A stretch of 64,000 bases of DNA. It comes from Nocardia ninae NBRC 108245. GTDB lineage: Bacteria > Actinomycetota > Actinomycetes > Mycobacteriales > Mycobacteriaceae. Both the position numbers and the translations under genes were made by a program. The stretch spans positions 1 through 64,000 of the forward strand of contig NZ_BJXA01000045.1 in assembly GCF_007990755.1 (NCBI RefSeq), read 5' to 3'. Below the pieces are notes generated by a model. It did no database searches. It was not told the DNA's origin and was given only the letters and a program-made list of their open reading frames with translations. Within the stretch, counting starts at the first letter, position 1. Each line of letters starts with the position of its first letter. Shown here one piece after another: positions 1-64,000 of this stretch.

Positions 1-69
1 CTTCAACGTATAGCTTTTGGCGGTAGTCGAAGCATAACTACCGGAGACTCGAATGCTGGCGGAGGCAGT

Positions 70-510
70 GTGAGCGAGCAGGCGAGGGCTGCTGTCGTAG
101 CCGCGTTGATTGAGCTTGCTCGAAGCGCTGATGTTCGCAATCGGGCCGATGCTGGCCATGGGCTGGCAGCATTTGCTGAAATGCCTGATGCGAAAGCCGT
201 ATTGATCTCGCTTGTTCTGGATGCCGACAACACGTTCGTCACCGCTGTTACGGCGGAGGCGCTGCTGCGCCGGAAAGATGTTGTGGGACTTGGGGTGGTC
301 GCCGCCTCGTTCGCCGACGCGGATGGCAGTCAGTCCGAATGGATCGGGACGGCGTTGAACGACGTGTACGGGGTGTTTGCTGACGAACGAGACGTTGCGG
401 TACGAATCTGCTCGACGTTGTCCCGTGACCCGGATGCCCAAATCAGGCGTGGGGCAATCGATCTGATCGGCTTGCTGGAACGGATCGATCCTGTTCTTCG
501 TCCCATGTAA
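70..510 (+). CDS. HEAT-repeat-like hypothetical protein
   Basis: A 146-residue soluble protein of unknown function. It reads as a run of short amphipathic helices with Ala/Leu/Asp-rich turns, for example RADAGHGLAAF near residue 25 and QIRRGAIDLIGLLE near the C-terminus, the look of HEAT or armadillo repeats that usually mediate protein contacts. The GTG start is supported by a GGAGG five bases upstream (61-65). No signal peptide or membrane segment is visible. Its left neighbour lies outside the window, so operon context is unknown. The repeat assignment is from pattern only, and no partner can be proposed. Confidence 0.6.
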   Translation: MSEQARAAVVAALIELARSADVRNRADAGHGLAAFAEMPDAKAVLISLVLDADNTFVTAVTAEALLRRKDVVGLGVVAASFADADGSQSEWIGTALNDVYGVFADERDVAVRICSTLSRDPDAQIRRGAIDLIGLLERIDPVLRPM

Positions 511-555
511 CGGTCGTTGCTGAGACTATGCAGGGTCGGCGAGAGTGGAGAGAGT

Positions 556-939
556 TCACCACTCGCGTTCTTCGGATACGCCGATGATGTAGCCGTCGGG
601 ATCTTGGAAGTAGAACAGTTTCATGCCGTGTTCGGTGTGTTCTTTGATCACGTTGACGAGGGGGCGGATTTTGGTGGTGTAAGCCTCGTGGTCTTTGACG
701 GAGAGGTAGAACATGCCGAAGGCGCCGGTGGGGAAGTTTTGGAGTTGGGGGAGCCATTGGCGCAGGTTGTCTGCGTTGTAGACCATGAAGGCGAAGTTGC
801 CTTGCCAGGTGAGCATGCGGATGTCGTCTTCGGGGTTGTCGCTGCCGGGGGCGGCTTCGAAGCCGAGGCTTTCGTAGAAGGCGACGGACGCGGTGGTGTC
901 TGCGACGCCCAGGCAGGGGGCTACGCCGGTGGCTTTCAT
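556..939 (-). CDS. VOC (glyoxalase/bleomycin-resistance fold) family protein
   Basis: A 127-residue single-module vicinal-oxygen-chelate protein. The N-terminus APCLGVADTTASVAFYESLGF and the C-terminal KLFYFQDPDGYIIGVSEE are the paired beta-alpha-beta signatures of the fold. The conserved late Glu region that normally contributes to the metal site is present, but the substrate cannot be read from sequence. Members include lyases, dioxygenases and drug-binding proteins. The gene lies 37 bp downstream of a second VOC gene on the same strand, so the two probably form a transcript and may form a heterodimer. They are divergent from a TetR regulator. Confidence 0.8.
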   Translation of the reverse strand: MKATGVAPCLGVADTTASVAFYESLGFEAAPGSDNPEDDIRMLTWQGNFAFMVYNADNLRQWLPQLQNFPTGAFGMFYLSVKDHEAYTTKIRPLVNVIKEHTEHGMKLFYFQDPDGYIIGVSEEREW

Positions 940-976
940 GGGGAACTCCTTCTGTGGGTTGGGGTTTCGAGTGATG

Positions 977-1372
977 TCAGGCGCCGGTCCATGGCTGGCT
1001 GATGCAGAAAGGTTGACCGGAGGGGTCGAGTAGGACGGTCCAGTTTTCGCCGCCGGGCTGGTGGTCGGATTTGGTTGCGCCGAGGGCGAGGAGTCGTTGC
1101 TCGGCTGCTGCGACGTCAGGGAAGGCGAGGTCGAGGTGGAAGGGTAGTTCGTCGGCGGGCCAGTTCGGGGCGGTGAACTTGGTGGCGGTGTAGAAGACGT
1201 AGGCGGTGGTGCCGTCGGTGATCATGAAGGCGGTGGGGACACCGTTTTCGTCGGGGAATTCTTGGGTGAGTTGCCAGCCCAGTGCCGCTGCGTAGAACTC
1301 GGCGAGGGCTCGGCCTTCGTGAGCCCAGAACGCATAGGAGGAGACCGTGCCGGTGGGGGCGGGGTTCGTCAT
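977..1372 (-). CDS. VOC family protein, first gene of a two-gene VOC unit
   Basis: A 131-residue VOC protein. It carries the features of the small actinobacterial subgroup: FWAHEGRALAEFYAAALGW at the N-terminus, HLDLAFPDVAAAEQRLLALGA in the middle and VLLDPSGQPFCISQP at the end. Function beyond the fold is unknown. It is the promoter-proximal gene of a pair with the VOC gene at 556-939 and is transcribed away from the TetR gene at 1598. The shared 225-bp spacer contains two near-identical palindromes, so TetR control of this pair is the simplest reading (inference). Confidence 0.8.
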   Translation of the reverse strand: MTNPAPTGTVSSYAFWAHEGRALAEFYAAALGWQLTQEFPDENGVPTAFMITDGTTAYVFYTATKFTAPNWPADELPFHLDLAFPDVAAAEQRLLALGATKSDHQPGGENWTVLLDPSGQPFCISQPWTGA

Positions 1373-1480
1373 GGCTGTTCACCATCGCTTTCCGTGCGTC
1401 GCTGGGTTGTGGGGTGGTTGTGAACGGCGGCGTCATCAGGGAGCTCGTACCGCTGGGCGAATGTTGAGCAAATCGCACTG

Positions 1481-1554
1481 AGTACATTTGTACCTTAAGG
1501 CGCGGCGGTGCAACAGGAGGTTGTGACGCGTCTCGCATTAGGTACATATGTACC
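1481..1554. promoter_or_regulatory. Twin 12-14 bp palindromes, candidate TetR operators
   Basis: GTACATTTGTAC at 1482-1493 and GTACATATGTAC at 1542-1553. The second extends to the perfect 14-mer GGTACATATGTACC (1541-1554). Centres are 60 bp apart. The pair sits between the divergent VOC genes and the TetR gene, the usual place for an autoregulated TetR operator. The binding assignment is inferred. Confidence 0.65.
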
Positions 1555-1597
1555 CTGATGGGCATCTACCCGCGGAAATAGCTCTGATGGAGGCGCA

Positions 1598-2179
1598 GTG
1601 GCCGACGAACCAGCCGTCGAGGCCAAACCTGTCCGGCGACGGCGGTTCGATCCGAACCGCCGTCGCCGCATTGCGGAAGCCGCGATCCAGGTCATCGGCG
1701 AACGCGGCGTGGAGGGTCTCACGCACCGGGCCGTCGCCGAGGCGGCGGACGTTCCGATTGCGGGCACGACATACCACTACAAGGACAAGGAAGACCTGCT
1801 CCAAGCGGCGCTGGAAATTTGCGTGGCCGACTATGCCGCGATCATGGCGGCCATCCCGTCCAGCAATCCCGACTTGACGATCGCCGATGTCATCGACCAG
1901 ACGGCGGATGCGCTCATCGGATGCTTCACCACCGAGCGCACCATCACGACCGTCCAGCTCGAGCTGTATGTCGCGGCTATTCGACGCCCCTCGCTGCGGC
2001 CGATCGCCGACCGCTTCATCGGGGCTACTCGAACGATGTATGCCCATTACGCCGATCAGCTCACGGCCACCCTGCTCGCCGACGCCGCGCAGGGAATTAC
2101 GTTGCGCGGCATGGCAAGTGCGGAGCCCCCGACCCGGGACCAGATCCGCGACCTACTCCTTCGCTGTCTGCCCCGGTAG
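1598..2179 (+). CDS. TetR/AcrR family transcriptional regulator
   Basis: A 193-residue TetR repressor. The N-terminal helix-turn-helix spans roughly residues 20-65: RRRRIAEAAIQVIGERGVEG, then LTHRAVAEAADVPIAGTTYHYKDKEDLL, with the typical Tyr-His-Tyr recognition helix end. The C-terminal ligand domain is divergent, so the ligand is unknown. I chose the GTG at 1598 because GGAGG lies just upstream (1589-1593); the nearby ATG at 1587 is out of frame. It is divergent from two VOC genes, with two palindromes between them, which suggests repression of that pair and of itself. Confidence 0.9.
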   Translation: MADEPAVEAKPVRRRRFDPNRRRRIAEAAIQVIGERGVEGLTHRAVAEAADVPIAGTTYHYKDKEDLLQAALEICVADYAAIMAAIPSSNPDLTIADVIDQTADALIGCFTTERTITTVQLELYVAAIRRPSLRPIADRFIGATRTMYAHYADQLTATLLADAAQGITLRGMASAEPPTRDQIRDLLLRCLPR

Positions 2180-2288
2180 TCAGCTGAATACGGGTGTGTG
2201 GTCGGTCGCCGATGCGCCGACTTGACCTGAACCATTGTTGATGTTCGACGCTTGTAGTCATCACCTGCACGCGTCGAAAGGACCTGTT

Positions 2289-2864
2289 ATGACGGAGAAT
2301 CCGATTCAGCTCGCAGTGATCGTGGGAAGCACCCGGCCGGGGCGCTTCGGCCCCACGGTCGCCAACTGGTTCGTCGAACATGCCGAACAACGTGCCGACG
2401 TCGCGATCGATCTCATCGATTTGGCGGAAGGTGAACTGCCACAACATGATTCCGACCACGCAGGCACTCGCTCATCGCAGCCTGTCGGTGCGCGACTGGC
2501 GGCGGCCGACGGGTTCGTCATCGTGACACCCGAGTACAACCACAGCTACCCGGCGCCCCTCAAAAGCGCGATCGATGATCATTACACCCAGTGGCAGGCC
2601 AAGCCGATCGGATTCGTCTGCTACGGAGGCGTTTCCGGCGGCCTGCGCGCCGTCGAACACCTCCGCCACGTCTTCGCCGAACTCCACGCCGTCACCGTCC
2701 GCGACACCGTGAGCTTCCACGGCGCCGCCCAAGTCTTCGACGCGACAGGCAAACCCGCGGACCCGAAGCCCCCGGCCGTAGCCGCCGATCAACTCCTGGA
2801 CCAACTCGTCTGGTGGGGAGCTGCCCTCCGTTCGGCCCGCGCCGAACGCCCCTACGTGGCCTGA
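2289..2864 (+). CDS. NADPH-dependent FMN reductase family flavoprotein
   Basis: A 191-residue flavodoxin-fold reductase. VIVGSTRPGRFGPTVANWF near the N-terminus is the FMN-phosphate loop of the FMN_red family (GSxR), and IVTPEYNHSYPAPLKSAID near residue 85 is the diagnostic PEYN(H/G)S motif contacting the isoalloxazine. It probably reduces FMN or quinones at the expense of NAD(P)H. The start at 2289 has GAAAGGA eight bases upstream; the longer frame from 2235 has no such site. It follows the TetR gene in the same direction after 109 bp and may belong to that regulon, although a separate promoter is possible. Confidence 0.88.
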   Translation: MTENPIQLAVIVGSTRPGRFGPTVANWFVEHAEQRADVAIDLIDLAEGELPQHDSDHAGTRSSQPVGARLAAADGFVIVTPEYNHSYPAPLKSAIDDHYTQWQAKPIGFVCYGGVSGGLRAVEHLRHVFAELHAVTVRDTVSFHGAAQVFDATGKPADPKPPAVAADQLLDQLVWWGAALRSARAERPYVA

Positions 2865-3602
2865 TCAGCGCGTGGCGCGGTGCGGGCCCGGGTGATCCTT
2901 GCGGCGGATGCAGGCGACACCGGCGCGGGGAAGCACTGCGCCACAGCGTGGTTCGCTGACGATCCGGCTCAGGTCGCCGACGTCCACTCCGGCGCGGGCG
3001 CGCGCCAAGGCGGCGCGCAGAGCGGATTCGGGATCGGGCCCGTCCGGACCCCACCCCTGCGACATTGCCGCATTGATCTCGTCTTTCGACATCACCCGGG
3101 CGATGGTCTCGTCGAGCAGTCCGGCGGCGACGACGGTGCGGATGAGGCCCTCCGGTGCTGATTCAGGCCGGTAGTCCCAGCCGTCGAGGCCGATATCTTC
3201 GGCAAGCACGTCGAGCAGAACGAGGGCTTGCCACAGCTCGGTGACTTCATCGAGAGTCAGTTGTCCGCAATGGATCAGCGCATTCGCCATGTCATAGGCG
3301 GCGTCTGCCCTGCGTGGACCTGCGCAGAGAACCTCGATGACGCCGACGCCATCGACAATCCTGCTGGCGAATACGACGCGGTGCTGTTTGCCGAGTACGT
3401 CGAGGGTGTTCCAGCCGGCCAACCGATCGCTGGTGCCACGGTTGCTCAAAGGGTGGGAGCCTGCTGGATTACCGCACAGCGTAAGCAGATCGACCAGGAC
3501 GGATTCGCATTCGGCAGCTGGTAGATCCTCGAGATACTCGACGAACGCGTCGGAGAACTCGAACTCCGCCTGGCCGCCGGGGAACGATTCGCCTTTCCTC
3601 AC
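2865..3602 (-). CDS. Putative type II toxin with RelE/ParE-like N-terminus and long C-terminal extension
   Basis: A 245-residue protein whose start overlaps the stop of a Phd/YefM-like antitoxin gene by 4 bp. Residues 10-110 look like a RelE/ParE superfamily toxin (FSDAFVEYLEDLP, SDRLAGWNTLDVLGKQHRVVFAS, then VIEVLCAGPRR). Typical toxins of this fold end near residue 100; here 130 further residues follow. The last 30 contain a Cys-x10-Cys-x5-His-x3-His arrangement that could bind zinc. The stop abuts the FMN reductase stop on the opposite strand. Toxin activity is inferred from gene pairing and weak fold resemblance; no catalytic residues could be assigned with confidence. Confidence 0.6.
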   Translation of the reverse strand: MRKGESFPGGQAEFEFSDAFVEYLEDLPAAECESVLVDLLTLCGNPAGSHPLSNRGTSDRLAGWNTLDVLGKQHRVVFASRIVDGVGVIEVLCAGPRRADAAYDMANALIHCGQLTLDEVTELWQALVLLDVLAEDIGLDGWDYRPESAPEGLIRTVVAAGLLDETIARVMSKDEINAAMSQGWGPDGPDPESALRAALARARAGVDVGDLSRIVSEPRCGAVLPRAGVACIRRKDHPGPHRATR

Positions 3603-3907
3603 CGATTCGCGACGCGCTCAGCCGCAAGGGTCCGCACCCTGGACTCGTCGACGCCGAGCCGGACGCACACCTCTGCGAGGTCGAACTTCCGGGTCCGCTT
3701 CGAAGCGAGATCGGCTGCGGCATCAAGGATTGCGAGTTGGGCCTCGCGAATCTTGCGCATGTCCTCGTCGATCCGATCGGCCGAATCCACAACGGCCACT
3801 GGCCGGCCGTGGCTGGTCAGTATGATGCGCTGTTCTTCGCTCGCTGCGACCAATCCGGACACGCCTTTGCGAGAAGCGGTGGTGATGGGCACCCGAACAG
3901 AAGTCAT
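3599..3907 (-). CDS. Phd/YefM-family antitoxin with C-terminal HTH-like extension
   Basis: A 102-residue protein. RVPITTASRKGVSGLVAASEEQRIILTSHGRPVAVV (residues 5-40) has the Phd/YefM signature, including the hallmark HGRPVAVV strand that forms the DNA-binding dimer. The usual toxin-neutralising tail is replaced or extended by KFDLAEVCVRLGVDESRVRTLA, which resembles a small helix-turn-helix. Stop and toxin start overlap (ATGA), as in many TA operons. A perfect 7+7 inverted repeat lies nine bases before the ATG, consistent with autorepression. The assignment as antitoxin is firm; the role of the tail is open. Confidence 0.8.
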   Translation of the reverse strand: MTSVRVPITTASRKGVSGLVAASEEQRIILTSHGRPVAVVDSADRIDEDMRKIREAQLAILDAAADLASKRTRKFDLAEVCVRLGVDESRVRTLAAERVANR

Positions 3908-3916
3908 ACTGCAAAA

Positions 3917-3934
3917 CTACCTAGAAATAGGTAG
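3917..3934. promoter_or_regulatory. Inverted repeat operator of the Phd-type TA operon
   Basis: CTACCTAGAAATAGGTAG is a perfect inverted repeat with 7-bp arms (3917-3923 and 3928-3934) and a 4-bp spacer. It ends ten bases upstream of the antitoxin ATG, where Phd-family antitoxins typically bind and autorepress. Binding is inferred. Confidence 0.6.
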
Positions 3935-3956
3935 AGATGCAATGCACGGAGGTCTG

Positions 3957-5816
3957 TTAGTGACCGGTGCTGGTCAGGGTGGCGGGGAGGGGTTGGCCGC
4001 AGTTGTTGGGAGTGGGGGTGTTGGTGAGGTGGTCGGCGAACCATTGGATGACGCGGGGGGCGACGGCTTTTTCGTTGGCGTTGTCGTGGCCGACGCCGGG
4101 GTTCCATTGGGTGGTCACGGGGGTGCCTGCGGTGCAGTAGCGCTCGACGAGGGCGGCGGTGAATTTCGGGGGGACGAGGGTGTCGTCGAGGCCTTGGGCC
4201 AGGTAGACGGGGATGCCGGGGGGCATGTCGGGGGCGCGGTTCTCCTCGAAGGCGCGGCGCCAGGCGGGGTCGGCGAGGGGGTCGCCGTTGAAGTAGTCGC
4301 CCATGCCGGGGACGACGGTGAGGCGGGCGAACAGTGCCACGAAAGGTGTTGCGGCGCAGCCGGCTGCCGCCATTTCCTGGTTGCGCGCGGCGGCCTGCGG
4401 GGTGAGCAGTGCGTTGGGGTCGAGCTGGGGGTAGGCCTTGGCGTACTGGGTGGTGAGGAAGGGGGTGACGGCCCAGCCGTTGAGAAGTTGGGGTGGACTC
4501 TCGCGGAGGATGCCCGCGATATCGGAGGCGGGGGCGGTGGCGGCGTCGGCGACGAGGTGGAGTTCGGGGGCGTAGGTGGGCGTTTGGGCGGCGGCGGCCA
4601 GGGAGATGAGGCCGCCCTGCGAGACGCCGTAGATCAGCATGTCGGTGCCAGCGTGCGCGTCGGGCATGTTGCGGGCGGCGCGGGCGGCGTTCACGGTGTC
4701 GCGGCCCTGGTCGGTGGCGACGAGGTAGTGCTCGCCGTCGCCGGTGCCCGCCGCGCCGGCGTAGTCGCTGGCGGCGACCACCCAGCCGCGGCCGAGCGCG
4801 TCGTTCAGCCAGGGCATAGATGAGGCGATCTCGGATTGCCTGCTAGGTGCGCATTCGGCGCCGAGGCTGACGGTGCCGTGCGCGAAGTTCAGGATGGGTC
4901 GATCGGTGCCGTCGGTGAGGGGCGTCCAGATCATGCCGGAGGACACCGTCGGGGTGCCGTGCCGGTCCTGCGACCAGTAGAGGATGCGCTGGCCGTGTCC
5001 GTTCACGCCCGGTAGCGACATCGGGGACGAACGGATCACGGTGCCCGGCGGGCCGGGTGAAATGCCTTGTGGCACTTGATAGAACGCGTCCAGTCGAGAC
5101 TGCTCCGCGTCCTGTCGGGCAGCTTGGGTGACGACCGTTCCATACCAGCCCACCGCCACCGCGAGCACGACCAGCTGCACGCTCACCGCGACGGGCCGCC
5201 ACCAGCGCAGCGTGCTCGCGCGGGGCAGCGGAGCAGTCAGCCGGACACCGCGGACCACCATCGCCGCGCCGGTGATCAACAGCGTGAGGATGGTCCACGC
5301 GGTGAAATCCAAGCCGGTACGAAACGGCAGCGTCGCGAGGATCACGCCGGCAAGCACCTGCCAGCCCGCGAACGCCGCGGAGGCGACGAGCACGTCATCG
5401 CGGCGCGCACCGGACGCCAGCCCGCAGACGCCGAGCCCGATCCAGCACGCCCCGACCCAGATCAACGACGTCGACACCGACATGGTCAGCGCGGCGATAC
5501 CGAGCGCACCGAACCCGATGGCGACCAGCGCCTCGACGCCCAGCAACCGTTCAGTGCGCACGTATCCGGCGGACTCGTGGTCCGGCCGCTGATTGTCGGC
5601 TCGCGCCCACCACCACCGTGCGGCGGCAGACCCGCCGAGCATCAGCATCGCGGCCGCGACAACAACCCGTCCCTCGATGAGCGAGACACCGAAGGGCGAG
5701 TACAGCAGAACACCCGACACGAACACAGCCAACCCGGGCAGCCACCACGCGATTCCGCGTACGTCCCAGGTCCGGGCCTTGCCGGTCGCCACCTTGTCAT
5801 CCTGACGCTCGCTCAC
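3957..5816 (-). CDS. Membrane-anchored lipase: multi-TM domain fused to a secretory-lipase alpha/beta hydrolase
   Basis: A 619-residue two-part protein. Residues 20-235 contain about seven hydrophobic segments, the first six resembling the HdeD/DUF308 membrane fold. The rest is a LIP-type secretory lipase as found in Nocardia and mycobacteria: ILNFAHGTVSLGAECAPS, nucleophile elbow GVSQGG, acid region AQGLDDTLVPP and catalytic-His region NPGVGHDNANE. This places a triacylglycerol or ester hydrolase on the outer face of the membrane, if topology follows. I chose the GTG at 5816 because upstream in-frame sequence is Arg/Ser-rich repeat DNA and a GAGG precedes this GTG. The start lies in the last unit of an 80-bp tandem repeat. 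Confidence 0.78.
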   Translation of the reverse strand: MSERQDDKVATGKARTWDVRGIAWWLPGLAVFVSGVLLYSPFGVSLIEGRVVVAAAMLMLGGSAAARWWWARADNQRPDHESAGYVRTERLLGVEALVAIGFGALGIAALTMSVSTSLIWVGACWIGLGVCGLASGARRDDVLVASAAFAGWQVLAGVILATLPFRTGLDFTAWTILTLLITGAAMVVRGVRLTAPLPRASTLRWWRPVAVSVQLVVLAVAVGWYGTVVTQAARQDAEQSRLDAFYQVPQGISPGPPGTVIRSSPMSLPGVNGHGQRILYWSQDRHGTPTVSSGMIWTPLTDGTDRPILNFAHGTVSLGAECAPSRQSEIASSMPWLNDALGRGWVVAASDYAGAAGTGDGEHYLVATDQGRDTVNAARAARNMPDAHAGTDMLIYGVSQGGLISLAAAAQTPTYAPELHLVADAATAPASDIAGILRESPPQLLNGWAVTPFLTTQYAKAYPQLDPNALLTPQAAARNQEMAAAGCAATPFVALFARLTVVPGMGDYFNGDPLADPAWRRAFEENRAPDMPPGIPVYLAQGLDDTLVPPKFTAALVERYCTAGTPVTTQWNPGVGHDNANEKAVAPRVIQWFADHLTNTPTPNNCGQPLPATLTSTGH

Positions 5817-6056
5817 GGCTGCGCCTCGCCGACGCTCGGCTCCGCCGTGCGCGAGGGCGCACTGTGCCTTCGGTTCACTCGCTGACGCTCGCTCACGGCT
5901 GCGCCTCGCTGACGCTCGGCTCCGCCGTGCGCGAGGGCGCACTGTGCCTATGGTTCACTCGCTGACGCTCGCTCACGGCTGCGCCTCGCTGACGCTCGGC
6001 TCCGCCGTGCGCGAGGGCGCACTGTGCCTATGGTTCACTCGCTGACGCTCGCTCAC
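5801..6056. repeat. Tandem repeat, three 80-bp units plus 16 bp
   Basis: Units at 5801-5880, 5881-5960 and 5961-6040, with a 16-bp partial unit at 6041-6056. Units 2 and 3 are identical; unit 1 differs at a few bases. On the minus strand each begins with GTGAGCGAGCG and ends with GCGAGGCGCAGCC directly before the next GTG. The array ends at the lipase GTG. A 77-bp relative precedes fbiC at 32772-32848. With the next stretch to 6157 this fills a 341-bp gap that holds no conventional gene. Confidence 0.95.
5813..6056 (-). other. Three tandem coupled leader ORFs inside the repeat array
   Basis: Reading the minus strand, GTG codons at 6056, 5976 and 5896 each open a 27-codon frame ending in TGA. 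The peptides read VSERQRVNHRHS... to ...[10 protein letters not shown] (SVGEAQP in the last). Each TGA overlaps the next GTG as GTGA, and the third overlaps the lipase GTG at 5816. A GAGG core lies in each unit about 10 bases before its terminal GTG. This geometry fits translational coupling from leader to lipase. Whether the peptides are made or matter is unknown. Confidence 0.5.
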
Positions 6057-6157
6057 ACCGCCGCCTCCGTCCTTCGGTTACGCGGCAAAAAGCTGGATGC
6101 CGACAACTCTACGGACGGCTGACGAACGGTCGATGTGATCTTCGTCGGCCTGTGGGG

Positions 6158-6475
6158 TCAGCGGTCCCGCCACCGCCGTCGCGCCCATTTTCGCGCCGCC
6201 GGGCTGACGGCGAGAATTGGGAGGAACAGTACGAATCCGACCAATACGACCGGAATCAGCAGGTAGATGAGTAGCTCGCCGAGGATTTGAACGATGGTCG
6301 GAATCGCGAACGGCACCGCCAGCGCCGCGAGCGTGATCGCCACCGGATAGGCCCCACCCGAGGCTGCGGCGATCGCCGCGATCGCGAATCCGGCCGCGAG
6401 GACGAGCCCCAACAGGGCGACGAGATAGTTGTCCCACCATGCGTGTTGTTTCGTGTGAATCGAAGCGCCTCCCAA
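6158..6475 (-). CDS. Small membrane protein of unknown function
   Basis: A 105-residue protein with two or three hydrophobic stretches: YLVALLGLVLAAGFAIAAIAAA (residues 17-38), YPVAITLAALAVPFAIPTIV and ELLIYLLIPVVLVGFVLFLPIL. A short basic tail (ARKWARRRWRDR) follows, favouring a cytoplasmic C-terminus. I recognise no family. It stands alone between the repeat array upstream of the lipase and an EamA transporter gene on the same strand. Confidence 0.6.
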   Translation of the reverse strand: MGGASIHTKQHAWWDNYLVALLGLVLAAGFAIAAIAAASGGAYPVAITLAALAVPFAIPTIVQILGELLIYLLIPVVLVGFVLFLPILAVSPAARKWARRRWRDR

Positions 6476-6556
6476 GACGTCGGGTCCGACCCAGCCGCAG
6501 AGCCTAGCGCGGTGTCGCCACCATGACCGGCAAAGGCACGGAACACATTGTGCTGG

Positions 6557-7459
6557 TCAGGAACTCAGCGCGACCGGCTGAACGGGCGGTGGTGTCGCTG
6601 CGCGCGGCGTTTCCTTGCGTGTGTTCAGCCACGCGCCGACGAACATCAGCGCCGCCCCGACACCCTGCACCGGCGAGATCGTTTCACCCAGAACGACCCA
6701 GGCGCAGGCCAATCCGAATGCGGGCACCAGGAACATGGCGGTCGCGGCGGTCGCGGGCCCGACCTGCCCGACGGCGCGGTAGTAGAGGACGTACGCCAGC
6801 GCGGTCGGCAATACCCCGAGATAGGCCTGGTTGAGCCAGAATTCGAGACCGAGCTCGGACCAAGCGACGTCCGGCAGCGCCGGTGCGGCGAGCACCCCGA
6901 GCGCCACCGTGCCCGCCGCGGACGCATAAACGGTGACAGTCGGGGCGGCGAGGCGAGTAAGGATCGGCGCGCCGAGCATGGTGTAGCAGGCCCAGCAGGC
7001 CGCGGCGGCCAAGAAGGCGAGGTCGCCGAGCAGGCGGTTCCCGCCGGACGACGGAATGCCGACGAAGAAGACGACGCCGCCGGCCACCGCGGCGGCAAGG
7101 CCGAGTGCTCGCGCACCGGACGGGCGCGTACGCGAGCGCACGGCCAAGACGACGACGGTGATGACCGGCGCGGTCATCGGCACGATCACGCTGCCATCGG
7201 CTGCGGGCGCGAGGGATAACCCCAGGAAGAACAGAACGTTGTAGCCGAAGACGCCGATCAGGCCGAGCCCGGCGACGCGGGTCGCCTCCGTCGTCGGCAG
7301 CCGGGGCAGCCGCAGCACGATCACCAGCACCACGGTGCCCACCAAGAACCGCAGGAATCCGGCGACCTCGTGCGGCACATCGTGCACCGCCAGCTTCGAG
7401 GAAGCGAACGCGCTGCCCCACAACGCCATGACCAGCACAAGCAAGAGTCGAATACGCAC
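6557..7459 (-). CDS. EamA-family (DMT superfamily) membrane exporter
   Basis: About 300 residues with ten hydrophobic segments in two EamA repeats, the layout of drug/metabolite exporters such as RhaT or YdcZ relatives. LLLVLVMALWGSAFASSKLAV opens the first repeat and LAFLAAAACWACYTMLGAPIL the second; VLGETISPVQGVGAALMFVGAWL near the end is the family's conserved C-terminal helix pair. I took the GTG at 7459 as the start because the longer frame from 7516 reaches within 8 bp of the divergent AraC start. Substrate is unknown; the neighbouring AraC regulator probably controls it. Confidence 0.85.
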   Translation of the reverse strand: MRIRLLLVLVMALWGSAFASSKLAVHDVPHEVAGFLRFLVGTVVLVIVLRLPRLPTTEATRVAGLGLIGVFGYNVLFFLGLSLAPAADGSVIVPMTAPVITVVVLAVRSRTRPSGARALGLAAAVAGGVVFFVGIPSSGGNRLLGDLAFLAAAACWACYTMLGAPILTRLAAPTVTVYASAAGTVALGVLAAPALPDVAWSELGLEFWLNQAYLGVLPTALAYVLYYRAVGQVGPATAATAMFLVPAFGLACAWVVLGETISPVQGVGAALMFVGAWLNTRKETPRAATPPPVQPVALSS

Positions 7460-7523
7460 GCTTGCGATCCTGGTTCCGAGACCGGTGCGCGGTATTGAAC
7501 GCTGGTGCGGTGACAATGGTTCG

Positions 7524-8354
7524 GTGGCCGAGCAGGAATGGGTGACGTACCGGCGGATGGCGCACCGCCCGGTCGAGGTGATGCACGCGCACTTCGAACG
7601 GCACGTCTACCACCTGCACAGCCATGAGACGTATTCGTTCGGCCTCACCGAGTTCGGCGCGCAGAGCTTCGATTGCCGCGGTGCGTCACGGGTGAGCGCG
7701 GCGGGCATGGTGATGGCGTTCAACCCGGATGAGCCGCACGACGGCCACAGCACCACCGAGCTCGGTTTCACCTACTCGATCGTGCACATCGGCACCGAGC
7801 TGATCACCGACCTGCTGGCCGATCAGACCGGACGCCCCACCGGCCTGCCGCTTTTCGCCGACCCCGTCCTGCCCGACCCGCTGTTGTCCTCAGCGCTGCA
7901 TCGCCTGTGCGCCAGTCTGATTCGACCCGCGACCGAGCTGGCCGCGGACGAGGCGCTGGCCGCATCGGTCGCCGCCATGGTGCGCCGCGGTGCCCGCCGC
8001 CCCCTGGTGAACTCGTCGGCCACCCTGCACGGTGGCGCGAGCGCCGACATCGCCCGCCGCGTCCGCACCGTCCTCGACGACCGCTACCTCGACCCGCTCT
8101 CCATGGACGACCTCGTCGAAGCCAGCGGCTGCAGCCGTTTCGCCCTCTACCGTGCCTTCCGCACCACTTACGGTCTCTCCCCGAGCGATTACCAACGCCT
8201 GCTCCGCCTCCGCGCCGCCCGCCGCCTGATCGCCGCAGGCCACCCCGTCGCCCGAGCCGCCACCGAATCCCGCTTCGCCGACCAAGCCCACCTGACTCGC
8301 TGGTTCCGCCGCTGCTACGGCATCACCCCCGGCATCTACGCCACCGCCGCTTGA
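7524..8354 (+). CDS. AraC-family transcriptional regulator
   Basis: A 276-residue AraC regulator of the cupin-sensor type. The N-terminal half contains HAHFERHVYHLHSHETYSFGL and FNPDEPHDGHS, the His-rich effector-binding cupin. The C-terminal half has both helix-turn-helix units, MDDLVEASGCSRFALYRAFR and ATESRFADQAHLTRWFRRCYGITPGIY. The GTG at 7524 starts the conserved region; the much longer open frame upstream overlaps the divergent transporter gene and has no family resemblance. Divergence from the EamA exporter with a 64-bp gap implies control of that exporter (LysE/EamA-AraC pairs are common). The inducer is unknown. Confidence 0.88.
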   Translation: MAEQEWVTYRRMAHRPVEVMHAHFERHVYHLHSHETYSFGLTEFGAQSFDCRGASRVSAAGMVMAFNPDEPHDGHSTTELGFTYSIVHIGTELITDLLADQTGRPTGLPLFADPVLPDPLLSSALHRLCASLIRPATELAADEALAASVAAMVRRGARRPLVNSSATLHGGASADIARRVRTVLDDRYLDPLSMDDLVEASGCSRFALYRAFRTTYGLSPSDYQRLLRLRAARRLIAAGHPVARAATESRFADQAHLTRWFRRCYGITPGIYATAA

Positions 8355-8390
8355 ATCGCGAAACCGGGCGGTACCAGGTAACCGGATCGA

Positions 8391-8873
8391 CTACCGAACC
8401 TCGGGCGGCCGCGGCCACGGGTTGTCTTCGATGTGTTCGACGGACTGATTGAACCGGGCGATCAGTCTGCTCAACTGGTCGACGTCGGTGTCGTCCCAGT
8501 CGGCGACGACCGTGCCGATCCCTTCGCGGCTCTGTCGGCGGTCGGCGGCCAGTACTTCGAGACCCTTGCTGCTGGCTTGGATCTTGCGGGCGATGCCGCC
8601 GTCGGGGTCGGGGACGCGGTCGACGAGGCCCTGCTTGAGCATCGCGGCGACCTGGCGGTTGATGGTGGAGATGTCGAGTTGGAAAGCTTCGGACAACTCG
8701 CGCAGGCTCAGAGCGGTGTCGAATTCCAGCCTGGTGAGGATGAGGAAGGCCGAGCGGTCGAGCTGGAAGCCGGGGCGGCGGAGTAGCGACGCGGGGAAGT
8801 GCCGGGCGAGCAGGGTCAGCTCGAAGACCAGGCGGGTGAGGGCCGCGTTGTCGGCGGGACCGGATTCGGACAT
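8391..8873 (-). CDS. MarR-family transcriptional regulator
   Basis: A 160-residue winged-helix MarR regulator. FLILTRLEFDTALSLRELSEAF and DISTINRQVAAMLKQGLVDRV form the recognition helices; DPDGGIARKIQASSKGLEVL is the beta-wing and the following dimerisation helix. I chose the ATG at 8873 (MSESGP) over one three codons earlier; either is possible. It is divergent from an MFS drug exporter across a 75-bp spacer holding two inverted repeats, the classic arrangement of a MarR repressor controlling efflux. Confidence 0.9.
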   Translation of the reverse strand: MSESGPADNAALTRLVFELTLLARHFPASLLRRPGFQLDRSAFLILTRLEFDTALSLRELSEAFQLDISTINRQVAAMLKQGLVDRVPDPDGGIARKIQASSKGLEVLAADRRQSREGIGTVVADWDDTDVDQLSRLIARFNQSVEHIEDNPWPRPPEVR

Positions 8874-8885
8874 GGGGCTCACTAT

Positions 8886-8932
8886 GTCGTGTTCGTCACG
8901 ACGATATCAAATTGTGCACGATACACATCGTG
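8886..8932. promoter_or_regulatory. Two inverted repeats in the MarR/MFS divergent promoter
   Basis: GTCGTG-TTCGT-CACGAC at 8886-8902 and CACGAT-ACAC-ATCGTG at 8917-8932 are both perfect 6-bp-arm inverted repeats sharing CACGA/TCGTG half sites. They fill most of the spacer between the MarR gene and the MFS gene and are candidate MarR operators controlling both directions. Confidence 0.6.
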
Positions 8933-8948
8933 TGTAGCGTGCACATTC

Positions 8949-10406
8949 GTGACTGTTGCTGCCGACGCGTCTTCGACCGCCTCCGATACCGATGACGGAC
9001 GGCGCCCGGCGCCTGCCGTGCTCATCGCGACCCTCGGTATGGTCGGTGTCGTCGTCTCGCTGATGCAGACGCTGGTCATCCCGATCATTCCGACGTTGCC
9101 GGACCTGCTGAACACCTCCGCGTCCAACGCCTCCTGGGTGGTTACCGCGACGCTGCTCGCCGGTGCGGTGGCGACGCCGATCAGCGGTCGCCTCGGCGAC
9201 ATGTTCGGCAAGCGACGGGTGCTGTTCGCCAACCTGCTCTCGCTGGTCGCCGGTTCCGTGGTCTGCGCCACCTTCTCCGCGCTGGTTCCCGAGATCGTCG
9301 GGCGCTCGCTGCAGGGTGCGGCGGTCGGCGCGATCCCGCTGGGCATCAGCATCATGCGCGACGAACTGCCGGCTGAGAAGGTGGGTTCGGCGATGGCGAT
9401 CATGAGCGCGACGCTCGGCGTCGGCGGTGCCCTCGGCCTGCCGCTGGCCGCGGTGATCGCGCAGAACGCGGATTGGCACATGCTCTTCTGGACCGCGGCG
9501 GGCCTCGGCCTGGTCTGTGCCGTCCTGGTTTTCGTGTTCGTGCCGGAGTCGCCGGTGCGCACCCCGTCCCGGTTCGATTTCGGTGGCGCGCTGGGCCTTT
9601 CGATCGCGTTGCTGGCGCTGCTGATTCCGATCACCAAGGGTGCGGACTGGGGCTGGGGCAGCCCGACGACGCTGATCCTGTTCGCGGTGTCGCTGGTGGT
9701 GTTCCTCGGCTGGGGTTGGTACGAGCTGCGCCAGGGGGCGCCGCTGGTCGACCTGCGGGTCTCGGCGCGGCCGCGGGTGCTGTTCACCAACGTGGCCTCG
9801 ATCGCGGTCGGCTTCGCGCTCTACGGGATGTCGCTGACCTTCCCGCAGCTGCTGATGGCGCCCGAGCAGACCGGTTATGGTTTCGGCCTCAGCATGGTGA
9901 ACGCCGGATTGGCGCTGGCACCAACCGGTTTCGTGATGATCCTGCTCTCGCCGGTGTCGGCGAAGCTGTCCGCCGCCCGTGGTCCGAAGATCACGCTGGC
10001 GCTCGGCTCCGCGGTGATCGCGGCGGGCTACCTGTGCGCCGTAGTGCTGATGAACAGCGTCTGGGAGATCATGCTGGCGTCGATGATCGTCGCCGCGGGC
10101 GTCGGCCTGGCCTACGCCGCGATGCCCGCGCTGATCATGGGTGCGGTGCCGATCACCGAGACCGCGGCGGCCAACGGGCTCAACTCGCTCATGCGCTCCG
10201 TCGGTACCTCCACCTCGTCGGCGGTGATGAGCGTCGTGCTCGCGCACATGACCATGCAGCTCGGTGTGCACGTCTTCCCGTCCCGCGACGGATTCCACAC
10301 CACCTTCCTCATCGCCACCGCGGCCGCCGTGGTCGCGATCGTGCTGACCACGCTGATTCCGATGCGCAAGGCGCCGGATGCGGCGGCGACGGTGGGGCAC
10401 GCCTGA
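8949..10406 (+). CDS. DHA2-family MFS multidrug exporter (EmrB/QacA type)
   Basis: A 485-residue transporter with about 14 predicted transmembrane segments. The DHA2 markers are visible: motif A as GRLGDMFGKRRVLF after the second helix, and motif C-like TLGVGGALGLPLAAVIA in the fifth. It uses proton motive force to expel hydrophobic drugs or cations. The GTG at 8949 is the first plausible start inside the MarR spacer; no clear Shine-Dalgarno precedes it, so the mRNA may be leaderless. A strong hairpin follows its stop. Substrate range cannot be inferred. Confidence 0.88.
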   Translation: MTVAADASSTASDTDDGRRPAPAVLIATLGMVGVVVSLMQTLVIPIIPTLPDLLNTSASNASWVVTATLLAGAVATPISGRLGDMFGKRRVLFANLLSLVAGSVVCATFSALVPEIVGRSLQGAAVGAIPLGISIMRDELPAEKVGSAMAIMSATLGVGGALGLPLAAVIAQNADWHMLFWTAAGLGLVCAVLVFVFVPESPVRTPSRFDFGGALGLSIALLALLIPITKGADWGWGSPTTLILFAVSLVVFLGWGWYELRQGAPLVDLRVSARPRVLFTNVASIAVGFALYGMSLTFPQLLMAPEQTGYGFGLSMVNAGLALAPTGFVMILLSPVSAKLSAARGPKITLALGSAVIAAGYLCAVVLMNSVWEIMLASMIVAAGVGLAYAAMPALIMGAVPITETAAANGLNSLMRSVGTSTSSAVMSVVLAHMTMQLGVHVFPSRDGFHTTFLIATAAAVVAIVLTTLIPMRKAPDAAATVGHA

Positions 10407-10420
10407 CCCGAACAGCATTG

Positions 10421-10450
10421 AGGCCGGCCCGAGTTCGCTCGGGTCGGCCT
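10421..10450 (+). terminator. Terminator hairpin after the MFS exporter
   Basis: AGGCCGGCCCGAG (10421-10433), loop TTCG, CTCGGGTCGGCCT (10438-10450): a 13-bp stem with one G-T pair and a stable TTCG tetraloop, followed by TTGTCT. It is 15 bases after the exporter stop. Confidence 0.75.
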
Positions 10451-10534
10451 TGTCTGATTCCGGGGCAGGCGGATTCGCCGCGCACATCGATGCCTGCACA
10501 CCGAGCAGTAAGGCGAGCGACGTACTGCCCGTGA

Positions 10535-11509
10535 TCAGTCGTCCTGGCTTACCGCCTCGGTGTAGCGGCGGGCCAGCGTGCGGATGTGCGCGACCAGCTC
10601 GGGCGGACCTTCGACGCGGAAGTCCATCATCAGCATGCTGAGGTAGATGGCGATGGTTTCCAGGGCGTCGGCACCGGTCACCAGCACGCAGGTGTCGGCG
10701 TCGACGGCTTCCACGACACCGACGGCGGGATTGATTCGGGCGATGACGGTTTCGGCAGGGGCCAGGACGGTGACCCGTGCGTGCACCTTCCATGCGGTGC
10801 TCGCGATGTGCCGCATGACGAAGGCGACCAGGTCGTCGTCGGGCAGGGCGCGAGCGGCGAAGCGGCGGCTGCCCGGGCTCGCCTGCTGGATTCTGGCGAC
10901 GGGAATCGCACTCCAGGAATGGGTTTCGAGATGGTAGGCGACCAGGTACCAGCGGCGCTGCCAATTGATGAGTCGATAAGGTTCGACTTCCTCGCGGTGC
11001 GCCGGGTCGATCTGGTCGATCGAAACCGTTGCCCCGTCCCGGATAGCACCGGCCAGTGTGGTCAGGACCGCGGCCGGGACCGGGGCGTCCGGTTCCCTGG
11101 AGCCGGTGGTGGCCGGGCCGATGGCGGTGGCCTCGCGCAGCGCGGTCACCTTGCGCTGCAAGCGTTTCGGCAGGATCTGGTCCAGTTTGGCCAGGGCGCG
11201 GGTGACGTTGTCGCTGATATCCGCGATCCCGGTGGCGCCGTCCTCGGCCAGCCCGACGGCGACCGCGACGGCCACCGCCTCGTCGTCGTCCAGCAGTAGC
11301 GGCGGCATGGTGGAGCCGCGACCGAGCCGGTAACCGCCGATCGCACCACGTTGCGCCTGCACGGGATAGCCGAGTTCGCGGAGGCGTTGGATGTCGTTGC
11401 GCAGGGTGCGATCGGTGATGTCCAGCCGCTCGGCCAATTCCCGGCCGGTGTGGGCGCGGTCCTGTAAAAGCGCCAGCAAACGCAGCACGCGCACTGTGGT
11501 CGGCGTCAC
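10535..11509 (-). CDS. WYL-domain helix-turn-helix regulator (YafY type)
   Basis: A 324-residue protein with the DeoR-like HTH_11 at residues 5-55 (VLRLLALLQDRAHTGRELAERL and TLRNDIQRLRELGYPVQA). A central WYL domain follows, with the name-giving residues in RLINWQRRWYLVAYHLET, and then a WCX-like C-terminal region. WYL domains sense nucleic acids or small ligands and control stress genes. It is divergent from a mycothiol-isomerase-like gene, with an inverted repeat in the short spacer, so it likely regulates that gene and itself. The ligand is unknown. Confidence 0.88.
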   Translation of the reverse strand: MTPTTVRVLRLLALLQDRAHTGRELAERLDITDRTLRNDIQRLRELGYPVQAQRGAIGGYRLGRGSTMPPLLLDDDEAVAVAVAVGLAEDGATGIADISDNVTRALAKLDQILPKRLQRKVTALREATAIGPATTGSREPDAPVPAAVLTTLAGAIRDGATVSIDQIDPAHREEVEPYRLINWQRRWYLVAYHLETHSWSAIPVARIQQASPGSRRFAARALPDDDLVAFVMRHIASTAWKVHARVTVLAPAETVIARINPAVGVVEAVDADTCVLVTGADALETIAIYLSMLMMDFRVEGPPELVAHIRTLARRYTEAVSQDD

Positions 11510-11525
11510 ATCAAGCCTCTCGAAA

Positions 11526-11548
11526 ATTAGGAATGATATCAGCCTAAT
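11526..11548. promoter_or_regulatory. ATTAGG-N11-CCTAAT inverted repeat, candidate WYL-regulator operator
   Basis: ATTAGG at 11526-11531 and CCTAAT at 11543-11548 flank an 11-bp spacer containing the palindrome GATATC. It lies in the divergent spacer between the WYL regulator and the mycothiol-isomerase-like gene. Confidence 0.5.
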
Positions 11549-11601
11549 GGACTCATAAGCTCATGTCAGAAGCAAGGAACACCCACTCGAAAGGCCCTGA
11601 C

Positions 11602-12249
11602 ATGAACGCCACCAGCACCGCCATCGCCACCCTGAACCCCGTCTGGCGCGACGTGCTCGCCGAGTCCTACCGCGCGCTGGCAACCGTGGTCGCCGGCGTC
11701 CGCGATGACCAGTGGCAGCTGCCGACCCCGTGCTCGGCGTGGAATGTGACGCAGGTGGTGCAGCACGCCGCGGGCGATCAGCTCGCCTACGCCGCGACCC
11801 TCGGCATCGGCGGCGGCCCCTCCGAGAACCCCTTCGAGCCGTCCGGCCACATCGACGGCGCACCGGCCGCGTTGGTCGGCGACGCGATCGAGCAGACCGC
11901 CGCCGCTTGGGCGACCGTCGCCGACGGCACCGAATCCGTGCCGACGCCGCTGCCGCACGGCGTCCTCGCCACGCCGGTCGCCGCCGTGATGGGCGCGCTG
12001 GACGCCGCGGTGCACGCCTGGGACATCGCGATGGCCACCGGCCAGCCGTCGCCGCTGACCGAGGAATTGGCCGGCTATCTGCTCACCGCCGCGCGCTCCG
12101 GACACCCCGCACCCGGCAGTGGCGAGGAGACGGAAATCGTTGAGCCGCTGCGTCAGTGGGGCGCCTACGCCGCGATCGTCGATGGTAAGTCCGAGGACAC
12201 CGCGGTCGATGAACTGCTGCGCTACCTCGGTCGTGACCCGCAGGCTTGA
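11602..12249 (+). CDS. TIGR03086-type DinB-like metal-binding protein (mycothiol-dependent maleylpyruvate isomerase fold)
   Basis: About 215 residues. The family signatures are WQLPTPCSAWNVTQVVQHAAGDQLAYA near residue 40, carrying the first metal-binding His, and a second set in AAVHAWDIAMATGQ. DinB/YfiT-like proteins use three His or carboxylates to hold a divalent metal and several are thiol-dependent S-transferases; mycothiol is the likely thiol in this lineage. I chose the ATG at 11602 because GAAAGG lies seven bases upstream; an in-frame ATG at 11563 would add 13 residues. Substrate unknown; probably controlled by the divergent WYL regulator. Confidence 0.8.
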   Translation: MNATSTAIATLNPVWRDVLAESYRALATVVAGVRDDQWQLPTPCSAWNVTQVVQHAAGDQLAYAATLGIGGGPSENPFEPSGHIDGAPAALVGDAIEQTAAAWATVADGTESVPTPLPHGVLATPVAAVMGALDAAVHAWDIAMATGQPSPLTEELAGYLLTAARSGHPAPGSGEETEIVEPLRQWGAYAAIVDGKSEDTAVDELLRYLGRDPQA

Positions 12250-12298
12250 GGCACCGAGCGCGGCGCAATTCCGGTTTGCCGCCGACGCGAGAAACGCA

Positions 12299-12360
12299 CC
12301 CCTTTTGACTTCCCGCACCCGAAATCGCAGGCGATTCGATGGGTGTGGGGGATCAAAGGG
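12299..12360. terminator. Long imperfect hairpin between convergent genes
   Basis: CCCTTTTGACTTCCCGCACCC on the left pairs imperfectly with GGGTGTGGGGGATCAAAGGG on the right, around an inner AATCGC/GCGATT stem. It sits between the ends of two convergent genes and could terminate both. Confidence 0.6.
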
Positions 12361-12387
12361 GGTGCGGTCGTTAGGAGCGGGCAGATA

Positions 12388-13362
12388 TCACCGAGCGGTG
12401 ACGAACCCCTGCGCGACCATCCAGTCGCGGGCCACCTCGGCCGGCTCCCGGCCCTCCACGTCGACCTGACGATTCAGCTCGGTGATCTCCTCGTTGGTGA
12501 GGCGCCGGGAGATCGGCTCCAGGACGGTGGCGACCTGGGGGTGGGCGTCGGCGAAGGATTTCCGCATCACCAGTGCCGCATTGTATTTCGGGAAGAAGGC
12601 CTGATCATCTTGCAGCAGCACGAGATTCAGGGCGGGAATGCGTCCGTCGGTCGCGGCGACCGAGCCGAACCGGCACTGTTTGGCGTCGGCGGTGGCCTGA
12701 TAGACCACGGCATCCTGCACGATCTGCTTACGAACCTTGCCCGCGTCGATGTTGTACTTGCGGGCCAGACCGGGGAATCCATCCTGGCGCACATTGAATT
12801 CGGTGCCGACGCAGGTGGCCGCGGCCGCAGGGTCTTTCGCGATCAACGCGGCGTAGTCCGACAACGTCCGGACGCCGGTCTCTTCGGCGGTACGCGAGCT
12901 CGTCACCAGAGCGTAGGTGTTGTTCATCGGCGCCATCGCCGTCCACACCATGCCGTGCGCGGCGAGGTCGGCCTCGCGGACCGCCTCGAACTGGCCGACC
13001 TCGTCCGGGATCGGGGTCTCCTTGCCGAGGTAATTGATCCAGCCGGTGCCGGTGTAGTCGTAGGCGACATCGATCTGGCCGTGCAGCTGGGCGTCGCGAA
13101 GACTGTTGGAGCCCTGGATGTTCGTCAGGTCACGCACCTCGGCGCCTGCCGCGGACATGGCGAATTCGATGAGATAGCCCAGAATGTTCTGCTCGGTGAA
13201 GTCCTTGGAGCCCACGATGATTCGGGCGCCTTCGAGTTCGGGCACCGGACCGATGCTGCCCGGCCCAACCCGAAGCGGCACCGCGCCACCGGATTCCAGT
13301 CCACAGCCCGCGACCAGCAGCAGCCCGGCCGCCGCCGCAAGGCCACGCCACCACCGGTTCAC
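12388..13362 (-). CDS. Glycine betaine/choline-type ABC transporter substrate-binding lipoprotein
   Basis: A 324-residue lipoprotein: basic start, hydrophobic run and lipobox LLLVAGC place the lipid-bearing Cys near residue 20. IIVGSKDFTEQNILGYLIEFA and VAYDYTGTGWINYLGKE are hallmarks of the OpuAC/OpuCC family, which binds quaternary amines in an aromatic cage. The GTG start overlaps the upstream permease stop by 4 bp. It is the last gene of a four-gene operon (permease, ATPase, permease, binding protein). Betaine, choline, carnitine or ergothioneine are all possible ligands; osmoprotection is the likeliest role. Confidence 0.88.
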   Translation of the reverse strand: MNRWWRGLAAAAGLLLVAGCGLESGGAVPLRVGPGSIGPVPELEGARIIVGSKDFTEQNILGYLIEFAMSAAGAEVRDLTNIQGSNSLRDAQLHGQIDVAYDYTGTGWINYLGKETPIPDEVGQFEAVREADLAAHGMVWTAMAPMNNTYALVTSSRTAEETGVRTLSDYAALIAKDPAAAATCVGTEFNVRQDGFPGLARKYNIDAGKVRKQIVQDAVVYQATADAKQCRFGSVAATDGRIPALNLVLLQDDQAFFPKYNAALVMRKSFADAHPQVATVLEPISRRLTNEEITELNRQVDVEGREPAEVARDWMVAQGFVTAR

Positions 13363-14141
13363 TTCAGCCCCCTCGGTCCGAGAAACTGCTCGGCGAGCGC
13401 GCCGAGCCAGTCGACCAGCAGGGCGAGCGCGACCGCGAGAACGGCGCCGACCACCAGCGTGACGTTGTCGCGCAGCTTGTAGCCGGTGTCGATCAGGATG
13501 CCGAGACCACCGGCGCTCACCAGGAACGACAGGGTCGCGGTGCCGACCGCCAGCACCAGCGAGGTGCGCAGGCCGGCCAGGATGTAGGGCACGGCGAGCG
13601 GGAACTCGATGCGGCGCAACACCGTTGCCGCCGACATGCCCTGTCCGCGCCCGGCGTCGGTGAGGGTTTGATCGACCTGCTGATAGCCCAGGATGGTGTT
13701 GCGCAGCACCGGAAGCAACGAATAGAACGCGATCGGCGCGACACCGATCCAGAAGCCGGTGGTTCGCGTGGCGAGATAGCACAGCACGATGAGGCCGACG
13801 GCCGGTGCGGCCGCGCCGATATTGGCGATGCCGACGAAAACCGGTGCCAGACGGCGGTATCCGGGCCGGGTGAGCAGGGTGCCGAGCGGCACGGCGACCA
13901 CAACGACGATCAAGACGACGGTCGCCGAGATCACCACGTGCTGCCAGGTGACGGTCATGATGTTGCGGGCATTGAGGCTGGCCTGCTGGGTGGTGGTCAG
14001 GTCCCGGGCGAAGGCCCACACCAGCACGCCCGCGGTGAGCAGCAGCACGACCACCGGTTGGATGAGCAGCCGGATGCGCTCGGCCCGGCGCTGAGCGGCG
14101 GGCGCGGACGTCGCGGGTGGTGTGCCCGTGGCCGCCGTCAC
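13359..14141 (-). CDS. OpuC-type ABC transporter permease (second)
   Basis: A 260-residue inner-membrane permease with five or six hydrophobic segments. The binding-protein-dependent transport signature appears as VLRRIEFPLAVPYILAGLRTSLV, the EAA loop that contacts the ATPase. The GTG start at 14141 overlaps the ATPase stop, and its own stop overlaps the binding-protein start (both GTGA), so translation is probably coupled. It pairs with the permease at 15330-15980 as a heterodimeric channel. Compared with that protein it has an extra N-terminal 40-residue Ala/Pro-rich segment. Confidence 0.87.
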   Translation of the reverse strand: MTAATGTPPATSAPAAQRRAERIRLLIQPVVVLLLTAGVLVWAFARDLTTTQQASLNARNIMTVTWQHVVISATVVLIVVVVAVPLGTLLTRPGYRRLAPVFVGIANIGAAAPAVGLIVLCYLATRTTGFWIGVAPIAFYSLLPVLRNTILGYQQVDQTLTDAGRGQGMSAATVLRRIEFPLAVPYILAGLRTSLVLAVGTATLSFLVSAGGLGILIDTGYKLRDNVTLVVGAVLAVALALLVDWLGALAEQFLGPRGLK

Positions 14142-15337
14142 GGGGCTGCTCCCGGTGCGGGGCGGCCGGAGCCGTGCTCGGCGCGCATCGCCGACAGGTG
14201 CGCGACCAGCGTGTCGATGGTGATCAGCCCGGCGTACTCGCCGCGCTTGCCGGTGACCACCGCGTTCGCCGTCTGATCGGCGAGCAAGGCCTCCAGTGCG
14301 TCCTGCAGGGTCGACCGCAGCGACAGCGGCTCGCCGATCGGGGATCCGGTGCCGCGCAACGAGTTCGCGTGTGCCAGGTGGTCGGCCGATACCCAGCGCA
14401 GCGGTCGTCGTTGCTTGTCGAGCACCAGCGCCCACGGCCAGTCCTGCCCGGCCAGCGCGGTCCGCAACGCCTCGACCGGCTCGTCCTCCGTGGCGGTCGG
14501 GCATTGCCCGAGTTCGACATCGCTCACCCGGGTGAGGGTGAGCTGTTTGAGCGACGCGTCCGCGCCGACGAAACCCGCGACCGTCTCGTCCGCGGGGTCG
14601 GCGAGAATCGCCGCCGGAGTGTCGTACTGCAGGATGCGGGACTGGTTGCCCAGCACCGCGATCCGGTCGCCGAGCTTGACCGCCTCGGTGAAATCGTGGG
14701 TGACGAAGACGATGGTCTTGCCCAATTCGCCTTGCAGCCGCAGCAATTCGTCTTGCAGCAGACCGCGGGTGATCGGATCGACCGCGCCGAACGGCTCGTC
14801 CATCAGCAGTACCGGCGGGTCGGCGGCGAGCGCGCGGGCGACGCCGACGCGTTGCTGCTGGCCGCCCGACAGTTGCCGGGGGTAGCGGTCGCGATAGGTG
14901 TCGGGGTCCAGGCCCACCAGGTCCAGCATCTCGTCGGTGCGGGCCGCGATCTTCTTGCGGTCCCAGCCGATCAGGCCGGGCACCGTCGCGACATTCTTGG
15001 CGACCGTCATGTGCGGGAACAATCCGGCCTGCTGGATCGAGTAGCCGATGCCGCGGCGCAACTGGTCGGGGTTCATCGACGCGGCGTCGCGCCCGCCGAT
15101 GGTGATGGTGCCGGAGGTGGGCTCGATCAGCCGGTTGATCATCCGCATGGTGGTGGTCTTGCCGCAGCCGGAAGGCCCGACGAGCACGACGATTTCGCCC
15201 GCCGGGATGGTCATCGACACCTGGTCGACGGCCGGATCGCGCTGGCCTGGATAGTGTTTGGTGACGCCGTCGAGCACGATCTCCTCGCCGGACACCGCCG
15301 ATTCGATGGCGCCGGAACGGGTTTCGGTGTCAGTCAC
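14138..15337 (-). CDS. OpuC-type ABC transporter ATP-binding protein with CBS region
   Basis: A 399-residue ATPase. Walker A is GPSGCGKTT near residue 54, the Q-loop SIQQAGLFPH, the ABC signature LSGGQQQRVGVARALA, Walker B VLLMDEPFGAVD and the switch His in VTHDFTEA. About 140 residues after the nucleotide domain resemble the paired CBS domains of OpuCA/ProV; in relatives these gate transport by ionic strength. A GTG start at 15337 overlaps the upstream permease by 8 bp. It powers uptake with the flanking permeases and the lipoprotein. Confidence 0.9.
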   Translation of the reverse strand: MTDTETRSGAIESAVSGEEIVLDGVTKHYPGQRDPAVDQVSMTIPAGEIVVLVGPSGCGKTTTMRMINRLIEPTSGTITIGGRDAASMNPDQLRRGIGYSIQQAGLFPHMTVAKNVATVPGLIGWDRKKIAARTDEMLDLVGLDPDTYRDRYPRQLSGGQQQRVGVARALAADPPVLLMDEPFGAVDPITRGLLQDELLRLQGELGKTIVFVTHDFTEAVKLGDRIAVLGNQSRILQYDTPAAILADPADETVAGFVGADASLKQLTLTRVSDVELGQCPTATEDEPVEALRTALAGQDWPWALVLDKQRRPLRWVSADHLAHANSLRGTGSPIGEPLSLRSTLQDALEALLADQTANAVVTGKRGEYAGLITIDTLVAHLSAMRAEHGSGRPAPGAAP

Positions 15338-15980
15338 GGATTCCCCTCGAGGTGGTGAGACGCCCGATCAGGACGTAGATCCCGTCCAGTACGAGCGCGA
15401 GGACAACGATCAGCACCGTGCCGACCAGGGCCTGCGGCACCGCGTTCGGGCTACCGAGGCGGGCGAGGCCGGAGAAGATCAGGTTGCCGAGTCCCGGGCC
15501 CTTGGCGTAGGCGGCGATGGCGAGAATGCCCATGATCAGCTGCGTGCTCACCCGCATGCCCGCCAACACGGCGGGCCAGGCGAGGGGGAGTTCGATGGCA
15601 GTCAGTATTCGCAGCCGGTTCATGCCGACGCCGCGGGCCGCGTCGGTGACCGCGGGATCCACCGAGGACAGGCCGATGATGGTGTTGCGCAGGATCGGCA
15701 GCAGGGCATAGAGCACCAGCGCGGTGATCGTCGGGGCGACACCGAGGCCGAGTATCGGGATCAGCAGGCCGAGTAGCGCGAACGACGGCACGGTGAGGAT
15801 GGCGCTTGCCACCGCCGTCGCGATCGATGAGCCGAGCGGGCTGCGGTGCACCAGAATGCCGATCAGCACCGCGACGATCGTCGCGAGCAGCACCGACTGC
15901 ACCACCGCTGACACATGCAGGTAGGAGTCGATGAGCAGCTGATGTCGCCGGTGTACTACGAAGGTCCACAGCGTGTCCAG
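15330..15980 (-). CDS. OpuC-type ABC transporter permease (first), probable CTG start
   Basis: First gene of the quaternary-amine transporter operon. The obvious frame opens at a GTG at 15914, but translation continues in frame for 22 codons upstream (LDTLWTFVVHRRHQLLIDSY) and these match the conserved cytoplasmic N-terminus of OpuCB-like permeases. The extension begins at CTG 15980, preceded by GGGGAGGTAGGACC, an excellent Shine-Dalgarno; no ATG, GTG or TTG fits better. With this start the protein is 216 residues, normal for the family. The EAA loop is LTAIELPLAWPAVLAGMRVS. Non-canonical initiation is inferred. Confidence 0.82.
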   Translation of the reverse strand: MDTLWTFVVHRRHQLLIDSYLHVSAVVQSVLLATIVAVLIGILVHRSPLGSSIATAVASAILTVPSFALLGLLIPILGLGVAPTITALVLYALLPILRNTIIGLSSVDPAVTDAARGVGMNRLRILTAIELPLAWPAVLAGMRVSTQLIMGILAIAAYAKGPGLGNLIFSGLARLGSPNAVPQALVGTVLIVVLALVLDGIYVLIGRLTTSRGIRD

Positions 15981-16044
15981 GGTCCTACCTCCCCGTCGCC
16001 CGGTGTCCTGGGAGGGTAGCGCGGATTCGGTTCGCCCGGACGGT

Positions 16045-16073
16045 ATTCCGGGCGGCGGCGCGCCGCCCGGAAT
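16045..16073 (-). terminator. Perfect 13-bp-stem hairpin after vapC
   Basis: ATTCCGGGCGGCG (16045-16057), loop GCG, CGCCGCCCGGAAT (16061-16073). It is 13 bases downstream of the vapC stop and upstream of the transporter operon, and has no clear U-tract, as is common in actinobacteria. Confidence 0.75.
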
Positions 16074-16085
16074 CGAGCTCCGAGG

Positions 16086-16478
16086 TCAGACCGCGGATCG
16101 GATATCGGTGTGGCCGAAGTCGTTGCCCTTGTACAGCAGTGGCTTCTTGGTGACGGTGGCGAGTGCGTACGCGAAGCAGTCGCCCAGGTTGAGCTTTGCC
16201 TTATGCCCGCTGCCCTTGCCGAAATCGCGATACGCTGCCCGAGCGATGGCGGCTTGCTCGAGCGAGACCGGGACGAGTTCGATCTGTGCCCGATCCATCA
16301 GTTGTTCTGCGCGTCGCGCCAGCACCGGATTCGGATGCCGGTCGACTTTGATCGATACCTCGAAGTGATTGACGACCGACATCGCGAGGCTGTGGGTCGA
16401 TCCGAGAATCTCGATGAACGAGTCGGATTCGGGTTCCTCGTTGAGGATGGCGAGCAGAGCGGACGCATCCACGATCAT
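16086..16478 (-). CDS. VapC-family PIN-domain toxin
   Basis: A 130-residue PIN ribonuclease. The acidic site is visible: MIVDASALLAIL (first Asp at residue 4), the central acidic residue in NHFEVSI, and the C-terminal LNLGDCFAYALA, followed by PLLYKGNDFGHTDI, the standard VapC ending. VapC toxins cut tRNA or rRNA loops with Mg2+. The start overlaps the vapB stop (ATGA), giving a co-translated TA pair. Target RNA cannot be predicted. Confidence 0.92.
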   Translation of the reverse strand: MIVDASALLAILNEEPESDSFIEILGSTHSLAMSVVNHFEVSIKVDRHPNPVLARRAEQLMDRAQIELVPVSLEQAAIARAAYRDFGKGSGHKAKLNLGDCFAYALATVTKKPLLYKGNDFGHTDIRSAV

Positions 16479-16726
16479 GCGGGCAACCCCTCATCATCGT
16501 AGAGATCGTCCGTGGTCAGCGGCTCGTATCCGGACTCCTTCATGATCGCGTGGATATCTGCGGCAATCATCCGGAGTTCTTCGAGCCGAGTGTGCTGCTC
16601 GGCGTCCAGTTCTTTCAACATGCGTTTCAGTGCCTCCTCGACAACGCTGGTTTGGGACATCCCCGTCCGCTCCGCTGCCTCACGCACCAAGGCGTGCACC
16701 TTCTCATTTTTTATGTTCAAGCCCAT
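16475..16726 (-). CDS. VapB-family antitoxin
   Basis: An 83-residue antitoxin. MGLNIKNEKVHALVREAAER followed by TGMSQTSVVEEALKRML is a ribbon-helix-helix-like DNA-binding start; the acidic, disordered tail (YEPLTTDDLYDDEGLPA) would wrap and inhibit the PIN active site. It is the first gene of the vapBC unit. Three copies of a TCTACC/GGTAGA half-site just upstream are the probable autoregulatory operator. Confidence 0.9.
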   Translation of the reverse strand: MGLNIKNEKVHALVREAAERTGMSQTSVVEEALKRMLKELDAEQHTRLEELRMIAADIHAIMKESGYEPLTTDDLYDDEGLPA

Positions 16727-16729
16727 TGG

Positions 16730-16766
16730 GTTCTACCTTCCAGGACCGGGATGGTAGAACTCTACC
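16730..16766. promoter_or_regulatory. VapBC operator with three half sites
   Basis: GTTCTACC (16730-16737) and GGTAGAAC (16753-16760) form an inverted repeat with 15-bp spacing, and GGTAGA-AC-TCTACC (16753-16766) forms a second, tight one. The cluster lies 4-40 bases before the vapB ATG. Confidence 0.65.
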
Positions 16767-16880
16767 GCTAGCGGGCTCGGGAAGGAAATGGTTTTTCGAG
16801 AGGGGAACCGTGATGCCCGCTTGTTCGTCCAACTCAGCAAGGACCAACGACGGTCGCGAGCACGATGAACCGGGGGACAG

Positions 16881-17534
16881 ATGGCGGAGCGACAGGTCAG
16901 CACCTCGCATCGGGTGCGTTCCCACAGCGCGGGTGCCAGACACGGTCGTCCAGACCGGCGGACCGGCCCATGGCTCGCGGTGGTGCTGGTGGTAGTCGCG
17001 CTCGTGGTGGCGGGGGTGTTGGGAGTGCTCTGGTGGCAAGACCATTCGAACCCGGCGGCGATCGTCGGGCAGCGCGGCACCGAGTTCCCGGTGATCGATC
17101 GCTCGACGCTGGACCAGACGCAGGCTCGAATCGTCGCGGTCACGGAGCGGGAGTTTCGTGACCCGGGCGCAGGCACCAAGTACGCAGAAGGGGTGACCGA
17201 ACCGTGGTGCGCGGACTTCGTGAGCTGGGTGATGCGCGAGGCAGGCGCACCGCTGGCGAACCCGAATTCGGGCTCCTGGCGGATCCCCGGGGTGTACACC
17301 CTGCAGGAGTACTACGCGAGCACCGGAAGGTTCGCGCCCATCGGCTACCAGCCGCGCACCGGTGACGTGCTGCTCTACGACGGCACCAGCCCGTTCGGTC
17401 AGCACACCAACATCGTGCTGAAGTCCGACGCAGGCACCGTGACAACCATCGGTGGAAACGAGTTCGGTGAGATCAGCATCCACACGTTCCCGTTGGCCGA
17501 GGCCGGGGGAATTGTCGGATTCGGGCGATTGTGA
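16881..17534 (+). CDS. Membrane-anchored CHAP-domain peptidoglycan hydrolase
   Basis: A 217-residue protein with a basic cytoplasmic N-terminus, one transmembrane helix (WLAVVLVVVALVVAGVLGVLW, about residues 31-51) and an extracytoplasmic CHAP domain. Catalytic Cys is in EPWCADFVSWVMREAG, catalytic His in GQHTNIVLKSD and the third polar residue in GGNEFGE. CHAP enzymes are amidases or endopeptidases acting on cell-wall peptides. The ATG at 16881 follows GGGGGA. It stands alone; relation to cell division or secretion is not evident. Confidence 0.88.
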   Translation: MAERQVSTSHRVRSHSAGARHGRPDRRTGPWLAVVLVVVALVVAGVLGVLWWQDHSNPAAIVGQRGTEFPVIDRSTLDQTQARIVAVTEREFRDPGAGTKYAEGVTEPWCADFVSWVMREAGAPLANPNSGSWRIPGVYTLQEYYASTGRFAPIGYQPRTGDVLLYDGTSPFGQHTNIVLKSDAGTVTTIGGNEFGEISIHTFPLAEAGGIVGFGRL

Positions 17535-17766
17535 GAACCGTTGTCGGCCAACGGCGGTCGGTACGGGGTGCGCGGGGCGGGCGAGCCGCGGTGATAGCCC
17601 TACGATAGAAGTGGCGGCGCCCGGCAGCGCCGTCGCCGATCCCCGCCCTGCCTCCCCCTCATCGGCAGGACGGGGATCTCGGGTTCAGACTCGTGCAAGT
17701 TCCGGGCAATGTCGGTCGCGTAGCGTGTCGAGTGTCCATCGAGAGGTGAGGGTTCCGGAACATCTG

Positions 17767-18969
17767 ATGCAGCCGAGCGACGAAACGAGCAGCGATCCCG
17801 CCTGGATCGACTATGCCGACTTCGGCGAGCGCTTCGTCACCGCCGCGGTGACGAAGGACCGGATCGAGGCGGCGGTGGCCGGGATGACCGGCCGCGGCAT
17901 GACGATCGGCCCGTTCTCGCTGGGTCCGGCCGGCCTCGCGGGTTTTGTCGCCGAGGGCAAGGTCGGTAAGCCGGAGGTGGTGCACAGCGGTCCGCACGTC
18001 ACCTTCCAGGTCACCGTGCCGGTGTCACTGGCGCTGAAGGTGATGCTCGGCGGCAAGAAATTGCGGCTGGAAGCACGCGTCGAGATCGATCTGACCCTGC
18101 ACGCGCGTACCGCCGACCCCCTGCTGATCGTCATCGACATCCCGCCGGTCACCCCGCCCGATGTCAGCTTCGTGCTGCGCGCCCAAGCGGTGGACGCGGC
18201 CGGGGAACTGCTGCTCGACCCGATCGCGGGACTGGTGCAACGTGAGGTCGCGGCCAGGGTGAACGGCATGCTCGCCGACCCGCAGGCACGGCGCAGCCGA
18301 GTCTTCGACGTCGAGGCCATCGTGAGTGGCACCCCTTCGGTGCACCGTCAGCAGGCCGAGTTCGACTGGATCGGCTACGACGAATTCGGGCATCGGTTCT
18401 TCTCCCACATCGTCACCCGGGATCGGGTGTTCGACGTGGTGGAGCGGATGGCGGGACGGCCGATCGAGGTCGGGCCGCTCAAGACCGGGCCGGGCAAATC
18501 GGCGACGGTCACCGTGCGCGGCAATGTCCGCGTGCCGCAGCTGGCCGACAAGGCGGACACACCACGCGCTTTCGACCTGACGCTGCCGGTCAGCCTCGAC
18601 ATCACCGTGGACGTGCTGAAGGCCAATCGCTATCGCGCCGATGTGGAGGTGCCGCTGGTGTTGACCGCGCGCGCCGCCGACCCGCTGCTGATCGTGATCG
18701 ACGTGCCGCCGCCGGACCCGGACGATATCCGGCTGGAGTTCAAGGCGCACGGTGTTCGCGCGGCGACGCTCGGTGCGCTCGCGGGGATCAAGAAGCAGGT
18801 GATCGCCCAGGTCGCCGGGGTGGTGCGGAAAGAGCTCGCCGACAGCTCGGGTCGGACGATAGACGTCGCCGCTCGTATCGGATCGTCGGCTCCCCGGAGT
18901 ACTCCTGGCGCGTCCGAATCTTCAGAGGCCGACTCCGCAGACTCGGCAGAAGCGTCCAGCCGGACCTAG
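17767..18969 (+). CDS. Unknown protein with two tandem copies of a ~180-residue domain
   Basis: About 400 residues, no signal peptide or membrane helix. Two homologous halves are clear. AWIDYADFGERFVTAAVTKD aligns with DWIGYDEFGHRFFSHIVTRD; both then read RxxGRxMTIGPF/RPIEVGPL, VPVSLALKV/LPVSLDITV and the near-identical ARTADPLLIVIDIPP / ARAADPLLIVIDVPP. Each half closes with a helical segment. The long beta-rich then helical pattern recalls TULIP or DUF2993-like lipid-binding folds, but that is a guess. The C-terminal 30 residues are Ser/Ala/Glu-rich and probably disordered. The start is uncertain; a GTG 18 bases upstream is also possible. Confidence 0.72.
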   Translation: MQPSDETSSDPAWIDYADFGERFVTAAVTKDRIEAAVAGMTGRGMTIGPFSLGPAGLAGFVAEGKVGKPEVVHSGPHVTFQVTVPVSLALKVMLGGKKLRLEARVEIDLTLHARTADPLLIVIDIPPVTPPDVSFVLRAQAVDAAGELLLDPIAGLVQREVAARVNGMLADPQARRSRVFDVEAIVSGTPSVHRQQAEFDWIGYDEFGHRFFSHIVTRDRVFDVVERMAGRPIEVGPLKTGPGKSATVTVRGNVRVPQLADKADTPRAFDLTLPVSLDITVDVLKANRYRADVEVPLVLTARAADPLLIVIDVPPPDPDDIRLEFKAHGVRAATLGALAGIKKQVIAQVAGVVRKELADSSGRTIDVAARIGSSAPRSTPGASESSEADSADSAEASSRT

Positions 18970-18992
18970 CCGCCGGTACCGCTCGCCGGTGA

Positions 18993-19051
18993 TAGTTCGC
19001 GTCTCGTGCCAGCAGTAACCGATTCTTGCGAAGCCGAGTCTTCGCGAACTA
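18993..19051. terminator. Inverted repeats downstream of the duplicated-domain gene
   Basis: TAGTTCGCG (18993-19001) pairs perfectly with CGCGAACTA (19043-19051), and an inner GCGAAG/CTTCGC hairpin (19028-19045) overlaps the right arm, so the two are mutually exclusive. This is probably a terminator. The rest of the 292-bp gap to 19261 shows nothing I can assign. Confidence 0.4.
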
Positions 19052-19261
19052 CAGCGTGCCGGATTCCGGTATCCCATGCCCGGAGCAGGTCGATCCCCAT
19101 GTGACCAATGTGAAAGGGTGTGTCCCGTGGGTCTGGCGGTTCCCAAGTGAATATGGTGAAATAAGTACACGTTCGAGGCTCCCGGCGCGTACGCAATGTT
19201 TGGGGAAGGTGCGCCGGGCACGCTGCCAGCCATAGTCGGGGTTGCGCGAAGGAGTCCTACG

Positions 19262-19972
19262 ATGCGTTCCATTTCGGTGTCCCGGCGTGAGCTATTCGGG
19301 TATGCCGCAGCCGCGGCCGCGCTCGGCATGACCGCCGCGGCGACACCCGCCACCGCCGCCGATGCCTACGGCACCCTCATCGACTACTCGGGCGGCGTGC
19401 CGTCGGCGGAGTCGATCAGGGACGCCGGGCATCTCGGCGTGATCCGGTACGTCTCCGACCGGCGTCCCGGTGCGGAGTGGATGGCGGGCAAGCCGCTGCG
19501 TGCCGACGAGGTGGACCAGCTGCACGAGGCCGGCCTGTATATCGTGTCCTGCTATCAATTCGGTAAGGGGCCCACCGCCGACTGGCGCGGCGGACTGGAG
19601 GCAGGCAAGAAGCACGCCCAGCGCGGGCTCGACTTGCACCGTGCCGCAGGCGGTCCCGACAACGTGCCGATCTACGCCTCCATCGACGACAACCCGACCG
19701 CGGTCGAATTTGCCACCATGATCGCGCCCTATCTGCTCGGCTGGGAGTCGGTGCTCGGCAAGGAGAACACCGGCATGTACGCCAATGCCCCCACCATCGA
19801 ACTGGCCCGCGTCGCGGGCCTGGGTTCCTGGTATTGGCAACACAATTGGGGCTCGAAGGGGGTCCTGCACCCCGCCGCGCACCTGCACCAGTTCGAGATC
19901 GACAAGCGCTCACTGGACGGCATCGGCATCGACCTCAACAACATCCTCGCCACCGACTTCGGTCAGTGGTAG
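19262..19972 (+). CDS. Tat-exported DUF1906 glycoside-hydrolase-like protein (Rv2525c type)
   Basis: A 236-residue protein with a twin-arginine signal, SRRELFGYAAAAAALGM, followed by a typical Ala-x-Ala cleavage region (ATPATAADA). The mature part is a DUF1906 TIM-barrel related to GH25: GTLIDYSGGVPSAESIRDAGHLGVIRYVS, then IYASIDDNPTA, GMYANAPTIELA and QFEIDKRSLDGIGIDLN. Mycobacterial Rv2525c, the best-known relative, is a Tat substrate linked to the cell wall. The ATG at 19262 has GGAG eight bases upstream. Catalytic activity is not established for the family. Confidence 0.85.
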   Translation: MRSISVSRRELFGYAAAAAALGMTAAATPATAADAYGTLIDYSGGVPSAESIRDAGHLGVIRYVSDRRPGAEWMAGKPLRADEVDQLHEAGLYIVSCYQFGKGPTADWRGGLEAGKKHAQRGLDLHRAAGGPDNVPIYASIDDNPTAVEFATMIAPYLLGWESVLGKENTGMYANAPTIELARVAGLGSWYWQHNWGSKGVLHPAAHLHQFEIDKRSLDGIGIDLNNILATDFGQW

Positions 19973-20025
19973 CCCGCCGAATGTAGGCCCTGTGTCGAAG
20001 TCCCACCCGGCCGGATGACACGGCC

Positions 20026-20385
20026 CTAAGTCTGGCAGTGGCTCAGCGGCGCTTCACGCAGATCGGGTTCCTCATCGGGCACCACCCGCAACGTCGGCCG
20101 CGTGTCCGGTGCCTCGTGATCGCCGAGCCAGGAGAACAGCGACCACCGGGACAAACCGGAGAACGCCGAACCCAGGCTGGTGAACGAGAACGAGGAGATG
20201 GCCGACCCGAACGAGCCGATGGAGCCGATCGACAGCACCGAGCCGACGCTGCCGATCGAGAGGATCGAGTAGGCCGAGCCGATGGACAGGATGGAGCCCT
20301 CGGATCGGATGGACAGTATCGATCGATGCGAGCGCCTGCTCCGAATGGAGCGGCCGGGCCGTATCGAATGTTCGATCGTCGCCAT
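20026..20385 (-). CDS. Nonapeptide-repeat (SILSIGSxx) solenoid-like protein
   Basis: A 119-residue protein with a basic N-terminus (RPGRSIRSRRSHR), then about six consecutive nine-residue repeats. The consensus is Ser-(Ile/Val)-Leu-Ser-Ile-Gly-Ser-x-x, degenerating to SFGSAISSF and SFTSLGSAF. Next come a short aromatic segment (GLSRWSLFSWLGDHE) and a hydrophilic tail. Strict spacing of small and aliphatic residues suggests a compact beta-solenoid or amyloid-like stack. There is no signal peptide. It is convergent with the DUF1906 gene, and nothing nearby explains its job. I do not recognise a characterised relative. Coding is supported by the repeat periodicity. Confidence 0.65.
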   Translation of the reverse strand: MATIEHSIRPGRSIRSRRSHRSILSIRSEGSILSIGSAYSILSIGSVGSVLSIGSIGSFGSAISSFSFTSLGSAFSGLSRWSLFSWLGDHEAPDTRPTLRVVPDEEPDLREAPLSHCQT

Positions 20386-20463
20386 AGTTAGCGGTCTACC
20401 ACAATCGCCACCCGCTCATGCGTCATCGCGGCGATTCGGCAGCGGGATGTCGTACAGACGACA

Positions 20464-20493
20464 AAGGCGGCGACCACAATGGGTCGCCGCCTT
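20464..20493 (-). terminator. Terminator hairpin after the secreted-protein gene
   Basis: AAGGCGGCGACC (20464-20475), loop ACAATG, GGTCGCCGCCTT (20482-20493): a perfect 12-bp stem ten bases after the stop of the minus-strand gene at 20504, with TTTGT following on that strand. Confidence 0.8.
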
Positions 20494-20503
20494 CATCCGA
20501 AAA

Positions 20504-21289
20504 TCATGCGACGGTGAAGAATCCGAGCGTCGGCAGGAACGAGCAGGTGCGCGGGTCGGCGTCGTCGGCCTTGGTGGTCAGCGAGCCGGACACCACCGCG
20601 ACGACCCGGCCGGAACCGGTGTCGGCGATCGCGGACAGCGTGGCCGGGCCACCGGGGTTGATCTTGGCCTCGTCGGTCAGCGGCTGGAAACCGGTCTGCC
20701 GGGTATCCAGGTTCATCCACTGCACCGTCATCGGCGGGTTCTGCTCCGCTGTCGGCGCCTTGGTGCCGAGCGCGGTGAACACGAACCCGGCCTGACCGGC
20801 CTTCGGTCCGGGCGGCGGCAGCTGGGCCGGGCCGGACACGGCGAGTGCGGTACCGATCGAGTCGGCGGTCGGGCCGATGCAGCCCTTGCCGATGGTCGGG
20901 TACAGGAACTGGGCGATGACCGGGCCGTCCTGCGGCAGTTCGGGGCCACCGCCACCGCTGCCGTCCAGGAAGGTGATGATCCGTTCCAGCGTGGACTTGA
21001 TCTGCGGCGGCAGGCCCAGCGTCGCGAGCAGCCTGCGGGCTTGATCGAGGATGGCGGACTGCGGACCAGCCGCGATATCGGCGGGGCCGGCGATCGAACC
21101 GATGATGGCGGGGGCCAGGGCGGCGAGGGCGTCGATCGGGACGCCTTCCGGAACCATCGGCACGGTGTTCGGGGACGCCGCAGGCGCGGGCGCGGGCGCC
21201 GCGACTGCAGTCGTCGGCGCGGCAAGCGTGGCACTCGCCGCGATGGCGAGCGCGGACAATGCAATCCGCGATCCTCGGGTGCGAAGCAC
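20504..21289 (-). CDS. Secreted Ala/Pro-rich conserved protein
   Basis: A 261-residue exported protein with a Sec signal (SRIALSALAIAASATLAAP, cleavage near AVAAPAPA). The mature region has a helical DAARRLLATLGLP-like part, a Gly-rich linker and a beta-rich C-terminal domain starting at FLYPTIGKGCIGPTADSIGTA. Two Cys residues (in GKGCIG and in RTCSFLP) could form a disulfide. Position next to pimE matches the mycobacterial Ala/Pro-rich secreted proteins Rv1157c/Rv1158c (recalled synteny). Function unknown. A cluster of 9-bp-phased TGTTA repeats lies upstream. Confidence 0.8.
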   Translation of the reverse strand: MLRTRGSRIALSALAIAASATLAAPTTAVAAPAPAPAASPNTVPMVPEGVPIDALAALAPAIIGSIAGPADIAAGPQSAILDQARRLLATLGLPPQIKSTLERIITFLDGSGGGGPELPQDGPVIAQFLYPTIGKGCIGPTADSIGTALAVSGPAQLPPPGPKAGQAGFVFTALGTKAPTAEQNPPMTVQWMNLDTRQTGFQPLTDEAKINPGGPATLSAIADTGSGRVVAVVSGSLTTKADDADPRTCSFLPTLGFFTVA

Positions 21290-21418
21290 TGGTCTAGCCG
21301 TCCTTACCTCGGGTACATCTGGGGCCGATGCTGAAAAGCCATCGTTTCGGGGGTCACTCTAGGGACATCGCGGCTATGTGTACAGCTGCAGCGCCCTACT
21401 GATGGTGCGGACGATCAG

Positions 21419-21481
21419 TGTTATCAGACGTTAGCGTGCCCCAGGTGTTACTGGTGTTAAAGGTGATGCAAATGTTATCAG
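21419..21481. promoter_or_regulatory. Phased TGTTA direct repeats, candidate response-regulator site
   Basis: TGTTA occurs at 21419, 21446, 21455 and 21473, with a degenerate TGATG at 21464; 21446 to 21473 is an uninterrupted 9-bp-phased run (ggTGTTAct, ggTGTTAaa, ggTGATGca, aaTGTTAtc). TGTTATCAG is present at both ends (21419-21427, 21473-21481). It lies in the 298-bp spacer between the divergent secreted-protein gene and pimE. Tandem GTTA-type repeats resemble MtrA-like sites (inference). Nothing else was seen in the spacer. Confidence 0.45.
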
Positions 21482-21587
21482 TGATTCCCATGGAGCCACT
21501 GATGCCAGGGTGCGACGACCGGGATCGACGCTGCGGTTAATCTAGTCGCAGCCGTCCATCCTTGTCGCCGAACACTCGCATCGCCGG

Positions 21588-22856
21588 GTGCCGGGCCGAC
21601 GTACCGCACCCGAGTCGAAAGCCTGCGATTTGAACCGTCAACTCCGATGGGCTGTCTCGGCACTCGGTCTGTCCGTGCTGGCCAGGCTGCTCTGGATGTT
21701 CTTGAACAAGAACGGGATCAACGTCGTCGACCTCCACGTGTACGTGGACGGCTCGGCGTCGCTGCTGACCGACCGGCTCTACGACTTCACCTACGCGGAG
21801 AAGACCCCGGACTTCCCGCTGCCGTTCACCTATCCACCGTTCGCGGCGCTGGTGTTCTTCCCGCTGCACTATCTGCCCTTCACGGTCGTCGCCGTCGGCT
21901 GGTTGCTGGCCACCGTCGCCGCGCTCTATGTCGTCGTGCGGATCGCGCTGGAATTGATCCTCGGCACGGAGCGGGTGCGCGAGCCGGGCTGGCAGGCCGC
22001 CGCCGTCGGCTGGACCGCGCTGGGCCTGTGGATGGAGCCGGTGCGAACCACGATCGACTACGGCCAGGTCAACGTCTTCCTGGTGCTCGGCGCGATGGTC
22101 GCGGTGCGCAGTTCGCGGTGGTGGTTGTCCGGCGGGCTGATCGGCGTCATCGCCGGGATCAAGCTGACCCCGGCGATCAGCGGCCTGTACTTCGTCGCGC
22201 AGCGGCGCTGGCTCACCGTGGTGTGGTCGGCCGTGGTGTTCGGCGCGACGGTCGGGATCAGCTTCCTGATCGCCCCGCACATGGCGGACCATTACTTCGG
22301 CAAGCTGCTCGGTAAGGCCGATCGGATCGGTCCCGTCGGCTCGGTGTGGAACCAGTCGCTGCGCGGCGCGCTGAGCCGGATCCTCGGGTACGACGTGGAA
22401 TCCGGCCCGTGGTGGCTGGCCGGGGTGCTGGTCGTCGCGGTGCTGGCCCTGCTGGCCTGGCGGGCGCTCGCGTTCGACGACCGGATGGGCACGCTGATCG
22501 TGGTGCAGATGTTCGGGCTGCTCGTCTCGCCGATCTCCTGGTCGCACCACTGGGTCTGGCTGCTGCCGACGGTGCTGTGGCTGCTCTACGGTCCGCTGCG
22601 GCAGGCGCCCGGCGCCAAGATCATGGCGGGCTACTGGCTGGTGACGACGTTGATCGGGGTGCCGTGGGTGCTCTCGTTCGCCCAGGACTCGATCTGGACC
22701 ATCCCGCGACCGGCGGTGCTCGCCTGGCTCGGCACGGTGAACGTGCTCGGGGCGCTGGTGTTCTTCGTCTGGGTGATCAAGGTCGGCCGCCGCTCGCAAT
22801 CCGACCCGGCGGAGACGGCGCGCGTGCTCGCCGTGGGCCGCACGCGCGCCGCCTAG
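21588..22856 (+). CDS. pimE: Polyprenol-phosphate-mannose-dependent alpha-(1,2)-mannosyltransferase, GT87
   Basis: A GT-C type integral membrane glycosyltransferase of up to 422 residues with about ten transmembrane segments. The first periplasmic loop carries the conserved acidic motif as NVVDLHVYVDGS, the position of the catalytic Asp in mycobacterial PimE. FTYPPFAALVFFPLHYLPF and VSPISWSHHWVWLLP are further GT87 marks. PimE adds the fifth mannose to phosphatidylinositol mannosides on the outer face of the membrane. Identity rests on family plus position: it is next to the PCD gene and near lpqW, as in M. tuberculosis. The start is uncertain; a TTG at 21630 is an alternative to GTG 21588. 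Confidence 0.8.
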   Translation: MPGRRTAPESKACDLNRQLRWAVSALGLSVLARLLWMFLNKNGINVVDLHVYVDGSASLLTDRLYDFTYAEKTPDFPLPFTYPPFAALVFFPLHYLPFTVVAVGWLLATVAALYVVVRIALELILGTERVREPGWQAAAVGWTALGLWMEPVRTTIDYGQVNVFLVLGAMVAVRSSRWWLSGGLIGVIAGIKLTPAISGLYFVAQRRWLTVVWSAVVFGATVGISFLIAPHMADHYFGKLLGKADRIGPVGSVWNQSLRGALSRILGYDVESGPWWLAGVLVVAVLALLAWRALAFDDRMGTLIVVQMFGLLVSPISWSHHWVWLLPTVLWLLYGPLRQAPGAKIMAGYWLVTTLIGVPWVLSFAQDSIWTIPRPAVLAWLGTVNVLGALVFFVWVIKVGRRSQSDPAETARVLAVGRTRAA

Positions 22857-22861
22857 GGGTA

Positions 22862-23158
22862 TCAGCCGAGCTGTGCGGCGAACTGGTCGATCTTGCGGGC
22901 CAGCTCGACGTCCAGCGCGGTGAGACCGCCGGAATCATGGGTGGACAGCGCGAACCGCACCTTGCGCCAGCGGATATCGATGTCGGGGTGATGGTTGGCC
23001 GCCTCGGCCGCCTCGGCGACCTGACGGACCAGCTCGATGCCCGCGAGGAAGCTGGGCGCCTGGACGGTGCGCGTCAGGACATCGCCGTCCCTGGTCCAGT
23101 CCGGCAGTTCGGTCAGGGCCTCGGCGAGTTCGGTTTCGGTCAGCAACGGAGCACTCAT
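22862..23158 (-). CDS. 4a-hydroxytetrahydrobiopterin (pterin-4-alpha-carbinolamine) dehydratase
   Basis: A 98-residue PCD. AEAANHHPDIDIRWRKVRFALSTHDSGGLTALD contains the family's catalytic His-His-Pro and the second-site THDSGGLT. The enzyme dehydrates the 4a-carbinolamine left after pterin-dependent hydroxylation; in actinobacteria a folate/pterin salvage or regulatory role is possible. It is convergent with pimE, 5 bp away. Mycobacterium tuberculosis carries the same neighbour (Rv1159A beside pimE). Confidence 0.92.
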   Translation of the reverse strand: MSAPLLTETELAEALTELPDWTRDGDVLTRTVQAPSFLAGIELVRQVAEAAEAANHHPDIDIRWRKVRFALSTHDSGGLTALDVELARKIDQFAAQLG

Positions 23159-23255
23159 AACCCCGGTTCTACTCCTGTGCCGGGAGTGATGTCCGTCATT
23201 GTCGGATCAGCCGAGCGCAGCGCGTCGCGCGGGCCGGCGCGGCGGCGCGAAAAGG

Positions 23256-23432
23256 TCAGGCGGCGCGCGCCTGCTTGAGCGCTTTCTTCAGGTCTTTGCC
23301 GCAGATGCCTGCGGCTTCGCACTTCTTCATACGCATAATGACCACAGGGCATTTCAGGCAGCGCGTCTTTTTTCGACAGCACTTTTTCTTCGGTTTCAAG
23401 CGTGAAACCTGCTTAGCCTTGACCTTGCCCAT
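23256..23432 (-). CDS. Small Lys/Cys-rich protein, possible zinc-binding RNA- or ribosome-associated protein
   Basis: A 58-residue protein with over a third Lys/Arg and six Cys: KPKKKCCRKKTRCLKCPV then MKKCEAAGICGKDLKKALK. The Cys-Cys, Cys-x2-Cys and Cys-x5-Cys spacing suits one zinc site, and the charge suits nucleic-acid binding. I chose the ATG at 23432 (MGKVKAK) because the composition changes sharply there; longer in-frame starts have unrelated sequence. It is divergent from typA, whose product acts on ribosomes, with 153 bp between starts. Family not recognised. Coding is supported by base use very unlike chance sequence here. Confidence 0.65.
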   Translation of the reverse strand: MGKVKAKQVSRLKPKKKCCRKKTRCLKCPVVIMRMKKCEAAGICGKDLKKALKQARAA

Positions 23433-23585
23433 GTCGGTTAGCATACCCTTAGTACGGTGCCTGAAGCGTTGGGGTGACCCGAACGCAGGTAGGGTGTATA
23501 TGGCCGCAATGCCCGGTGAGTTTCGATTCTCCACCTGTTTGCAGGGGTCGGCCGGTACCAACACCTAACAGCAGGAGGATTCAGC

Positions 23586-25484
23586 GTGTCGTCTGCGCGC
23601 GATTTTCGCAACGTCGCCATCGTGGCCCACGTCGACCACGGTAAGACGACGCTGGTCGACGCCATGCTCCGCCAATCCGGCGCCTTCGCCGAACGAGCCG
23701 AGCTCGTCGATCGGGTGATGGACTCCGGTGATCTGGAGCGCGAGAAGGGCATCACCATTCTCGCCAAGAACACCGCGGTGCATAAGCACCACCCGGACGG
23801 TTCCGTCACCGTCATCAACGTGATCGACACACCGGGCCACGCCGACTTCGGTGGTGAGGTCGAACGCGGCCTGTCCATGGTCGACGGTGTCGTGCTGCTG
23901 GTCGACGCCTCCGAGGGTCCGCTGCCGCAGACCCGGTTCGTGCTGCGTAAGGCACTTGCCGCGTCGTTGCCGGTGATCCTGGTGGTCAACAAGACCGACC
24001 GTCCCGACGCCCGGATCGAGGAGGTCGTCGAGGAGAGCCACGACCTGCTGCTCGACCTGGCCTCCGATCTGGACGACTCCGCCGCCGAGGCCGCCGAGCT
24101 CGCGCTCGACCTGCCGGTGCTCTACGCCTCCGGCCGTGAGGGCAAGGCGTCGAAGGAGCGTCCGGAGAACGGGCACGCCCCCGACGCGGAGAATCTCGAC
24201 GCACTGTTCGAGGTGCTGCTCAACAACATCCCGGCGCCCAAGGGCGACCCGGCCGCGCCGCTGCAGGCGCACGTCACCAACCTGGACGCCTCGGCGTTCC
24301 TCGGCCGCCTCGCGCTGGTCCGCATCTACCAGGGCGAGCTGCGCAAGGGCCAGAACGTCGCGTGGATGCACGCCGACGGCGTCAAGCAGGTGAAGATCAC
24401 CGAGCTGCTGCAGACGATCGGTGTCGAGCGGCAGCCCGGCGAGGTCGCCGTGGCCGGTGACATCGTCGCCATTGCGGGCATCCCGGAGATCATGATCGGC
24501 GACACCCTCGCCGACATCGACAATCCGGTCGCACTGCCGCGGATCACCGTCGACGAGCCCGCCATCTCGGTGACCATCGGCACCAACACCTCGCCGCTGG
24601 TCGGCCGGGTGCAGGGCCACAAGCTCACCGCCCGCATGGTGAAGTCGCGCCTGGACCAGGAACTGGTCGGCAACGTGTCGCTGCGCGTGCTCGACATCGG
24701 CCGCCCGGACGCCTGGGAGGTGCAGGGCCGTGGTGAGCTCGCGCTGGCCATCCTGGTCGAGCAGATGCGCCGCGAGGGCTTCGAGCTGACCGTCGGCAAG
24801 CCGCAAGTGGTCACCAAGCAGGTCGACGGCAAGGTGCACGAGCCCTACGAAGAGCTCACCATCGACTGCCCCGACGAGTACCTCGGTGCGGTCACCCAGC
24901 TGCTGGCCGCCCGCAAGGGCAAGATGGTGCAGATGGCCAACCACAGCGCGGGCTGGGTGCGGATGGAGTTCATCGTCCCGTCGCGCGGCCTGATCGGCTT
25001 CCGTACCGACTTCCTCACCGAGACCCGAGGCACCGGCATCGCCAACGCCGTGTCGCACGGCTACGCGCCGTGGGCAGGCGAGATCCGGGCTAGGCACACC
25101 GGTGCGCTGGTGTCGGACCGGGCAGGCACGGTGACCCCGTTCGCGATGATCCAGCTCGCCGACCGCGGCCAGTTCTTCGTGGAGCCGGGTGCGGACACCT
25201 ACGAGGGCATGGTCGTGGGCATCAACCCGCGCGCCGAGGACCTCGACATCAACGTGACCCGCGAGAAGAAGCTGACCAACATGCGCAGCTCCACCGCGGA
25301 CGTGTTCGAGACGCTGGCCAAGCCGCTGCACCTCGATCTGGAAGCCGCGATGGAGTTCTGTTCCGACGACGAGTGCGTCGAGGTCACCCCGGAGGTGGTC
25401 CGCGTGCGCAAGGTCATCCTCGGTGCGACCGAGCGTGGTCGCGAGAACTCGCGCCGGAAGGCTCGGGACCGGGCCGCGCTGTAA
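23586..25484 (+). CDS. typA: Translational GTPase TypA/BipA
   Basis: A 632-residue ribosome-binding GTPase. G1 is AHVDHGKTTLVDAML near residue 15, the switch region follows DLEREKGITILAKN, G3 is DTPGHADFGGEVERG and G4 is VVNKTDRPDARIEEV. EF-G-like domains III and V are followed by the TypA-specific C-terminal domain (RGLIGFRTDFLTETRGTGIAN). TypA assists 50S assembly and translation under stress. The GTG start is preceded by AGGAGG (23572-23577). It begins a run with lpqW and mshB as in M. tuberculosis; only 20 bp separate it from lpqW. Confidence 0.96.
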   Translation: MSSARDFRNVAIVAHVDHGKTTLVDAMLRQSGAFAERAELVDRVMDSGDLEREKGITILAKNTAVHKHHPDGSVTVINVIDTPGHADFGGEVERGLSMVDGVVLLVDASEGPLPQTRFVLRKALAASLPVILVVNKTDRPDARIEEVVEESHDLLLDLASDLDDSAAEAAELALDLPVLYASGREGKASKERPENGHAPDAENLDALFEVLLNNIPAPKGDPAAPLQAHVTNLDASAFLGRLALVRIYQGELRKGQNVAWMHADGVKQVKITELLQTIGVERQPGEVAVAGDIVAIAGIPEIMIGDTLADIDNPVALPRITVDEPAISVTIGTNTSPLVGRVQGHKLTARMVKSRLDQELVGNVSLRVLDIGRPDAWEVQGRGELALAILVEQMRREGFELTVGKPQVVTKQVDGKVHEPYEELTIDCPDEYLGAVTQLLAARKGKMVQMANHSAGWVRMEFIVPSRGLIGFRTDFLTETRGTGIANAVSHGYAPWAGEIRARHTGALVSDRAGTVTPFAMIQLADRGQFFVEPGADTYEGMVVGINPRAEDLDINVTREKKLTNMRSSTADVFETLAKPLHLDLEAAMEFCSDDECVEVTPEVVRVRKVILGATERGRENSRRKARDRAAL

Positions 25485-25504
25485 ATCGCGGTAGAGTGCG
25501 CAGC

Positions 25505-27283
25505 GTGAGCTCGGGGGCTGTATCTGGTCGCGCCACGTGGCGCACGCTGCTGGTCATCGTGACGGCATCGTTGACGGTGTTCGCCGGTTGCACGGCGAAC
25601 CCGCCACCGCCGATCGAGAGCACCGACAGCCCGAAGACCACGCCCGCCAAACCGGGCAAGACGACGGTGGTCGCCGCGATCGACACCATCGGTATCGGCT
25701 TCAATCCGCACCTGCGTTCGGATCAGTCGCCTGCCACGGCGGCGTTGAGCTCGATGGTGCTGCCCAGCCCGTTCCGTCCGGTGCCGAACCCGGTGGCGCC
25801 CAACGTCACCGACTGGGTGCCGGACACCTCGCTGATCAGCACGGCCGATGTCACCGCGCAGGAGCCGTTCACCATCACCTACACGCTGCGCAACGAGGCG
25901 AACTGGTCCGACGGTGCGCCGATCGCCGCCGAGGACTTCCAGTTCCTGTGGCAGCAGATGATCTCCCAGCCCGGCGTGGTCGACACGGCGGGCTACCGGT
26001 TGATCACCGACATCGGCTCCGCGGGCGGCGGCAAGACGGTGACGGTGACGATGCGTGAGCCGTACCCGGCGTGGCGGCAGCTGTTCGCCAATCTGCTGCC
26101 GTCGCATCTGATGAAGGATTCGCCCGGCGGATTCCAGGACGGCTGGGTGCAGAGCATCCGGGTATCGGGCGCGCAGTTCGCGATCAAGAACATCGACCGC
26201 GGCCGCGAGGAGATCCTGCTCGAGCGCAACGCCCGCTTCTGGGGTACGCCGGCCGCGCCGGACGAGATCCTGTTGCGGCGCGGCGGAACTCCCGCGCAGC
26301 TGGCGGAGTCGCTGCGCACCAACGACGCGCAGATGACGCTGGTGCACGGCGGGGTCGCGACGCAGGCGCAACTGGCCGCCATCCCGTCGGTGCGCACCGC
26401 GATCATGCCGCAGTCGCGGGTGCTGCAGCTCGCGCTCAACGGCCGGACCGGACCGGTGAGCGATATCCGGGTCCGCCGCGCGGTGCTCGCCCTGCTCGAT
26501 CCCGCGCTGCTGGCCACGGTCGGCGCGCAGACCGGCGGCTGGGTGGAACCGGCTCGCGCGCAAATACTTTCGCCGTCCGACCCCGGCTACGCGCCGACCG
26601 CCCCGCCGCGCCCACCCGCCGAGGAAGCCTTCGCGCTGCTCGCGGACGCGGGCTACGGCCGTGCGCCGGAGCCGCCGCCGGTGAATTCGCCGACCTCGCC
26701 TGCGCCGACCCCGCGACCGGTCGCGAAAAACGGTAAGTCGCTGACGATGCGGATCGGTGCGGTGGAGGGCGACCTCACCGCGCTCGCGGTCGCGAACACC
26801 GCCGCCGACCAATTGCGCAGTGCCGGAATCGATGCCACGGTGCGCAGCGTGGCCGCCGACCAGCTGTACGGCCGCGAGCTCGTCGAAGGCACGGTCGACG
26901 CGATAGTCGGCTGGGAGCGTGCGGGTTCCGATCCGGCCACCGTGCTCGCCTCCCGATATGGTTGCCCGCCACCGGATCCCGCCACGGGCACCGCGGGAAC
27001 CGCGCAGCAGAGCGCGGATCCGGCGCGGCGCGCGCCCGCCAACTTGTCCGGCGTGTGCGACCCGGCGCTGCAGTTCCCGATCGATGAAGCGTTGCGCGGC
27101 ATCGAAACCGGCCGCGTTATCGCCGAGGCCGAGCCCAAGCTGTGGGAGCTGGCCACGGTGCTGCCGATCGTGCAGGACAACCTCGTCGCCGCGGCGGGCC
27201 CCCGGGTCGACGGTGCGTCGCTCAGCGGCAGCATTCAGGTCGGCATCTTCGGTGACGCCGGACAGTGGCGAAAGATCCAATGA
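25505..27283 (+). CDS. lpqW: LpqW-like lipoprotein, solute-binding-protein family 5 fold
   Basis: A 592-residue predicted lipoprotein; the signal ends in LTVFAGC with Cys about residue 24. The body is an SBP_bac_5 fold ([34 protein letters not shown]). Two Pro-rich insertions interrupt it, one near residue 400 ([17 protein letters not shown]). No permease or ATPase genes accompany it. In mycobacteria LpqW is not a transporter component but acts at the PIM/LAM branch point together with PimE. That role is supported here by synteny (typA, mshB) and by pimE lying 3 kb upstream. Confidence 0.85.
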
Positions 27284-28155
27284 CCGGCGGTCTGCTGCTG
27301 GTGCACGCGCACCCGGACGACGAATCCATCACCACCGGCGGCACCATTGCGCACTACCGCCGCCGCGGCGTGCCGGTGACCGTGCTGACCTGCACCCTCG
27401 GCGAAGAGGGTGAGGTGATCGGGGACGAGTGGGCACAGCTCACCGCCGACCGTGCCGATCAGCTCGGCGGCTATCGCATCCTCGAACTGACCAGGGCATT
27501 GCAGGCTTTGGACGCCGCGCCGCCGCGCTTCCTCGGCGGGGCGGGGCACTGGCGGGATTCCGGCATGGCGGGCACCCCGGCGGCGGACAAGCCGCGCGTC
27601 TTCGTGAAATCCGGCGACGAAGCGGTGCAGGCGCTGACCGAGGTCATCCTGGAGCTGCGGCCCCAGGTGGTGATCACCTACGACCCGAACGGCGGCTACG
27701 GCCACCCCGACCACATTCGCGCCCACCAGATCACCACGGCCGCAATACCCGCCGCGGCCGAACGCGGTTGGGACACGCCGAAGTTCTACTGGACCGTCAC
27801 CGACACCGACATGCTGCGCCAGCACACGGCCGCGCTGGCCAAGCGCACCGTGGACGGGCTGCCCGGCAGGCTGCCGCCGGGCTGGCGGCTGCCCGCCGAG
27901 GGTGAGCTCGCGAGTGTGCCGAGCCGCACCGTGACCACCACCCTCGACGTGTCCGACGCGCTGGCCGCCAAACGCGCCGCGCTGCGTGCGCACGCCACCC
28001 AGGTGACGGTGGCGCCGTCCGGCCGCGAATTCGCGCTGTCCAACAATGTTGCTCAGCCGGTACTGCCGGAAGAGTGCTTCGTCCTAGTGCGCGGTCGCCG
28101 GGGTCCGGTCGGATCGGATGGCCGTGAACATGATCTGTTAGCCGGGCTTGAATAG
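27280..28155 (+). CDS. mshB: N-acetyl-1-D-myo-inositol-2-amino-2-deoxy-alpha-D-glucopyranoside deacetylase (mycothiol biosynthesis)
   Basis: A 291-residue zinc deacetylase of the LmbE/PIG-L family. The metal and catalytic residues lie in [14 protein letters not shown] (His11, Asp14) and in [32 protein letters not shown] is characteristic of MshB over Mca. It removes acetate from GlcNAc-Ins, the second step of mycothiol synthesis. I chose the ATG at 27280 because it overlaps the lpqW stop (ATGA), implying coupled translation; an in-frame GTG 15 bases earlier is possible. Confidence 0.94.
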
Positions 28156-28334
28156 CGAACTTCTGTCGATTGTCCGGCTAGCCTTCCGCAGTTCCTGCCA
28201 TATCACGGCATAATCACCGAATGCCTCCTGAACTGCGAATATTCGTAGCTTGAGGGTTGCTGTCACCCCGAAAACTTTCGCCGGGTACCGTTCCCGTGAT
28301 CTCGAATTCATCGATGTGGAGGGCGAAGCGGTTC

Positions 28335-29804
28335 ATGACGGCGGTCGGCGACAAGGCGCACCTCAGCATCGAGGACGAGGGGTATCACAAGAGTCTCAAG
28401 CCGCGGCAGTTGCAGATGATCGCCATCGGTGGCGCCATCGGCACGGGGCTGTTCCTGGGCGCGGGCGGCAGGCTCGCCAACGCGGGACCCGGCCTGTTCC
28501 TCGTCTACGGCGTCTGCGGATTCTTCGCGTTCCTCATCCTGCGCGCGCTCGGTGAACTCGTGCTGCACCGGCCCTCGTCCGGGTCGTTCGTCTCCTACGC
28601 GCGCGAGTTCTTCGGCGAGAAGGCCGCGTTCGTGGCCGGCTGGATGTACTTCCTCAACTGGTCGATGACCGGCATCGCCGACACCACCGCCATCGCCCAG
28701 TACTTCCACTACTGGTCCGGGTTCAGCAGCGTCCCGCAGTGGCTGCTCGCGCTCATCGCCCTGGTCGTGGTGCTCAGCATCAACCTGATCTCGGTGAAGT
28801 GGTTCGGCGAGATGGAGTTCTGGGCCGCGCTGGTCAAGGTGTTCGCGCTGAGCGCGTTCTTGATCGTCGGCACCATCTTCCTCATCGGCCGCTTCACCGT
28901 GCAGGGGCATCCGACCGGGCCGAGCGTGATCGCGGAGAGCGGCGGACTGTTCCCGACCGGTGTGCTGCCGCTGGTCGTCGTGGTCTCCGGCGTCGTGTTC
29001 GCCTACGCCGCGGTCGAATTGGTCGGCACGGCGGCGGGCGAGACGGAGAACCCGGCCAAGATCATGCCGCGCGCGATCAACTCGGTGATCGCCCGCATCG
29101 CCATCTTCTACGTCGGCTCGCTGGTCCTGCTCGGCCTGCTGCTGCCTTACACCGCGTACACGGCCAAGGAAAGCCCGTTCGTCACCTTCTTCACCATGCT
29201 CGGCGTGCCCGGCATCGGCAGCGTGATGAACCTGGTGGTACTCACCGCCGCGTTCTCCAGCCTCAATGCCGGGCTGTACTCGACCGGGCGCATCCTGCGG
29301 TCCATGTCGATGAACGGCAGCGCGCCGAAGTTCACCGGCGTGATGGGGCGCAACGGCGTTCCCTACGGCGGCATTCTGCTGACCAGCCTGATCGCGCTCG
29401 TCGGCATCGCACTCAACGGTGTGGTGCCGGACCGGGCCTTCGAGATCGTGCTGAACATGGCCTCGCTCGGCATCGTCGCCTCCTGGGCCACCATCGTGCT
29501 GTGCCAGCTGCAGCTGTGGCGGTGGTGCCAGCAGGGCAAGGCGGAGCGGCCGTCGTTCCGCATGTTCGGCGCGCCCTATACGGGCCTGCTGACGCTGGTG
29601 TTCCTGTTCTTCGTGGTGGTGCTGACCGGTTTCGACTATCCGGTGGGCACCTGGACCGTCGCCTCGCTGGCGTTGATCATCCCGATGCTGATCGTCGGCT
29701 GGCTGGTCGCGCGCAAGCGGGTGCTGTCCATCGCCGAGGAGCGCGCGGGCTACACCGGCGAGTTCCCGGTGGTCGCCAACATCCCGATGGATGGGGACAA
29801 GTGA
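28335..29804 (+). CDS. APC-family amino acid permease, probably L-asparagine type (AnsP-like)
   Basis: A 489-residue permease with 12 hydrophobic segments. [30 protein letters not shown] is the consensus first helix of the amino-acid/GABA/asparagine branch, and [27 protein letters not shown] the family loop. The protein closely recalls mycobacterial AnsP, but substrate assignment within this branch is unreliable. I chose the ATG at 28335, with GGAGGG upstream at 28318; in-frame ATG codons earlier have no such site. The 179 bp before it show no clear regulatory element. It separates mshB from the Rv1171-like unit. Confidence 0.85.
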
Positions 29805-29849
29805 TCATGCGGGTCCCGCCCGCGGCAACGCCGGAATAGACTCGTTCGC

Positions 29850-30008
29850 ATGTACAACTGGTCGGTCCAGGACGCGATCGTCGCGTTCGTGGACAGCATG
29901 AAGCCGAACTGGCAGGCGCAACACGACCTGTACCTGAGGGTGCTGTACGGGTTCGTCGATATGCAGAGCCACCTGCTGACCCTCCTCGGCTTCCCACCGG
30001 TGCCGTGA
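29850..30008 (+). CDS. 52-residue conserved-looking small protein coupled to a membrane protein
   Basis: An ATG-initiated 52-codon frame: MYNWSVQDAIVAFVDSMKPN at the start, then an amphipathic region, ending LLTLLGFPPVP. Its TGA overlaps the GTG of the next gene as GTGA, strong evidence that it is translated. Composition is far from the Arg/Ala/Gly-rich shadow frames of the region. The high Trp/Tyr/Leu content suggests a peripheral membrane helix. It may be a partner of the four-helix membrane protein that follows. Not recognised. Confidence 0.7.
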   Translation: MYNWSVQDAIVAFVDSMKPNWQAQHDLYLRVLYGFVDMQSHLLTLLGFPPVP

Positions 30009-30433
30009 GGGCGGCCGTCGACGGTCAGGTGCCCGTGACATACCGGGAACTCCCCACCGCCGCGCTGCCCTGGCTGGCGCCGCTCACCTTGGCGGTGCTG
30101 GTGCTCGACGCGGTCATCACGCTCGCGCTGGAGGTGCTGTACCTGCCGTTCTACTTCGGCAGCACCGCGTTCCCGCTGTCGGGTGTGCTGGCCGGTGCGG
30201 TGAATGTCGCGCTGGTGCTCGGCGCCCGCGCCGTCTCGCCACGGACCGCCGCGATGTTCTTACCCCTGGCCGCTTGGACTTTCGGGTTCCTGCTCTGCGC
30301 GAGCACCGGTCCCGGCGGGGACATCATGCTCGCCAGCGACTGGCGCACCGTGCTGCTGCTGTTCTGCGGTCTGGTGCCGCCGCTGGTGTTCATCTACGTC
30401 CGCGTGAATTCGGGGTTGTTCAGCAAGCGTTAG
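30005..30433 (+). CDS. Four-TM membrane protein, Rv1171-like by position
   Basis: A 142-residue integral membrane protein with four hydrophobic segments (LPWLAPLTLAVLVLDAVITL; FPLSGVLAGAVNVALVLGA; AAMFLPLAAWTFGFLLCA; VLLLFCGLVPPLVFIYV). Function unknown. Its GTG start overlaps the stop of the 52-residue gene, and its stop overlaps by 4 bp the stop of a convergent PH-domain gene. Location between mshB and fbiC matches M. tuberculosis Rv1171, also a small membrane protein. Confidence 0.78.
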   Translation: MRAAVDGQVPVTYRELPTAALPWLAPLTLAVLVLDAVITLALEVLYLPFYFGSTAFPLSGVLAGAVNVALVLGARAVSPRTAAMFLPLAAWTFGFLLCASTGPGGDIMLASDWRTVLLLFCGLVPPLVFIYVRVNSGLFSKR

Positions 30434-32001
30434 CGACGGCCCAGCTGACCGGGGGTCACCGCATCGATGAGGGCCCAGGCTTCGTCGAGTGGGATATCGA
30501 CCACGTGATACCGCTTCTTGCCCGCGGCGGCCGCCGCGACCAGGGTGGCGACGCCGGCCCGGCGCTGGAAGAACGTCTGCCGGACGGTCCAGCCGATCAC
30601 GCCGGGCGCCTCCAGGCAGTCGCGGTCGCGGTCCAGTGAGCCCGAACGCGTGATCAGCCAGGTCGGGCTGGTGGGGGTCGCGGGGAGCACGGTGTGGCCG
30701 AGGCCGCGATAGCGGTCCTCCGCCAGCGCGAGCGCGACCGGAACCAGTAGCACGGGCACCAGCCACCACCACGGCGAAAAGTCCGCGCCCGCAATGGAAA
30801 AGGCCAGCATGACGAGCGCCGCCACGGCGATCGGCGTCAGCGTGCGGGTATGGCGCCTGCGGCGGGCGACCGGTCCGTGCGCGAGCAGCGGTGCGCGACC
30901 GGGGCTCGGGCCTCCGGCAGGCCGGGCGATGGTCTTGTCCTGGGACTCGTTCGGTGCGAGCAGGTGGCTCAGGGTGTGCTCGATGGCGGTGCGTGGCGCC
31001 TGGGGGAGGATCTTCTGGCGCGGGTTCTCCCCGACCATGATCGCCTCCAGTTCGGCGGCGCCGGCCAAACGCAGCAGCAGCGGCTCGTTCACCGTCGCGC
31101 CGCGGAAGCGAGCCAGATCCAGGGTGATCTGGCGGGTGGTGAACAGGCCGTGCCGCAAATGCAGCGTCCGGCCGTCGTCGGTGACCCGCAGGCCGAAATA
31201 CGTTGTCAGATAACGGGCGCACGCGGCGAGGCTGACCACCAGCACGATCACCGCGACGAGCGCGATGGTGCCGAGGGCGATGATCACCGCGCCGCCGTTC
31301 TCCACCCGCTGCACGGCGTCGGAACGGAACAGCACCTGGCCGACGCCGTACTGGAACGCCAGACCGACGATCGGCGCGACGATCGCGAAACCCGTCAGCG
31401 ACAGTGGCGCGTACCGAACCCAACTCGGATTCCAATGGGCGATCTCGCGTCGGGACCGTGCCTCCGGGGCTTTCGCCATCGTGACACCGGTTGGGTCAAC
31501 GGTCGGATCAGGTTGTCCGGTAACGCTTTGCGGCGTTCCGGTGTGCGCGAGTAGGGCGGTACGTAGATCGGGCACCAATCGTGCGTCCAGCGCGTCCAAC
31601 TTGAACTTCTCGCCCGACTCTGCCTGCTGCCCGGTGCCGATGGCCAGCACCGCGAGCCCGAGCAGACGGTGCAGCAGGTCCGCCTCGATGTCCACCGACC
31701 GGATCCGCGACCGCGGCACCGCCAGCTTCTTACGCTGAATCAACCCGGTGCGCAGTTCGACATGGGTCGGCCCGACCCGATAGGTGGTGGTGAACCAGCG
31801 GGTGAGCGCGAACCCGACAATCAATATGAGCGGGAAGACACTCCACACATGATTGCCGCTGCTGGTGCCGAGGATTACCGAGCCGATCAGCACCGGAATG
31901 AACTTGATCACCTCGGTGACCGGGTGCACCAACAACATTCGCTTGTCCAGCCGCGACCACGGTTGATCCGTCTCCGGCGCGAGCGCCTCCACCGAATTCA
32001 C
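30430..32001 (-). CDS. Membrane protein with repeated bacterial PH (YdbT-type) domains
   Basis: A 523-residue protein with at least three bPH2 modules, each preceded by a pair of hydrophobic helices. The first reads FTTTYRVGPTHVELRTGLIQRKKLAVPRSRIRSVDIEADLLHRLLGLAVLAIGTG, the classic YdbT pattern; the second begins FGLRVTDDGRTLHLRHGLF. Bacillus YdbS/YdbT pairs confer resistance to a sublancin-type bacteriocin; otherwise function is unknown. The GTG start overlaps the stop of the smaller PH gene (GTGA), forming a two-gene operon. A 50-residue basic linker separates modules two and three. Confidence 0.85.
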   Translation of the reverse strand: MNSVEALAPETDQPWSRLDKRMLLVHPVTEVIKFIPVLIGSVILGTSSGNHVWSVFPLILIVGFALTRWFTTTYRVGPTHVELRTGLIQRKKLAVPRSRIRSVDIEADLLHRLLGLAVLAIGTGQQAESGEKFKLDALDARLVPDLRTALLAHTGTPQSVTGQPDPTVDPTGVTMAKAPEARSRREIAHWNPSWVRYAPLSLTGFAIVAPIVGLAFQYGVGQVLFRSDAVQRVENGGAVIIALGTIALVAVIVLVVSLAACARYLTTYFGLRVTDDGRTLHLRHGLFTTRQITLDLARFRGATVNEPLLLRLAGAAELEAIMVGENPRQKILPQAPRTAIEHTLSHLLAPNESQDKTIARPAGGPSPGRAPLLAHGPVARRRRHTRTLTPIAVAALVMLAFSIAGADFSPWWWLVPVLLVPVALALAEDRYRGLGHTVLPATPTSPTWLITRSGSLDRDRDCLEAPGVIGWTVRQTFFQRRAGVATLVAAAAAGKKRYHVVDIPLDEAWALIDAVTPGQLGRR

Positions 32002-32504
32002 GTTGCGTCTCCGCGATGCTGCGCGGCGATCCGGGTCAGCCGGGTCACCGTCTCCTCGGCCACCGGCAGGTCGAGGGCGGAGATCTGCACCGCGCCCGCG
32101 GACGAGGCAGTGGTCACCGTGACCGTGGCCAGCCCGAGCAGCCGCTCCAAGGGTCCGCGTTCGGTGTCCACCGTCTGCACCCGCGAGATCGGTGCGACCC
32201 GGCTCTCCTGTGACAGCCAGCCGACCCTGGTGTAGACCGCCTCCTCGGTGACCTCCCAGCGATGCACCGCGTACCGCCACCACGGCACCACCGCGATGTT
32301 CAGCACGGCGAGCACCAGCGTCACCAGGAACACCACCAGCTGCCACCCCCGGTGTCCGGAGTCGAGGATCGCCCAGACGAGCTGCGCCGCGAACGGAACC
32401 ACCCAGACCAGCGCGCCCTGCACGGTCCACAGGAGTTTGGCCTTGGGGCTGGGACGCCAGGCCGGATCGGCCATGATCGTGCGCGGCTGCGACATGCTTG
32501 CCAT
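31998..32504 (-). CDS. Single bacterial PH-domain (YdbS-type) membrane protein
   Basis: A 168-residue protein with two hydrophobic helices (LLWTVQGALVWVVPFAAQLVWAIL; LVVFLVTLVLAVLNIAVVPWW). A bPH2 module follows: HRWEVTEEAVYTRVGWLSQESRVAPISRVQTVDTERGPLERLLGLATVTV. It is the YdbS half of a YdbS/YdbT-like pair with the downstream gene. I chose the ATG at 32504 (GGAACC just upstream); a longer in-frame start at 32645 would add unlikely Pro/Arg-rich sequence, and ATG 32495 is an alternative. Confidence 0.82.
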   Translation of the reverse strand: MASMSQPRTIMADPAWRPSPKAKLLWTVQGALVWVVPFAAQLVWAILDSGHRGWQLVVFLVTLVLAVLNIAVVPWWRYAVHRWEVTEEAVYTRVGWLSQESRVAPISRVQTVDTERGPLERLLGLATVTVTTASSAGAVQISALDLPVAEETVTRLTRIAAQHRGDAT

Positions 32505-32704
32505 GGTTCCATGAACTTCGGCCGCCGGGGCTGCCGATCGTGCGCGGCGCGGCGGACCTGGCAGCCGTACCACACCGGTCGCCGCGGGATCTTCCTGGCC
32601 CGGCGATGGAATAGGGCCGCGCTTCGCGCAGTTGTCAACGCTCACACGGTCCCTCGTTCACAGAGGGCGCGTGGTGAGCGCAGCGTCCCGGCCCGGTGAG
32701 TCCC

Positions 32705-32723
32705 GGTCGCTACGCTCAGTCAT
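32705..32723. repeat. Fragment of the GTGACTGAGCG repeat family
   Basis: On the minus strand this reads ATGACTGAGCGTAGCGACC, matching the first bases of the repeat copies at 32772 and 61592. It opens a 21-codon frame ending at 32658 upstream of the PH-domain operon. The rest of the 344-bp gap between 32504 and fbiC holds only this fragment and the leader ORFs. Confidence 0.6.
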
Positions 32724-32759
32724 CAGCATCGGAAGGAGACAGGTCCGGATGGTTAGCGC

Positions 32760-32852
32760 ATGATCGAGGACGTGACTGAGCGCAGCGAAGGCACCATATA
32801 CACAGCACCGCCGGTCACGGCGGAGCCGAGCGTCAGCGAGGCGCAGCCGTGA
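32760..32852 (+). CDS. 30-residue leader ORF coupled to fbiC
   Basis: An ATG at 32760 opens a 30-codon frame, [19 protein letters not shown]... to ...[11 protein letters not shown]. Its TGA (32850-32852) overlaps the fbiC GTG at 32849. Upstream, GGAAGGAG (32731-32738) serves an ATG at 32749 that opens a four-codon frame (MVSA) whose TGA overlaps the leader ATG. This gives a chain of two overlaps leading into fbiC. From the GTG at 32772 onward the leader is a copy of the repeat unit found before the lipase. Translation is inferred from geometry. Confidence 0.55.
32772..32848 (+). repeat. Single 77-bp copy of the start-cassette repeat
   Basis: Begins GTGACTGAGCGCAGCGAAGG and shares an exact run from CACGGCGGAGCC (32816) to GCGCAGCC (32848) with the 80-bp units at 5801-6056. 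The following bases are the fbiC GTGA. It is 3 bp shorter than the lipase units, which preserves frame. Confidence 0.85.
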
Positions 32853-35437
32853 CTGAACTGCCGAGCCCGACTATTCCTGCTGCACCGCCTTCGCCATCGG
32901 CTATGCGGAGGGCGCTGCGGCGAGCCCGCGACGGCGTCACGTTGAACGTGGACGAGGCGGCCGTGCTGCTGCATGCGACCGGCGATGATCTGAAGGATTT
33001 GAGTCACAGCGCGGCCAGAGTCCGCGACGCGGGGCTGGAGTCGGCGGGGCGGCCGAAGACGATCAGCTACTCGCGCAATGTCTTCATCCCGCTGACCCGA
33101 TTGTGTCGCGACAAGTGCCACTACTGCACGTTCGTCACGGTGCCCGGCAAGCTGCGCGCCGAGGGCAAGGGCATGTTCCTGGAGCCCGACGAGGTGCTCG
33201 ACATCGCCCGACGCGGCGCGGCACTCGGCTGTAAAGAAGCACTCTTCACGCTCGGCGATCGCCCCGAGGACCGCTGGCCCGAGGCCGCGCAGTGGCTCGA
33301 CGAGCGCGGCTACGACTCCACCCTGGACTACCTGCGCGCCGTCTCGATCATGGTGCTGGAGGAGACCGGCCTGCTGCCGCATTTGAATCCAGGTGTGATG
33401 TCGTGGGAGGAGATCTCCCGGCTCAAGCCGGTCGCGCAGTCGATGGGCATGATGCTGGAGACCACCGCAACCAGGCTGTTCACCGAGAAGGGCAACTGCC
33501 ACTACGGCAGCCCGGACAAGGATCCGGCGGTCCGGCTGCGCGCCATCACCGACGCGGGCAGGCTGTCGGTGCCCTACACCACCGGCCTGCTGGTCGGCAT
33601 CGGCGAGACGCTGACCGAGCGCGCCGAGTCGATCATGGCGATTCGTAAGCAGCACAAGGCTTTCGGACACATCCAAGAAGTGATCATCCAGAACTTCCGG
33701 GCCAAGGACGACACCGCCATGCGCGATGTCCCCGACGCGGGCATCGAGGAGTTCCTGGCCACCATCGCGGTGACCAGGCTGCTGCTGGGCCCGGACGTGC
33801 CGGTGCAGGCGCCGCCGAACCTGGTGTCGCACGAGGACTGCCAGGCGCTGATCGACGCGGGCATCGATGACTGGGGTGGCGTGTCGCCGGTGACGGTGGA
33901 CCACGTGAACCCGGAGCGGCCGTGGCCGAACCTGGACACCCTCCGCGAGATCACCGAGGCGGCCGGTTACCAGCTGGTCGAGCGGACGTCCGCGCATCCG
34001 AAGTACGTGCGGGCGGGCAGTCCGTGGATCGATCCGCGGATCGGCGTACACGTCGCCGCGCTGAGCGATCCGGCGACCGGCCTGGCGAACCCGGACGCGA
34101 TGCCGGTCGGCCTGCCCTGGCAGGAGCCGGACCAGTCCTGGGAATCCGCAGGACGGGTCGACCTGAACACCGCCATCGATACCGAGGGCCGCAACACCGA
34201 GAGCCGCAGCGACTCCGCGATCGGCCAGGACGTGGTCGGCGCGTTCGGTGATTGGGACACCATCCGCGAACAGGCCCGCGATCTCGCGATCGTCGCGCCG
34301 GAACGGCTCGACTCCGAGGTGCTCGCCGCGCTGCGTGCGGCCGAGAAGGACCCGGCCGGGCTCAGTGACGCCGAGTATCTGGCCTTGGCCACGGCCGACG
34401 GCGCGAACCTGGAGGCCGTCGCCGCGCTGGCCGATCAGCTGCGCCGCGACACCGTCGGCGACGACGTCACCTACGTGGTGAACCGGAACATCAACTTCAC
34501 CAACATCTGCTACACCGGCTGCCGGTTCTGCGCGTTCGCCCAGCGCAAGGGCGACGCCGACGCGTTCACGCTGAGCATGGACGAGGTCGCCGACCGGGCC
34601 TGGGAGGCGCACGTCGACGGCGCCACCGAGGTCTGCATGCAGGGCGGCATCGACCCCGACCTGCCGGTCACCGGCTACGCCGACATCGTGCGGGCGGTGA
34701 AGCAGCGGGTGCCGTCGATGCACGTGCACGCGTTCAGCCCGATGGAGATCGTCAACGGTGCTTCGCGCGGCGGGCAGAGCATCCGGGACTGGCTGGTCGC
34801 GCTGAAGGAGGCCGGCCTGGACACCATCCCTGGCACCGCCGCCGAGATCCTGGACGACGAGGTGCGCTGGGTGCTCACCAAGGGCAAGCTGCCGACCTCC
34901 GCCTGGATCGAGGTGATCACCACCGCGCACCAGATCGGCCTGCGCTCCAGCTCGACCATGATGTACGGCCACGTGGACAACCCGAAGCACTGGGTCGGAC
35001 ACCTACGCGTACTGCGCGGAATCCAGGACGAGACAGGCGGTTTCACCGAGTTCGTGCTGCTGCCGTTCGTGCACCAGAGCGCGCCGCTGTACCTGGCGGG
35101 CGCCGCACGACCGGGCCCGACCAACCGGGACAACCGGGCCGCGCACGCGCTGTCGCGGATCATGCTGCACGGCCGGATCGACAACATCCAGACCAGCTGG
35201 GTGAAGCTCGGCACCACCGGCACCAGGGTGATGCTCACCAGCGGTGCCAACGACGTCGGCGGCACGCTGATGGAGGAGACGATCTCCCGGATGGCGGGCT
35301 CGCAGCACGGCTCGGCGAAGACCGTCGCGGAACTGGTGGACATCGCCGCGGGTATCGGACGGCCGGCCCGGGAACGGACCACCACGTATGGCGTTCCGCA
35401 GCACAAGTTTTCGGCACTGCCGCTTTCGGTCGGTTAG
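32849..35437 (+). CDS. fbiC: Bifunctional FO synthase (CofG/CofH), F420 biosynthesis
   Basis: An 862-residue fusion of two radical-SAM enzymes. The CofG half has CRDKCHYC (near residue 88) and the CofH half CYTGCRFC (near residue 553), each the Cys-x3-Cys-x2-Cys site for a [4Fe-4S] cluster. Together they make the deazaflavin FO from a diaminouracil and tyrosine, the chromophore of F420. [21 protein letters not shown] and [21 protein letters not shown] are diagnostic. The GTG at 32849 overlaps a leader ORF stop and carries GAGG upstream, supplied by repeat DNA. The first 20 residues are not conserved. Confidence 0.96.
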
Positions 35438-35491
35438 CCGCGTAGGCTTTCGGTGGCGCTGCACGAGAAGTGGCGTGCGGAACATCTGAAG

Positions 35492-35510
35492 TTAGGCAAG
35501 GCTGACCCGG
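35492..35510. promoter_or_regulatory. Candidate IdeR/DtxR iron box upstream of the ferredoxin
   Basis: TTAGGCAAGGCTGACCCGG agrees at 13 of 19 positions with the IdeR/DtxR consensus TTAGGTTAGGCTAACCTAA. The left half and centre fit best; the right half is weak. It ends 77 bp before the ferredoxin start. Confidence 0.4.
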
Positions 35511-35587
35511 AGTAGCGTGGGGTGTCCGGATAGGGTTTCGCTGGGCGGACTATCCCCGCAAGGTGAGGACAGACTAGGAGAACGGCA

Positions 35588-35911
35588 GTGCCGTACATCA
35601 TCGCTGAACCGTGCGTTGACGTGAAGGACAAGGCATGCATCGAGGAATGCCCCGTGGACTGTATCTACGAGGGTGGTCGCATGCTGTACATCCATCCCGA
35701 CGAGTGCGTGGACTGTGGTGCATGTGAACCGGTGTGCCCGGTGGAGGCGATCTTCTACGAAGACGACACCCCGGACCAGTGGAGCGGCTACGTGAACGCC
35801 AACGTCGACTTCTTCAACGAGCTGGGCTCGCCCGGCGGCGCGACCAAGGTCGGCCAGGTCGACCACGACCCGCCGTTCATCAAGGAACTGCCCCCCATGG
35901 CGAGCGAGTAG
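35588..35911 (+). CDS. fdxA: 7Fe/8Fe ferredoxin (FdxA/FdxC type)
   Basis: A 107-residue ferredoxin. Cys at 9, 17, 21 and 25 and at 40, 43, 46 and 50 build two clusters; the first set, Cys-x7-Cys-x3-Cys-Pro, is the [3Fe-4S]-capable pattern and the second, Cys-x2-Cys-x2-Cys-x3-Cys-Pro, a classic [4Fe-4S]. The 50-residue C-terminal extension (DTPDQWSGYVNANVDFF) is usual for actinobacterial FdxA. It carries electrons at low potential, perhaps to P450s or radical enzymes. The GTG has AGGAG upstream. dapC follows after 7 bp, a conserved fdxC-dapC arrangement. Confidence 0.93.
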   Translation: MPYIIAEPCVDVKDKACIEECPVDCIYEGGRMLYIHPDECVDCGACEPVCPVEAIFYEDDTPDQWSGYVNANVDFFNELGSPGGATKVGQVDHDPPFIKELPPMASE

Positions 35912-35918
35912 CTCTGCC

Positions 35919-37028
35919 GTGTCCGTTCGTGGCCGGGTCAGCAGTCTGCTTCCCGATTTTCCCTGGGACACCATCGCTTCGGTGAAGGCGAAGGCGGCGA
36001 CCCATCCCGGCGGGATCGTCGACCTGTCGGTCGGCACCCCGGTGGACCCGGTCGACCCGCTCATCCGCGCGGCATTGAGCGCGGCGGCCGCGGTGCCGGG
36101 TTATCCGGCCACCCACGGCACGCCGGAGCTGCGCGCGGCCGCGGTCGACGCGCTGAAGCGGCGCTACGGGATCACCGGCCTCGACCCGGCGGCGGTGCTG
36201 CCTGCGATCGGCACCAAAGAACTGATCGCCGGACTGCCTCGGCTGCTGGGCCTCGGTGCGGACGACCTGGTCGTCATCCCCGAGGTCGCCTACCCGACCT
36301 ACGAGGTCGGCGCGCTGCTCGCGGGCACTCAGATCGCGCGCGCCGACGGGCTTACTCAGCTCGGTCCGCGCACGCCTGCCCTGCTGTTCGTGAACTCGCC
36401 CTCGAACCCGACCGGGCGCGTGCTGGGGGTCGACCACCTGCGCAAGGTCGTCGAGTTCGCCAGGGAGCGTGACGTGATCGTCGCCTCCGACGAGTGCTAC
36501 CTCGGCCTCACCTGGGAGGGTCGGGCGGTCTCCATCCTCGATCCCGAGGTGTCCGACGGCGACCACACGAACCTCCTTGCCGTGCATTCGCTTTCGAAGA
36601 CGTCCAACCTGGCGAGCTACCGGGCCGGTTTCGTCGCGGGCGATCCCGCGCTGATCGCCGAGTTACTCGAGGTGCGCAAGCACGCGGGCATGATGGTGTC
36701 GTTCCCCATCCAGGCCGCGATGACCGCCGCGCTCAGCGACGACGCGCACGAGTCGCAGCAGCGTGAGCGATACCGGGCACGGCGGGAAATCCTGCGAAAG
36801 GCCTTGCTGGAGGCTGGTTTCCGGATCGATCACTCGGAGGCCGGACTGTACCTCTGGTCGACCCGCGGCGAACCGTGCCGGACCACCCTGGAGTGGCTCG
36901 CCGAGCGCGGCATCCTCGCCGCCCCCGGCGACTTCTACGGGCCGACCGGCGCCGAACACGTGCGGATCGCGCTGACCGCCACCGATGAGCGCATCGCCGC
37001 CGCCGCCGAACGACTGACCGCAGGCTGA
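35919..37028 (+). CDS. dapC: N-succinyldiaminopimelate aminotransferase
   Basis: A 369-residue class I/II PLP aminotransferase. The PLP lysine is in HSLSKTSNLASYRAGFV, the substrate Asn in FVNSPSNPTGRVLG, and the cofactor Asp in DECYLGLTWEG. It transaminates N-succinyl-L-2-amino-6-oxopimelate in lysine/DAP synthesis; dapD and dapE of the same pathway are about 8 kb downstream. The assignment as DapC rests on family plus the conserved fdxC-dapC pairing. A GTG start gives MSVRGRVSSLLPDFPWDTI, the typical N-terminus. Confidence 0.92.
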   Translation: MSVRGRVSSLLPDFPWDTIASVKAKAATHPGGIVDLSVGTPVDPVDPLIRAALSAAAAVPGYPATHGTPELRAAAVDALKRRYGITGLDPAAVLPAIGTKELIAGLPRLLGLGADDLVVIPEVAYPTYEVGALLAGTQIARADGLTQLGPRTPALLFVNSPSNPTGRVLGVDHLRKVVEFARERDVIVASDECYLGLTWEGRAVSILDPEVSDGDHTNLLAVHSLSKTSNLASYRAGFVAGDPALIAELLEVRKHAGMMVSFPIQAAMTAALSDDAHESQQRERYRARREILRKALLEAGFRIDHSEAGLYLWSTRGEPCRTTLEWLAERGILAAPGDFYGPTGAEHVRIALTATDERIAAAAERLTAG

Positions 37029-37105
37029 CTACCGGCCCCGACGACACGCCAGATTACTGACGGCTGGGCCGAAGCCTCGGCAACGCCGGAGCGCTAGCCT
37101 GGGGT

Positions 37106-38740
37106 ATGGACGCTGTCACGGTTGTTCCTACCCCGAGTAACGAGCCGGTGCATTCGTACGCGCCGGGCAGTCCCGAGCGGGAGCTGCTGGTTGCCAAGCT
37201 CGCTGAGATCGCCGCGGAATCCGTCGAGGTGCCGCTGGTGATCGGCGGTAAACACCGGCCGGGGATCGGCGAGCGGCACGATATCGTCGCGCCGCATCGG
37301 CACAGTCACGTGCTGGGAACCTATACCGATACCACGCATTCGGAAGCGCAAGGCGCGATCGACGCCGCGATGGCCGCGGCCCCGGGCTGGCGCACCCTGC
37401 CGTTCGACGAGCGGGCCGCCGTTTTCCTGCGGGCCGCCGATCTGCTGGCGGGGCCGTGGCGGGAAACGCTGGCCGCGGCGACCATGCTCGGGCAGTCGAA
37501 GTCGGCGCAGCAGGCCGAGATCGACGCGCCGTGCGAGCTGGTCGACTTCTGGCGGTTCAATGTGGCGTTCGCGCGGCAGCTGATGACGCAGCAGCCGGAG
37601 TCGAGCGCCGGGGTGTGGAACCGGCTCGACTATCGGCCGCTGGAGGGTTTCGTCTACGCGATCACGCCGTTCAACTTCACCGCGATCGCCGGAAACCTGC
37701 CCACCGCGCCCGCCCTGATGGGCAATACCGTGGTGTGGAAGCCGTCGCCGACGCAGACGCTGTCCGCGTTCTACACGATGCGGTTGCTCGAAGCGGCCGG
37801 CCTGCCGCCGGGTGTGATCAATATGGTGACCGGTGACGGCATCGACCTGTCCGAGGTGGCGCTGGCCGATCCGCGGCTCGCCGGGATTCATTTCACCGGG
37901 TCCACCAAGACCTTCCAGTATCTGTGGCAGCAGGTCGGCGCGAATATCGGCCGGTACCACGGTTATCCGCGGTTGGTCGGGGAGACCGGCGGCAAGGACT
38001 TCATCGTCGCGCACCCGTCGGCCGACCCGGATGCGTTGCGGGCCGCGTTGATTCGTGGCGCCTTCGAGTATCAGGGGCAGAAGTGCTCGGCCGCTTCCCG
38101 CGCCTATATCGCGCGTTCGGTCTGGCGCAAGATGGGCGACGACTTCCTGCATCTCACCGACGGACTGACCTATGGCGACGTGGCCGACCTGTCCAATTTC
38201 GGTGGCGCACTGATCGATCGACGCGCCTTCGACAAGAACGCGGCCGCCATACGGCGTGCCAGGGACGCGGGAATCACCATCCCCGTCGGTGGCGGCTGCG
38301 ACGACAGCGAAGGGTATTTCGTCCGGCCGACGGTGCTGCTCGCGGACGACCCGCACGACGAGTCCTTCGGCACCGAGTATTTCGGGCCGATCCTGTCGGT
38401 GCACGTCTACGACGACGCCGAACCCGGCTCCTATGCGTCCATTCTGGCCGAGGTCGACACGGCGGCGCCGTACGCGCTGACCGGTGCGATCTTCGCGCAG
38501 GATCGGCAGGCGATCGAACAGGCGAGTGCGGCACTGCGATTCGCGGCGGGCAACTTCTACGTCAACGACAAGCCGACCGGTGCGGTGGTCGGGCAGCAGC
38601 CGTTCGGCGGCGCCCGCGCCTCCGGCACCGACGACAAAGCGGGCTCTCCGCTGAACCTGTTGCGCTGGGTGGCGCCGCGCACGCTCAAGGAAACCTTCGC
38701 TCCGCCGAGCGAATACACCTACCCGCACATGCAGGCGTGA
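37106..38740 (+). CDS. pruA: L-glutamate gamma-semialdehyde (1-pyrroline-5-carboxylate) dehydrogenase
   Basis: A 544-residue aldehyde dehydrogenase (RocA/PruA). The NAD site PFNFTAIAGNLPTAPALMGNTVVWKPS, catalytic Glu in GETGGKDFIV and nucleophilic Cys in QGQKCSAASRAYI are all present. It oxidises glutamate semialdehyde to glutamate, the second step of proline breakdown. Its stop overlaps the proline dehydrogenase start (GTGA), so the two steps are co-translated although encoded separately. Confidence 0.95.
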   Translation: MDAVTVVPTPSNEPVHSYAPGSPERELLVAKLAEIAAESVEVPLVIGGKHRPGIGERHDIVAPHRHSHVLGTYTDTTHSEAQGAIDAAMAAAPGWRTLPFDERAAVFLRAADLLAGPWRETLAAATMLGQSKSAQQAEIDAPCELVDFWRFNVAFARQLMTQQPESSAGVWNRLDYRPLEGFVYAITPFNFTAIAGNLPTAPALMGNTVVWKPSPTQTLSAFYTMRLLEAAGLPPGVINMVTGDGIDLSEVALADPRLAGIHFTGSTKTFQYLWQQVGANIGRYHGYPRLVGETGGKDFIVAHPSADPDALRAALIRGAFEYQGQKCSAASRAYIARSVWRKMGDDFLHLTDGLTYGDVADLSNFGGALIDRRAFDKNAAAIRRARDAGITIPVGGGCDDSEGYFVRPTVLLADDPHDESFGTEYFGPILSVHVYDDAEPGSYASILAEVDTAAPYALTGAIFAQDRQAIEQASAALRFAAGNFYVNDKPTGAVVGQQPFGGARASGTDDKAGSPLNLLRWVAPRTLKETFAPPSEYTYPHMQA

Positions 38741-39702
38741 TCGACGTGAATCCGCTGCGCCCCCTCATCCTCGCCGCGGCGGAGTCGCCGCGGTTGAAGC
38801 GGGCGCTCACCGGCATTCCGGTCACCGCCGATATCGTGCGGCGGTTCGTGGCGGGGGAGACGCGCATCGACCTGATCGGTGTGGCGCGGACACTGTTGAA
38901 CAGCGGGCGGATGGTGAGTGTGGACTTCCTCGGGGAGAACACCACCGACCGGAATCAGGCCGATGCCACCGTGGCCGAGTATCTTTCGCTGATCAACGAT
39001 CTGGCCGCGCTGGACCGGCCTGCCCTGCCGGGGATCGCGGTGCCGCCGGTAGAGGTGTCGGTAAAGCTGTCCGCACTGGGCCAGGCCTTGCCGGTGGACG
39101 GTCCGGCGATCGCCACGGAGAACCTGCGCATCTTGTGCACCAAGGCCGCGCAGGCCGATGTGTGGGTGACCGTCGACGCCGAAGACCACACCACCACCGC
39201 AGCCACGCTGGCTACCGTGCGGGAGCTGCGGGGCGAATTCCCCTGGCTCGGTGCGGTTTTGCAGGCTTACCTGCACCGGACCGAGACGGACTGCCGCGAG
39301 TTGGCCGGGCCTGGATCGCGAATCCGGTTGTGCAAGGGTGCCTATCGGGAACCGCCCGAGGTCGCCTTCCAGCGCGCGAGCGAGGTGACCGACTCGTATC
39401 TACGCTGCCTCGAGGTGCTCATGCGCGGCGAGGGTTATCCGATGGTCGCCTCGCACGACCCGGTACCGATCGCCGCCGCCGCGGATCTCGCGGCGGAAAG
39501 CGGCCGCGGCCCAGATCGTTTCGAGTACCAGATGCTGTACGGCATCCGTGACGCCGAGCAACTGCGGTTGGCCGCCGCGGGCAGCGCGGTGCGGGTCTAT
39601 GTGCCCTACGGCAGCCAGTGGTACGGCTATCTGACCAGGCGGCTGGCCGAGCGGCCCGCCAACCTCGCGTTCTTCCTGCGCGCTCTCGTCAGCAAGTCCT
39701 GA
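38737..39702 (+). CDS. Proline dehydrogenase
   Basis: A 321-residue FAD enzyme of the monofunctional PRODH type. Conserved barrel motifs are VSVKLSALG, WVTVDAED, LQAYLHRTE, RLCKGAYREPPEVAFQ, PMVASHDPVP, FEYQMLYGIRD and VRVYVPYGSQWYGYLTRRLAERPAN. It oxidises proline to P5C, passing electrons to quinone. The GTG at 38737 overlaps the pruA stop; a GTG three codons later is an alternative. A PutR-like activator gene is not seen next to it. Confidence 0.94.
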   Translation: MIDVNPLRPLILAAAESPRLKRALTGIPVTADIVRRFVAGETRIDLIGVARTLLNSGRMVSVDFLGENTTDRNQADATVAEYLSLINDLAALDRPALPGIAVPPVEVSVKLSALGQALPVDGPAIATENLRILCTKAAQADVWVTVDAEDHTTTAATLATVRELRGEFPWLGAVLQAYLHRTETDCRELAGPGSRIRLCKGAYREPPEVAFQRASEVTDSYLRCLEVLMRGEGYPMVASHDPVPIAAAADLAAESGRGPDRFEYQMLYGIRDAEQLRLAAAGSAVRVYVPYGSQWYGYLTRRLAERPANLAFFLRALVSKS

Positions 39703-39716
39703 GGGTCCGAAAGTTT

Positions 39717-40586
39717 CTACACCAGTGGCTTTCCCAGTCGCATCCGCCTGCGCAGATCGAACAGGTAGATATTCAACGGGAACAGCCGCGCCTGCTTCGG
39801 CAGCCGGTTGTGTACGAGGGAGATGCCCCGCAGCAACCGATCGAAGCGGGCCTGGTCGCGTTCGGTCCAGGTCATCCGCATCTCGTCGCGCACATGCTGT
39901 GGCAGCAGCCCGGCGACAATGAACCGCTGCAGCTTGGCGAAGGTGAATCGGACTGGGCGCGGCATCATTTCGAGGTCGATGAGGCCGTCGAAGTAGTCGC
40001 GCAGGGCGGGCTCGATGCGGTGCTGCGCCAGGGTCTGCTCCCACCACGGGAAGAACTCCGCGCGGCTGGCGGGCCACATCTCCGGCCGCATCTGCAGGGT
40101 GGTGCCGAGTCGCGCGCTGTACTGGTAGAGCGCCTCGGCGGTCGCCGGGTCAAGCGGTCCGTGCATGCGGGTGTAGAGGTCTTCGATGCCCCAGTAGATC
40201 GTGCCCGCTACCCACAACTGAAGTTTCGGGTCGAAGGCGTTGTACTTGACCGGGCTCTGCGGGCCGGAGCGGATGGGACGGTGCGAGCGGTTGACCGCCT
40301 CGCGGTAGGCCACACGCTCCTCGTCGGAACCCATCATGGCGACGGCGATGTAGGTCAGTGTGGTGCGCAACCGCTTGACCGGGTGCAGGGTGACCTTGCC
40401 GCTGTCCACGGTGCTCTCCAGCACGCCGCGGCCGACCGGGCGCAGGCTCAGCTGCATGATCACGTTGGCGGTGCCGCCGAGGAAGGCCGCGAGGCCGTCC
40501 ATGTACTGCTCGACGCTGGTCGGCGTGAGGGGCTCGGCGAGCTGCGGAACCGGGTCGTGCGCGGGGGTGCGCAGCGGTGCGGTCAT
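39717..40586 (-). CDS. MpaB-family (DUF2236) oxygenase-like protein, copy 1
   Basis: A 289-residue all-helical DUF2236 protein. HPVKRLRTTLTYIAVAMMGS and YREAVNRSHRPIRSG hold the basic and His residues that in the latex-clearing protein Lcp and in MpaB relatives surround haem; SPVKYNAFDPKLQLWVAGTIYWG is the family core. Actual substrate is unknown; lipids or polyketides are possible. It shares organisation and much of its sequence with the paralogue at 42243-43097, and both have a matching 25-bp inverted repeat upstream. It is divergent from a TetR regulator. Confidence 0.88.
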   Translation of the reverse strand: MTAPLRTPAHDPVPQLAEPLTPTSVEQYMDGLAAFLGGTANVIMQLSLRPVGRGVLESTVDSGKVTLHPVKRLRTTLTYIAVAMMGSDEERVAYREAVNRSHRPIRSGPQSPVKYNAFDPKLQLWVAGTIYWGIEDLYTRMHGPLDPATAEALYQYSARLGTTLQMRPEMWPASRAEFFPWWEQTLAQHRIEPALRDYFDGLIDLEMMPRPVRFTFAKLQRFIVAGLLPQHVRDEMRMTWTERDQARFDRLLRGISLVHNRLPKQARLFPLNIYLFDLRRRMRLGKPLV

Positions 40587-40637
40587 CGTTGACCTCGTCT
40601 TTCGGTGGCCGAACGCGCCGTAGGCGGGCGAACGGAT

Positions 40638-40662
40638 GAGAAGGTTCTTAACTCACCTTCTC
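40638..40662. promoter_or_regulatory. GAGAAGGT-N9-ACCTTCTC inverted repeat upstream of MpaB copy 1 and tetR
   Basis: A perfect 8-bp-arm repeat (40638-40645, 40655-40662) in the spacer between the MpaB gene and the TetR gene. A 25-bp element of the same GAGA-N17-TCTC form, followed by the same downstream bases, lies before MpaB copy 2. Confidence 0.65.
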
Positions 40663-40742
40663 ACTGCCTCGTCGGCTGTGTCAATGATGCGCTGCAATGG
40701 TTCTTGTGTCATCGTATCGGCGATCCGGATAGGCTGGCAGAC

Positions 40743-41375
40743 ATGGCGAGGCTGAGCAGACTGCTGCCGTTGGTGCGGAGCGCCGGTCCGGAAGACCGCA
40801 ACCAGGCCCGTGTGCTCGACGCCGCGATGGTGGCGTTTCTGGACTTCGGCATCAAGCGGACGAGCATGGTCGAGGTGGCCCGGCGCTGCGGTCTCTCGCT
40901 GGCCACGCTGTATCGGCGCTTCGCCAGCAAATCAGACCTGATCGAGGCGGTCGGCTTGCGGCAGACGCGCGAGTTCGTCGAGGAGGTCGACGCCGCCCTG
41001 CAACGGCAGGTCGACCGCGACGCCGACGCGCAGGAACAGATCGTCGAGTTGTTCGCCGCGTTCATCACCGGCCTGCGGAACAACCGGCTCGTGCACCGAC
41101 TGCTGGCCACCGAACCCGAGCTGGTGCTGCCGTACCTCACCATCAAGGGTGCGCCGGTCCTCGAGCTCGGCCGGGACTACGTGGCCGAGTTCATCGCCCG
41201 GCTGCAGCAGGAGGGCAAGTTGCCCGCCTACGACCCGGAGCCGCTGGCGGAGATGATCGCGCGTACCGCGTTGTCGCTGGCGCTGACGCCGCAGACCGTG
41301 ATTCCGCTGCACGACGACGCGGCGATCCGGCAGTTCGCGCGTGATCACGTGGTGGTGTCGTTCCGGGTGCCCTGA
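40743..41375 (+). CDS. TetR family regulator next to MpaB copy 1
   Basis: A 210-residue TetR protein. RVLDAAMVAFLDFGIKRTSMVEVARRCGLSLATLYRRFASKSDLIEAV spans the HTH (residues 22-70). The C-terminal domain is helical and divergent. The ATG at 40743 was chosen over longer in-frame starts, which run into the operator. The GAGAAGGT repeat in its upstream spacer recurs before MpaB copy 2, so this regulator may control both DUF2236 genes. Confidence 0.9.
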   Translation: MARLSRLLPLVRSAGPEDRNQARVLDAAMVAFLDFGIKRTSMVEVARRCGLSLATLYRRFASKSDLIEAVGLRQTREFVEEVDAALQRQVDRDADAQEQIVELFAAFITGLRNNRLVHRLLATEPELVLPYLTIKGAPVLELGRDYVAEFIARLQQEGKLPAYDPEPLAEMIARTALSLALTPQTVIPLHDDAAIRQFARDHVVVSFRVP

Positions 41376-41414
41376 ATCCCTTCGGCCGCAGCGTGATCGG
41401 TCGAGTCGGCGGAG

Positions 41415-42125
41415 CTATTCGGCCACGAGCAAGCCGACCGTGGCCATCGGAAACGCGGCCATGAGGTCGAGAGTCTGTTCGGCGGCGGTGCCGTGGGTGT
41501 GCGCGACCACCACGAAGCCGGTGCCGTACGAGGCGGAGGCGACGTCGGGCGGGCCGATATCCGACCAGCCCCACTTGGTGCCGCGCACGAACGGCCAGCG
41601 GGCGGTACCCCAATCCTGTTCGGTGCCGTCGGCGGCCGTGGCGCCCGCCGCGGCCATCCATTCGAAGATCGGCGATCCCGGGTCGGTGCGCAGTTTCATG
41701 ATCAGGAAGTCGGCCACGTCCGCAGTGCTCGTCGCGGCCAGGCCCCACTCGCCGAAGGACTGGGTATCGGACAGCTCGTATTCGGCCGCAATCGCCTCGA
41801 TCGCCTGCGGATACTTGGCCTCGATCGCGCTCGCGGCGCCGTCGTCGGAGTAGCGGATCATCTGCTCGGCGAGTTCGCGATCGTGCTCCGCGCCGTCGCC
41901 GTGCCGCAGGGCGTAGTCGGCCAGGTAGAGCTTGACCAGCGACAGCGCCGCGCGGGACTCGTGTTCGTTCGGCGTACTCCAGTCGCTGCCGCCTGCCACG
42001 GTGCGGAACGAGAGGGCGGTGCGCGGCGGTACCAGGTCGGGCTCGAACGGTTTCGCACCGGCGGTGGGTGGGTGAAAAGCGAAGCAGAGTGCAATGGCGA
42101 GCACCGCGATGGTCCCACGGTTCAC
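41415..42125 (-). CDS. Secreted class A beta-lactamase-fold serine hydrolase-like protein
   Basis: A 236-residue exported protein with a Sec signal (IAVLAIALCFAFHPPTAGA). Penicilloyl-serine transferase motifs are present in altered form: Ser-x-x-Lys as ALSLVKLYL near residue 63, YSDDGAAS in place of SDN, and KWGWSD in place of KTG. This combination suggests a DD-peptidase or lactamase relative that may be non-canonical or inactive. Related proteins of unknown function occur widely in Nocardia and Mycobacterium. It lies alone between a TetR gene and MpaB copy 2. Confidence 0.75.
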   Translation of the reverse strand: MNRGTIAVLAIALCFAFHPPTAGAKPFEPDLVPPRTALSFRTVAGGSDWSTPNEHESRAALSLVKLYLADYALRHGDGAEHDRELAEQMIRYSDDGAASAIEAKYPQAIEAIAAEYELSDTQSFGEWGLAATSTADVADFLIMKLRTDPGSPIFEWMAAAGATAADGTEQDWGTARWPFVRGTKWGWSDIGPPDVASASYGTGFVVVAHTHGTAAEQTLDLMAAFPMATVGLLVAE

Positions 42126-42242
42126 GAGTCCTCCTAGCCGCGTCCCCTTTGTGCCGAATGCCCGTCTTTATCGAGATAACACTGCTCGACGCTGAAATAG
42201 CGGCAGGACATGCGTGGGTTCGGCGGATTTGTGCCGGAAGGG

Positions 42243-43097
42243 CTACACCAAGCGCAGGCCGAGCTTGCGGCGGAGGCGGAAGTCGAGCAGGTAGGCGTTG
42301 ACCGGGAACAATCGGGCCGGGCGGGGGAGCAATGTCTCGGCGGTGCCGATAGTGCGCAGGATGTGGGCGAGGGCGCGGTCGTCGCGCGCGGACCAGGTGA
42401 ACCCCATCTGGTCGCGGAGATGTTCGGGGAGCAGGCCGGTGACGAAGAAGCGGTGGATCCTCGCGAAAGGCAGCCGCAGCGGTAGCGGCAGCATCTTCAG
42501 ATCGACCAGATCGTGGAAATAGTCGCGGATCGGCGGATCGATCGTGGTCATGGCCAGATGCCGATCCCAGTAGGCGGCAAAGGCTTTCCGGTCGGCGGGC
42601 CACATGTCCGGGCGCACCTGCAAGGTGGTGCCGAGCCGGGCGCTGTGCCGATAGAAGGCGTCGGCGGTCGCCTCATCCATCGGCCCGTGCAGTCGCGTGT
42701 AGGTGTCCTGCGCGCCCCAGTACAAGCAGGCGGCTACCCACAGTTGCAGGCCGGGATCGAAGGCGTTGTACCGCACCGGGCTCGACGCGGTCGAATGCAC
42801 CGGGCGGTGGGAACGGTTGACGGCGTCGCGGTAATCGGCTCGCTCGGCGTCCGTGCCGAGCATGGCGACGGCGAGATAAGTGATGGTCGTGCGCAGTCGC
42901 TTGACCGGATGCAGCATGACGTTTCCGCTGTCGACGGTGCTCTCCAGAACGCCGTAACCGACCGGCCGGGTGCTGAGCTGCATGATGACATTCGCGGCGC
43001 CACCGAGCAGGCCGGCGACGCCGTCGATGAACTGCGTGATGTCGAGCTCGTCCGGCGGTGCGGCGTCGTGCGTCGGTGCGCGAAGTGGCCTGGTCAT
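42243..43097 (-). CDS. MpaB-family (DUF2236) oxygenase-like protein, copy 2
   Basis: A 284-residue paralogue of the protein at 39717-40586. Alignment by eye is continuous and without large gaps, e.g. [39 protein letters not shown] against [39 protein letters not shown]. The haem-pocket-like HPVKRLRTT and NRSHRPV motifs are kept. I chose the ATG at 43097, whose context (GGTCAACGATGACC) matches copy 1. Duplication has carried the promoter element with it. Function unknown. Confidence 0.86.
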   Translation of the reverse strand: [284 protein letters not shown]

Positions 43098-43116
43098 CGT
43101 TGACCCCTGTCTCATT

Positions 43117-43141
43117 GAGAAGGCTATGCAGCAACTGTCTC
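43117..43141. promoter_or_regulatory. GAGA-N17-TCTC element upstream of MpaB copy 2
   Basis: 25 bp from GAGAAGG (43117) to TCTC (43141), the same length as the copy-1 element but with a decayed right arm (CTGTCTC). The next bases, CACCGCCTCATCGGCTGTG, nearly match CACTGCCTCGTCGGCTGTG after copy 1. Confidence 0.55.
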
Positions 43142-43242
43142 ACCGCCTCATCGGCTGTGTCAACCGTCACATCGACCGGTATTTACGGGTGCTCGGCCGA
43201 GGTTCCGGGAGCGCGGCGACGTGCGGGAAGTAGTTTGGGCGC

Positions 43243-44670
43243 ATGTCGTTCGGTCCGCCCTTGCTGCTCAGTTCCCTGCACCCGCTCGCCGTCGCCAGCG
43301 GTGCGGATATCCCGGATGCCGTCACCATCGACGGGGTGACGCTGTCGCGCAGCGATCTGCTCGGCGCCGCGACTTCGGTGGCCGAACGCGTGGCCAGGGC
43401 CGATCGGGTCGCGGTGCTCGCCGAGCCGACGGTGACCACGGTGCTCGCGGTGGTCGGCTGCCTGATCGCCGGCGTGACCGTGGTTCCGGTGCCGCCGGAT
43501 TCGGGCACCGCGGAGCTCGCGCACATCCTGGCCGACTCCGGGGCGCAAGCCTGGCTCGGAAAGGCCCCTGCGGGTAGCGAACTGCCGGTCGTGCCGGTGC
43601 GGGTGCACGCCAGGTCGTGGCACACCTATCCGGAACCCGACGCCGCGACAACCGCTTTCGTGCTCTACACGTCCGGGACGACCGGCTTGCCGAAAGGTGT
43701 TGTGCTCAGCCGCGGCGCCATCGCGGCCGGGCTGGACGCGCTCGCCGACGCGTGGGCCTGGACCGCGAACGATGTACTGGTGCACGGGCTTCCGCTGTTC
43801 CATGTGCACGGACTGATCCTCGGGGTGCTCGGCCCGCTGCGGGTCGGCAGCCCGCTCGTGCACACCGGCAAGCCGACCCCGCAGGCGTATGCCGCCGCGC
43901 CGGGCACGCTGTATTTCGGGGTGCCGACGGTGTGGTCGCGGATCGTCGAAGACCCCGACGCCGCAAAGCAATTGGCTGATGCGCGGCTGCTCGTCTCCGG
44001 TAGCGCGCCGCTGCCGGTTCCGGTGTTCGAGCGGTTGCGCGAACTCACCGGACACGCGCCGATCGAGCGGTACGGCATGAGTGAAACCATGATCACGCTG
44101 TCCACCCGCGCCGATGGTGAGCGCCGTCCCGGTTGGGTCGGTACGCCGGTGCAGGGTGTGCGGACCCGGCTACGCGACGAGTCCGGCGCCGACGTCGCGC
44201 ACGACGGCGAAAGTATCGGTGGGCTCCAGGTTTCCGGCCCGATGCTCTTCGACGGATACCTCAACCGGCCCGACGCCACCGCCGAAAGCTGGACCGAGGA
44301 CGGGTGGTTCAAGACCGGCGATGTTGCCGCCATTGATCCGGATGGCTTCCATCGCATCGTCGGCCGGGAATCGGTGGACCTCATCAAATCCGGTGGCTAC
44401 CGCATCGGCGCGGGCGAAGTGGAGACCGTGCTGCTCGGCCATCCCGAGGTCGCCGAGGTCGCCGTCGTCGGCCTCCCCGACCCCGACCTCGGCCAGCGCA
44501 TCGTCGCCTTCGTCGTATTACGCGGCACCGCACCCGATTCGATCGAGCAAGACCTGATCACCCATGTCGCGGAACAACTCTCGGTCCACAAGCGCCCCCG
44601 CGAGATCCGTGTTGTCGACTCGCTGCCCCGCAACGCCATGGGCAAAGTGCAGAAGAAGCGGCTCACCTGA
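43243..44670 (+). CDS. fadD36: Acyl-CoA synthetase, FadD36/MatB-like
   Basis: A 475-residue ANL adenylating enzyme. Core motifs: LYTSGTTGLPKGVVLSRGA (P-loop), ERYGMSETMITLSTRADGERR, WFKTGDVAAIDPDGFHRIVGRESVDLIKSGGYRIGAGEVE and the catalytic lysine in PRNAMGKVQKKRLT. The compact size and the YGMSETMI region resemble MatB malonyl/methylmalonyl-CoA synthetases more than long-chain FadDs. Mycobacterial FadD36 lies at the equivalent place between proline catabolism and dapD. Substrate inferred. Confidence 0.86.
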   Translation: MSFGPPLLLSSLHPLAVASGADIPDAVTIDGVTLSRSDLLGAATSVAERVARADRVAVLAEPTVTTVLAVVGCLIAGVTVVPVPPDSGTAELAHILADSGAQAWLGKAPAGSELPVVPVRVHARSWHTYPEPDAATTAFVLYTSGTTGLPKGVVLSRGAIAAGLDALADAWAWTANDVLVHGLPLFHVHGLILGVLGPLRVGSPLVHTGKPTPQAYAAAPGTLYFGVPTVWSRIVEDPDAAKQLADARLLVSGSAPLPVPVFERLRELTGHAPIERYGMSETMITLSTRADGERRPGWVGTPVQGVRTRLRDESGADVAHDGESIGGLQVSGPMLFDGYLNRPDATAESWTEDGWFKTGDVAAIDPDGFHRIVGRESVDLIKSGGYRIGAGEVETVLLGHPEVAEVAVVGLPDPDLGQRIVAFVVLRGTAPDSIEQDLITHVAEQLSVHKRPREIRVVDSLPRNAMGKVQKKRLT

Positions 44671-44804
44671 CTTGCACCTGCCGCGCACGAAACTCGTAGC
44701 GATTCGTGTGCGGCACCTCGAACGCGCGCGTCGAGAGGAGATGATTGCGGCAGGTCAGGATGCGCGGCGCTGCTGTCGGTCCGTACGCGTTGGCGGGTGA
44801 CACA

Positions 44805-44842
44805 GCACCACGGAGAATCGCGAGAGCGATTCTCCGTGGTGC
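44805..44842. terminator. Perfect 17-bp-stem hairpin between convergent fadD36 and dapD
   Basis: GCACCACGGAGAATCGC (44805-44821), tetraloop GAGA, GCGATTCTCCGTGGTGC (44826-44842). It lies 10 bp past the dapD stop and 134 bp past the fadD36 stop and can terminate both strands. Confidence 0.85.
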
Positions 44843-44852
44843 CGAGGAGCGA

Positions 44853-45800
44853 TCAGTCGTTCGCGTGCAGGGCGGCGTTGAGTTCGATGCCGGTTCCCTT
44901 GCGGGGCACCACCTCTACCGCGCCGGTGACGGAGTTGCGACGGAACAGCAGGTTGTGCTGGCCGCTGAATTCGGCGGCCTTCACGAGGGTGCCGTCCGGG
45001 GTGCTGACCTTGGTGCCTGCGGTCAGGTAGAGGCCTGCTTCCACCACGCAGTCGTCGCCGAGCGGGATGCCGAGACCGGAGTTGGCACCGAGCAGGGAGC
45101 GCTCGCCGATGGAGATGACGGTGGTGCCGCCGCCGGAGAGGGTGCCCATGGTGGAGGAGCCGCCGCCGATGTCGGAGCCGTCGCCGACCACGACGCCCGC
45201 CGAGATCCGCCCCTCGACCATCGAGTTGCCGAGGGTGCCTGCGTTGAAGTTCACGAAGCCCTCGTGCATGACCGTGGTGCCGGACGCCAGGTGCGCGCCG
45301 AGGCGGACCCGGTCGGCGTCGCCGATGCGCACGCCGGAGGGCAGGACATAGTCGACCATGCGCGGGAACTTGTCGACGCTGTACACGGTCACCGGACCGC
45401 GGGCGCGCAGCTTGGCACGGGTGATCTCGAAACCTTCCACCGCCGCCGGGCCGTGATTGGTCCACACCACATTGCTCAGCAGTCCGAACTGGCCGTCCAG
45501 GTTCACCCCGTGCGGCCGGACCAGCCGGTGCGAGAGCAGGTGCAGCCGCAGGTAGACGTCGTGCGCGTCGACCGGTGCGGCGGACAGGTCGGCGATCGTC
45601 GTGCGCACCGCGACCACATCGACGCCGCGCGCCTCGTCGAACCCGAGCAGCGCCGCGTACTCCGCGGGCGCGTCGTCCAGCCGCTTGGTCCCCGTCTCGG
45701 CGAACTCGCCGAGTTCCGGACTCGGGTACCAGGTGTCCAGGACGGTCCCGTCCGCGGTCACATTGGCAATACCGACTGCAGCTGCTCCCTGAGTACTCAC
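44853..45800 (-). CDS. dapD: 2,3,4,5-tetrahydropyridine-2,6-dicarboxylate N-succinyltransferase (actinobacterial type)
   Basis: A 315-residue left-handed beta-helix acyltransferase. Hexapeptide repeats run from [20 protein letters not shown] through [57 protein letters not shown] at the start is specific to the actinobacterial group, whose mycobacterial member is a trimer. It succinylates tetrahydrodipicolinate in DAP synthesis. The GTG at 45800 is chosen because it gives the conserved [12 protein letters not shown] start; a GTG two codons earlier exists. It is divergent from dapE by 97 bp. Confidence 0.94.
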
Positions 45801-45897
45801 GTCCACAGAGGTTACCGACCCATCGTCACCAGCGGTGACCCCGCTCCGCCCATGTGCGGCGGTGCCGTCGCGGGTGAGGCGGTCGTAGGGTGGATAG

Positions 45898-47004
45898 GTG
45901 ACCATTGACCTGCGGGCCGACCCGATTACGCTGACCGCCGCTCTCGTCGATATCCCGAGTGTTTCGCGGGACGAGGCGGTGATCACCGACCTCGTCGAGC
46001 AGGCGCTGCGCGAGCAGACCAGTGGGTTCGAGGTGCTGCGGCACGGCAACGTGGTGCTGGCGCGCACGCATCGGGGGTTGCCGACGCGGGTGGTACTGGC
46101 CGGGCATCTCGACACGGTGCCGATCGCCGACAACGTGCCCGGGCACTTCACGGTGAACGCGGCGGGGGAGCGGGTGCTGTACGGGTGCGGGTCGGTCGAT
46201 ATGAAATCCGGCGACGCGGTGTTCCTGCACCTGGCCGCGACCGTCGCCGAACCGGTGCATGATCTGACGCTGATCTTCTACGACTGCGAGGAGATCGCCT
46301 CGGAGTTCAACGGGCTCGGGCACATCGAACGCGACCTGCCGGAGTGGCTCGCGGGTGACCTCGCCGTGCTCGGCGAACCGTCGGGCGGCTGGATCGAGGC
46401 GGGTTGCCAAGGAACGCTGCGGGTTCGGCTGTCCACCGCCGGAATCCGCGCACACTCGGCGCGAGCCTGGTTGGGCGACAACGCGATTCACCGCCTGGCG
46501 CCGATCTTGCAGCGGCTGGCCGACTATCGGGCCCGCGAGGTCGACATCGACGGGTGCGTCTACCGCGAAGGCTTGTCCGCGGTGCGCGTGTTCGGCGGGG
46601 TGGCGGGCAATGTGGTGCCCGACGCCGCCGAGGTGGACGTGAACTTCCGCTTCGCGCCGGATCGCACGGTCGCCCAGGCCATCGAGCACGTCCGCGAGGT
46701 CTTCACCGGTCTCGAGCTGACCTTCGAGGTCACCGACGCCGCACCCGGCGCGCTGCCCGGCCTGACCGCCCCGGCCGCCAAGGACCTGATCGCCTCGGTG
46801 AACAGCCACGGCGGCGGCGGAGTGCGCGCCAAATACGGCTGGACCGACGTCTCCCGCTTCGCCGCCCGCGGCATCCCCGCCGTGAACTTCGGCCCCGGCG
46901 ACCCCAACCTCGCCCACAAACGCGACGAACACGTCCCCGTCGACCAGATCACCGCCGTCACCGCCATGCTGCGCACTTACCTCACCGGCGGTCGAACGGA
47001 CTGA
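45898..47004 (+). CDS. dapE: Succinyl-diaminopimelate desuccinylase
   Basis: A 368-residue M20 metallohydrolase. Zinc ligands and catalytic residues are in [44 protein letters not shown] and [38 protein letters not shown] is DapE-like. It releases succinate from N-succinyl-LL-DAP. The start GTG at 45898 has no strong Shine-Dalgarno. Sharing a promoter region with dapD puts two DAP steps under one control point. Confidence 0.94.
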
Positions 47005-47253
47005 TCGGCCGTGGCCATTGCGCCGCTGACCTGAGCCACGCGTCGGGCACGTGGGCCCATGCAAGGCGGTCCAGTAGTCAGCTGCGGACATCGGCGGCGC
47101 TCGCAGTGGGTCGGCTCGTAGGTCGCGCGGATCGCGAGGCTTTGCCGGTCCGCAGGTTGCTGGTCTGCCTCGCTGGTGGGTCGGGTCGCTGAACGTGGGA
47201 CGACTTCTCGGCTCCCGGCAGTTGCTCCGCTCGCCGCCCGGTAGCGTGAACGC

Positions 47254-48063
47254 ATGTCCACTGACGCCGCTGACCGCGAGGTTGCCAACAAGCCGAAGTC
47301 GACAGCCAAGTTCCGCGGGCCAGTCATGTTCCGCCGCGACCGCAAGGACGGTATCGGCACTGCCGACCGGAATTTGCTGGATCGGCGCGGTGACACCGAT
47401 TGGGTGCACACCGACCCGTGGCGCGTGCTGCGCATCCAAGCCGAGTTCGTGGAGGGCTTCGGCGCGCTCGCCGAGGTGCCGCGCGCGGTCACCGTCTTCG
47501 GTTCGGCGCGCACCGGACCGGATCACCCGGAGTACCAGGCGGGCCGGGCGATCGGCGCCGCGCTGGCCAAGGCCGGTTTCGCGGTGATCACCGGCGGCGG
47601 GCCGGGCGCGATGGAGGCGGCCAACCGGGGAGCGTGCGAGGCGGGCGGCTACTCGATCGGCCTCGGCATCGAGCTGCCGTTCGAGCAGAGCCTCAACGAC
47701 TGGGTCGATCTGGGCATCAACTTCCGCTACTTCTTCGTCCGCAAGACGATGTTCGTGAAGTACTCCGAGGCGTTCATCTGCCTGCCCGGCGGCTTCGGCA
47801 CCCTGGACGAGCTGTTCGAGGCGCTCACCCTGGTGCAGACCCGCAAGATCACCCGTTTCCCGATCATCCTGTTCGGCAGCCGCTACTGGTCCGGCCTGGT
47901 CGATTGGCTGCGCGACTCGCTCGGCGGCTCCGGCAAGATCTCGCCCGGTGATCTCGAGCTGATCCACGTGACCGACAGCGTCGAGGAGGTCGTGCAGATC
48001 ATCCTCGCCAACGCGGAGGCGAACGGCGCGGAGAATGCGCTGGGCACGGAGGATCAGTGGTGA
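47254..48063 (+). CDS. LOG-family (TIGR00730) Rossmann protein, long type
   Basis: A 269-residue protein with a 75-residue N-terminal extension (FRGPVMFRRDRKDGIGTADRNLLDRRGDTDW) ahead of a LOG domain. AVTVFGSARTGPDHPEY opens the domain; GGGPGAMEAANRGA and PGGFGTLDELFE are the LOG motifs, with the Arg and Glu needed for nucleoside monophosphate hydrolysis. LOG enzymes release cytokinin-like bases from AMP or N6-modified AMP. Its stop overlaps the next LOG gene. The 249-bp gap before it shows nothing assignable. Confidence 0.88.
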   Translation: MSTDAADREVANKPKSTAKFRGPVMFRRDRKDGIGTADRNLLDRRGDTDWVHTDPWRVLRIQAEFVEGFGALAEVPRAVTVFGSARTGPDHPEYQAGRAIGAALAKAGFAVITGGGPGAMEAANRGACEAGGYSIGLGIELPFEQSLNDWVDLGINFRYFFVRKTMFVKYSEAFICLPGGFGTLDELFEALTLVQTRKITRFPIILFGSRYWSGLVDWLRDSLGGSGKISPGDLELIHVTDSVEEVVQIILANAEANGAENALGTEDQW

Positions 48064-48626
48064 CCGAGCCAGTGCAGCCGTACGCGATCTGTGTCTACTG
48101 CTCCGCGAGCACGGTGGATCCCGTCTACCTCGAGCTGGCCGCCCAGGTCGGCGCCGAGATCGCCCGGCGCGGTTGGCAATTGGTGTCCGGCGGCGGCAAT
48201 GTCTCGATGATGGGCGAGGTGGCGATCGCGGCACGGGCGGGCGGCGCGAACACCATCGGCGTCATCCCGAAACATCTGGTGCACCGGGAGGTCGCCGATG
48301 TCGACGCCGACGAGCTGATCGTCACCGACACCATGCGCCAGCGCAAGCAGACCATGGAGGACCGCGCCGACGCCTTTCTCACGCTGCCCGGCGGCATCGG
48401 CACGCTCGAGGAGTTCTTCGAAACCTGGACCGGAGGCTATCTGGGACAGCACAATAAACCCGTGGTGTTGCTGGACCCGAATGGCTTCTACCGAGGCCTT
48501 TTCCAGTGGCTCGACGAACTGCACGACCGTAAGTTCGTCCCCCAGCCCGCCATGGACCGCATCACCGTGGTCACCGATCTACCGTCGGCCTTCGCGGCGT
48601 TGGAGGCGCGAGCAACACCTTCCTGA
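48060..48626 (+). CDS. LOG-family (TIGR00730) Rossmann protein, short type (Rv1205-like)
   Basis: A 188-residue LOG protein. ICVYCSASTVDPVYLELAAQVGAEIARRGWQLVSGGGNVSMMGEVA and LTLPGGIGTLEEFFETWTGGYLGQHNKPVVLLD are family core. Mycobacterial Rv1205 at the same locus is a phosphoribohydrolase whose build-up in proteasome mutants makes cytokinin-derived aldehydes. The GTG start overlaps the stop of the longer LOG gene (GTGA). Two different LOG proteins made side by side may form a mixed complex (inference). fadD6 follows after 15 bp. Confidence 0.9.
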   Translation: MTEPVQPYAICVYCSASTVDPVYLELAAQVGAEIARRGWQLVSGGGNVSMMGEVAIAARAGGANTIGVIPKHLVHREVADVDADELIVTDTMRQRKQTMEDRADAFLTLPGGIGTLEEFFETWTGGYLGQHNKPVVLLDPNGFYRGLFQWLDELHDRKFVPQPAMDRITVVTDLPSAFAALEARATPS

Positions 48627-48641
48627 TGAGGAGCATGGCAA

Positions 48642-50396
48642 GTGAGTGATCGTGTGAGCCTGCTGAACCTGGCCAAACACCTACCCGCGATGGCGCTCGA
48701 CGCACCGGGCATGCTGCGCAACGCGACGGGCATGCTGGTGAAGCCGGACAGCAAATCCTCTGTCGGGCTGTACTTTCAGCGCACCGCACACCGGCACCCG
48801 GACCGCCCGTTCCTGCGTTTCGAGGGCACCACCTACACCTACGGCGCGGCCAATGCCGCGGCGAACCGCTACGCGTCCGTGCTCGCCGAGCACGGGGTCG
48901 GGCGCGGCGACGTGGTCGGTGTGCTGATGACGAACCGGCCCGAAACCCTGTTCGTGGTGCTGGCTTCGGTGAAACTCGGCGCCACCGTCGGCCTGCTCAA
49001 CCACAATCAGCGCGACCAGGTACTCGCGCACAGCTTCGGGCTGCTGAACAGCGTGCTCAACGTGATCGGCGAGGAATGCAAGGAAGCGCTGGACTCGCTG
49101 TCCGAGCCGCTCGCGAATACGTTGTCCGCCAACGACTTGCAGGTCGCCGCCGAGTCGGCGGCGGCCACCGATCCGCCGGTGTGCGCGGAGATCACCGCCA
49201 AGGAGCGGGCTTTCCTGATCTTCACCTCGGGCACCACCGGTCTGCCGAAGGCCAGCGTGATGACGCACCTGCGCTGGACCAAGAGCATGGCGGGCCTCGG
49301 CGGCCTCGGAATTCGCCTGCACGGCAACGACACTCTGTACTGCTGCCTGCCGCTGTACCACAACAACGCGCTGACCGTCGCGCTGTCGGCGGTGGTGTGC
49401 GCCGGCGGCACCCTGGCGCTCGGCAGGCAGTTCTCGGTGTCGCGTTTCTGGGACGAGGTGATCCGCGAGGAGGCCACGGCCTTCATCTACATCGGTGAGC
49501 TGTGCCGGTATCTGCTGAACCAGCCCGCGAAGCCGACCGATCGGCAGCACCGGGTCCGGCTCGCGGTCGGCAACGGGCTGCGCCCGGAACTGTGGGACGA
49601 GTTCAAGCAGCGGTTCGGCATCAACCGGATCGTCGAGTTCTACAGCGCCAGCGAGGCGAATGTCGCTTTCATCAACGCGTTCAGCGTGGACCGCACCGCG
49701 GGCTTCGGACCGCTGCCGTACGCGGTGGTCCAGTACGACGAAGAGACCGGAAAAGCCAAGCGCGACAACAACGGTCGGCTGCGCAAGGTCGGCACCGGCC
49801 ACGTCGGGCTGTTGCTGTCCAAGGTGACTGACCGCTCGCCGTTCGACGGCTACACCGACAAGGAAGCCTCCGAGGCCAAGTTGCTGCGCGACGGTTTCCA
49901 GCAGGGCGACGTCTGGTTCGATACCGGCGACCTGGTCCGCGACCAGGGCTGGCATCACATCGCGTTCGTGGACCGGCTCGGCGACACCTTCCGCTGGAAG
50001 GGCGAGAACGTCGCGACCACCGAGGTCGAGGGCGCGCTGACCCGATCCGACGCGATCGCCGAGGCGGTCGTCTACGGCGTAGATGTGCCGGGCACCGACG
50101 GTAAGGCGGGCATGGCCGCGGTGACGCTGAGCCCGGACGCGGAGTTCGACGGCAAGGCGATCGCCGAGCTGGCCTACCGGCAGCTACCCGGCTACGCCGT
50201 CCCGCTGTTCATCCGCGTGGTCGACGAACTGGAGCAGACCTCCACCTTCAAGAGCCGCAAGGTCGAACTGCGCAAGCAGGGCTACGCCGACGGCGACGGC
50301 ACCCTGTACGTCCTGGCGGGCCGCTCCAACGGCTACGTCCCCGCCTACGACGACTACGCCGAGGATGTGGCCGCAGGCCGCGCCCCGAAGAACTGA
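48642..50396 (+). CDS. fadD6: Long-chain acyl-CoA synthetase FadD6
   Basis: A 584-residue ANL enzyme of the very-long-chain/FATP-like subgroup: FLIFTSGTTGLPKASVMTHLRW is the P-loop, EFYSASEANVAFINAF the A5 motif and VWFDTGDLVRDQGWHHIAFVDRLGDTFRWKGENVATTEVE the hinge. It activates fatty acids for lipid synthesis or oxidation. Position between the LOG gene and folP2 matches mycobacterial fadD6. GTG start; spacing of 15 bp from the LOG gene suggests one transcript. Confidence 0.92.
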   Translation: MSDRVSLLNLAKHLPAMALDAPGMLRNATGMLVKPDSKSSVGLYFQRTAHRHPDRPFLRFEGTTYTYGAANAAANRYASVLAEHGVGRGDVVGVLMTNRPETLFVVLASVKLGATVGLLNHNQRDQVLAHSFGLLNSVLNVIGEECKEALDSLSEPLANTLSANDLQVAAESAAATDPPVCAEITAKERAFLIFTSGTTGLPKASVMTHLRWTKSMAGLGGLGIRLHGNDTLYCCLPLYHNNALTVALSAVVCAGGTLALGRQFSVSRFWDEVIREEATAFIYIGELCRYLLNQPAKPTDRQHRVRLAVGNGLRPELWDEFKQRFGINRIVEFYSASEANVAFINAFSVDRTAGFGPLPYAVVQYDEETGKAKRDNNGRLRKVGTGHVGLLLSKVTDRSPFDGYTDKEASEAKLLRDGFQQGDVWFDTGDLVRDQGWHHIAFVDRLGDTFRWKGENVATTEVEGALTRSDAIAEAVVYGVDVPGTDGKAGMAAVTLSPDAEFDGKAIAELAYRQLPGYAVPLFIRVVDELEQTSTFKSRKVELRKQGYADGDGTLYVLAGRSNGYVPAYDDYAEDVAAGRAPKN

Positions 50397-50447
50397 CAAC
50401 CCCTGCTGGCGCGGTACCGCTCGTACACCGGTCGGTACAGTCGGAGA

Positions 50448-51332
50448 ATGTCCCGCACCACCGTTACGCCGCTTCCTACGCTGTGCGGCAAGCCGGTGGC
50501 GACCGATCGGGCGCTGGTGATGGCGATCGTGAATCGCACGCCCGATTCGTTCTATGACAAAGGCGCCACCTTCACCGACGCGGCGGCCATGGACGCGGTG
50601 GCCCGCGCGGTGGACGAGGGTGCGGATCTGGTCGATATCGGCGGGGTGAAGGCGGGCCCTGGCTCGCTGGTCGACGCCGCCGAGGAAGCGCGGCGGGTGA
50701 TCCCGTTCGTCGCGGCCATTCGCGCGAAATACCCCGAGCTATTGATCAGCATCGACACCTGGCGGGCCGAGGTGGCGCTGGCTGCGGTCCAGGCGGGTGC
50801 CGACCTGATCAACGACACCTGGTCCGGCGCCGACCCGGGTCTGGTGCAGGTGGCCGCCGAGCAGGGCGTCGGAATCGTGTGCAGCCATACCGGCGGTGCG
50901 GTGCCGCGTACCCGTCCGCATCGGGTTCGCTACGCCGATATCGTGGCCGAAGTCACCGACACCGTGGTGCGGGCGGCCGAAAACGCCGCTGCCGCCGGTG
51001 TGCGCAAGGATTCGATTCTGATCGATCCGACCCATGATTTCGGCAAGAACACTTATCACGGGCTCGAGTTGTTGCGCGGAGTGGACGTTCTTGTAAATAC
51101 CGGGTGGCCAGTCCTGATGGCACTCAGCAACAAGGATTTCATCGGGGAGACTCTAGGTGTCGATCTTTCCGAACGGCTGGAGGGCACATTGGCAGCAACA
51201 GCATGGTCGGCCGCCGCCGGCGCCAGAGTCTTCCGCGTCCACGAAGTCGCCGCGACCCGGCGGGTGGTGGACATGATCGCCGCGATCCAAGGCGTCCGGC
51301 CCCCAGCACGCACCCTGCGAGGTTTGGTATGA
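50448..51332 (+). CDS. folP2: Dihydropteroate synthase homologue FolP2
   Basis: A 294-residue TIM-barrel protein of the DHPS family: VMAIVNRTPDSFYDKGATF, GADLVDIGGVKAGPGS, LISIDTWRAEVALAAVQAGADLINDTW and ILIDPTHDFGKNTYHGLELLR. Several pterin/pABA-site residues differ from FolP1, e.g. Arg-Thr for the usual Val-Thr and Trp for Arg/Lys at the IDTW motif. Mycobacterial FolP2 at this locus does not make dihydropteroate, so the true role is unknown. Its stop overlaps the gpgS start (ATGA). Confidence 0.88.
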   Translation: MSRTTVTPLPTLCGKPVATDRALVMAIVNRTPDSFYDKGATFTDAAAMDAVARAVDEGADLVDIGGVKAGPGSLVDAAEEARRVIPFVAAIRAKYPELLISIDTWRAEVALAAVQAGADLINDTWSGADPGLVQVAAEQGVGIVCSHTGGAVPRTRPHRVRYADIVAEVTDTVVRAAENAAAAGVRKDSILIDPTHDFGKNTYHGLELLRGVDVLVNTGWPVLMALSNKDFIGETLGVDLSERLEGTLAATAWSAAAGARVFRVHEVAATRRVVDMIAAIQGVRPPARTLRGLV

Positions 51333-52267
51333 AATTCCACCACCGCGAGCCCCACTGGGCGACGACGAATACCTGGGACACCCCCGACTGGACGGTCGAC
51401 GAACTCGTCGCCGCCAAGGCCGGCCGCACCGTTTCCGTGGTGCTGCCCGCCCTGAACGAGGAAGACACCGTCGCCGACGTGGTGGCCAGCATCATGCCGC
51501 TGCTCGGCACCCTGGTCGACGAGCTGGTCGTGCTCGATTCGGGCTCGACCGACGCCACCGCCGAGCGGGCCGCCGCCGCGGGCGCCGAGGTGATCACCCG
51601 TGAGCAGGCGGTGCCCGAGCTGGACCCGGTGCCAGGCAAGGGTGAGGTGCTGTGGCGTTCGCTGGCGGTCACCAGCGGCGATCTGATCGCCTTCGTCGAT
51701 TCCGACCTGATCGACCCCGATCCCGCTTTCGTGCCGAAACTGCTCGGCCCGTTGCTCACCGTCGACGACATGCACCTGGTCAAGGCCTACTACCGCAGGC
51801 CGCTGCGGCAGGGCGGTGCGGTGGACGCGCACGGCGGCGGCCGGGTCACCGAGCTCGTCGCCCGCCCGCTGCTCGCCGCGCTGCGTCCCGAGCTCTCGCA
51901 GGTGCTGCAGCCGCTCGGCGGCGAATACGCGGGCAGTCGTGAGCTGCTCACCGCGGTGCCGTTCGCGCCGGGCTACGGCGTGGAGATCGGCTTGCTGCTC
52001 GATACCTACGACCAGCTCGGGCTGTCCGCGATCGGGCAGGTGAACCTGGGGGTGCGCACGCACCGCAACCGTCCGCTGGCCGATCTGGGCGTGATGAGCA
52101 GGCAGATCCTGGGCACCGTGCTCGGCCGCAGCGGCGTGCAGGACTCCGGGGCCGCGCTCACCCAGTTCCCGCTGATCGGCGATGCCTTCACCGCGCACAG
52201 CACCGAGGTGTCGCTGGCCGATCGGCCGCCGATGAATACGCTGCGCCCCGCGTGGGTAGCGGCCTGA
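51329..52267 (+). CDS. gpgS: Glucosyl-3-phosphoglycerate synthase, GT81
   Basis: A 312-residue GT-A glycosyltransferase. VSVVLPALNEEDTVADVV binds UDP-sugar, LVVLDSGSTDATAERA and LIAFVDSDLIDPDP hold the metal-binding Asp residues, and VPGKGEVLWRSLAVTSGDL is typical of GpgS. It transfers glucose to 3-phosphoglycerate, the first step of methylglucose lipopolysaccharide synthesis. ATG overlaps the folP2 stop. A strong terminator follows. In M. tuberculosis tagA and the glycogen genes glgA/glgC come next; here a molybdenum hydroxylase operon does. Confidence 0.93.
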   Translation: MKFHHREPHWATTNTWDTPDWTVDELVAAKAGRTVSVVLPALNEEDTVADVVASIMPLLGTLVDELVVLDSGSTDATAERAAAAGAEVITREQAVPELDPVPGKGEVLWRSLAVTSGDLIAFVDSDLIDPDPAFVPKLLGPLLTVDDMHLVKAYYRRPLRQGGAVDAHGGGRVTELVARPLLAALRPELSQVLQPLGGEYAGSRELLTAVPFAPGYGVEIGLLLDTYDQLGLSAIGQVNLGVRTHRNRPLADLGVMSRQILGTVLGRSGVQDSGAALTQFPLIGDAFTAHSTEVSLADRPPMNTLRPAWVAA

Positions 52268-52280
52268 GCACAGCCTGATC

Positions 52281-52322
52281 AGTGAACCCGGGTGCCGTCG
52301 GCGCTCGGGTTCACTGCTTTTT
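52281..52322 (+). terminator. Intrinsic terminator after gpgS
   Basis: AGTGAACCCG (52281-52290) pairs with CGGGTTCACT (52306-52315) around an inner GTGCC/GGCGC stem, followed by GCTTTTT. This is the clearest factor-independent terminator in the window. The remaining 160 bp to the hydroxylase operon show no obvious element. Confidence 0.9.
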
Positions 52323-52481
52323 CGTCCAATCACCTGCGCTGGCAACGGATGCGATTTGTGCATTCGCGATTTTGCCCAGCGCGTTAGCTGATCGGACGCT
52401 AGGGTGGGGATGGTCTTACGTTCGATTTCTGTACTTCATGGTTTCGCGTCCATCGCACGCTCATGAGCAGGAGATACGTCG

Positions 52482-53015
52482 ATGACTATTGGTGAGCTAC
52501 CCAAGCAGGACACGCGGCAACCAGAGTTTGCCGGTCCCGATTACACGCTGGCGACATTGCGGGTGAACGGTCACGTTTTCCCGGTGGCATTGGAACCGAG
52601 AGTCAGCCTGCTCGACGCCCTGCGCGAATACCTCCGGCTCACCGGCACCAAGAAGGGGTGCGACCAGGGTGCCTGCGGAGCGTGCACGGTATGGGTCGAC
52701 GGTAAGCGCGAATTGTCGTGCCTCACCTTGGCATTGAGCGTGGAAGGGCGCGAGGTCACCACGATCGAGGGCGTCGCGGAGGGGGAGGAACTGCACCCGG
52801 TGCAGCGCGCGTTCATCAGCTGCGACGGCTTCCAATGCGGCTACTGCACGCCGGGACAGATCATGTCGGCGATCAAATGCATCGAAGAGGGCCACACCGG
52901 CAGCGACGCGGAGATCGCCGAATGGATGAGCGGCAATATCTGCCGCTGCGCCGCCTATCAGAACATCAGGGACGCGATTAAGAGCGCAGAGGCCGAGCTG
53001 GGGGAGACCCGATGA
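52482..53015 (+). CDS. Molybdenum hydroxylase [2Fe-2S] subunit (PaoA/XdhC-operon type)
   Basis: A 177-residue iron-sulfur subunit. The plant-type cluster is held by Cys60, Cys65, Cys68 and Cys80, and the second, alpha-helical cluster by Cys119, Cys122, Cys154 and Cys156 (CGYCTPGQ and NICRC). It passes electrons from the molybdenum centre to the FAD subunit. E. coli PaoA carries a Tat signal; none is seen here, pointing to a cytoplasmic enzyme. Its stop overlaps the FAD-subunit ATG. First gene of a three-gene operon. Confidence 0.94.
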   Translation: MTIGELPKQDTRQPEFAGPDYTLATLRVNGHVFPVALEPRVSLLDALREYLRLTGTKKGCDQGACGACTVWVDGKRELSCLTLALSVEGREVTTIEGVAEGEELHPVQRAFISCDGFQCGYCTPGQIMSAIKCIEEGHTGSDAEIAEWMSGNICRCAAYQNIRDAIKSAEAELGETR

Positions 53016-54022
53016 AGCCCATCGCCTTTGCCCGCGCCGAGACGGTCGACCAGGCACTCGCCGCGGTGACCGCCCGCCCGAACACCGTATTCCTCGCCGG
53101 CGGTACCACTTTGGTGGACATGCTGCGGATCGGTGCGATGGAGCCGGACAACGTCGTCGACATCAACCGGTTGCCGCTCACCGATTTGGAGCACCGCCCG
53201 GACGGCGGCCTGCGCATCGGCGCGATGGTCCGGATGAGTGAGGTCGCCGCCGATCCCGGTGTCGTCGAACGCTTTCCGTTCCTGTCCATCGCGCTGGCGA
53301 AGGGCGCGTCCGCGCAGATTCGCAATATGGCCTCGATGGGCGGCAATCTGATGCAGCGGGTGCGCTGCCCGCAGTTCCGCGATATCGCCTACGCCTGCAA
53401 CAAACGCGTCCCGGGCAGCGGGTGCGGCGCGCAGGAGGGACTGCACCGCGGCAATGCCGTATTGGGCACCAGCGAGCACTGTTTCGCCATGCACCCCTCC
53501 GATATGGCCGTCCCGCTGACCGCACTCGACGCCGTCGTGCAGGTGCAGGGACCGCGCGGCACCCGCGCCATCGCCTTCGACGACTTCTTCCTCCTGCCCG
53601 GCGACACACCGCATCTCGAACATCCGATCACCGCCGACGAGCTGATCGTCCGAATCGACGTGCCGCCCTTGCCTTTCGCGCGGAACTCGCACTATCTGAA
53701 GGTGCGTGACCGCGAATCCTATGAGTTCGCCGCCGCTTCCGCGGCGGTGGCGCTCGAGCTGACCGACGGTGCGGTGCGTGATGTCCGCATCGGCCTCGGC
53801 GGCGTGGCAACTAAGCCGTGGCGCGCCAAGATGGCCGAGGCGCTGTTGATCGGCAAGCCCGCCACCAAGGAGAACTTCGCCGCCGCCGCGGCCACCGAAC
53901 TCGCGGCCGCCGATGGCAGCCACGAGATGAACCGGTTCAAAATCGAACTGGCACAGCGCACCATGGTGCGAACGCTGGAGACGGTCACCGCGCAGATCAC
54001 GCAGCGGGGAGGCCGGAAATGA
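53012..54022 (+). CDS. Molybdenum hydroxylase FAD subunit with extra [4Fe-4S] site (PaoB-like)
   Basis: A 336-residue FAD-binding subunit. FLAGGTTLVDMLRIG and ASMGGNLMQRVRCPQFRD bind FAD. Cys119, Cys129, Cys138 and Cys157, in the loop CPQFRD...CNKR...GSGCGAQ...EHC, match the additional [4Fe-4S] cluster of E. coli PaoB and 4-hydroxybenzoyl-CoA reductase-like enzymes, absent from ordinary xanthine dehydrogenases. Both boundaries overlap neighbours (ATGA). It suggests an aldehyde oxidoreductase rather than a purine enzyme. Confidence 0.92.
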   Translation: MKPIAFARAETVDQALAAVTARPNTVFLAGGTTLVDMLRIGAMEPDNVVDINRLPLTDLEHRPDGGLRIGAMVRMSEVAADPGVVERFPFLSIALAKGASAQIRNMASMGGNLMQRVRCPQFRDIAYACNKRVPGSGCGAQEGLHRGNAVLGTSEHCFAMHPSDMAVPLTALDAVVQVQGPRGTRAIAFDDFFLLPGDTPHLEHPITADELIVRIDVPPLPFARNSHYLKVRDRESYEFAAASAAVALELTDGAVRDVRIGLGGVATKPWRAKMAEALLIGKPATKENFAAAAATELAAADGSHEMNRFKIELAQRTMVRTLETVTAQITQRGGRK

Positions 54023-56262
54023 GCGCACCCACCGCCCCGAAGCTCGTCGGCCAGGGCCTCGACCGGATCGACGGGCACGTCAAGGTCACCGGCGCCGCCC
54101 GGTATACCGCCGAGATCCCGATGCCGAACGCCGCCTACGGCGTCATCGTCGGCGCCGAGATCGGCAGCGGCACAGTGACATCCATCGATGTCAGCCACGC
54201 GTTGCGTGCCGGTGCGGTGGCGGTGCTCACCCACGAGAACCTGCCGCGGGTCCCGTCGGTGCCGCTGATGCCGTCGCTGTTCGGCCAGCCCTCGCCCGGG
54301 CAGACCTTCTTTCCCATGCAGGACACCACGATCCACTACTTCGGCCAGCCGATCGCCGTCGTGGTCGCGGACACCTTCGAGGTAGCCCAGCAGGCCGCCC
54401 GGCTGGTCGAGGCCACCTACGACGCGAAGCCCGCACTGGTGCAGTTGGACGACGGACGCGCCGAGCAATACCTGCCCGACAGCATCTTCGCGGGCATGGT
54501 CCCCGCGTCCCAGTCGCGCGGCGACTTCGCGAGTGCGAGCGCGGCCGCCGCGCACACCGTCGACGCGACCTTTCGTTTCGCCGCCAACCACCACAATCCG
54601 ATCGAATGCTCGGTCACCGCCGCGATGTGGAACGGGGATTCGGTCACCGTCTACGACGCCACCCAGGGCATCGTGGCCAGTCAGCTGACCATCGCGGCGC
54701 ACCTGGGCATCTCGCCGAGCAAGGTACGGGTCGTCGCCGATTACGTCGGTGGCGGGTTCGGCGCCAAAGCCCTGATGTGGCCGCACGTCACGCTCGCCCC
54801 GCTGATCGCGCGCGAGCTCGGCAGGCCGATCCGGGTGATCCTGAACCGCGAGCAGATGTTCTACGGCACCGGATTACGGGAAGAACAGGAGCAGCGCGTC
54901 ACCCTGGTCTGTGACGCCGACGGCCGGTTCACCGGGCTGCGCCACCACAAGCTCTCCGTCACTTCACATTTCGACGACTGGGCCGAGCCGTCACTCGAGG
55001 TAGCGAGCAAGGCCTATGGAATCCCGCACTGGGAGGGGCAGTATCGGCTGATCAAGGGCAACACGATGACGCCGACCTTCATGCGCGGGCCGGGCGAGGC
55101 GTCCGGCATGATCGCGTTGGAATGCGCCATCGACGAACTCGCCGACCAGCTCGAGGTGGACCCGGTCGAGCTGCGGCTGCGCAACCATGCCGCCGTCGAT
55201 CCGGAGAGCGGAAACCCTTGGAGCTCGGATGGTTACCTCGACTGCCTGCGGCTGGCCGCCGAACGCTTCGGCTGGGACGGCCGTAATCAGACCCCCGGAG
55301 CGAACACCGACGGCAACTGGCTGATCGGCTGGGGCGTCGGCACCGCGGGCTACCCGGTGTACGAACCGGGCCAACCGCAGCGCGCCCACGCGCGCTTACG
55401 TTCGGACGGCTCGCTGGTCGTGCAGACCGGCACCCAGGAGTTCGGCACCGGTGTCGCGACCGCCATGTCCCAGGTCGCCTGCGACGCGATGGGCATGCCG
55501 TTCGACCGCATCCGCTTCGAGATCGGCAACACCGACTACCCGAACATCGCGGCCACCGTCGGCTCGATCGGCGCGAGCGCGGTCAGCGCCGCGGTGCACA
55601 CCACCTGCACCCAGTTGCTCGCCCAGCTCGTCGAGATCGCGGTCGCCGACATCGACTCGCCGCTGCGCGGCCGGACGCCCGACGAGATCGAAGGCGTCGC
55701 GGGCGTGCTGCGGCTGATCGACGACCCGTCGGTGTGCGATGCCTACGCGGAAGTGCTGGAGCGCAACCATCTTTCGGATATCGAGACCACCGGCAGCTGG
55801 CGGCCGGACACCACCCCGTCGGGCTACGCGAAGATGAGCTTCGGCGCCCAGTTCGCGGAGGTCGCGGTGGATCCGGAACTCGGCCTGATCCGGGTCCGCC
55901 GGATGGTCGGTGCCTTCGCACCCGGCCGGGTGCTCAACGTGAAGCTGGCGCGCAGCCAGGTGCTGGGCGGCATGAATTGGGGCCTGTCCCAAGCCCTGAT
56001 GGAGGCGAGCCTGCCCGATCCCAGGGACGGTCGCTGGGCCAATGCGTCACTGCTGGAATACCTGCTGCCGGTCAACGCCGACGCCCCCGAGGTCGACATC
56101 TCCTTCGTGCCGGTCGACGACACGGTGGTGAACCCGTTGGGCGTCAAGGGCATCGGCGAACTCGGCATGATCGGCGCGGCCGCCGCCATCGTCAACGCCG
56201 TGCACCACGCCACCGGCCGCTCCCTCCGCGACATACCGCTGCGCATCGAACACCTGCTCTGA
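54019..56262 (+). CDS. Molybdenum hydroxylase catalytic subunit (PaoC-like aldehyde/xanthine oxidoreductase)
   Basis: A 747-residue Moco subunit. VGQGLDRIDGHVKVTGAARY opens the ald_Xan_dh fold; GGGFGAKALMWPHVTLAPL and TFMRGPGEASGMIALE line the active site; TQEFGTGVATAMSQVACD binds the pterin; and VKGIGELGMIGAAAAI near the end holds the catalytic Glu. With the two upstream subunits it forms a heterotrimer hydroxylating aldehydes or heterocycles. The substrate is not predictable. ATG overlaps the FAD-subunit stop. Proteins of this branch need XdhC/PaoD-type sulfuration of the cofactor, encoded convergently. Confidence 0.94.
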   Translation: MSAPTAPKLVGQGLDRIDGHVKVTGAARYTAEIPMPNAAYGVIVGAEIGSGTVTSIDVSHALRAGAVAVLTHENLPRVPSVPLMPSLFGQPSPGQTFFPMQDTTIHYFGQPIAVVVADTFEVAQQAARLVEATYDAKPALVQLDDGRAEQYLPDSIFAGMVPASQSRGDFASASAAAAHTVDATFRFAANHHNPIECSVTAAMWNGDSVTVYDATQGIVASQLTIAAHLGISPSKVRVVADYVGGGFGAKALMWPHVTLAPLIARELGRPIRVILNREQMFYGTGLREEQEQRVTLVCDADGRFTGLRHHKLSVTSHFDDWAEPSLEVASKAYGIPHWEGQYRLIKGNTMTPTFMRGPGEASGMIALECAIDELADQLEVDPVELRLRNHAAVDPESGNPWSSDGYLDCLRLAAERFGWDGRNQTPGANTDGNWLIGWGVGTAGYPVYEPGQPQRAHARLRSDGSLVVQTGTQEFGTGVATAMSQVACDAMGMPFDRIRFEIGNTDYPNIAATVGSIGASAVSAAVHTTCTQLLAQLVEIAVADIDSPLRGRTPDEIEGVAGVLRLIDDPSVCDAYAEVLERNHLSDIETTGSWRPDTTPSGYAKMSFGAQFAEVAVDPELGLIRVRRMVGAFAPGRVLNVKLARSQVLGGMNWGLSQALMEASLPDPRDGRWANASLLEYLLPVNADAPEVDISFVPVDDTVVNPLGVKGIGELGMIGAAAAIVNAVHHATGRSLRDIPLRIEHLL

Positions 56263-56288
56263 GACGAACCCGCACCCCCCTCTCGGGA

Positions 56289-56515
56289 TCCGCACCGCCT
56301 CCGGCGTCCGCAAGCGGTGCAGATTCCGAGACAGGGTGCGCCTGGGGGCTGCACTCTTTGTTGGGGCCCGCATCGCCTCGGGCCGCCCGCAAGCGGCAGG
56401 GTCCCAGAGCGGGTGCAACTTGGGGCCGAACATTTGTTGGGGTCCGCACCGTCTCGGGCGGCCCGCAAGCGGTGCAGGCCCCTGAGAAGGGGTGCACCCT
56501 TTGCTGACTGCGGGG
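56289..56515. repeat. Three tandem imperfect 73-78 bp repeats between convergent genes
   Basis: Copies at 56289-56366, 56367-56442 and 56443-56515. Each opens with (T/C)CCGCA(C/T)CG(C/T)CTC and carries CCGCAAGCGG; copies 1 and 2 end TTGTTGGGG and copy 3 ends ACTGCGGGG. Each left half can fold (GCACCG...CGGTGC in copies 1 and 3). They fill the 259-bp spacer between the catalytic subunit gene and xdhC. Confidence 0.8.
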
Positions 56516-56521
56516 TGCGGG

Positions 56522-57604
56522 TCAGCGGTGGATGGGGCCGTCGGTGCGGTCCAAGGGGCGGGCTGAGGCGTTGCCGCGGTCGGCGAGGATCTGGGCGGCG
56601 ATGGAGATGGCGGTCTCGTCCGGGGTGCGGGCGTTGAGGTCGAGGCCGAGTGGGCTCTTGAGCCGCGCGAGGCTGCTTTCGGTGACGCCGGCGGCGCGTA
56701 GTCGATCGGTGCGTTCGGCGTGTGTACGGCGGGAACCGAGGGCCCCGACGAACGCGATCTCCGTGATGCTCAACGCCGCCACAATGGTCGGCACGTCGAA
56801 CTTGGTGTCGTGGGTGAGCACACAGACCACGGTGCGCCCGTCGATGCGCCCTGCCTCGTGCTCCGTGCGCAGGTACCGGTGCGGCCAGTCCACCACGACC
56901 TCGTGCGCGGACGGGAAACGGGCCGGGGTGGCGAAGGTTTCGCGGGCATCGACGACGGTGACCCGGTAGCCGAGTTGACGGCCGGTACGGCTGAGGGCCC
57001 GCACGAAATCGTTGGCACCGGCCAGGATCATCCGCGCGGGTGTGGCGAAGACCTGTACGAAAACCCGCGGGCGCGGCGAGGCGTCGGCCTCGCATTCGTC
57101 GGCACCGACCACGCCGCTGTGGCCCGCGGCGAGCAACGCGAGGACGTCGCGATCGACGCCGTGCCACGGCTCGGTCGTGCCGGTGTGCGACAACTTCCAT
57201 TCCGCCGTCGCGTCCAGCCGGGTGGCCAGCGCGACGGGGCTGCCCTCGGTGATCCGCCGGTGCAACTCCGACAGCAGCGGGAGGTGTTCCGGTCCCACCT
57301 GTTCGACGAAGACCTCCATCTCGCCGCCACAGGTCAGCCCGACCGCGAGACCGTCGCCGTCGGCATAGCCGAACCGGTCGGTCACCGCTTGGCCGGTGGC
57401 CAGCACCTGACGCGCCGTCTCGACGACAGCGGCCTCTATACAACCGCCCGACAGCGAGCCGACGACCTCACCGGAGCGGGTGACGATCATTGCGGCGCCT
57501 GCTTCGCGCGGCCCGGGACCGGTCGTATCCACCACCCGAGCCAGGGCCACCGGCCCCTGCCCGGCCAGGGCTGTCAACTGCTCGAGCATTGCGCGCATCA
57601 GCAC
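56522..57604 (-). CDS. XdhC/CoxI-family molybdenum cofactor maturation protein
   Basis: A 360-residue protein with both XdhC domains: the N-terminal part (AAMIVTRSGEVVGSLSGGCIEAAVVETARQVL, GLTCGGEMEVFVEQ) and the C-terminal Rossmann part (VCVLTHDTKFDVPTIVAALSITEIAFVGALGSRRTHAER). XdhC proteins bind Moco, protect it, and pass it in sulfurated form to hydroxylases. The conserved Cys lies in GLTCGGEM. It faces the hydroxylase operon tail to tail; its own promoter must lie above 57604. Distance and orientation suggest independent control. Confidence 0.92.
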   Translation of the reverse strand: MLMRAMLEQLTALAGQGPVALARVVDTTGPGPREAGAAMIVTRSGEVVGSLSGGCIEAAVVETARQVLATGQAVTDRFGYADGDGLAVGLTCGGEMEVFVEQVGPEHLPLLSELHRRITEGSPVALATRLDATAEWKLSHTGTTEPWHGVDRDVLALLAAGHSGVVGADECEADASPRPRVFVQVFATPARMILAGANDFVRALSRTGRQLGYRVTVVDARETFATPARFPSAHEVVVDWPHRYLRTEHEAGRIDGRTVVCVLTHDTKFDVPTIVAALSITEIAFVGALGSRRTHAERTDRLRAAGVTESSLARLKSPLGLDLNARTPDETAISIAAQILADRGNASARPLDRTDGPIHR

Positions 57605-57688
57605 GGGTCCTCTCTCGAGCCGGCACGCCGGAGTAGACCGGCTACCTCGAGCCTAGCTACTCGAAAGCTATTCGTCCGTGCGCGTGGG

Positions 57689-57910
57689 TCAGGACTCCCG
57701 TTGCTGCGCGCTCGCGTGCTCCATCTCCGGCGCGACCAGGCGTTCGGCCGTCTCGTCGACGGCCGGAGCGTCCTCCTCGGCGAGTCGCCGTTGTAGCGCG
57801 GCGACGGTCAGGTGTTCCGACGACTTGGCCGGTCTGCGCAGCATGGTGACGATCAGGATGAGCAGGCCGAGCGCCAAGAGGGCGCCGCCGGCGATGGCGA
57901 GCGGATTCAT
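57689..57910 (-). CDS. Single-pass small membrane protein
   Basis: A 73-residue protein: NPLAIAGGALLALGLLILIVTML (residues 2-24) is a membrane helix with an external N-terminus and basic stop (RRPAKSS), then a 45-residue acidic, helical cytoplasmic tail (LQRRLAEEDAPAVDETAERL). The ATG at 57910 has GGAGG seven bases upstream. It lies 22 bp after the gene at 57933 and is probably co-transcribed. Not recognised. Confidence 0.68.
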   Translation of the reverse strand: MNPLAIAGGALLALGLLILIVTMLRRPAKSSEHLTVAALQRRLAEEDAPAVDETAERLVAPEMEHASAQQRES

Positions 57911-57932
57911 CACTGCCTCCTCGGGACACGCA

Positions 57933-58505
57933 TCATTCGGCCGTTTCGCGGAGTGCGAGGCCGGGTGGGACCGTGCCGGTGTGGAAGTAGCCCGCGAAGA
58001 TCTCGGCCGCATCCTCGGCGGTGAAGACCTCGTCCGGGTAGATCCACGGAGCAGGCATGTTCTCCGGAACCTGCACGCAGATGCCGGGCTCGCCGTCGCG
58101 GCTGCCCGCCCGGCCGACGACATACCGGCGCGCGGCGCCGTCGACGCGGGTGTGCAACTCAAGAATCAGCGCGTCGGCCGAGCCGGTGCAGCGCAGGTAG
58201 TTCTGGCCGGGGGCGGAGCTGATCGCGGGGGTGATGTCGGCCGGGCGCATCGGCGCGGGCAGGCGGGTCAGCTGCACCGAGAAGCGGTGGTGGCCGTCCA
58301 GCCTGCGCAGCGGGCGCAGGAAGTTGTCGATGCTCTCACCGGTGCCGATGAACAATTTCAGCCGGTCGCTGTAGGTGACCCGATGGGTCGTGACGATCGG
58401 CTCGGCCGCGTCGACGGTGGCGGTCGGTGCCTGTTCGACCGGCTGCCGTCGCGCCGTCCGGACCGTGGGCGCGGAGCTGGCCGCCGTCGAAAGTTCAACA
58501 CTCAT
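57933..58505 (-). CDS. Conserved-looking hypothetical protein
   Basis: A 190-residue soluble protein without signal or membrane segment. The first 40 residues are low-complexity Ala/Thr/Val; the rest alternates strands and polar loops (VTYSDRLKLFIGTGESIDNFLRPLRRLDGHHRFSVQLTRL) and ends with an acidic helical part (EVFTAEDAAEIFAGYFHTG). I recognise no family. AGGTGAG upstream supports the ATG at 58505. It is the first of a two-gene unit with the small membrane protein, downstream of an HTH regulator on the same strand. Confidence 0.65.
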   Translation of the reverse strand: MSVELSTAASSAPTVRTARRQPVEQAPTATVDAAEPIVTTHRVTYSDRLKLFIGTGESIDNFLRPLRRLDGHHRFSVQLTRLPAPMRPADITPAISSAPGQNYLRCTGSADALILELHTRVDGAARRYVVGRAGSRDGEPGICVQVPENMPAPWIYPDEVFTAEDAAEIFAGYFHTGTVPPGLALRETAE

Positions 58506-58587
58506 CAGAGCTCACCTATCACGCATAGTTATCTTCTAGCTATTCAAGCATCGCACCGCGATTTACCTAAGGGAAGACCTGAGTGAC

Positions 58588-58609
58588 CCGTGACACAATT
58601 AGGTCACGG
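58588..58609. promoter_or_regulatory. CCGTGAC-N8-GTCACGG inverted repeat
   Basis: Perfect 7-bp arms (58588-58594, 58603-58609) in the 148-bp gap between the HTH gene (ending 58654) and the next minus-strand gene (starting 58505). It could be an operator for the downstream pair or part of a terminator. Confidence 0.45.
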
Positions 58610-58653
58610 TTGTCATCGACCACGCCCTGTGCCGGCTCGACTGCCAGCGGAAA

Positions 58654-59511
58654 TCAGCGACGGATACCCGGTGCGGGCAAACGGGTTTCGGGATCGTGCC
58701 GGTAGACCGGCGTGAGCAGCTCGGCTTCCAGCGGTTCGCCGGTCGCCCGGTCGAACCGGCAGGCGACGAGCACTGAGAACAAGTGGGTGCTCGCCCGTTC
58801 GTGCAGGGTGGCCAGCCGGGTGGCGAGCAAACGGATGGCACCGAGCGAACCCGGCGGGTGCATGCCGTCGATCATCAGCACGCTGCCGCGCCCGTCCGGA
58901 CGTGGCAGTCGCGCCAGGTAGGCGATGTCGTGCGGGTCGGGTCCGCCGGGCCGATATACCCGGCGCGCGGCCCGATCCTCGATGCCGCGCCTGGCATCGC
59001 CCGCCCTGGCCACCGCGCGCCGCAGCCGCGGATCCGCCGCGATCAACTGCCGCACGCTGGGCGAGAGCTCCGGCCCGCCGAGCACGATGAGACCGTCCCG
59101 GTTCAGGTCGACCGGTCTACCGGGTAAGAAGTGTTCGATCGAGGCGGTGAAACCCAGCTCGCGTAGTAGCTCGACGAGCCGATGCGGCGCCGCGGGATCC
59201 GGTGCGCCGATCACTCGGCCCGCCCGTACCTCCGGCACCAGCACCGTGAGCGTCCCGTGCCCGAAGAACAAGCCCTCCGGTGCGGGACCCTGGGTACTCA
59301 CCTGATGGATTCGAGCGCGGGAAAGCCCGGCTGCCGCACCGATTCTGGCGAATGTCCAGCCTTCGGCGTGGAGCTCCCTGATCACCGCACGGCGGATCCT
59401 GGTGAGCTCGTTGATGGTCTGCTGGGCCGCAGCCACACCATCGGTGGCCGCCTTCAATCGCTCGACCTTGTCCTCGATCGCGAAAACGCGCGCCACGTCA
59501 TCGGCCGACAT
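58654..59511 (-). CDS. HTH protein with C-terminal Rossmann-like domain of unknown function
   Basis: A 285-residue protein. Residues 15-75 form a sigma-region-4-like helix-turn-helix (RRAVIRELHAEGWTFARIGAAAGLSRARIHQV). The C-terminal 200 residues carry DLNRDGLIVLGGPELSPSVRQLIAADPRL, a possible nucleotide-binding loop, then VLMIDGMHPPGSLGAIRLLATRLATLHE and FSVLVACRFD. I recall similar HTH plus LGGP-domain proteins in streptomycetes but no defined function. A CTAGACA inverted repeat overlaps its promoter, suggesting autoregulation. Confidence 0.68.
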   Translation of the reverse strand: MSADDVARVFAIEDKVERLKAATDGVAAAQQTINELTRIRRAVIRELHAEGWTFARIGAAAGLSRARIHQVSTQGPAPEGLFFGHGTLTVLVPEVRAGRVIGAPDPAAPHRLVELLRELGFTASIEHFLPGRPVDLNRDGLIVLGGPELSPSVRQLIAADPRLRRAVARAGDARRGIEDRAARRVYRPGGPDPHDIAYLARLPRPDGRGSVLMIDGMHPPGSLGAIRLLATRLATLHERASTHLFSVLVACRFDRATGEPLEAELLTPVYRHDPETRLPAPGIRR

Positions 59512-59520
59512 GTGGGAAGT

Positions 59521-59550
59521 CTAGACAGCTGGACAGGCCAAAGTGTCTAG
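59521..59550. promoter_or_regulatory. CTAGACA-N16-TGTCTAG inverted repeat upstream of the HTH gene
   Basis: Perfect 7-bp arms (59521-59527, 59544-59550), starting ten bases before the ATG of the HTH protein. The arms lie two helical turns apart, as expected for a dimeric repressor. Candidate autoregulatory operator. Confidence 0.6.
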
Positions 59551-59630
59551 TTCGGTTGACACTGCGGCCTTCTCGTGACGCGTTCGTGCCGACTTTTATC
59601 GGAGAACGGCAGTCCGCCGGGCCGCTGAAC

Positions 59631-60047
59631 TCAGGTGGCGTCGGTGTCGATCGGGGGACGTTCGTTGCGCTCCAACGGCTTTTCCAACTTGGGCATCGGA
59701 TAGTCCGGCATGCCGCTGTTCGTGCCGTAGATGTCCTTCTTGTCCGGCAGTGCGTCCTCCATATTGCGGAAGATCGAATCGTCGCCATTGAGAAGGTGTT
59801 TGGTCACCATCGAGCGCGGGCTCATGCCGCGCAGTTCGTTCAGGTCGGCCAGCGGCTTGCGCAAGTCCTCGAACTCCGGGCCGAGCTCGTCCTTGAGCTG
59901 CGAGGTCGCGCCGCTGGCGTAGTCGCGCACCTGACGCAGGCTGCGCGTGGTCCAGCGAACCGCGCCGGGCAGTCGCTCCGGTCCGAGGATCACGAGGGCG
60001 GCGACGAGCAAGATCATCATCTCGCTCCAGCCGATGCTGCTGAACAC
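59631..60047 (-). CDS. tatB: Sec-independent protein translocase subunit TatB
   Basis: A 138-residue TatB: short N-terminal segment [10 protein letters not shown], membrane helix [17 protein letters not shown] with the conserved Gly-Pro hinge, an amphipathic helix ([18 protein letters not shown]) and a long charged tail. It forms the twin-arginine receptor with TatC. It is the last gene of sigE-rseA-htrA-tatB, an order also found in mycobacteria. The gap to htrA is 33 bp. A Tat substrate (the DUF1906 protein at 19262) is also encoded in this window. Confidence 0.94.
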
Positions 60048-60080
60048 CTAACCAGGCTACCCGGCCATTCGACCAGCGGC

Positions 60081-61592
60081 TCAGTCGGATTCCAGGGTGG
60101 CCGTCACGTCCACCCGCCTGCCATCGCGAATCAACTGCACGTTCACCGTGTCGCCGATCTTGTGCATCTGCACCGCGACGACGAGCTCGTCGCGCGAGGT
60201 CACCTCGCGATCACCGACCTTGACGATGACATCGCCCTCGACGATGCCTGCCTTGGCGGCGGGGCTGCCCGGCGAGACATCGGCGATTCTGGCGCCGGAG
60301 ATCACCTCGTTGGCCACGTTCTTCGTCTGCGCGCTGACGCCGAGCTGTGCGTGATGGATGGCGCCGTCGCGGATCAGCGTCTGCGCCACGCTGGTCACCC
60401 GGTCGACCGGGATGGCGAAGCCGAGGCCGACCGAGCCGCCGGATTCGCTGCGGATCGCGGTGTTGATGCCGATCAGCCTGCCCTCCATGTCGACGAGTGC
60501 GCCACCGGAGTTGCCCGGGTTGATCGAGGCGTCGGTCTGCACCGCGTCGATCACCGCTTTGGTGTCGCTGCCCTCGCCCTCCAGGTTCACGGGGCGGTGC
60601 AGTGCGCTGACGATGCCGGAGGTGACCGTCTTGCTCAGCCCGAGCGGCGAACCGATGGCCAGCACCTCGTCGCCGACCTGGACGTCGTCGGATTTACCGA
60701 GCTTGGCGACGGTGAGGTTCTTGACGTCGACCTTGAGCACGGCGAGGTCGGTCTTCGGGTCGCGCCCGACGATGTTGGCGGGCACCTTGGTGCCGTCGGC
60801 GAACTGGACCTGGATGGTGGCCCGGTTGGTCTTGTCCTGGGCGGCCATCGAGACCACGTGATTGTTCGTCGCGAGGTAGCCCTGGCCGTCGAGCACCACG
60901 CCGGAGCCGGTCGCGCCGTTGTCGCCGACGGTGACCCGGATGGACACCACCGACGGCAGCACCGCGTTGGCGACGTTGGCGATCTGGCTGTGCGGCTGGT
61001 CGCCGCCGTCGTCGGTCTGCTGCAGCGTCACCGGGCGCGAGGTGAGGCTGGAGGCCTGTTCGGCCGTCATCCTGCCGACCAGACCGCCGAGCACGCCGAC
61101 GGCGAGGGCGACGAGCGCGAGCAGCGCGAGGGCCTTGGGGGCGACGCGGGAGCCGAAGAGGACCTCGCGGGCGCTGAGGCGGTGGGCCTGCGGCAGCGGC
61201 TCGGCCTTGGGGGTCGGCACCGCGGGGGCGCCGAGCCGGGCAGCGGAAGTCGGGTCACGCCACGGATCGACCGGACCGGCCACCGGTGTGCTGGTGTCGG
61301 CGGCGTCGGGATCGCGCTGCAAGAGTTCGGCGGAACCCTCGGGGCGACCGAACGCCTCGGCGAGCACAGCGTCCGGCGGGCGGTTCTGGGCGTCCTGCCC
61401 GGCCATCGGTCCGGCACCGCGGGGCAGCGGTTCGGCGAACGAGCCGGAAAGGCCCGCCGGCCTGCGGAAGGCGCGGGCGGTGTGCTTGTCGACATGGGGT
61501 CGATAGACCGGGCGCGGCCCGAGGACGGGCGCGTCCGGCGGCCGCAGGTTCCCCCTGTTGGCGCCTATGGTTCCCTCGCTACGCTCAGTCAC
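60081..61592 (-). CDS. htrA: HtrA/DegP-family membrane-anchored serine protease
   Basis: A 503-residue protease: about 145 cytoplasmic Pro-rich residues, one membrane helix (LALLALVALAVGVLGGLVG), the trypsin-like domain with the His in TNNHVVSMAAQ, Asp in DPKTDLAVLKV and Ser in INPGNSGGALVD, then one PDZ domain ending TLESD. In mycobacteria HtrA is essential and linked to cell-wall stress via SigE. The GTG start gives MTERSEGTI, identical to part of the leader peptide before fbiC, and is embedded in the same repeat family. The true start could be further in. Confidence 0.93.
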   Translation of the reverse strand: MTERSEGTIGANRGNLRPPDAPVLGPRPVYRPHVDKHTARAFRRPAGLSGSFAEPLPRGAGPMAGQDAQNRPPDAVLAEAFGRPEGSAELLQRDPDAADTSTPVAGPVDPWRDPTSAARLGAPAVPTPKAEPLPQAHRLSAREVLFGSRVAPKALALLALVALAVGVLGGLVGRMTAEQASSLTSRPVTLQQTDDGGDQPHSQIANVANAVLPSVVSIRVTVGDNGATGSGVVLDGQGYLATNNHVVSMAAQDKTNRATIQVQFADGTKVPANIVGRDPKTDLAVLKVDVKNLTVAKLGKSDDVQVGDEVLAIGSPLGLSKTVTSGIVSALHRPVNLEGEGSDTKAVIDAVQTDASINPGNSGGALVDMEGRLIGINTAIRSESGGSVGLGFAIPVDRVTSVAQTLIRDGAIHHAQLGVSAQTKNVANEVISGARIADVSPGSPAAKAGIVEGDVIVKVGDREVTSRDELVVAVQMHKIGDTVNVQLIRDGRRVDVTATLESD

Positions 61593-61602
61593 TCGGGAAA
61601 CT

Positions 61603-61992
61603 CTACTTGCGCCACCACGTAGTCCACCGAGTCGCGGCGAACGAATCGGTCAGAAAGCCGAAAACCGCCTCGTTGCGCGGAGTCCCGTTGGTACTCGCGG
61701 TCTGGCTGGACGCGCCGCCGGGCAGATCGGCGAGCGGAATCCGGGTCAGGCTGTCGTGCAGGCCGTGCGGAATCGAGATCGGGCCGGACTGACGCAGCGC
61801 GATGCGCGCCTGCTGCTGTGCGTCGACCTCGGCCGCGCACTCCGGGCATTGAGAAAGATGCTGGGCGGCACGCAGATAGGCGTTCATCCGCAACTCGCCG
61901 TCCACATAGGCCGCGACCGCTTCGCTGGCCAGATGCTCGGTGGGACGGAATCGAGGCGGACGACGACCGGGCGTGCTGGAGTCGCCACTCAT
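61603..61992 (-). CDS. rseA: Anti-sigma-E factor RseA
   Basis: A 129-residue soluble zinc-associated anti-sigma factor. EAVAAYVDGELRMNAYLRAAQHLSQCPECAAEVDAQ contains the ZAS motif His-x3-Cys-x2-Cys. There is no membrane helix, as in mycobacterial RseA, which is released from SigE by oxidation of the Cys pair or by PknB phosphorylation and ClpC1P2 degradation. The C-terminus is short and Trp-rich. It lies 63 bp after sigE and 10 bp before htrA. Confidence 0.93.
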   Translation of the reverse strand: MSGDSSTPGRRPPRFRPTEHLASEAVAAYVDGELRMNAYLRAAQHLSQCPECAAEVDAQQQARIALRQSGPISIPHGLHDSLTRIPLADLPGGASSQTASTNGTPRNEAVFGFLTDSFAATRWTTWWRK

Positions 61993-62055
61993 TCGGTGCT
62001 CACCCTTCCAACCGACATCATCCGATCCGTAGGGTGATGCCGGCTTTCGTCCAGC

Positions 62056-62712
62056 TCACCCGAGGCTTGCTTCAGCAGCGAACCGCTGCTCACTTCCATT
62101 ATGCGCAAGGTAGTCGCGCAGTGCCTGTCGCCCGCGATGAATCCGGCTGCGCACGGTGCCGAGTTTCACGCCGAGCGTAGCGCCGATCTCCTCGTAGGAG
62201 AGTCCTTCGATGTCACACAACACGACCGCGGCCCGGAATTCCGGGGCCAGCGAATCCAGTGCCCGCTGTAGATCCGGGTCGAGGCGGGCATCGTGATAGG
62301 CCTGCTCCGGGTCGGGACCCTCGGACGGGACCCGGTCGTAGTCCTCGGGCAGCGCCTCCATCCGGATGCGGTTGCGGCGCCGGACCATGTCCAGGAACAG
62401 GTTCGTGGTGATGCGGTGCAACCAGCCTTCGAAGGTGCCGGGCTGGTAGTTGGACAGCGAACGGAACACGCGGATGAAGGTCTCCTGGGTGAGATCCTCG
62501 GCATCCTGTGCGTCGCCGGAGAGGCGGTAGGCCAAGCGGTAGACCCGGTCGGCGTGCTCACGGACCAGGTCGTCCCAGGACGGCATGGCCGCCCGGTCAC
62601 CGGTGGCATCGAAAGCAGCGGTACCGGTGAGATCGACGGCCTCTTCGGCGTCGGACTCGATCGGGAGGATCTGCTCGGGAAGGGTGGCGTGCTCACGCGC
62701 CGCATCGACCAT
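62056..62712 (-). CDS. sigE: ECF RNA polymerase sigma factor SigE
   Basis: A 218-residue ECF sigma factor from the chosen start. Region 2 is [38 protein letters not shown]...[17 protein letters not shown] and region 4 is [47 protein letters not shown], both close to mycobacterial SigE. I chose the ATG at 62712 because GGAGGT lies 12 bases upstream; the longer frame from a TTG at 62808 starts inside a putative SigE/SigH-type promoter. It governs envelope stress and heads the sigE-rseA-htrA-tatB cluster. Mycobacterial sigE also uses several starts. Confidence 0.92.
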
Positions 62713-62805
62713 GTGGATGGGGCTACCTCCTACTAGGGACCGTAAACTCGGAACTCGGCTCGGTTCCGAAATCTCTTTCGGAGGTGGAACCGTTACGTTG
62801 GGATA

Positions 62806-62834
62806 CAACCGACAACCTGTATGCCGTTGTTCCC
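62806..62834 (-). promoter_or_regulatory. SigE/SigH-type ECF promoter of sigE
   Basis: On the minus strand GGGAACA (62834-62828), 16 bases, then CGGTTG (62811-62806), close to the mycobacterial SigH/SigE consensus GGGAACA-N16-17-CGTT. It would yield an mRNA starting downstream of the TTG alternative start. The 296-bp spacer to the divergent methyltransferase shows nothing else I can assign. Confidence 0.55.
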
Positions 62835-63008
62835 GCGTCCCGTGTCGAAGGTCGACTGGTCTTGCGTTGCCCCTACTCTTTCCTGTCCTGATATGGCCTG
62901 GATATGGAGATGCTGAGGGACACCTGAGAAAACTGGCGGCGAGATTGCCCGGCGGGGCAGGAGTTCGGAACGCGCGGATACCAGCTGCCCAGCATTAACC
63001 TCATACCC

Positions 63009-63641
63009 GTGGCATCGAATTTGGAGCGAAATCTCGCCTACGTGGAGGAATCCGTCGTGGAAGACGAGATCCTCGTCAGCGCGCGCGAACGGGCCACCGA
63101 GCTCGGTGCGGTGCCGGTACCGCCGTCGGTGGGCGCATTGCTGAGCATGTACGCGCAGCTGCTCGACGCCAAAGCGGTGGTCGAAGTGGGTACCGGCGCG
63201 GGAATCAGCGGGCTGTGGCTGCTCGACGGCATGCGCGAGGACGGCACGCTGACCACCATTGATTCCGAGCCGGAGCACCAGCGCGCCGCCAAGGAGGCTT
63301 TCCGCGCGGCCGACATTCCGCCCGCGCGCACCCGGCTGATCAACGGCCGAGCGCTCGATGTGCTGCCCCGGCTCGCCGACGGCGCGTACGACCTGGTGTT
63401 CATCGACGCCGCGCCGCTCGAGCACCCGCAGTACGTCACCCAGGCGGTGCGGTTGCTGCGCGCGGGCGGGGCGATTCTGCTGCACAACGCATTACTCGGC
63501 GGCCGGGTACCCGATGCGGCGCAGCGCGATCCGGCGACCCAGGCGGTGCGCGCGGCCACCCGCGCGATCGCCGAGGATCCGGAACTCACCAGCGTGCTGA
63601 TCCCGGTCGGCGACGGTTTGCTCTGCGCCTCGCGCGGTTAG
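63009..63641 (+). CDS. SAM-dependent O-methyltransferase (Rv1220c-like)
   Basis: A 210-residue class I methyltransferase of the CCoAOMT/CheR-like O-MT family. [19 protein letters not shown] is motif [18 protein letters not shown] binds the ribose, and [36 protein letters not shown] covers the metal-binding Asp and motif III. The substrate is unknown. Divergence from sigE is conserved in mycobacteria (Rv1220c-sigE). GTG start. Confidence 0.9.
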
Positions 63642-63748
63642 TCGCGCCACCATTCGGCGCCCATAGTGGATATCCGTGCGTGACATGGGATTCCTCCGCC
63701 TCGCTCCGGGTACCCGATGGGCAGCCAATGGTGGCGGAGGTATAGCAA

Positions 63749-63976
63749 ATGCGTGGATACGAACTGTTCGAAATCGGTCACGTCGGCCATGTCGTCGTAG
63801 AACATCGATCGAGTTGGTTGCGGCCCACGCTGTTCTTCCTCGGTTTGGTCATTGTCGCCGCGATCGTGGTGATGCTGGTGGTGAGTAACGCCGATTTCGA
63901 TACCGGCCCCGCGAAATTCACGCCGACCCCGGGGCCCTGCGAACCGTTCTGCACGGCGCCGCCCGCACCCCGATAG
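63749..63976 (+). CDS. Small single-pass membrane protein with Pro/Thr-rich tail
   Basis: A 75-residue protein: hydrophilic N-terminus (MRGYELFEIGHVGHVVVEHR), one membrane helix (LFFLGLVIVAAIVVMLVVS, residues 28-46) and a short external Pro-rich tail with two Cys spaced Cys-x3-Cys (GPCEPFCT). GGAGG lies eight bases before the ATG, supporting translation. Not recognised. The last 24 bases of the window carry no further feature. Confidence 0.7.
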   Translation: MRGYELFEIGHVGHVVVEHRSSWLRPTLFFLGLVIVAAIVVMLVVSNADFDTGPAKFTPTPGPCEPFCTAPPAPR

Positions 63977-64000
63977 GTAGTCCGCCGCGCGCACGCACAC

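Follow-up and report, generated by a model that had tools for sequence, protein, structure and literature searches.

Introduction

The tandem repeats of mycobacterial MIRUs are in common use for typing tuberculosis isolates, and the MIRU itself was reportedly described by Supply et al. in 1997 as lacking dyad symmetry. Short, structured, non-autonomous repeats with clean empty sites and a short target beside the end of the element are also known among the IS200/IS605-derived passengers and in REP/RAYT systems. A 2025 review (PMC12548453), citing Supply et al. 1997, presents MIRUs as apparently mobile elements whose insertion takes place at start codons and whose internal ORF is coupled to the gene at -4 nt, a coupling that likely permits insertion with minimal impact; a hairpin over the downstream start that is opened by upstream translation is given there as one published model of coupling. 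Another source (PMC4213456) gives unit lengths of 77 and 53 bp and restricts MIRUs to M. leprae and the M. tuberculosis complex. According to further papers, the tandem number varies among strains (PMC9392950), 41 MIRU loci occur in one genome and their function was called not well understood (both PMC2734929), and a listed stem-loop family of M. tuberculosis includes MIRU repeats (PMC2267715).

Here we describe the start region of a lipase gene of Nocardia ninae NBRC 108245 within a stretch of 64,000 nt, hereafter the window (contig NZ_BJXA01000045.1, positions 1 to 64,000 of the forward strand). Judging from sequence comparison, we consider it highly probable that the array at this start is made up of a dispersed element of approximately 80 bp, repeated here three times in tandem, that sits on start codons, is likely to be mobile, and is predicted to pass ribosomes on across 4-nt NTGA overlaps.

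Results

Three mini-ORFs in tandem at the lipase start

The gene (3957..5816, minus strand; 619 codons from a GTG at 5816) encodes a secretory-lipase-type alpha/beta hydrolase (Pfam LIP PF03583, E 3.6e-25). Tandem Repeats Finder, run on the window, returned a repeat at 5802-6056 with period 80, 3.2 copies and 98% matches, corresponding to three full units and a short partial fourth on the minus strand. An earlier sequence-only reading of this DNA had claimed three 80-bp minus-strand units, each a 27-codon mini-ORF with a TGA overlapping the next GTG, the last overlap falling on the lipase start. Indeed, in the ORF listing unit 1 (5973..6056) starts at GTG 6056 and its TGA overlaps GTG 5976, unit 2 (5893..5976) ends in a TGA overlapping GTG 5896, and unit 3 (5813..5896) ends in a TGA (5815-5813) overlapping the lipase GTG at 5816, all three being 27-codon mini-ORFs on the minus strand. 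With the covariance model R1 described below they score 99.3, 99.3 and 94.2 bits, respectively. The GAGG that had been noticed shortly before the terminal GTG of each unit is present as well, 7 nt ahead in all three; the copy before the lipase GTG lies at 5824..5827 (minus strand), and a GGAGG (6064..6068, minus strand) precedes unit 1. Past unit 3, the lipase coding sequence opens with the unit-like bases GCGAGCGTCAG. Allowing at most one mismatch, the 13-mer GAGCGTCAGCGAG occurs seven times in the window, a number matched in 0 of 100 shuffles, and the seventh occurrence falls in a lone plus-strand copy of the element (32772-32852). Since the lipase open frame extends upstream through the cassette as far as 5942, gene annotation at this locus is affected.

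In the search for close relatives of the lipase, from which records very near the window were possibly absent, only that of N. suismassiliense was found (94% identical). The site holds three units in N. ninae, one in N. suismassiliense and none in the relative G008 (locus L230), which bears out the earlier expectation that unit number can vary. In G008, the GGACGGAGG that stands before unit 1 of the array directly precedes the lipase start, matching the GGAGG at 6064..6068. In N. suismassiliense the 15-mers at the two ends of the single unit differ at one base, and recombination between two such 15-mers probably underlies the growth of the array. An ordinary minisatellite, that is, an 80-bp tandem repeat made by slippage with overlaps arising by chance, would be in keeping with these terminal 15-mers and with units that are 98% alike, as in seemingly recent tandem growth. 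However, at least 78 dispersed copies share the phase and the start-codon placement, so we give this explanation scarcely any credence; it is refuted for the element itself, and slippage can account only for the growth from one to three units.

Downstream of the lipase lies a PhdYeFM-antitoxin-like ORF (3599-3907; below the Pfam cut-off), which overlaps the start of a 245-aa ORF without a Pfam match (2865-3602); the pair (2865-3907) is possibly toxin-antitoxin-like. The window contains one other tandem repeat at 56285-56472, GC-rich and with a unit of ~76 bp (2.4 copies, 78% matches), which appears unrelated to the cassette.

A dispersed family in the N. ninae genome

With the array as query, 40 matches were found in the N. 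ninae genome (9.70 Mb, 204 contigs). The covariance model R1, built from 18 N. ninae copies, gave 95 matches, at least 78 of them with 34.9 bits or more; the best 150 of 16542 candidates were scored, and 78 copies is therefore a lower bound. Like MIRUs, these copies are dispersed repeats in the range of 40-100 bp; counted with the NTGA at each end, the commonest lengths are 72, 81 and 84 bp. They fall at 67 sites, of which seven hold more than one unit, and this, together with the 0, 1 or 3 units at the lipase of three species, amounts to the variable tandem number described for MIRUs. The second copy in the window, the single one at 32772..32852 (plus strand), has its 3' GTGA at the start of an 862-codon ORF (32849-35437) that we take, from two cysteine motifs, to resemble the FO synthase FbiC. 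Other host gene starts in N. ninae presumably belong to genes resembling trpA, metG, purB, ilvN and hemA. Two arrays, G000:C10:38587-38959 and C3:203323-203531, comprise four and three diverged units with the phase broken in some, and are likely old and decaying.

Reading phase and placement on gene starts

An ATGA, GTGA or TTGA stands at the 3' end of 74 of the 78 copies, at the 5' end of 68 and at both ends of 66, counts that are partly circular because the training copies of R1 were chosen by a pattern requiring NTGA at both ends; phase, openness and downstream coding are free of this circularity. Among the 66 copies with both ends, the start-to-start distance is 2 mod 3 in 61 (p ~1e-23 against 1/3), so that the frame from the 5' NTG terminates in the TGA of the 3' NTGA. 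The commonest distances are 77 (26 copies), 80 (23) and 68 (7), and one copy has a distance of 53. An open mini-ORF overlaps the next start exactly in 59 of the 66, and thus an internal ORF overlapping the downstream start at -4 nt, as described for MIRUs, is seen in these copies as well as in the lipase array.

Beyond the element, terminal copies with a 3' NTGA run in frame into coding sequence in 56 of 65 cases, judged by a frame that is open for 80 codons or more and in which GC3-GC2 is strongest, as against 859 of 2941 control RTGAs (29%) at the same loci; nine of the 65 fail this test. The sequence-only reading had proposed, as a check, to ask whether genomic copies are placed at random relative to gene starts and frames. 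They are not, with 61 of 66 keeping the coupling phase and 56 of 65 terminal copies entering a coding frame. In 18 of 56 first units, the TGA of the RTGA is also the stop codon of the upstream gene.

The interior of the element varies in a compensating manner. Among the 37 of 66 copies that are divisible into parts, 23 of the 27 with a short hairpin-1 loop have a middle part of 2 mod 3, and all 10 in which this loop is one base longer have one of 1 mod 3. These internal indels keep the phase of the ends while the peptide varies between copies. This bears on the idea that the mini-ORF encodes a functional leader peptide, as might be suspected from a frame that stays open in 63 of 66 copies, as opposed to 0 and 27 for the two alternative frames, and from an exact overlap in 68 of 77 copies outside the genus. 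The peptides, however, differ from copy to copy, because the indels shift the middle frame, and we find a functional peptide very improbable.

Empty and filled sites in related species

The joined flanks of 24 of the 67 N. ninae sites, picked for strong scores and mostly clean ends, were searched in N. suismassiliense and three other Nocardia, the best 40 candidates at most being scored per genome. In N. suismassiliense, 17 of the 24 sites are contiguous, that is, empty, while seven are filled in both species. When aligned, the empty site reads flank-NTGA-flank and the filled site flank-RTGA-element-RTGA-flank, the NTGA of the 17 empty sites being RTGA in 16 and TTGA in one. The bases just before the NTGA differ between the species at several empty sites, which lowers the exactness of the junction there. 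The 17 empty sites among 24, and the 18 of 56 first units at stop/start junctions, agree with the insertion at NTGA starts, including coupled junctions, that is described for MIRUs. The converse arrangement occurs as well: five of the seven N. suismassiliense sites tested are empty in N. ninae, one is shared, and at one there are apparently two units in N. suismassiliense compared with one in N. ninae.

At three sites (C50, C124 and C32_24492) the copy in G008 is closest, among the 66 N. ninae copies, to the copy at the same site (identity 0.87-0.96), and N. suismassiliense is empty at all three although the flanks of G008 diverge more from N. ninae. This pattern suggests that clean loss, or replacement by an empty allele, occurs besides gain. 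In five other same-site comparisons the best match lay elsewhere and the same-site copy ranked 2-10 of 66, so repeated insertion at one site may have occurred too. The empty sites L132 and L134 of N. suismassiliense read GCAGGCATGA, identical to the ten 3'-end bases of the element that fills the N. ninae site; they could be scars left behind by a lost copy, or else targets whose match to the element is extended.

Predicted hairpins over both start codons

Folding of 18 copies with RNAalifold predicts two hairpins, for which pairs were counted in 68 copies. Hairpin 1 contains the start codon of the mini-ORF (6033..6056, minus strand, for unit 1 of the lipase array), while in hairpin 2 the gene start lies in the outer stem and the inner stem takes up part of the GAGG. 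In unit 3, the predicted 3' hairpin spans 5814..5849 (minus strand), and the lipase GTG is held in the outer stem 5849-5844/5819-5814. Across the 68 copies, 93% of pair cells are standard, 13 of 17 pairs show two-sided change, and G-U outnumbers A-C on the coding strand by 101 to 25, an excess expected from folding of the coding-strand RNA; because the copies are related, neither covariation nor wobble cells count as independent, and the alignment was also fitted to the structure. None of 500 shuffles reached any of five measures, and in a control in which partners were slid, pairing fell to 17-40%. The base of the gene start codon and its partner form C-G in 31 copies, T-A in 28 and other combinations in 9. 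In eight copies the bases at the two ends differ, and each hairpin pairs with its own (GCTA in six, ATCG in two). In a tree test for joint change of the start-codon base and its partner in excess of shared ancestry, the 3' R changed 14 times on the best tree, with one supported independent pair. For 5600-6300, Rfam yielded no match with E of 1 or less, and there was none at gathering score in the window.

Filled sites are predicted to have a less accessible start than their empty orthologues, the unpaired probability of the start codon being 0.16 compared with 0.45 (17 pairs, p 0.0003). For a wider Shine-Dalgarno window the same 17 pairs gave no significant difference in accessibility (p 0.11). 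Outside the genus, where 57 of 77 copies were run, predicted pairing of the start codon averaged 0.65 as against 0.39 in mononucleotide shuffles, and it was higher than in the shuffles in 46 of the 57.

A conceivable alternative role for the hairpins would be in mobility, through a single-strand DNA or RNA intermediate in which an internal CAY pairs with the target RTG, the translational side being a by-product of the landing place. The internal Y fits the 3' R in 59 of 68 copies and, by eye, in 17 of the 17 whose N. suismassiliense site is empty, and of the 66 copies whose two ends both carry A or G, 56 have the same base as 5' and 3' R. But the six GCTA and two ATCG copies pair locally in each hairpin despite their differing ends. 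Empty and filled alleles in both directions between N. ninae and N. suismassiliense would follow from such a process, whereas target choice alone leaves the 2 mod 3 length, the open frame and the compensating indels unexplained. The wobble bias of the sense strand fits RNA, though it is also compatible with single-strand DNA of that strand, and the N. ninae genome lacks a Y1 transposase. All in all, we regard a purely mobility-related role as somewhat unlikely.

Search for a mobiliser

The Y1 transposase domain PF01797 has 0 matches in the N. ninae genome and is present in three of the 15 Nocardia searched, with no evident relation to copy number, and we thus rejected this transposase as the mover. 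When we looked for a longer element sharing the 3' end, all 42 matches to the 3' half (0-1 mismatch) lay, compared by eye, inside R1 matches, so that no autonomous partner was seen.

Distribution across genomes

R1 matches occur in 21 of 24 Nocardia genomes, including N. ninae, with 1 to 99 copies each, and in three of 16 genomes of the order outside Nocardia. A wider model, R2, was used with stricter filters in three surveys. Within the order, 67 of 200 genomes, representing 22 of 60 genera, had matches; within the family, 52 of 401 genomes did, 47 being Nocardia; and in a sample of 296 genomes from the class there were 24 with matches, 19 of which lie outside the order. The 68 copies outside the genus in which the open frame exactly overlaps the next start come from four sets (14/17, 25/26, 16/19 and 13/15). 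Two more copies of the first set fit when the match is extended by two bases, and the 19-copy set leaves out three copies at contig ends and L226. In most of these copies the next start opens a long frame, and in a few it opens a further unit. In L225 the first start codon of the copy itself is missing, and L209 looks like a false match.

In G038, from another family, the 5' hairpin of L103-L130 is a near-perfect palindrome with covarying GTGAGC/GCTCAC, GTGAAC/GTTCAC, GTGACC/GGTCAC and GTGATC/GATCAC. A cassette on the start of the same kind of gene, which we take to resemble ilvN, encoding the small subunit of acetolactate synthase, is found both in Nocardia (G000:C6:148097-148180) and in a family outside the order (L260); these two are perhaps independent insertions.

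The uneven distribution is relevant to whether the element is an adaptive regulatory cassette, kept because copy number and hairpins tune or condition the lipase and other genes. Covarying hairpins on start codons and the lower accessibility of the start could make expression conditional, and unit numbers of 0, 1 and 3 at the lipase would suit such a role. Yet the host genes, judged from protein starts, appear unrelated in function, the number of copies ranges from 0 to 99 per genome within one genus, and 17 of 24 sites are empty in the close relative N. suismassiliense, which means that most tested sites were not kept. We therefore consider an adaptive cassette unlikely.

Discussion

The best reading of these observations, resting on comparative sequence evidence, is that of a MIRU-like mobile element whose tolerance would stem from translational coupling between its mini-ORF and the gene. 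The element would insert at an RTGA, often where the stop codon of an upstream gene overlaps the start, and the gene's original Shine-Dalgarno sequence would then drive the mini-ORF. Ribosomes translating the mini-ORF would melt the 3' hairpin that otherwise hides the new start, and would re-initiate there after the overlapping TGA, aided by the GAGG that the element carries; in tandem units, the same hand-over step would be chained several times. Such a coupling mechanism would explain the length of 2 mod 3, the compensating indels and the tolerance of insertions in trpA-, metG-, purB-, ilvN- and hemA-like genes. It is likely that the element has in this way moved among gene starts while the genes escaped silencing.

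The sequence-only reading had interpreted the array as a repeatable translation-coupling leader that could tune or shield lipase synthesis. The repeatable coupling leader is well supported by sequence; an evolved tuning or shielding role is not, the tolerance of a mobile element being the simpler explanation. What that interpretation lacked is that the unit is one of ~78 dispersed copies, structured and likely mobile, of the kind described as MIRU. A broader proposal seems to us quite possible, at slightly less than an even chance. The MIRUs would be one twig of an old, class-wide actinomycete superfamily of mobile start cassettes, each a structured RNA-level parasite of 60-90 nt sitting exactly on a start codon. 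The start would be hidden in a hairpin and reopened only via the cassette's own mini-ORF, making the host gene dependent on translation of the parasite; an internal base that pairs with the start codon may help to determine whether an ATGA or a GTGA is targeted, and the mover would also be able to excise scarlessly.

Searches of open-access papers for MIRU-like elements outside mycobacteria, or for the MIRU mechanism, gave no such report for Nocardia. Within the limits of these searches, the family in Nocardia, its relatives elsewhere, the sites found both empty and filled, the compensating indels and the covarying hairpins on both start codons are new. If MIRUs have relatives in Nocardia and further actinomycetes, with copy numbers reaching dozens, sites that are empty in one close species and filled in another, and a clear predicted RNA structure, both function and movement would become testable outside mycobacteria.

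How does the cassette compare with known systems? With ordinary NTGA-overlap translational coupling it shares an NTGA that serves as stop and start, but the upstream ORF of the cassette is a dispersed insert instead of a host gene. Like IS200/IS605 passengers and REP/RAYT repeats it is short, structured and non-autonomous, with clean empty sites and a target next to its end; it differs from them in its location at start codons, its fixed reading phase and the absence of a Y1 transposase from N. ninae. The MIRU, as described in the sources, resembles the cassette in start-codon insertion, in an internal ORF coupled at -4 nt and in variable tandem number. Its described lengths of 77 and 53 bp are both 2 mod 3, and the Nocardia cassette most commonly has a start-to-start distance of 77, with one copy of 53. 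In contrast to the MIRU, which one source (PMC4213456) confines to M. leprae and the M. tuberculosis complex, the cassette occurs in Nocardia and other families. The cassette has covarying hairpins, whereas the MIRU is said to have no dyad symmetry. Yet the stem-loop family listed in PMC2267715 includes MIRU repeats, and the hairpin as such may thus be neither new nor a difference. Judged by its described features, the mycobacterial MIRU works in the same manner as is predicted for the cassette, and the two are probably akin.
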